Assembly (NCBI GenBank): GCA_025774865.1
Contig: JALGZO010000616.1
Coordinates: 1-5,243, forward strand
Direction of reading: 5' to 3'
DNA length: 5,243 nucleotides
DNA from: a bacterium
GTDB taxonomy: Bacteria; ARS69
How positions within the stretch are numbered: the stretch's first letter is position 1; each line of letters opens with the position of its first letter. Below, piece by piece: positions 1 to 5,243 of this stretch. The notes beneath the pieces were generated by a model that was not told the DNA's origin, did not search any database, and saw only the letters and a program-made list of their open reading frames with translations. The translations under genes were made by a program, and so were the position numbers.

Positions 1-2613
1 GCGAAACAGGTCGCCGCCCGGATCCGGCAAGAGAACGGCTCGCACATCGGGGTGCTCGGCGTGCGGACCCTGAGGCCGTTCCCCGCGGAGGCCGTCGGAG
101 AGGTCCTGAAGGGGAAGCGACGAATTCTGGTCCTCGAACGGGCGGACGCGCCGCTCGCCGGGGAACCGCCGCTCACCCGCGAGATCCGGGCGGCGCTGAC
201 GAGAGCCCCGGCCGGTCGGCCAGCCCGTCCCTCGCGCATCGTGACCGTGATCGCGGGGGCCGGCGGCCTCCCCGTGATCGAAGACGACCTTCGATCGCTG
301 TGCCTCGATCCTCTCGAAGAAGCGGATCGCCTCCTGTACCTGGGGCTCGAGTTCCTTCCCGACGATCCGGACCACCCGAAGCGGCAGGCATTTCACGACC
401 AGCTCGGTCGCCAGTACCCCGAGATCCGGTCGCTCGGCCGCCGCGGCGAGAGGACGAAGGGAGACGCCTCGACGGAAGACCCGTCGATCCCGCCGGCGGT
501 GCGGAACCTCGGCCGGGGTGGCCCCGACTGGTGCAGCCTGCCCCGATTCTGGGATCAGGTGGGTATCCTCTACCACGAGGACCGGGCCACGGAGCTCTCG
601 CCCGACCCTCACCTCGCTCTCGGAGCAATCCCTCCCCTCTCGTCGAGTCTTCGCGATCGATCGAAGCTGGACGCCGGCTGGCCGTCGCTCGACCCGACAC
701 TCTGCACGGGGTGCGGACTCTGTTGGACGCTCTGTCCCGACGGCGCGATCGCGGCCGCGGCGCTCGGAGTCCGCGAGCTCCTCGACGCGGGACTCGAGAC
801 GGCGCGGGCACGGGGGAAGGCGCCCGACGTGCTTCGTTCCGTGCTCGCCCCGTTGGCATCGAAAGCGGAGGCTCGCATACGCGCAGCGGCGCCGGCCGTG
901 TTCGCGGACGCCGTGCGACCGGCCCTGGAGGAGGTGCTCGCGAAGTCGAACCCTCCCGCGGATCGCCGCGCGGCGCTGGCCGCCGCGCTCGACGCCGTCT
1001 TGGAGGAGGTCGGTGAGCTGCCGGTGTCTCGCACGGCTTCTCTCTTCGACGAAGCCCCGAAGGGCAAGGGGGCTCTGCTCGCCCTCGGCATCGATCCGAC
1101 GATGTGCCAGACCTGCGGAGTGTGCATCGAGGCCTGCGAGCCGGCCGCCCTCACCGACGGTGAGGCTTCCGCGGACCGCCGGCGGCGCGATCTCGGGATT
1201 CATGGCGGCGTCAGACAACTGCCGGCGCCGTCGGCCGCGACACTCGATCGGATCCGCGAGCCCGCTGGTTTGGCGGCCGCGCTCCTCCTCGGGCCCGAGA
1301 ACCGTTCCGCGATGAGCGGCGGCGATCACGCCGAACCGGCGAGCGGCGCGCGGCTCGCGCTGCGTCTCGTGCTCGCGGCCACGGTGTCGCACCTCGCGCC
1401 CCGACTGGCCGCGTTCATGGGCGAGCTCGACGAGCTCCGGGCCAAGTTCGCCGAGGAGATCCGGAGCGGCATGTTGGACGCGATCCCCACGAACGACCTC
1501 GATGCCATCGCGCAGGGGCTGCGCGTTCTCGGCGGTCCCGACGTGGATGTCGCCGAGCTGATCAAGCGTGTCGAGGACGCGTGCGACTCCGACCGCATCG
1601 ATGCCGAGCGGCTCTCCGCGCTCGTGGACGCAGCGAAGGACGTCGCCAACCTGCGTGACGCGTGCGCGCGCACGGCCTCGCCCCCCGTGCCACCTCCGCT
1701 CGTGCTCGCCGGCGAATCGCTCGAGTGGGCCGCGACGTTCCCGGACAACCCGTTCGCCGGACCCGTCGTGGTCGACGCCGGGCGGTCGGCGGCTCGAGTC
1801 GCCCTCGGCCTGAGCGAGGGAACCATGCGCGACGTGGCTCGCGGCGCCGGCGTCGCGCGCCGGGCCCGCGCCGCGCTCGCCCAGCCACTGGCGCTCGCGG
1901 CGACGGAACCGCCGTCGTGGTCGGAGCTCGAAGACGCGGAGCGCGCGTGGGCGCCGCCGGTCACGCTCGTTCTGGATGCGGCCACCTGGGGTCGGCAAGA
2001 GCTTTCCGCGGTGGAGGCGCTGCTGGGATCGTCGCGGCCGGTCGTCGTGGTCGTGCTTTCCGACCGCCCGGTGCGGCCGTCGCCCGCGCTCCACGCGCTG
2101 GCCCGCCGCGACGTCTTCACGCTCCAATCGTCGATCGCGTTTCCGGATCACCTCGTGTCCGGCCTCGCCGATGCGCTCTCGAGAGTGGGCCCCGCGCTCG
2201 TACACGTCCTCGCACCGAGCCCGTCGGCGGCGGGGGTCGGGACGGAGCAGCTCATCGAACGGGCTCGGCAACCGGTCGAGGCACGTGCTTTCCCACTGTT
2301 CCGTTACGAGCCGCGGGAGGGCTCGATCGGCCGACTCTCCCTCGACGACAATCCCGAGATCCTGACGACCGAGGCGCGGTCCGAGGACCTCGCAGCGTGG
2401 GAAACGCTGACCGAGCTCGCAGGTATCGGCGGCCCCGGCGTGGAACATGCGCGGGAGGAGGGACGCACCGCCGAACGCGACGCGGCGCGCCGCGAGTGGG
2501 AGCCACGGATCGACGCCGCGGCGAGGGAAGCGCGCGAAGAGATGGAGCAACGCCTGACGAGTCAGCTGATGACACTGTCCGGGTGGGGCCCTCACGACGA
2601 GTCGACACCATGA
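1..2613 (+). CDS. PFOR/NifJ-like protein with degenerate TPP domain (partial, 5' end outside window)
   Basis: The frame is open from base 1 to the TGA at 2611-2613, giving 870 residues (numbered here from base 1). The GTG at 52 lies inside conserved PFOR domain II, so the true start is upstream. Domain order: residues 1-75 resemble domain II (LRPFPAE at 25-31, then VLERADAPLAGEPPL, like the family's VLDRTKEPG..GEPLY). Residues 107-234 are a short linker in place of domains III/IV. A ferredoxin module has cysteines 235/238/241/245 and 369/372/375/379, enough for two [4Fe-4S] clusters. Residues 439-790 are a remnant of domain VI, recognised by LEWAATFPDN (574-583) and PLFRYEP (765-771, like PLYRYDP). 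Residues 814-870 form a charged helical tail. The CxGCGE cysteines, the GDGWAYDIG and SNTGGQ TPP/Mg motifs and the last cluster cysteine (S740 here) are absent, so oxidation of a 2-oxoacid by this chain alone is unlikely. Family membership is fairly secure; an electron-transfer role beside Rnf is inferred. Confidence 0.8.
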   Translation, partial: AKQVAARIRQENGSHIGVLGVRTLRPFPAEAVGEVLKGKRRILVLERADAPLAGEPPLTREIRAALTRAPAGRPARPSRIVTVIAGAGGLPVIEDDLRSLCLDPLEEADRLLYLGLEFLPDDPDHPKRQAFHDQLGRQYPEIRSLGRRGERTKGDASTEDPSIPPAVRNLGRGGPDWCSLPRFWDQVGILYHEDRATELSPDPHLALGAIPPLSSSLRDRSKLDAGWPSLDPTLCTGCGLCWTLCPDGAIAAAALGVRELLDAGLETARARGKAPDVLRSVLAPLASKAEARIRAAAPAVFADAVRPALEEVLAKSNPPADRRAALAAALDAVLEEVGELPVSRTASLFDEAPKGKGALLALGIDPTMCQTCGVCIEACEPAALTDGEASADRRRRDLGIHGGVRQLPAPSAATLDRIREPAGLAAALLLGPENRSAMSGGDHAEPASGARLALRLVLAATVSHLAPRLAAFMGELDELRAKFAEEIRSGMLDAIPTNDLDAIAQGLRVLGGPDVDVAELIKRVEDACDSDRIDAERLSALVDAAKDVANLRDACARTASPPVPPPLVLAGESLEWAATFPDNPFAGPVVVDAGRSAARVALGLSEGTMRDVARGAGVARRARAALAQPLALAATEPPSWSELEDAERAWAPPVTLVLDAATWGRQELSAVEALLGSSRPVVVVVLSDRPVRPSPALHALARRDVFTLQSSIAFPDHLVSGLADALSRVGPALVHVLAPSPSAAGVGTEQLIERARQPVEARAFPLFRYEPREGSIGRLSLDDNPEILTTEARSEDLAAWETLTELAGIGGPGVEHAREEGRTAERDAARREWEPRIDAAAREAREEMEQRLTSQLMTLSGWGPHDESTP
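703..735 (+). other. First [4Fe-4S] ferredoxin motif of the PFOR-like protein
   Basis: Encodes CTGCGLCWTLC followed by P, the standard CxxCxxCxxxCP pattern (residues 235-245). By analogy with 2x[4Fe-4S] ferredoxin domains, the first three cysteines should bind one cluster and the fourth should pair with the second motif. It corresponds to the first half of PFOR domain V, and the preceding segment aligns with the family's domain IV-to-V junction. Confidence 0.88.
1105..1137 (+). other. Second [4Fe-4S] ferredoxin motif of the PFOR-like protein
   Basis: Encodes CQTCGVCIEAC followed by E (residues 369-379), the second CxxCxxCxxxC set. The usual proline after the last cysteine is glutamate here, but all four ligands are present. 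About 123 residues separate it from the first motif, against roughly 45-50 in canonical PFOR as I recall it. The extra length is an alanine-rich, probably helical insertion. Confidence 0.85.
2610..2613 (+). other. ATGA start/stop overlap between PFOR-like gene and rnfC
   Basis: The rnfC ATG (2610-2612) overlaps the PFOR-like TGA (2611-2613). Only a weak GACGAG (2596-2601) precedes it, so rnfC translation probably depends on ribosomes terminating the PFOR-like gene. This links the stoichiometry of the two products. Confidence 0.85.
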
Positions 2614-3926
2614 GGAGCTTCCGTCACGGCATACACCCGGAGGAGCACAAGGAAGCGACGGCGCACCTACCGATCGAACGGATGCCGTTCGTCGATCGTT
2701 ACGTCCTTCCGCTGAGCCAGCACACCGGGGCTCCGGCTCGCCCGATCGTGCAACGCGGTGACGCCGTGGAGCGCGGACAGCTCGTCGCGGAGCCCGTCGG
2801 ATTCGTCTCCACCGCGCTCGCGAGTCCCGTCACCGGGCGGATCGCCGCCATCGGCGCGCGCCGGCGCCCCGGCGGAGATCTCGGGGAAGCGATCGAGATC
2901 GAGGCCGATCCGTTCGCCACGCAGCGTTTCGAGTCGCAGGACCCCGTCGACGGGTCTGCCCTTTCGCTCGGAGAATTCGTCTCCGAGGTGCAGCGCGCCG
3001 GGCTCGTCGGCATGGGCGGCGCGGCGTTTCCGAGCCACGTGAAGTACGCGGTGCCGGAGGGGCGTCGCGTGCGGCGTCTCGTCATCAACGGCTGCGAGTG
3101 CGAGCCCTACCTCACTTGCGACCATCGCCTGATGGTCGAGCGCTCGGAAGCGGTGATCCGCGGAACCTCGATCCTCGCCGAGAAGCTGGAGGTCGAAGAG
3201 ATCGTGATCGGGGTCGAGGCGAACAAGCCGGACGCGATCGAGGCGCTCCGGGCCGTTTCGGCGAACGGTTACGACGTCCGCGTCGCGCCCCTCGAAGTGA
3301 AGTACCCGCAGGGCGCGGAGAAGATGCTCATCAAGGCGCTCTTTCGCGAGGAAGTCCCCGCGGGGAAGCTTCCACTCGACCTCGATATTCTCGTGAACAA
3401 CGTCGCGACGATGGCGGCGCTGGCCGACTGGTTCGATCGAAGACTGCCCCTGATCGAGAGAGTCGTCACGGTCGCCGGACCCGGCGTTCGTAGTCCATCC
3501 AATCTCCTGGTGCCAATCGGAACTCCTGTCCGCGACGTGCTCGATCACTGTGGCGTCGACGCCGAGACCAAAGAGATCGTCATGGGCGGACCGATGATGG
3601 GACAGCCACTCGCGTCGATCGACGTTCCGGTCCTCAAAGGGACGTCCGGCCTTCTCGTCTTCACGGAAGTGGCAACCGGACGGCCGAACGAATACACCTG
3701 TCTCAAATGCGGCCGCTGCCTGGAAGCGTGCTCCAATTTCCTGAATCCGTCGCGCCTCGCGCGGCTCGCCCGCGCCGAACGCTACGACGAGATGGAGCGT
3801 TCGTTCGCGCTCGATTGCATGGAATGCGGAGCGTGCTCCTACACGTGTCCCTCCAACATCCCGATCGTGCAGCTCATCCGCGCCGCCAAGACGGAAATCC
3901 GCCGACGCAAGGCCCCCCGCCCATGA
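2610..3926 (+). CDS. rnfC: Rnf electron transport complex subunit C (RnfC/RsxC)
   Basis: 438 residues. RnfC is the peripheral cytoplasmic subunit of the ion-translocating ferredoxin:NAD+ oxidoreductase, carrying the NAD(H)/FMN site and two [4Fe-4S] clusters. The N-terminal barrel-sandwich region has GIHPEEHKEAT, VLPLSQHTGAP and ASPVTGRI. The nucleotide/FMN fold follows with GMGGAAFP (134-141) and NGCECEPYLTCDHR (160-173), then YPQGAEKMLI. An SLBB-type domain has VTVAGPGV, VPIGTPV and MGGPMMG, followed by VLKGTSGLLVF. The ferredoxin domain has cysteines 364/367/370/374 and 403/406/409/413, the latter in CMECGACSYTCPSNIP. The length matches compact clostridial-type RnfC and lacks the long repeat-rich C-terminal extension of enterobacterial RsxC. 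The ATG at 2610 overlaps the upstream stop (ATGA) and places the family N terminus exactly. The ribosome-binding site is weak, so translational coupling is likely. Identity is nearly certain. Confidence 0.97.
   Translation: MRSFRHGIHPEEHKEATAHLPIERMPFVDRYVLPLSQHTGAPARPIVQRGDAVERGQLVAEPVGFVSTALASPVTGRIAAIGARRRPGGDLGEAIEIEADPFATQRFESQDPVDGSALSLGEFVSEVQRAGLVGMGGAAFPSHVKYAVPEGRRVRRLVINGCECEPYLTCDHRLMVERSEAVIRGTSILAEKLEVEEIVIGVEANKPDAIEALRAVSANGYDVRVAPLEVKYPQGAEKMLIKALFREEVPAGKLPLDLDILVNNVATMAALADWFDRRLPLIERVVTVAGPGVRSPSNLLVPIGTPVRDVLDHCGVDAETKEIVMGGPMMGQPLASIDVPVLKGTSGLLVFTEVATGRPNEYTCLKCGRCLEACSNFLNPSRLARLARAERYDEMERSFALDCMECGACSYTCPSNIPIVQLIRAAKTEIRRRKAPRP
3923..3926 (+). other. ATGA start/stop overlap between rnfC and rnfD
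   Basis: The rnfD ATG (3923-3925) overlaps the rnfC TGA (3924-3926), a typical translational-coupling junction for subunits of one complex. A CAAGG at 3908-3912 is a possible weak ribosome-binding site. Confidence 0.85.
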
Positions 3927-4927
3927 GCTCGAGACCGTTGCTCGTCCAGCCGGCCCCGTTCCTCCGGCGGCCGCTGACCACGCCGGTCCTGATGCGCGAC
4001 GTGCTGCTCGCTCTCGTGCCCGTGCTCGGCGCCGCCGTTTGGTATTTCGGCGCGAGCGCACTGCTCGTCGTGGGGGCGGCGGTTGCGGGAGCCTGTGGCA
4101 CGGAGTGGGCACTCGGGCCGGGCGGCCGACGCGGAACGTCGCTCGCGGACGGCAGCGCGATCCTCACCGGCGTTCTGCTCGGACTCACGCTGCCACCGGG
4201 GCTTCCCCTCTGGATGGCGTTCGTGGGAGGAGTCGTCGCGATCGGTCTCGGAAAGGCAGTGTGGGGAGGTCTCGGCCACAATCTCTTCAATCCCGCCCTC
4301 GTGGGGCGCGCGTTTCTTCAGGCGGCATTCCCCACGGCCCTGACGACCTGGACCACTCCCGGTGGCGCTTCTCTGTGGCTGAGGGGCTCGAATCTCGCGC
4401 TTCCGTTTCTGCGCTCGGACGTAGACGCCGTCTCGGTCGCCACGCCGCTCGCGCTGGCCAAGTTCCAGGGCGAGTCGACACCGTTCGCTTCGCTCCTCGC
4501 GGGGAGCACGTCCGGGTCACTGGGGGAGACGAGCGCGGCACTCCTGATTCTCTGCGGTCTCGTGCTCGGCCTGAGACGTTCGTTCGACTGGCGCATTCCC
4601 GTTGCGTTGCTCGCCGCGGTCGCCGTGTTCGCGGGGGTGTTGCACTGGGTCGATCCGGGCCGTTATCCGGCCCCCGTCTTCCACCTCCTGTCCGGTGGTC
4701 TTCTCTTCGGGACCGTCTTCATGGCGACCGACCCGGTCACCTCGCCGGTCGCACCGAAAGCAGCCTGGGTGTTCGGGGCCGGCGTCGGGCTTCTCGTGGT
4801 GTTGATCCGCACCTTCGGAGGGCTGCCGGAGGGTGTGATGTACTCGATCCTCCTCATGAACGCCGCGTCCCCGTTGATCGAGAAGCAGATGCAGCCGCGC
4901 GTGTTCGGTCGGAAGGCCGTTTCGTGA
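3923..4927 (+). CDS. rnfD: Rnf electron transport complex subunit D (RnfD/RsxD)
   Basis: 334 residues, strongly hydrophobic with multiple membrane segments (for example about 28-58, 77-112, 204-216, 226-242, 254-268 and 281-298). RnfD is the NqrB-like integral membrane subunit of Rnf that carries covalent FMN and takes part in ion-coupled electron transfer. Family signatures are DGSAILTGVLLGLTLPP (76-92), GGLGHNLFNPALVGRAFLQ (115-133), SVATPLA (171-177), GETSA (201-205), TDPVTSPVAPK (269-279) and IRTFGGLPEGVMYSILLMNA (295-314). T174 in SVATPLA sits where the FMN-accepting threonine of RnfD/NqrB is found. The ATG at 3923 overlaps the rnfC stop (ATGA). An AAGG-type site about 10 bases upstream and the match to the short cytoplasmic N terminus of RnfD support it. 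NqrB is the alternative, but the length and the rnfC neighbour favour RnfD. Confidence 0.96.
   Translation: MSSRPLLVQPAPFLRRPLTTPVLMRDVLLALVPVLGAAVWYFGASALLVVGAAVAGACGTEWALGPGGRRGTSLADGSAILTGVLLGLTLPPGLPLWMAFVGGVVAIGLGKAVWGGLGHNLFNPALVGRAFLQAAFPTALTTWTTPGGASLWLRGSNLALPFLRSDVDAVSVATPLALAKFQGESTPFASLLAGSTSGSLGETSAALLILCGLVLGLRRSFDWRIPVALLAAVAVFAGVLHWVDPGRYPAPVFHLLSGGLLFGTVFMATDPVTSPVAPKAAWVFGAGVGLLVVLIRTFGGLPEGVMYSILLMNAASPLIEKQMQPRVFGRKAVS
4911..4916 (+). promoter_or_regulatory. Ribosome-binding site for rnfG
   Basis: GGAAGG lies inside the 3' end of rnfD, 7 bases before the GTG at 4924. It supports that non-ATG start over the in-frame GTG at 4954. It is the clearest Shine-Dalgarno-like sequence at the three gene junctions. 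Confidence 0.6.
4924..4927 (+). other. GTGA start/stop overlap between rnfD and rnfG
   Basis: The rnfG GTG (4924-4926) overlaps the rnfD TGA (4925-4927). It repeats the 4-bp overlap seen at the two upstream junctions and keeps the operon without intergenic space. Confidence 0.8.
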
Positions 4928-5243
4928 ACGGTTCACCGGGATCGGTTCGCCTCGTGACGACGCTCGCGCTCGCGGGATTGCTGTCGGGGCTCACCATCGT
5001 GGGTACGTACGAGGCCACGCTGCCCCGGATCACCGAGAACCAGGCTCGGGCGTTGCGCCGCGCGATCTTCGAAGTCGTTCCCGGTGCCAATGTGTTCCAG
5101 CCCCTGGAGCTGGTCGAAGGAGAGCTGGGCGTCGCGGGGGATGCCACCGACCTGTTCGCCGTCTACGACGGTTCGGGCTCCTTCGTCGGTTACGCGATCA
5201 CCGGAGAGGGACCGGGCTTCCAGGACACCATCGGGCTCATCTT
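4924..5243 (+). CDS. rnfG: Rnf electron transport complex subunit G (RnfG/RsxG), partial, 3' end outside window
   Basis: The first 106 residues are visible and the frame runs off the window. RnfG is anchored by one N-terminal helix and exposes an FMN-carrying domain outside the cytoplasm, relaying electrons within Rnf. Residues about 9-27 (RLVTTLALAGLLSGLTIVG) form the expected membrane anchor. They are followed by the family's helix of the NQARALRRAIFEVVPGA type (39-55). GYAITGEGPGFQDTIGLI at 89-106 is the conserved FMN-binding-domain entry. The covalent FMN threonine motif lies further downstream and cannot be checked. The GTG start at 4924 overlaps the rnfD stop (GTGA) and has a GGAAGG site 7 bases upstream. 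An in-frame GTG at 4954 would cut into the anchor and is less likely. The gene order C-D-G agrees with known rnf operons. Confidence 0.94.
   Translation, partial: MNGSPGSVRLVTTLALAGLLSGLTIVGTYEATLPRITENQARALRRAIFEVVPGANVFQPLELVEGELGVAGDATDLFAVYDGSGSFVGYAITGEGPGFQDTIGLI

Follow-up and report, generated by a model that had tools for sequence, protein, structure and literature searches.

The window analysed here, a stretch of 5,243 nucleotides, corresponds to contig C620 of a MAG consisting of 785 contigs. It carries the 3' portion of a PFOR-like gene followed by rnf genes, and the following features can be delineated:

1..2613, forward strand: PFOR-like gene of the kind called type B below, almost certainly a pseudoenzyme; C-terminal 870 amino acids, 5'-truncated at the contig end
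4..267, forward strand: PFOR core domain II (residues 2-89; Pfam PF17147, E 4.8e-12)
703..738, forward strand: domain V [4Fe-4S] motif 1, CTGCGLCWTLCP (residues 235-246; Pfam Fer4; cysteines invariant in alignment A3)
1105..1137, forward strand: domain V [4Fe-4S] motif 2, CQTCGVCIEAC (residues 369-379; Pfam match, alignment A3 and predicted structure)
1315..1347, forward strand: former proximal-cluster CxxC site, SGGDHAEPASG (residues 439-449), aligned with SGxGACxGCxEK of type A and nifJ
1711..1755, forward strand: former third-cysteine segment, NATGCSSVWxSTYPFNPY in type A and here ...GESLEWAATFPDNPF (alignment)
1969..2028, forward strand: former GGDG..DIG Mg/TPP motif, here VLDAATWGRQELSAVEALLG (residues 657-676; alignment)
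2212..2235, forward strand: site of the former fourth proximal-cluster cysteine, here APSPSAAG with S740 (alignment)
2434..2580, forward strand: long C-terminal helix (residues 812-860; predicted structure)
2610..3926, forward strand: rnfC (TIGR01945, E 4.6e-152), its start overlapping the stop of the PFOR-like gene (ATGA)
3923..4927, forward strand: rnfD (TIGR01946, E 6.5e-91)
4924..5243, forward strand: 5' part of rnfG (NF041840, E 1.6e-7); the rest of rnfG, then rnfE and rnfA, lie on contig C448 (L004)

The contig joins were checked by a search of the MAG contigs. The N-terminal piece of the type-B gene (170 codons; L048:3-512, reverse strand) lies at the end of contig C540, which terminates within the gene and has the order korA-korB-p741-rnfB-start of the window gene. 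Approximately 130 amino acids are absent between this piece and the window ORF, and no overlap with the window start was found on any of the MAG contigs. At the other end, C448 overlaps the window by 147 bases at 97%. Across the three contigs (C540, C620, C448) the order in the source genome is thus korA-korB-p741-rnfB-[window gene]-rnfC-D-G-E-A. Two further stretches of the same genome, L049 (C765) and L050 (C744), hold more split 2-oxoacid oxidoreductase genes, and pyruvate oxidation therefore need not rely on the window protein.

By its domain architecture and predicted fold, the window protein is a homologue of the PFOR superfamily. A POR_N domain was matched by Pfam in the N-terminal piece, and the two domain V motifs of the window are separated by a helical insert of approximately 110 amino acids. 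The eight domain V cysteines, corresponding to two predicted [4Fe-4S] clusters, are all kept in the window and are invariant across the 20 sequences of alignment A3. At the sequence level, phmmer matched residues 687-785 to the POR beta chain 9bt4_C (E 4.5e-5) and residues 706-775 to the oxalate oxidoreductase beta chain 5c4i_C (E 7e-4). The predicted structure (mean pLDDT 76) superposes on solved PFORs with Z 36-37 and rmsd 6.3-6.8 over 540-556 residues, and its domain VI (422-805, 242 residues aligned) superposes on oxalate oxidoreductase beta with Z 21.9 and rmsd 2.5; the input alignment of the model included two intact type-A relatives, which may bias these comparisons toward the PFOR fold. 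The phmmer match to domain VI is independent of that alignment. The plasmid-derived rows L040 and L041 were left out of the folding input alignments. A reading of the sequence only had recognised PFOR domain VI by eye in nucleotides 1315-2380, and both the phmmer matches and the superposition on whole PFORs bear this homology out; the region does belong to domain VI, but the fold continues beyond nucleotide 2380 and ends near residue 805, after which comes the C-terminal helix.

In the MAFFT alignment with nifJ and intact relatives, SGGDHAEPASGAR of the window protein falls onto SGxGACxGCxEK, GESLEWA stands where the others have TGCSSVW, and TLVLDAATWG is aligned onto VAVGGDGAMY with an alanine at the position of the GDG aspartate, while SNTGGQ falls on a gap near nucleotide 2064. 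None of the four proximal-cluster cysteines is left, and past residue 379 there are only two cysteines (C528 and C555), neither within a CxxC. This agrees with the sequence-only reading, which had placed SGGDHAEPASG (439-449) at the CxxC site, an alanine at the Mg-binding aspartate within VLDAATWGRQELSAVEALLG (657-676), a deletion at SNTGGQ and S740 at the last cluster cysteine, had counted the same two cysteines, and had quoted RRDVFTLQSSI and PLFRYEP, which are indeed found at 702-712 and 765-771. Its pairing of LEWAATFPDN with GPAWANSLFEDN was rejected as mistaken: LEWAATFPDNPF aligns after the third proximal cysteine (CSSIYGGNLPTTPY in nifJ, SSVWASTYPFNPY in relatives), and the window equivalent of GPAWANSLFEDN is GPVVVDAGRSA.

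The losses reach domain I as well, since both the YPITPS motif and the conserved glutamate segment are absent from the 170-codon N-terminal piece (L048). In the structural superposition proposed by that reading the PFOR fold is kept, and neither the remainder of the chain nor the paralogue described below was found to supply ligands for TPP or the proximal cluster. Taken together, the motif losses, the predicted fold and the tree make it nearly certain that the window protein is a pseudoenzyme, a catalytically dead descendant of PFOR.

Relatives were gathered from genome contigs, the source organism's own family, a sample of 386 genomes from the bacterial domain, and plasmids. Matches at E <= 1e-30 occurred in 34 of the 386 genomes, a count that includes ordinary PFORs. 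The relatives are of two kinds: type A keeps the catalytic motifs, and most of its members also have a C-terminal ferredoxin domain, whereas type B is devoid of the motifs, the losses of the window recurring in its homologues in the alignment. Two intermediates, L097 (568-5754) and L104 (7026-11972), have kept the cluster cysteines and lost the GDG and NTGGQ motifs. L095 and L100 have kept GGDG and lost SNTGGQ and the cluster cysteines. In L100 (G244:C54, 7586-12244, reverse strand), a type-B gene, the domain V cluster motifs are gone too (YKDNPLSLAHCL, GKESDLCQKVFG), and p836 (see below) and rnf genes remain. In L094 (G240:C80, 6701-11158, reverse strand) a single in-frame TAA interrupts the type-B gene after the Fe-S domain and before domain VI, due to either gene fission or a sequencing error. 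Another set of intact PFORs, L106-L112, measures approximately 1520-1630 amino acids and is of the GGDGAFGDIG type; no rnf genes were found in these stretches or in that of L099, also an intact PFOR. Both kinds occur in genome G002: one rnf cluster contains an intact type A (L043), and a separate contig (L061) carries korAB-p836-rnfB and the N-terminal part of a type-B-like protein.

Genes of both types are mostly located between rnfB and rnfC, with the exception of Persicobacter (L041), where rnfB is downstream, and in some gammaproteobacteria sucCD lies between type B and rnfC. Since intact type-A PFORs occupy the same slot, the linkage to Rnf is independent of the losses. The order korA-korB-p836-rnfB-typeB-(sucCD)-rnfC-D-G-E-A was found in gammaproteobacteria, a MAG labelled deltaproteobacterium, the source organism's own family and several other lineages. 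The protein p836 (p741 in the source genome) is a second PFOR-derived protein accompanying type B. Pfam detects only its C-terminal ferredoxin domain, which has a single cluster with four cysteines invariant in alignment A4; its model nevertheless matches the domain VI end of PFOR with Z 18, and the alignment shows its domain VI without the motifs, so that this domain is dead too. This pair of dead proteins within a korAB-Rnf operon could not be revealed by the sequence-only reading.

For each of the 25 type-B loci (the window, G001, G057, G108, G077, G218, G244, G240, G184, the second cluster of G002 and L005-L019) a p836 gene was found, either in the locus or elsewhere in the genome; several loci are close relatives and not independent, and the G002 cluster was classed by its N-terminal piece alone. 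In L012 (Thiomargarita) p836 is detached, on another contig of the same genome. The intermediate L104 also has p836, adjoining korAB. By contrast, a separate p836 was found in none of the six intact type-A rnf loci with enough flanking sequence (of seven; L044 begins inside rnfB). The korAB genes adjoin p836 in 19 of the 25 type-B loci and are approximately 4 kb off in G057; in L006, L007, L009 and L105 the contig ends before korAB would be reached, and in L012 p836 is elsewhere. Some type-A loci are without korAB. The KorB of the cluster is intact, keeping the CPGCG, GIGCSSR and GDGD motifs, and the closest solved structure is that of the Magnetococcus marinus enzyme (OGOR, 6n2n; E 2.6e-50 for KorB and 1.2e-83 for KorA). 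No ferredoxin or delta subunit belonging to KorAB was found in the cluster.

In the domain VI tree (436 columns, IQ-TREE, rooted on nifJ), type B and p836 each form a clade (support 99.4/100 and 100/100, respectively), and together with L104 they form a joint clade (97.1/97) apart from type A, a union that the long branches of the dead copies may exaggerate. Each clade has a deep split, and the two resulting groups are the same in both. Most simply, these sequences would go back to one duplication of a type-A-like gene, after which both copies decayed and were inherited or transferred as a unit. Mirror-tree tests gave Mantel r of 0.95-0.97 for all operon genes, about equally, and the mirrored trees are therefore not specific to the pair. 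The dead domain VI has dN/dS of 0.025-0.125 among the gammaproteobacterial pairs compared, several of which have high dS; as judged from these ratios, it is under strong purifying selection in the gammaproteobacterial members. The earlier suggestion of a pseudoenzyme kept for another role is thus strengthened by the same losses in type-B homologues, the missing domain I motifs, the lack of substitute ligands and this selection.

With every tested catalytic motif lost and the gene kept, the protein is probably an electron wire or a scaffold and not an enzyme. PFOR in its native state is a homodimer. Dimeric KorAB-type enzymes reduce ferredoxin, and electron exchange between ferredoxin and NAD+ is carried out by Rnf. 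We infer the association of type B with Rnf and KorAB from gene order and co-localisation, and on this basis we lean toward the view that the pseudo-PFOR pair wires 2-oxoacid oxidoreduction, probably of 2-oxoglutarate, to Rnf; the presence of sucCD within the cluster of gammaproteobacteria suggests that succinyl-CoA/2-oxoglutarate is involved. Type B would pair with the second dead paralogue (p741 here, p836 in relatives), the homodimer having become a heterodimer of paralogues with the TPP sites decayed in both and three predicted [4Fe-4S] clusters retained, two in type B and one in p836/p741. The pair may then dock the intact KorAB to the Rnf complex, and electrons could pass among KorAB, the clusters of the pair and RnfB/RnfC, presumably in either direction. 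Running oxidatively, the assembly would act as a membrane-bound 2-oxoacid:NAD+ oxidoreductase pumping ions; running in reverse, it would spend ion-motive force to drive low-potential electrons into reductive carboxylation.

Alternatively, the dead fold could be purely a scaffold or assembly factor which holds KorAB beside Rnf or stabilises Rnf, its clusters being structural leftovers. The fold is retained despite the decay of the active site, and L100 keeps the gene and its partner after losing the domain V cluster motifs, so scaffolding could be the primary role; however, working clusters would be expected to show just what is observed, the invariance of all eight cysteines of domain V in A3 and of the four in the ferredoxin domain of the partner in A4, and we find a pure scaffold rather unlikely. 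Quite unlikely, too, is an additional ferredoxin-docking module of Rnf serving any soluble ferredoxin and not specifically KorAB: korAB adjoins p836 in nearly all type-B loci with sufficient upstream sequence, although intact type-A PFORs share the slot, some at loci without korAB, and korB of G057 is about 4 kb from p836. Preservation of the overall PFOR fold might suggest that the protein is still an enzyme, with TPP bound where it meets KorAB or p741, or with other chemistry in a remodelled pocket, but the loss of the Mg/TPP motif, NTGGQ, the proximal cluster and the domain I glutamate, together with the domain VI motifs of p836, and the intact korAB of the operon make this very improbable. 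A decaying pseudogene or an assembly artefact is hardly credible even for a fragmented MAG (785 contigs, 8.3% contamination), given the 870-codon open frame, the ATGA overlap with rnfC and the intact frames of relatives under purifying selection.

The wire reading, in its full extent, leads to a tentative proposal: an undescribed membrane-bound machine made up of KorAB, the pseudo-PFOR heterodimer and Rnf, possibly present in several lineages, in which an ancestral Rnf-linked PFOR was duplicated, lost both active sites and wires the interconversion of 2-oxoglutarate and succinyl-CoA to ion pumping. If the wire reading is true, a TPP enzyme has been converted to an electron conduit, the same conserved slot accommodates forms that are intact (type A), half-lost (L097 and L104) or dead (type B), and a route links the Rnf ion pump directly to the TCA cycle, whether forward or reverse. 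Annotation is likely to label type-B genes PFOR and the partner hypothetical, which would ascribe to sulfur oxidisers and candidate phyla a pyruvate chemistry that is impossible for these proteins.

Dimeric korAB and Rnf have been reported in tubeworm symbionts (Rubin-Blum, 2019; PMC6315080), and a later study adds a 'PFOR-like' gene to the two (Mitchell, 2024; PMC11636981). Expression of this Endoriftia gene, a possible member of the type-B family, falls together with that of a dimeric korAB under H2S limitation; the passages on it do not mention lost catalytic residues (PMC11636981). Beyond that label, no description of a dead PFOR, a PFOR-derived Rnf module or the second paralogue was found in open-access PMC text.

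Compared with the PFORs of Desulfovibrio africanus (1b0p/7plm) and Moorella thermoacetica (6cin), the window protein shares domains II, V and VI in order, the two domain V [4Fe-4S] motifs and the domain VI fold. It differs in having no proximal cluster, Mg/TPP motif, SNTGGQ or domain I motifs, and it has the inter-cluster insert of approximately 110 amino acids; its lineage is without domain III. Of the dimeric KorAB 2-oxoglutarate:ferredoxin oxidoreductase (M. marinus, 6n2n) an intact homologue is encoded in the same gene cluster as the window protein, which is itself neither KorA nor KorB but a distinct protein descended from PFOR. The Rnf complex (RnfABCDGE) is related to the locus through the position of the window gene, between rnfB and rnfC and overlapping the latter; the six-subunit complex itself is not known to include a module derived from PFOR. 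Complex I offers a parallel in NuoG and NuoD, once redox enzymes, which no longer have an active site but still serve electron transfer or coupling. The window protein may be their analogue in role, as a dead redox enzyme in electron transfer or coupling; those subunits, however, derive from molybdopterin and NiFe enzymes, and the window protein from a TPP enzyme.

Follow-up and report, generated by a model that had tools for sequence, protein, structure and literature searches.

Genes and motifs on the contig

The window analysed here is a whole contig of 5,243 bp (G000:C620) from a fragmented metagenome-assembled genome of 785 contigs (93% complete, 8.3% contamination), and its features are collected in Table 1. 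The first gene, denoted B, is a single open frame that exits the contig at its 5' end and is followed by rnfC, rnfD and part of rnfG. Both rnfC and rnfD score above the curated cut-offs and are syntenic with rnfG, and this rnfC is the only one over the cut-off in the genome. The earlier note on this DNA had likened the ATGA junction between a PFOR-like frame and rnfC to the junction between rnfC and rnfD; both overlaps are present, the latter at 3923-3926, and rnfD and rnfG overlap in a GTGA at 4924-4927. The identical four-base overlap between B and rnfC was also found in the relatives L095, L100, L114, L116 and L139. An antisense frame of 865 aa lies opposite B, so that frame length alone is little proof of the gene; homology does prove it. 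The visible protein is 40-41% identical to that of G001 and 40% identical to that of a planctomycete.

Table 1. Features of the 5,243-bp window
Feature	Start	End	Strand	Remarks
PFOR-derived pseudoenzyme B	1	2613	+	870 aa visible, 5' end cut by contig edge; predicted fold matches PFOR
PFOR domain II, C-terminal part	1	267	+	PF17147 (PFOR_II), E 4.8e-12, aa 2-89
4Fe-4S motif I, CTGCGLCWTLC, complete	703	735	+	aa 235-245; Cys invariant or near-invariant in 34 B-family proteins
Helical insert of about 123 aa between cluster motifs	736	1104	+	common to all giant PFORs of B's group, Rnf-linked or not
4Fe-4S motif II, CQTCGVCIEAC, complete	1105	1137	+	aa 369-379
Degenerate PFOR domain VI (TPP domain)	1288	2355	+	fold retained, proximal-cluster cysteines gone
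LDAATWGRQE replacing TPP/Mg motif GGDGAMYDIG	1972	2001	+	from alignment with intact relatives; SNTGGQ segment just after it deleted
C-terminal long helix	2440	2577	+	aa 814-859; counterpart of long helix preceding the tether in protein A
ATGA stop/start overlap of B and rnfC	2610	2613	+	TGA stop 2611-2613, rnfC ATG 2610-2612
rnfC, 438 aa, ordinary	2610	3926	+	TIGR01945, 506 bits, far over family cut-off
rnfD, 334 aa	3923	4927	+	TIGR01946, 305 bits, far over family cut-off
rnfG, 5' part, cut by contig end	4924	5243	+	rnfG models, E 1.7e-7 and 2.1e-4, partial

Homologous sequence (E 2.8e-55 for the B profile against PFOR of the PDB) and predicted fold place the window protein in the PFOR superfamily by descent. 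Its model (pLDDT 83, pTM 0.78) matched PFOR best among solved structures (Z 37.4 over 532 residues, residues 1-808 of the model against 281-1170 of PFOR), the second-best match being the oxalate oxidoreductase beta subunit (Z 23). With the PFORs of Moorella (6cin/6cio) and Desulfovibrio africanus (1b0p/2c3y) it shares the fold, the domain order II-V-VI and two 4Fe-4S clusters of ferredoxin type; unlike them, it has no TPP motif, proximal cluster or gamma domain, carries the 123-aa insert and lies inside an rnf operon. The GDG...N TPP/Mg motif was looked for in domain VI of the window protein by alignment and is absent, as are the proximal 4Fe-4S cluster cysteines (0/4). The gamma (POR) domain is likewise missing from the window, with no PF01558 match and 8 residues against about 195. 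In contrast, all eight cysteines of the dicluster ferredoxin domain are present. Window B has kept the PFOR fold and lost the active site, and the earlier description of an intact two-cluster ferredoxin domain without a TPP site holds for it. Because the gene is truncated at its 5' end, the N-terminus cannot be judged from the window. The insert was considered as an Rnf-docking element; this is unsupported, since giant PFORs that are not linked to Rnf share it.

Intact and inactivated forms across phyla

Our survey set consisted of 386 genomes, mostly of different families. A profile of the B core matched 34 of them, and a B-like gene lay within an rnf cluster in 17; an rnfC over the cut-off is present in 168 of the 386. 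Most of the 17 have the order rnfB-B-rnfC, some clusters being cut by contig ends. The complete run A-rnfB-B-rnfC-D-G-E-A was found in G057, from a different family, where the leading A denotes a second PFOR-derived protein treated below; the operon of G108 is interrupted by unrelated genes. The arrangement is a minority yet broad one among the sampled genomes. GTDB genomes were scanned with the conserved ferredoxin domain at the C-terminus of protein A, which gave at least 535 relatives, and the best 80 loci were named; as they were picked through this domain, they are no random sample. Among these best 80 loci, rnfB and B occur in 49, and korB, A, rnfB and B together in 38. The loci with these genes belong to Pseudomonadota, Planctomycetota, Myxococcota, Bacteroidota, Gemmatimonadota, Acidobacteriota, Calditrichota, Eiseniibacteriota, Bdellovibrionota, Latescibacterota, KSB1 and Rhodothermota (the last with rnfB plus B). 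The order in about a dozen named phyla is korA-korB-A-rnfB-B-rnfC-D-G-E-A, so that the pairing with rnfC extends well beyond the single genome in which it had been noticed. One acidobacterial locus may be mis-binned. An extra rnfC upstream of korA in gammaproteobacteria is only apparent, the gene being NuoF-like.

The same position between rnfB and rnfC is occupied by an intact giant PFOR of 1,500-1,900 aa in G002, G004, G280, G224, G061, L127, L137, L156, L165 and L168. These proteins have the TPP motif and the proximal-cluster cysteines and, where the N-terminus is complete, intact domain I motifs. The supposition that the fused gene always lacks TPP motifs was therefore dropped. In the tree, nearly all dead forms, window B included, make up a well-supported clade of 44, and the dead B proteins of G121 and G192 are nested among intact forms, with the result that the intact and dead labels need three changes; several branches are very long, which leaves fine placement unsure. 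This suggests that dead B is the derived form and arose by about three separate losses.

In the 46 dead B proteins, 354 of the 368 ferredoxin cysteine positions still hold cysteine (all eight in 42/46), whereas for the neighbouring catalytic cysteines of the proximal cluster the figure is only 9 of 184. GDG is kept in two of these proteins, and all four proximal-cluster cysteines in two (G121, G192), while every intact protein (17/17) retains all these motifs and cysteines. In the main dead clade the TPP/Mg motif, the substrate-side E/ITPS motifs and the proximal-cluster cysteines are lost together, and protein A lacks them too. Seven of the eight ferredoxin cysteines are invariant in a 34-protein alignment of B, the eighth being near-invariant, and the invariant columns of the A and B families alike consist predominantly of Fe-S cysteines. 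Judged from these sequences, the retention of one set of cysteines against the loss of catalytic residues is the pattern that an electron-transfer role would predict. An alternative is that B, together with A, serves purely as a structural scaffold holding KorAB (the 2-oxoacid oxidoreductase encoded by korA and korB) or free ferredoxin near Rnf, the clusters being relics. It could draw on L100, L139, G197 and G244, which have lost ferredoxin cysteines (G244 most of them) and yet keep the gene and its position. Because of these four among 46, B cannot pass on electrons in every case, and a structural role may be enough. However, the difference in retention between the two sets of cysteines, and the standing of the ferredoxin cysteines as the most conserved residues of the B family, make a scaffold with relic clusters unlikely in general.

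Values of dN/dS were about 0.08-0.27 for five pairs of B relatives (Nei-Gojobori method; dS near saturation in most), which is far below 1 and indicates purifying selection on B. The window gene breaks off at the edge of a contig in a fragmented assembly, so that a degenerating pseudogene or an assembly artefact might be suspected; for the family this is refuted by the same ratios and by intact relatives of 1,100-1,600 codons in dozens of genomes, and we give it next to no credence. We also weighed whether the genes are co-transcribed only, with the oxoacid oxidoreductase and Rnf sharing a regulon and A and B interacting with KorAB and not with Rnf. Such a reading fits those loci in which korAB-A stands apart from rnf, and several sulfur bacteria (Thiocystis, Beggiatoaceae) that have A alone, away from rnf. 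It appears quite improbable, though, given that B occupies, across phyla, the specific place between rnfB and rnfC, gene overlaps being frequent, and that G121, G192 and the main clade seem to have been inactivated independently at this one place. The order rnfB-B-rnfC is conserved across the 46-member dead set, which also disposes of an ordinary PFOR operon adjoining rnf by chance.

Protein A, the tethered ferredoxin and KorAB

A second contig of the same genome, C540 (L039), carries the alpha and beta subunits of a 2-oxoacid oxidoreductase, protein A (726 aa), rnfB and then the 159-aa start of a cut gene. The alpha subunit consists of fused gamma and alpha domains, and the beta subunit has an intact TPP motif, GDGDCCSIG. 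The terminal 159 aa are 47% identical to the start of B in G002 and 42% to that in L098, and correspond to the part of B missing from C620. The best rnfB match of the genome is on C540, and a second possible rnfB-like frame is on C677. We infer that the two contigs, which come from an assembly with 8.3% contamination, join in the order korA-korB-A-rnfB-B-rnfC-rnfD-rnfG, with about 120 codons missing between them. In the 159-aa fragment, the presumed N-terminus of B if this join is correct, the ITPS and EGEH motifs are not recognisable.

No family in NCBIfam matched A or mini-A, and Pfam gave only a single-cluster ferredoxin domain in A. Profile comparison nevertheless identifies A as a relative of B's C-terminal half from which the dicluster has been excised (E 2e-104). 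The model of A (pLDDT 84.6) has its structural match in PFOR domain VI (Z 23). At its end, a long helix is followed by disorder at 690-735 and by a ferredoxin I-like domain, which matches D. africanus ferredoxin I (1fxr) at 1.5 Å rmsd; predicted pLDDT is about 38-46 in the tether and about 90 in this domain. The tether is rich in Ala, Pro and Glu in 31/31 proteins, with a median of 89% small or polar residues, and the four cysteines of the C-terminal ferredoxin domain are invariant in 31 proteins. Sequence and model together indicate that A is a second dead PFOR derivative, in which a flexible Ala/Pro/Glu tether carries a ferredoxin-I-like domain. In six loci with intact B the tethered domain is on B itself, while in 36 loci with dead B it is missing from B and A lies upstream in 35/36. 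Operons with an intact PFOR mostly have the domain on the PFOR, with no full-length A adjacent; G192 and G121 are intermediates, in which the tethered ferredoxin is still on B. The tethered ferredoxin is thus retained while its carrier switches between PFOR and A.

With 495 bits, the alpha subunit of the operon's KorAB exceeds the TIGR03710 cut-off; the beta subunit, at 236 bits, is below the PorB_KorB cut-off of NCBIfam (261.9), with TPP_enzyme_C above its Pfam cut-off. The intact TPP motif and the alpha/gamma fusion are both present, and KorAB is apparently active. B might still be an enzyme as well, with an active site made together with A or KorAB or with another cofactor or substrate, and the retained PFOR fold including domain VI (Z 37) and the strong selection on B would agree with this. 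We regard it as very improbable in view of the joint loss of all three groups of catalytic residues in the main clade, their absence from A and the intact KorAB of the same operon.

KorAB reached none of the substrate-specific equivalog cut-offs. In eight loci (L101, L115, L119, L122, L126, L131, L148 and L172) sucC-sucD, recognised from sequence as succinyl-CoA synthetase, lie directly downstream of B, mostly just before rnfC. The substrate of KorAB is probably 2-oxoglutarate, and the case for it is strongest in these loci, where the operon includes sucCD. The E1 component of 2-oxoglutarate dehydrogenase is present in 13/17 genomes with B, G000 included, and replacement of this dehydrogenase by Kor-Rnf was therefore rejected as a general rule. 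The module may instead support energy-conserving oxidation at low oxygen or, with Rnf reversed, reductive carboxylation; Rnf is described as operating in both directions (PMC11889175, PMC12174285).

A candidate link between KorAB and Rnf

We consider it probable that A and B together act as a non-catalytic module for docking and electron transfer that joins KorAB to Rnf, B being an inactivated PFOR turned accessory Rnf subunit. This draws on gene order, loss pattern, cysteine retention, A/B homology and purifying selection, all read from sequence, as well as on predicted folds and a tether predicted to be disordered. An ancestral rnf operon would have acquired a giant PFOR that carried a flexibly tethered ferredoxin of its own, giving the order rnfB-PFOR-rnfC. 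This PFOR would have been replaced, in the main derived clade, by two catalytically dead derivatives, namely A, with the domain VI core and the tethered ferredoxin-I-like domain but no dicluster domain, and B, with domains I, II, V (two 4Fe-4S clusters) and VI, while catalysis was handed to KorAB, encoded upstream. We infer that A and B would pair as a dead heterodimer instead of the PFOR homodimer, held at RnfB, and that KorAB would dock onto it. Electrons would pass from the KorB cluster to the swinging ferredoxin of A, the dicluster of B or both, and from there to RnfB, the membrane chain, RnfC and NAD+; reverse flow driven by the ion gradient would power reductive carboxylation. For the A. 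woodii Rnf structure, RnfB is the presumed docking site of ferredoxin, from which electrons cross the membrane to RnfC (PMC11889175).

The earlier proposal of a PFOR-derived electron-input component of Rnf stands in outline, reaching beyond one genome and a chance neighbourhood, but such a component would not act alone, as A and KorAB are in the operon. It had offered an adaptor or a tether for an active oxidoreductase as alternatives; since A with its tethered ferredoxin and an apparently active KorAB share the operon, both are probably true. A possible extension, which we put forward tentatively, is a 2-oxoglutarate:NAD+ respiratory supercomplex, widespread and undescribed, in which a pair of pseudo-PFORs bearing a swinging, tethered ferredoxin would physically wire KorAB to Rnf; a TCA-cycle step would thereby be directly ion-pumping, or ion-driven in reverse, without free ferredoxin.

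Compared with the six-subunit Rnf of A. woodii (PMC11889175) and C. tetanomorphum (PMC9588780), rnfC, rnfD and rnfG are ordinary here, as are rnfB, E and A in relatives; however, the described complexes use free ferredoxin, whereas two PFOR-derived proteins and KorAB are encoded in the B operons. In contrast to other enzymes of the KorAB superfamily, the ferredoxin partner would here be tethered on A. A 2025 review of Rnf and Nqr presents RnfH as an additional cytoplasmic subunit of Azotobacter vinelandii Rnf1; A and B would resemble it as extra cytoplasmic components, but RnfH is without redox cofactor, whereas A and B carry 4Fe-4S motifs and derive from PFOR (PMC12174285). A term search of that review gave no link of an oxoacid oxidoreductase to Rnf (PMC12174285). 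In the open-licence literature we found no description of PFOR-derived proteins as Rnf components or of a PFOR/Kor-Rnf supercomplex, and the module appears to be undescribed.

The prevailing view is that Rnf exchanges electrons with free, diffusing ferredoxin. If a conserved PFOR-derived module links an oxoacid oxidoreductase to Rnf, a central carbon step would be coupled directly to an ion pump in many phyla, sulfur-oxidising symbionts among them, and this would bear on what drives reverse-TCA carboxylation in microaerobic bacteria. NuoG of complex I was once a metabolic enzyme; it lost its active site, kept its Fe-S clusters and became an electron-input subunit of an ion pump. The fate of B would be parallel, although NuoG comes from an unrelated family (molybdopterin oxidoreductase), and within the B family, living forms grade from active enzyme to dead redox subunit.

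According to two tubeworm studies, the Escarpia laminata symbiont has a dimeric korAB beside TCA genes, and the Riftia symbiont has co-varying korAB and 'PFOR-like' transcripts (PMC6315080, PMC11636981). L172, one of the loci with sucC-sucD next to B, is an E. laminata symbiont record. These may therefore be genes of the present operon, and the module could explain such unassigned korAB and 'PFOR-like' genes.

Genes beside B and korA

A sucC-sucD pair is inserted directly 3' of B, the PFOR-derived gene, and in most cases immediately ahead of rnfC, in loci L101, L115, L119, L122, L126, L131, L148 and L172, which are gammaproteobacterial except for one labelled acidobacterial. In several gammaproteobacteria korA is preceded by a NuoF-like gene, which might provide the Kor-A-B-Rnf system with a further NADH module. 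The NuoF-like assignment comes from the family scan of L115 only, and the other loci (L101, L105, L117, L126, L134, L148, L172 and L174) are represented by rnfC-like matches at the equivalent position.

Altered, interrupted and solitary genes

In L083 (genome G108) the rnfB-B-rnfC run is broken by unrelated genes. These encode a putative transporter, an ATP-grasp-like protein and a protein resembling DNA methylases, the last possibly paired with a restriction partner. The ferredoxin cysteines are partly or mostly gone from the dead B of G244, L139, G197 and L100, with the gene still in place. Protein A, the second dead PFOR derivative, is encoded without kor or rnf genes nearby in L099, L103, L107 and L128 (records of Thiomargarita, Thiotrichaceae, Halobeggiatoa and Thiocystis), and the unmatched protein of L137 is possibly a short relative of A. 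A sister group (G029, G083, G113, G121:C180, G224:C17 and G351) consists of giant PFORs that are intact and share the inter-cluster insert; near them no rnf genes were found in the stretches read (L035, L088-L092).

Coordinates of individual features
Feature	Location	Strand	Context
Dead B of G244, ferredoxin cysteines reduced	L084:8083-12723		
Interrupting genes	L083:6019-7809 and 12386-16297		rnfB-B-rnfC run
NuoF-like gene, score below NuoF cut-off	L115:3311-4558		Upstream of korA
343-aa protein, no family match	L137:3196-4227		Between korB and rnfB, intact-PFOR operon
Antisense open frame, 865 aa	Window 1-2595	-	

Origin of individual records

The operon of L101 (labelled Acidobacteriota, Polarisedimenticolaceae) is nearly identical to the gammaproteobacterial operon of L115, which may reflect mis-binning or recent transfer. 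Genome G002 seems to carry both the intact-PFOR rnf operon and korAB-A-rnfB-B with dead B (contigs C188, L045, and C267, L033). Because a single rnfC was found despite the two operon types, this picture is possibly due to contamination. The long antisense frame in the window is a by-product of high G+C.
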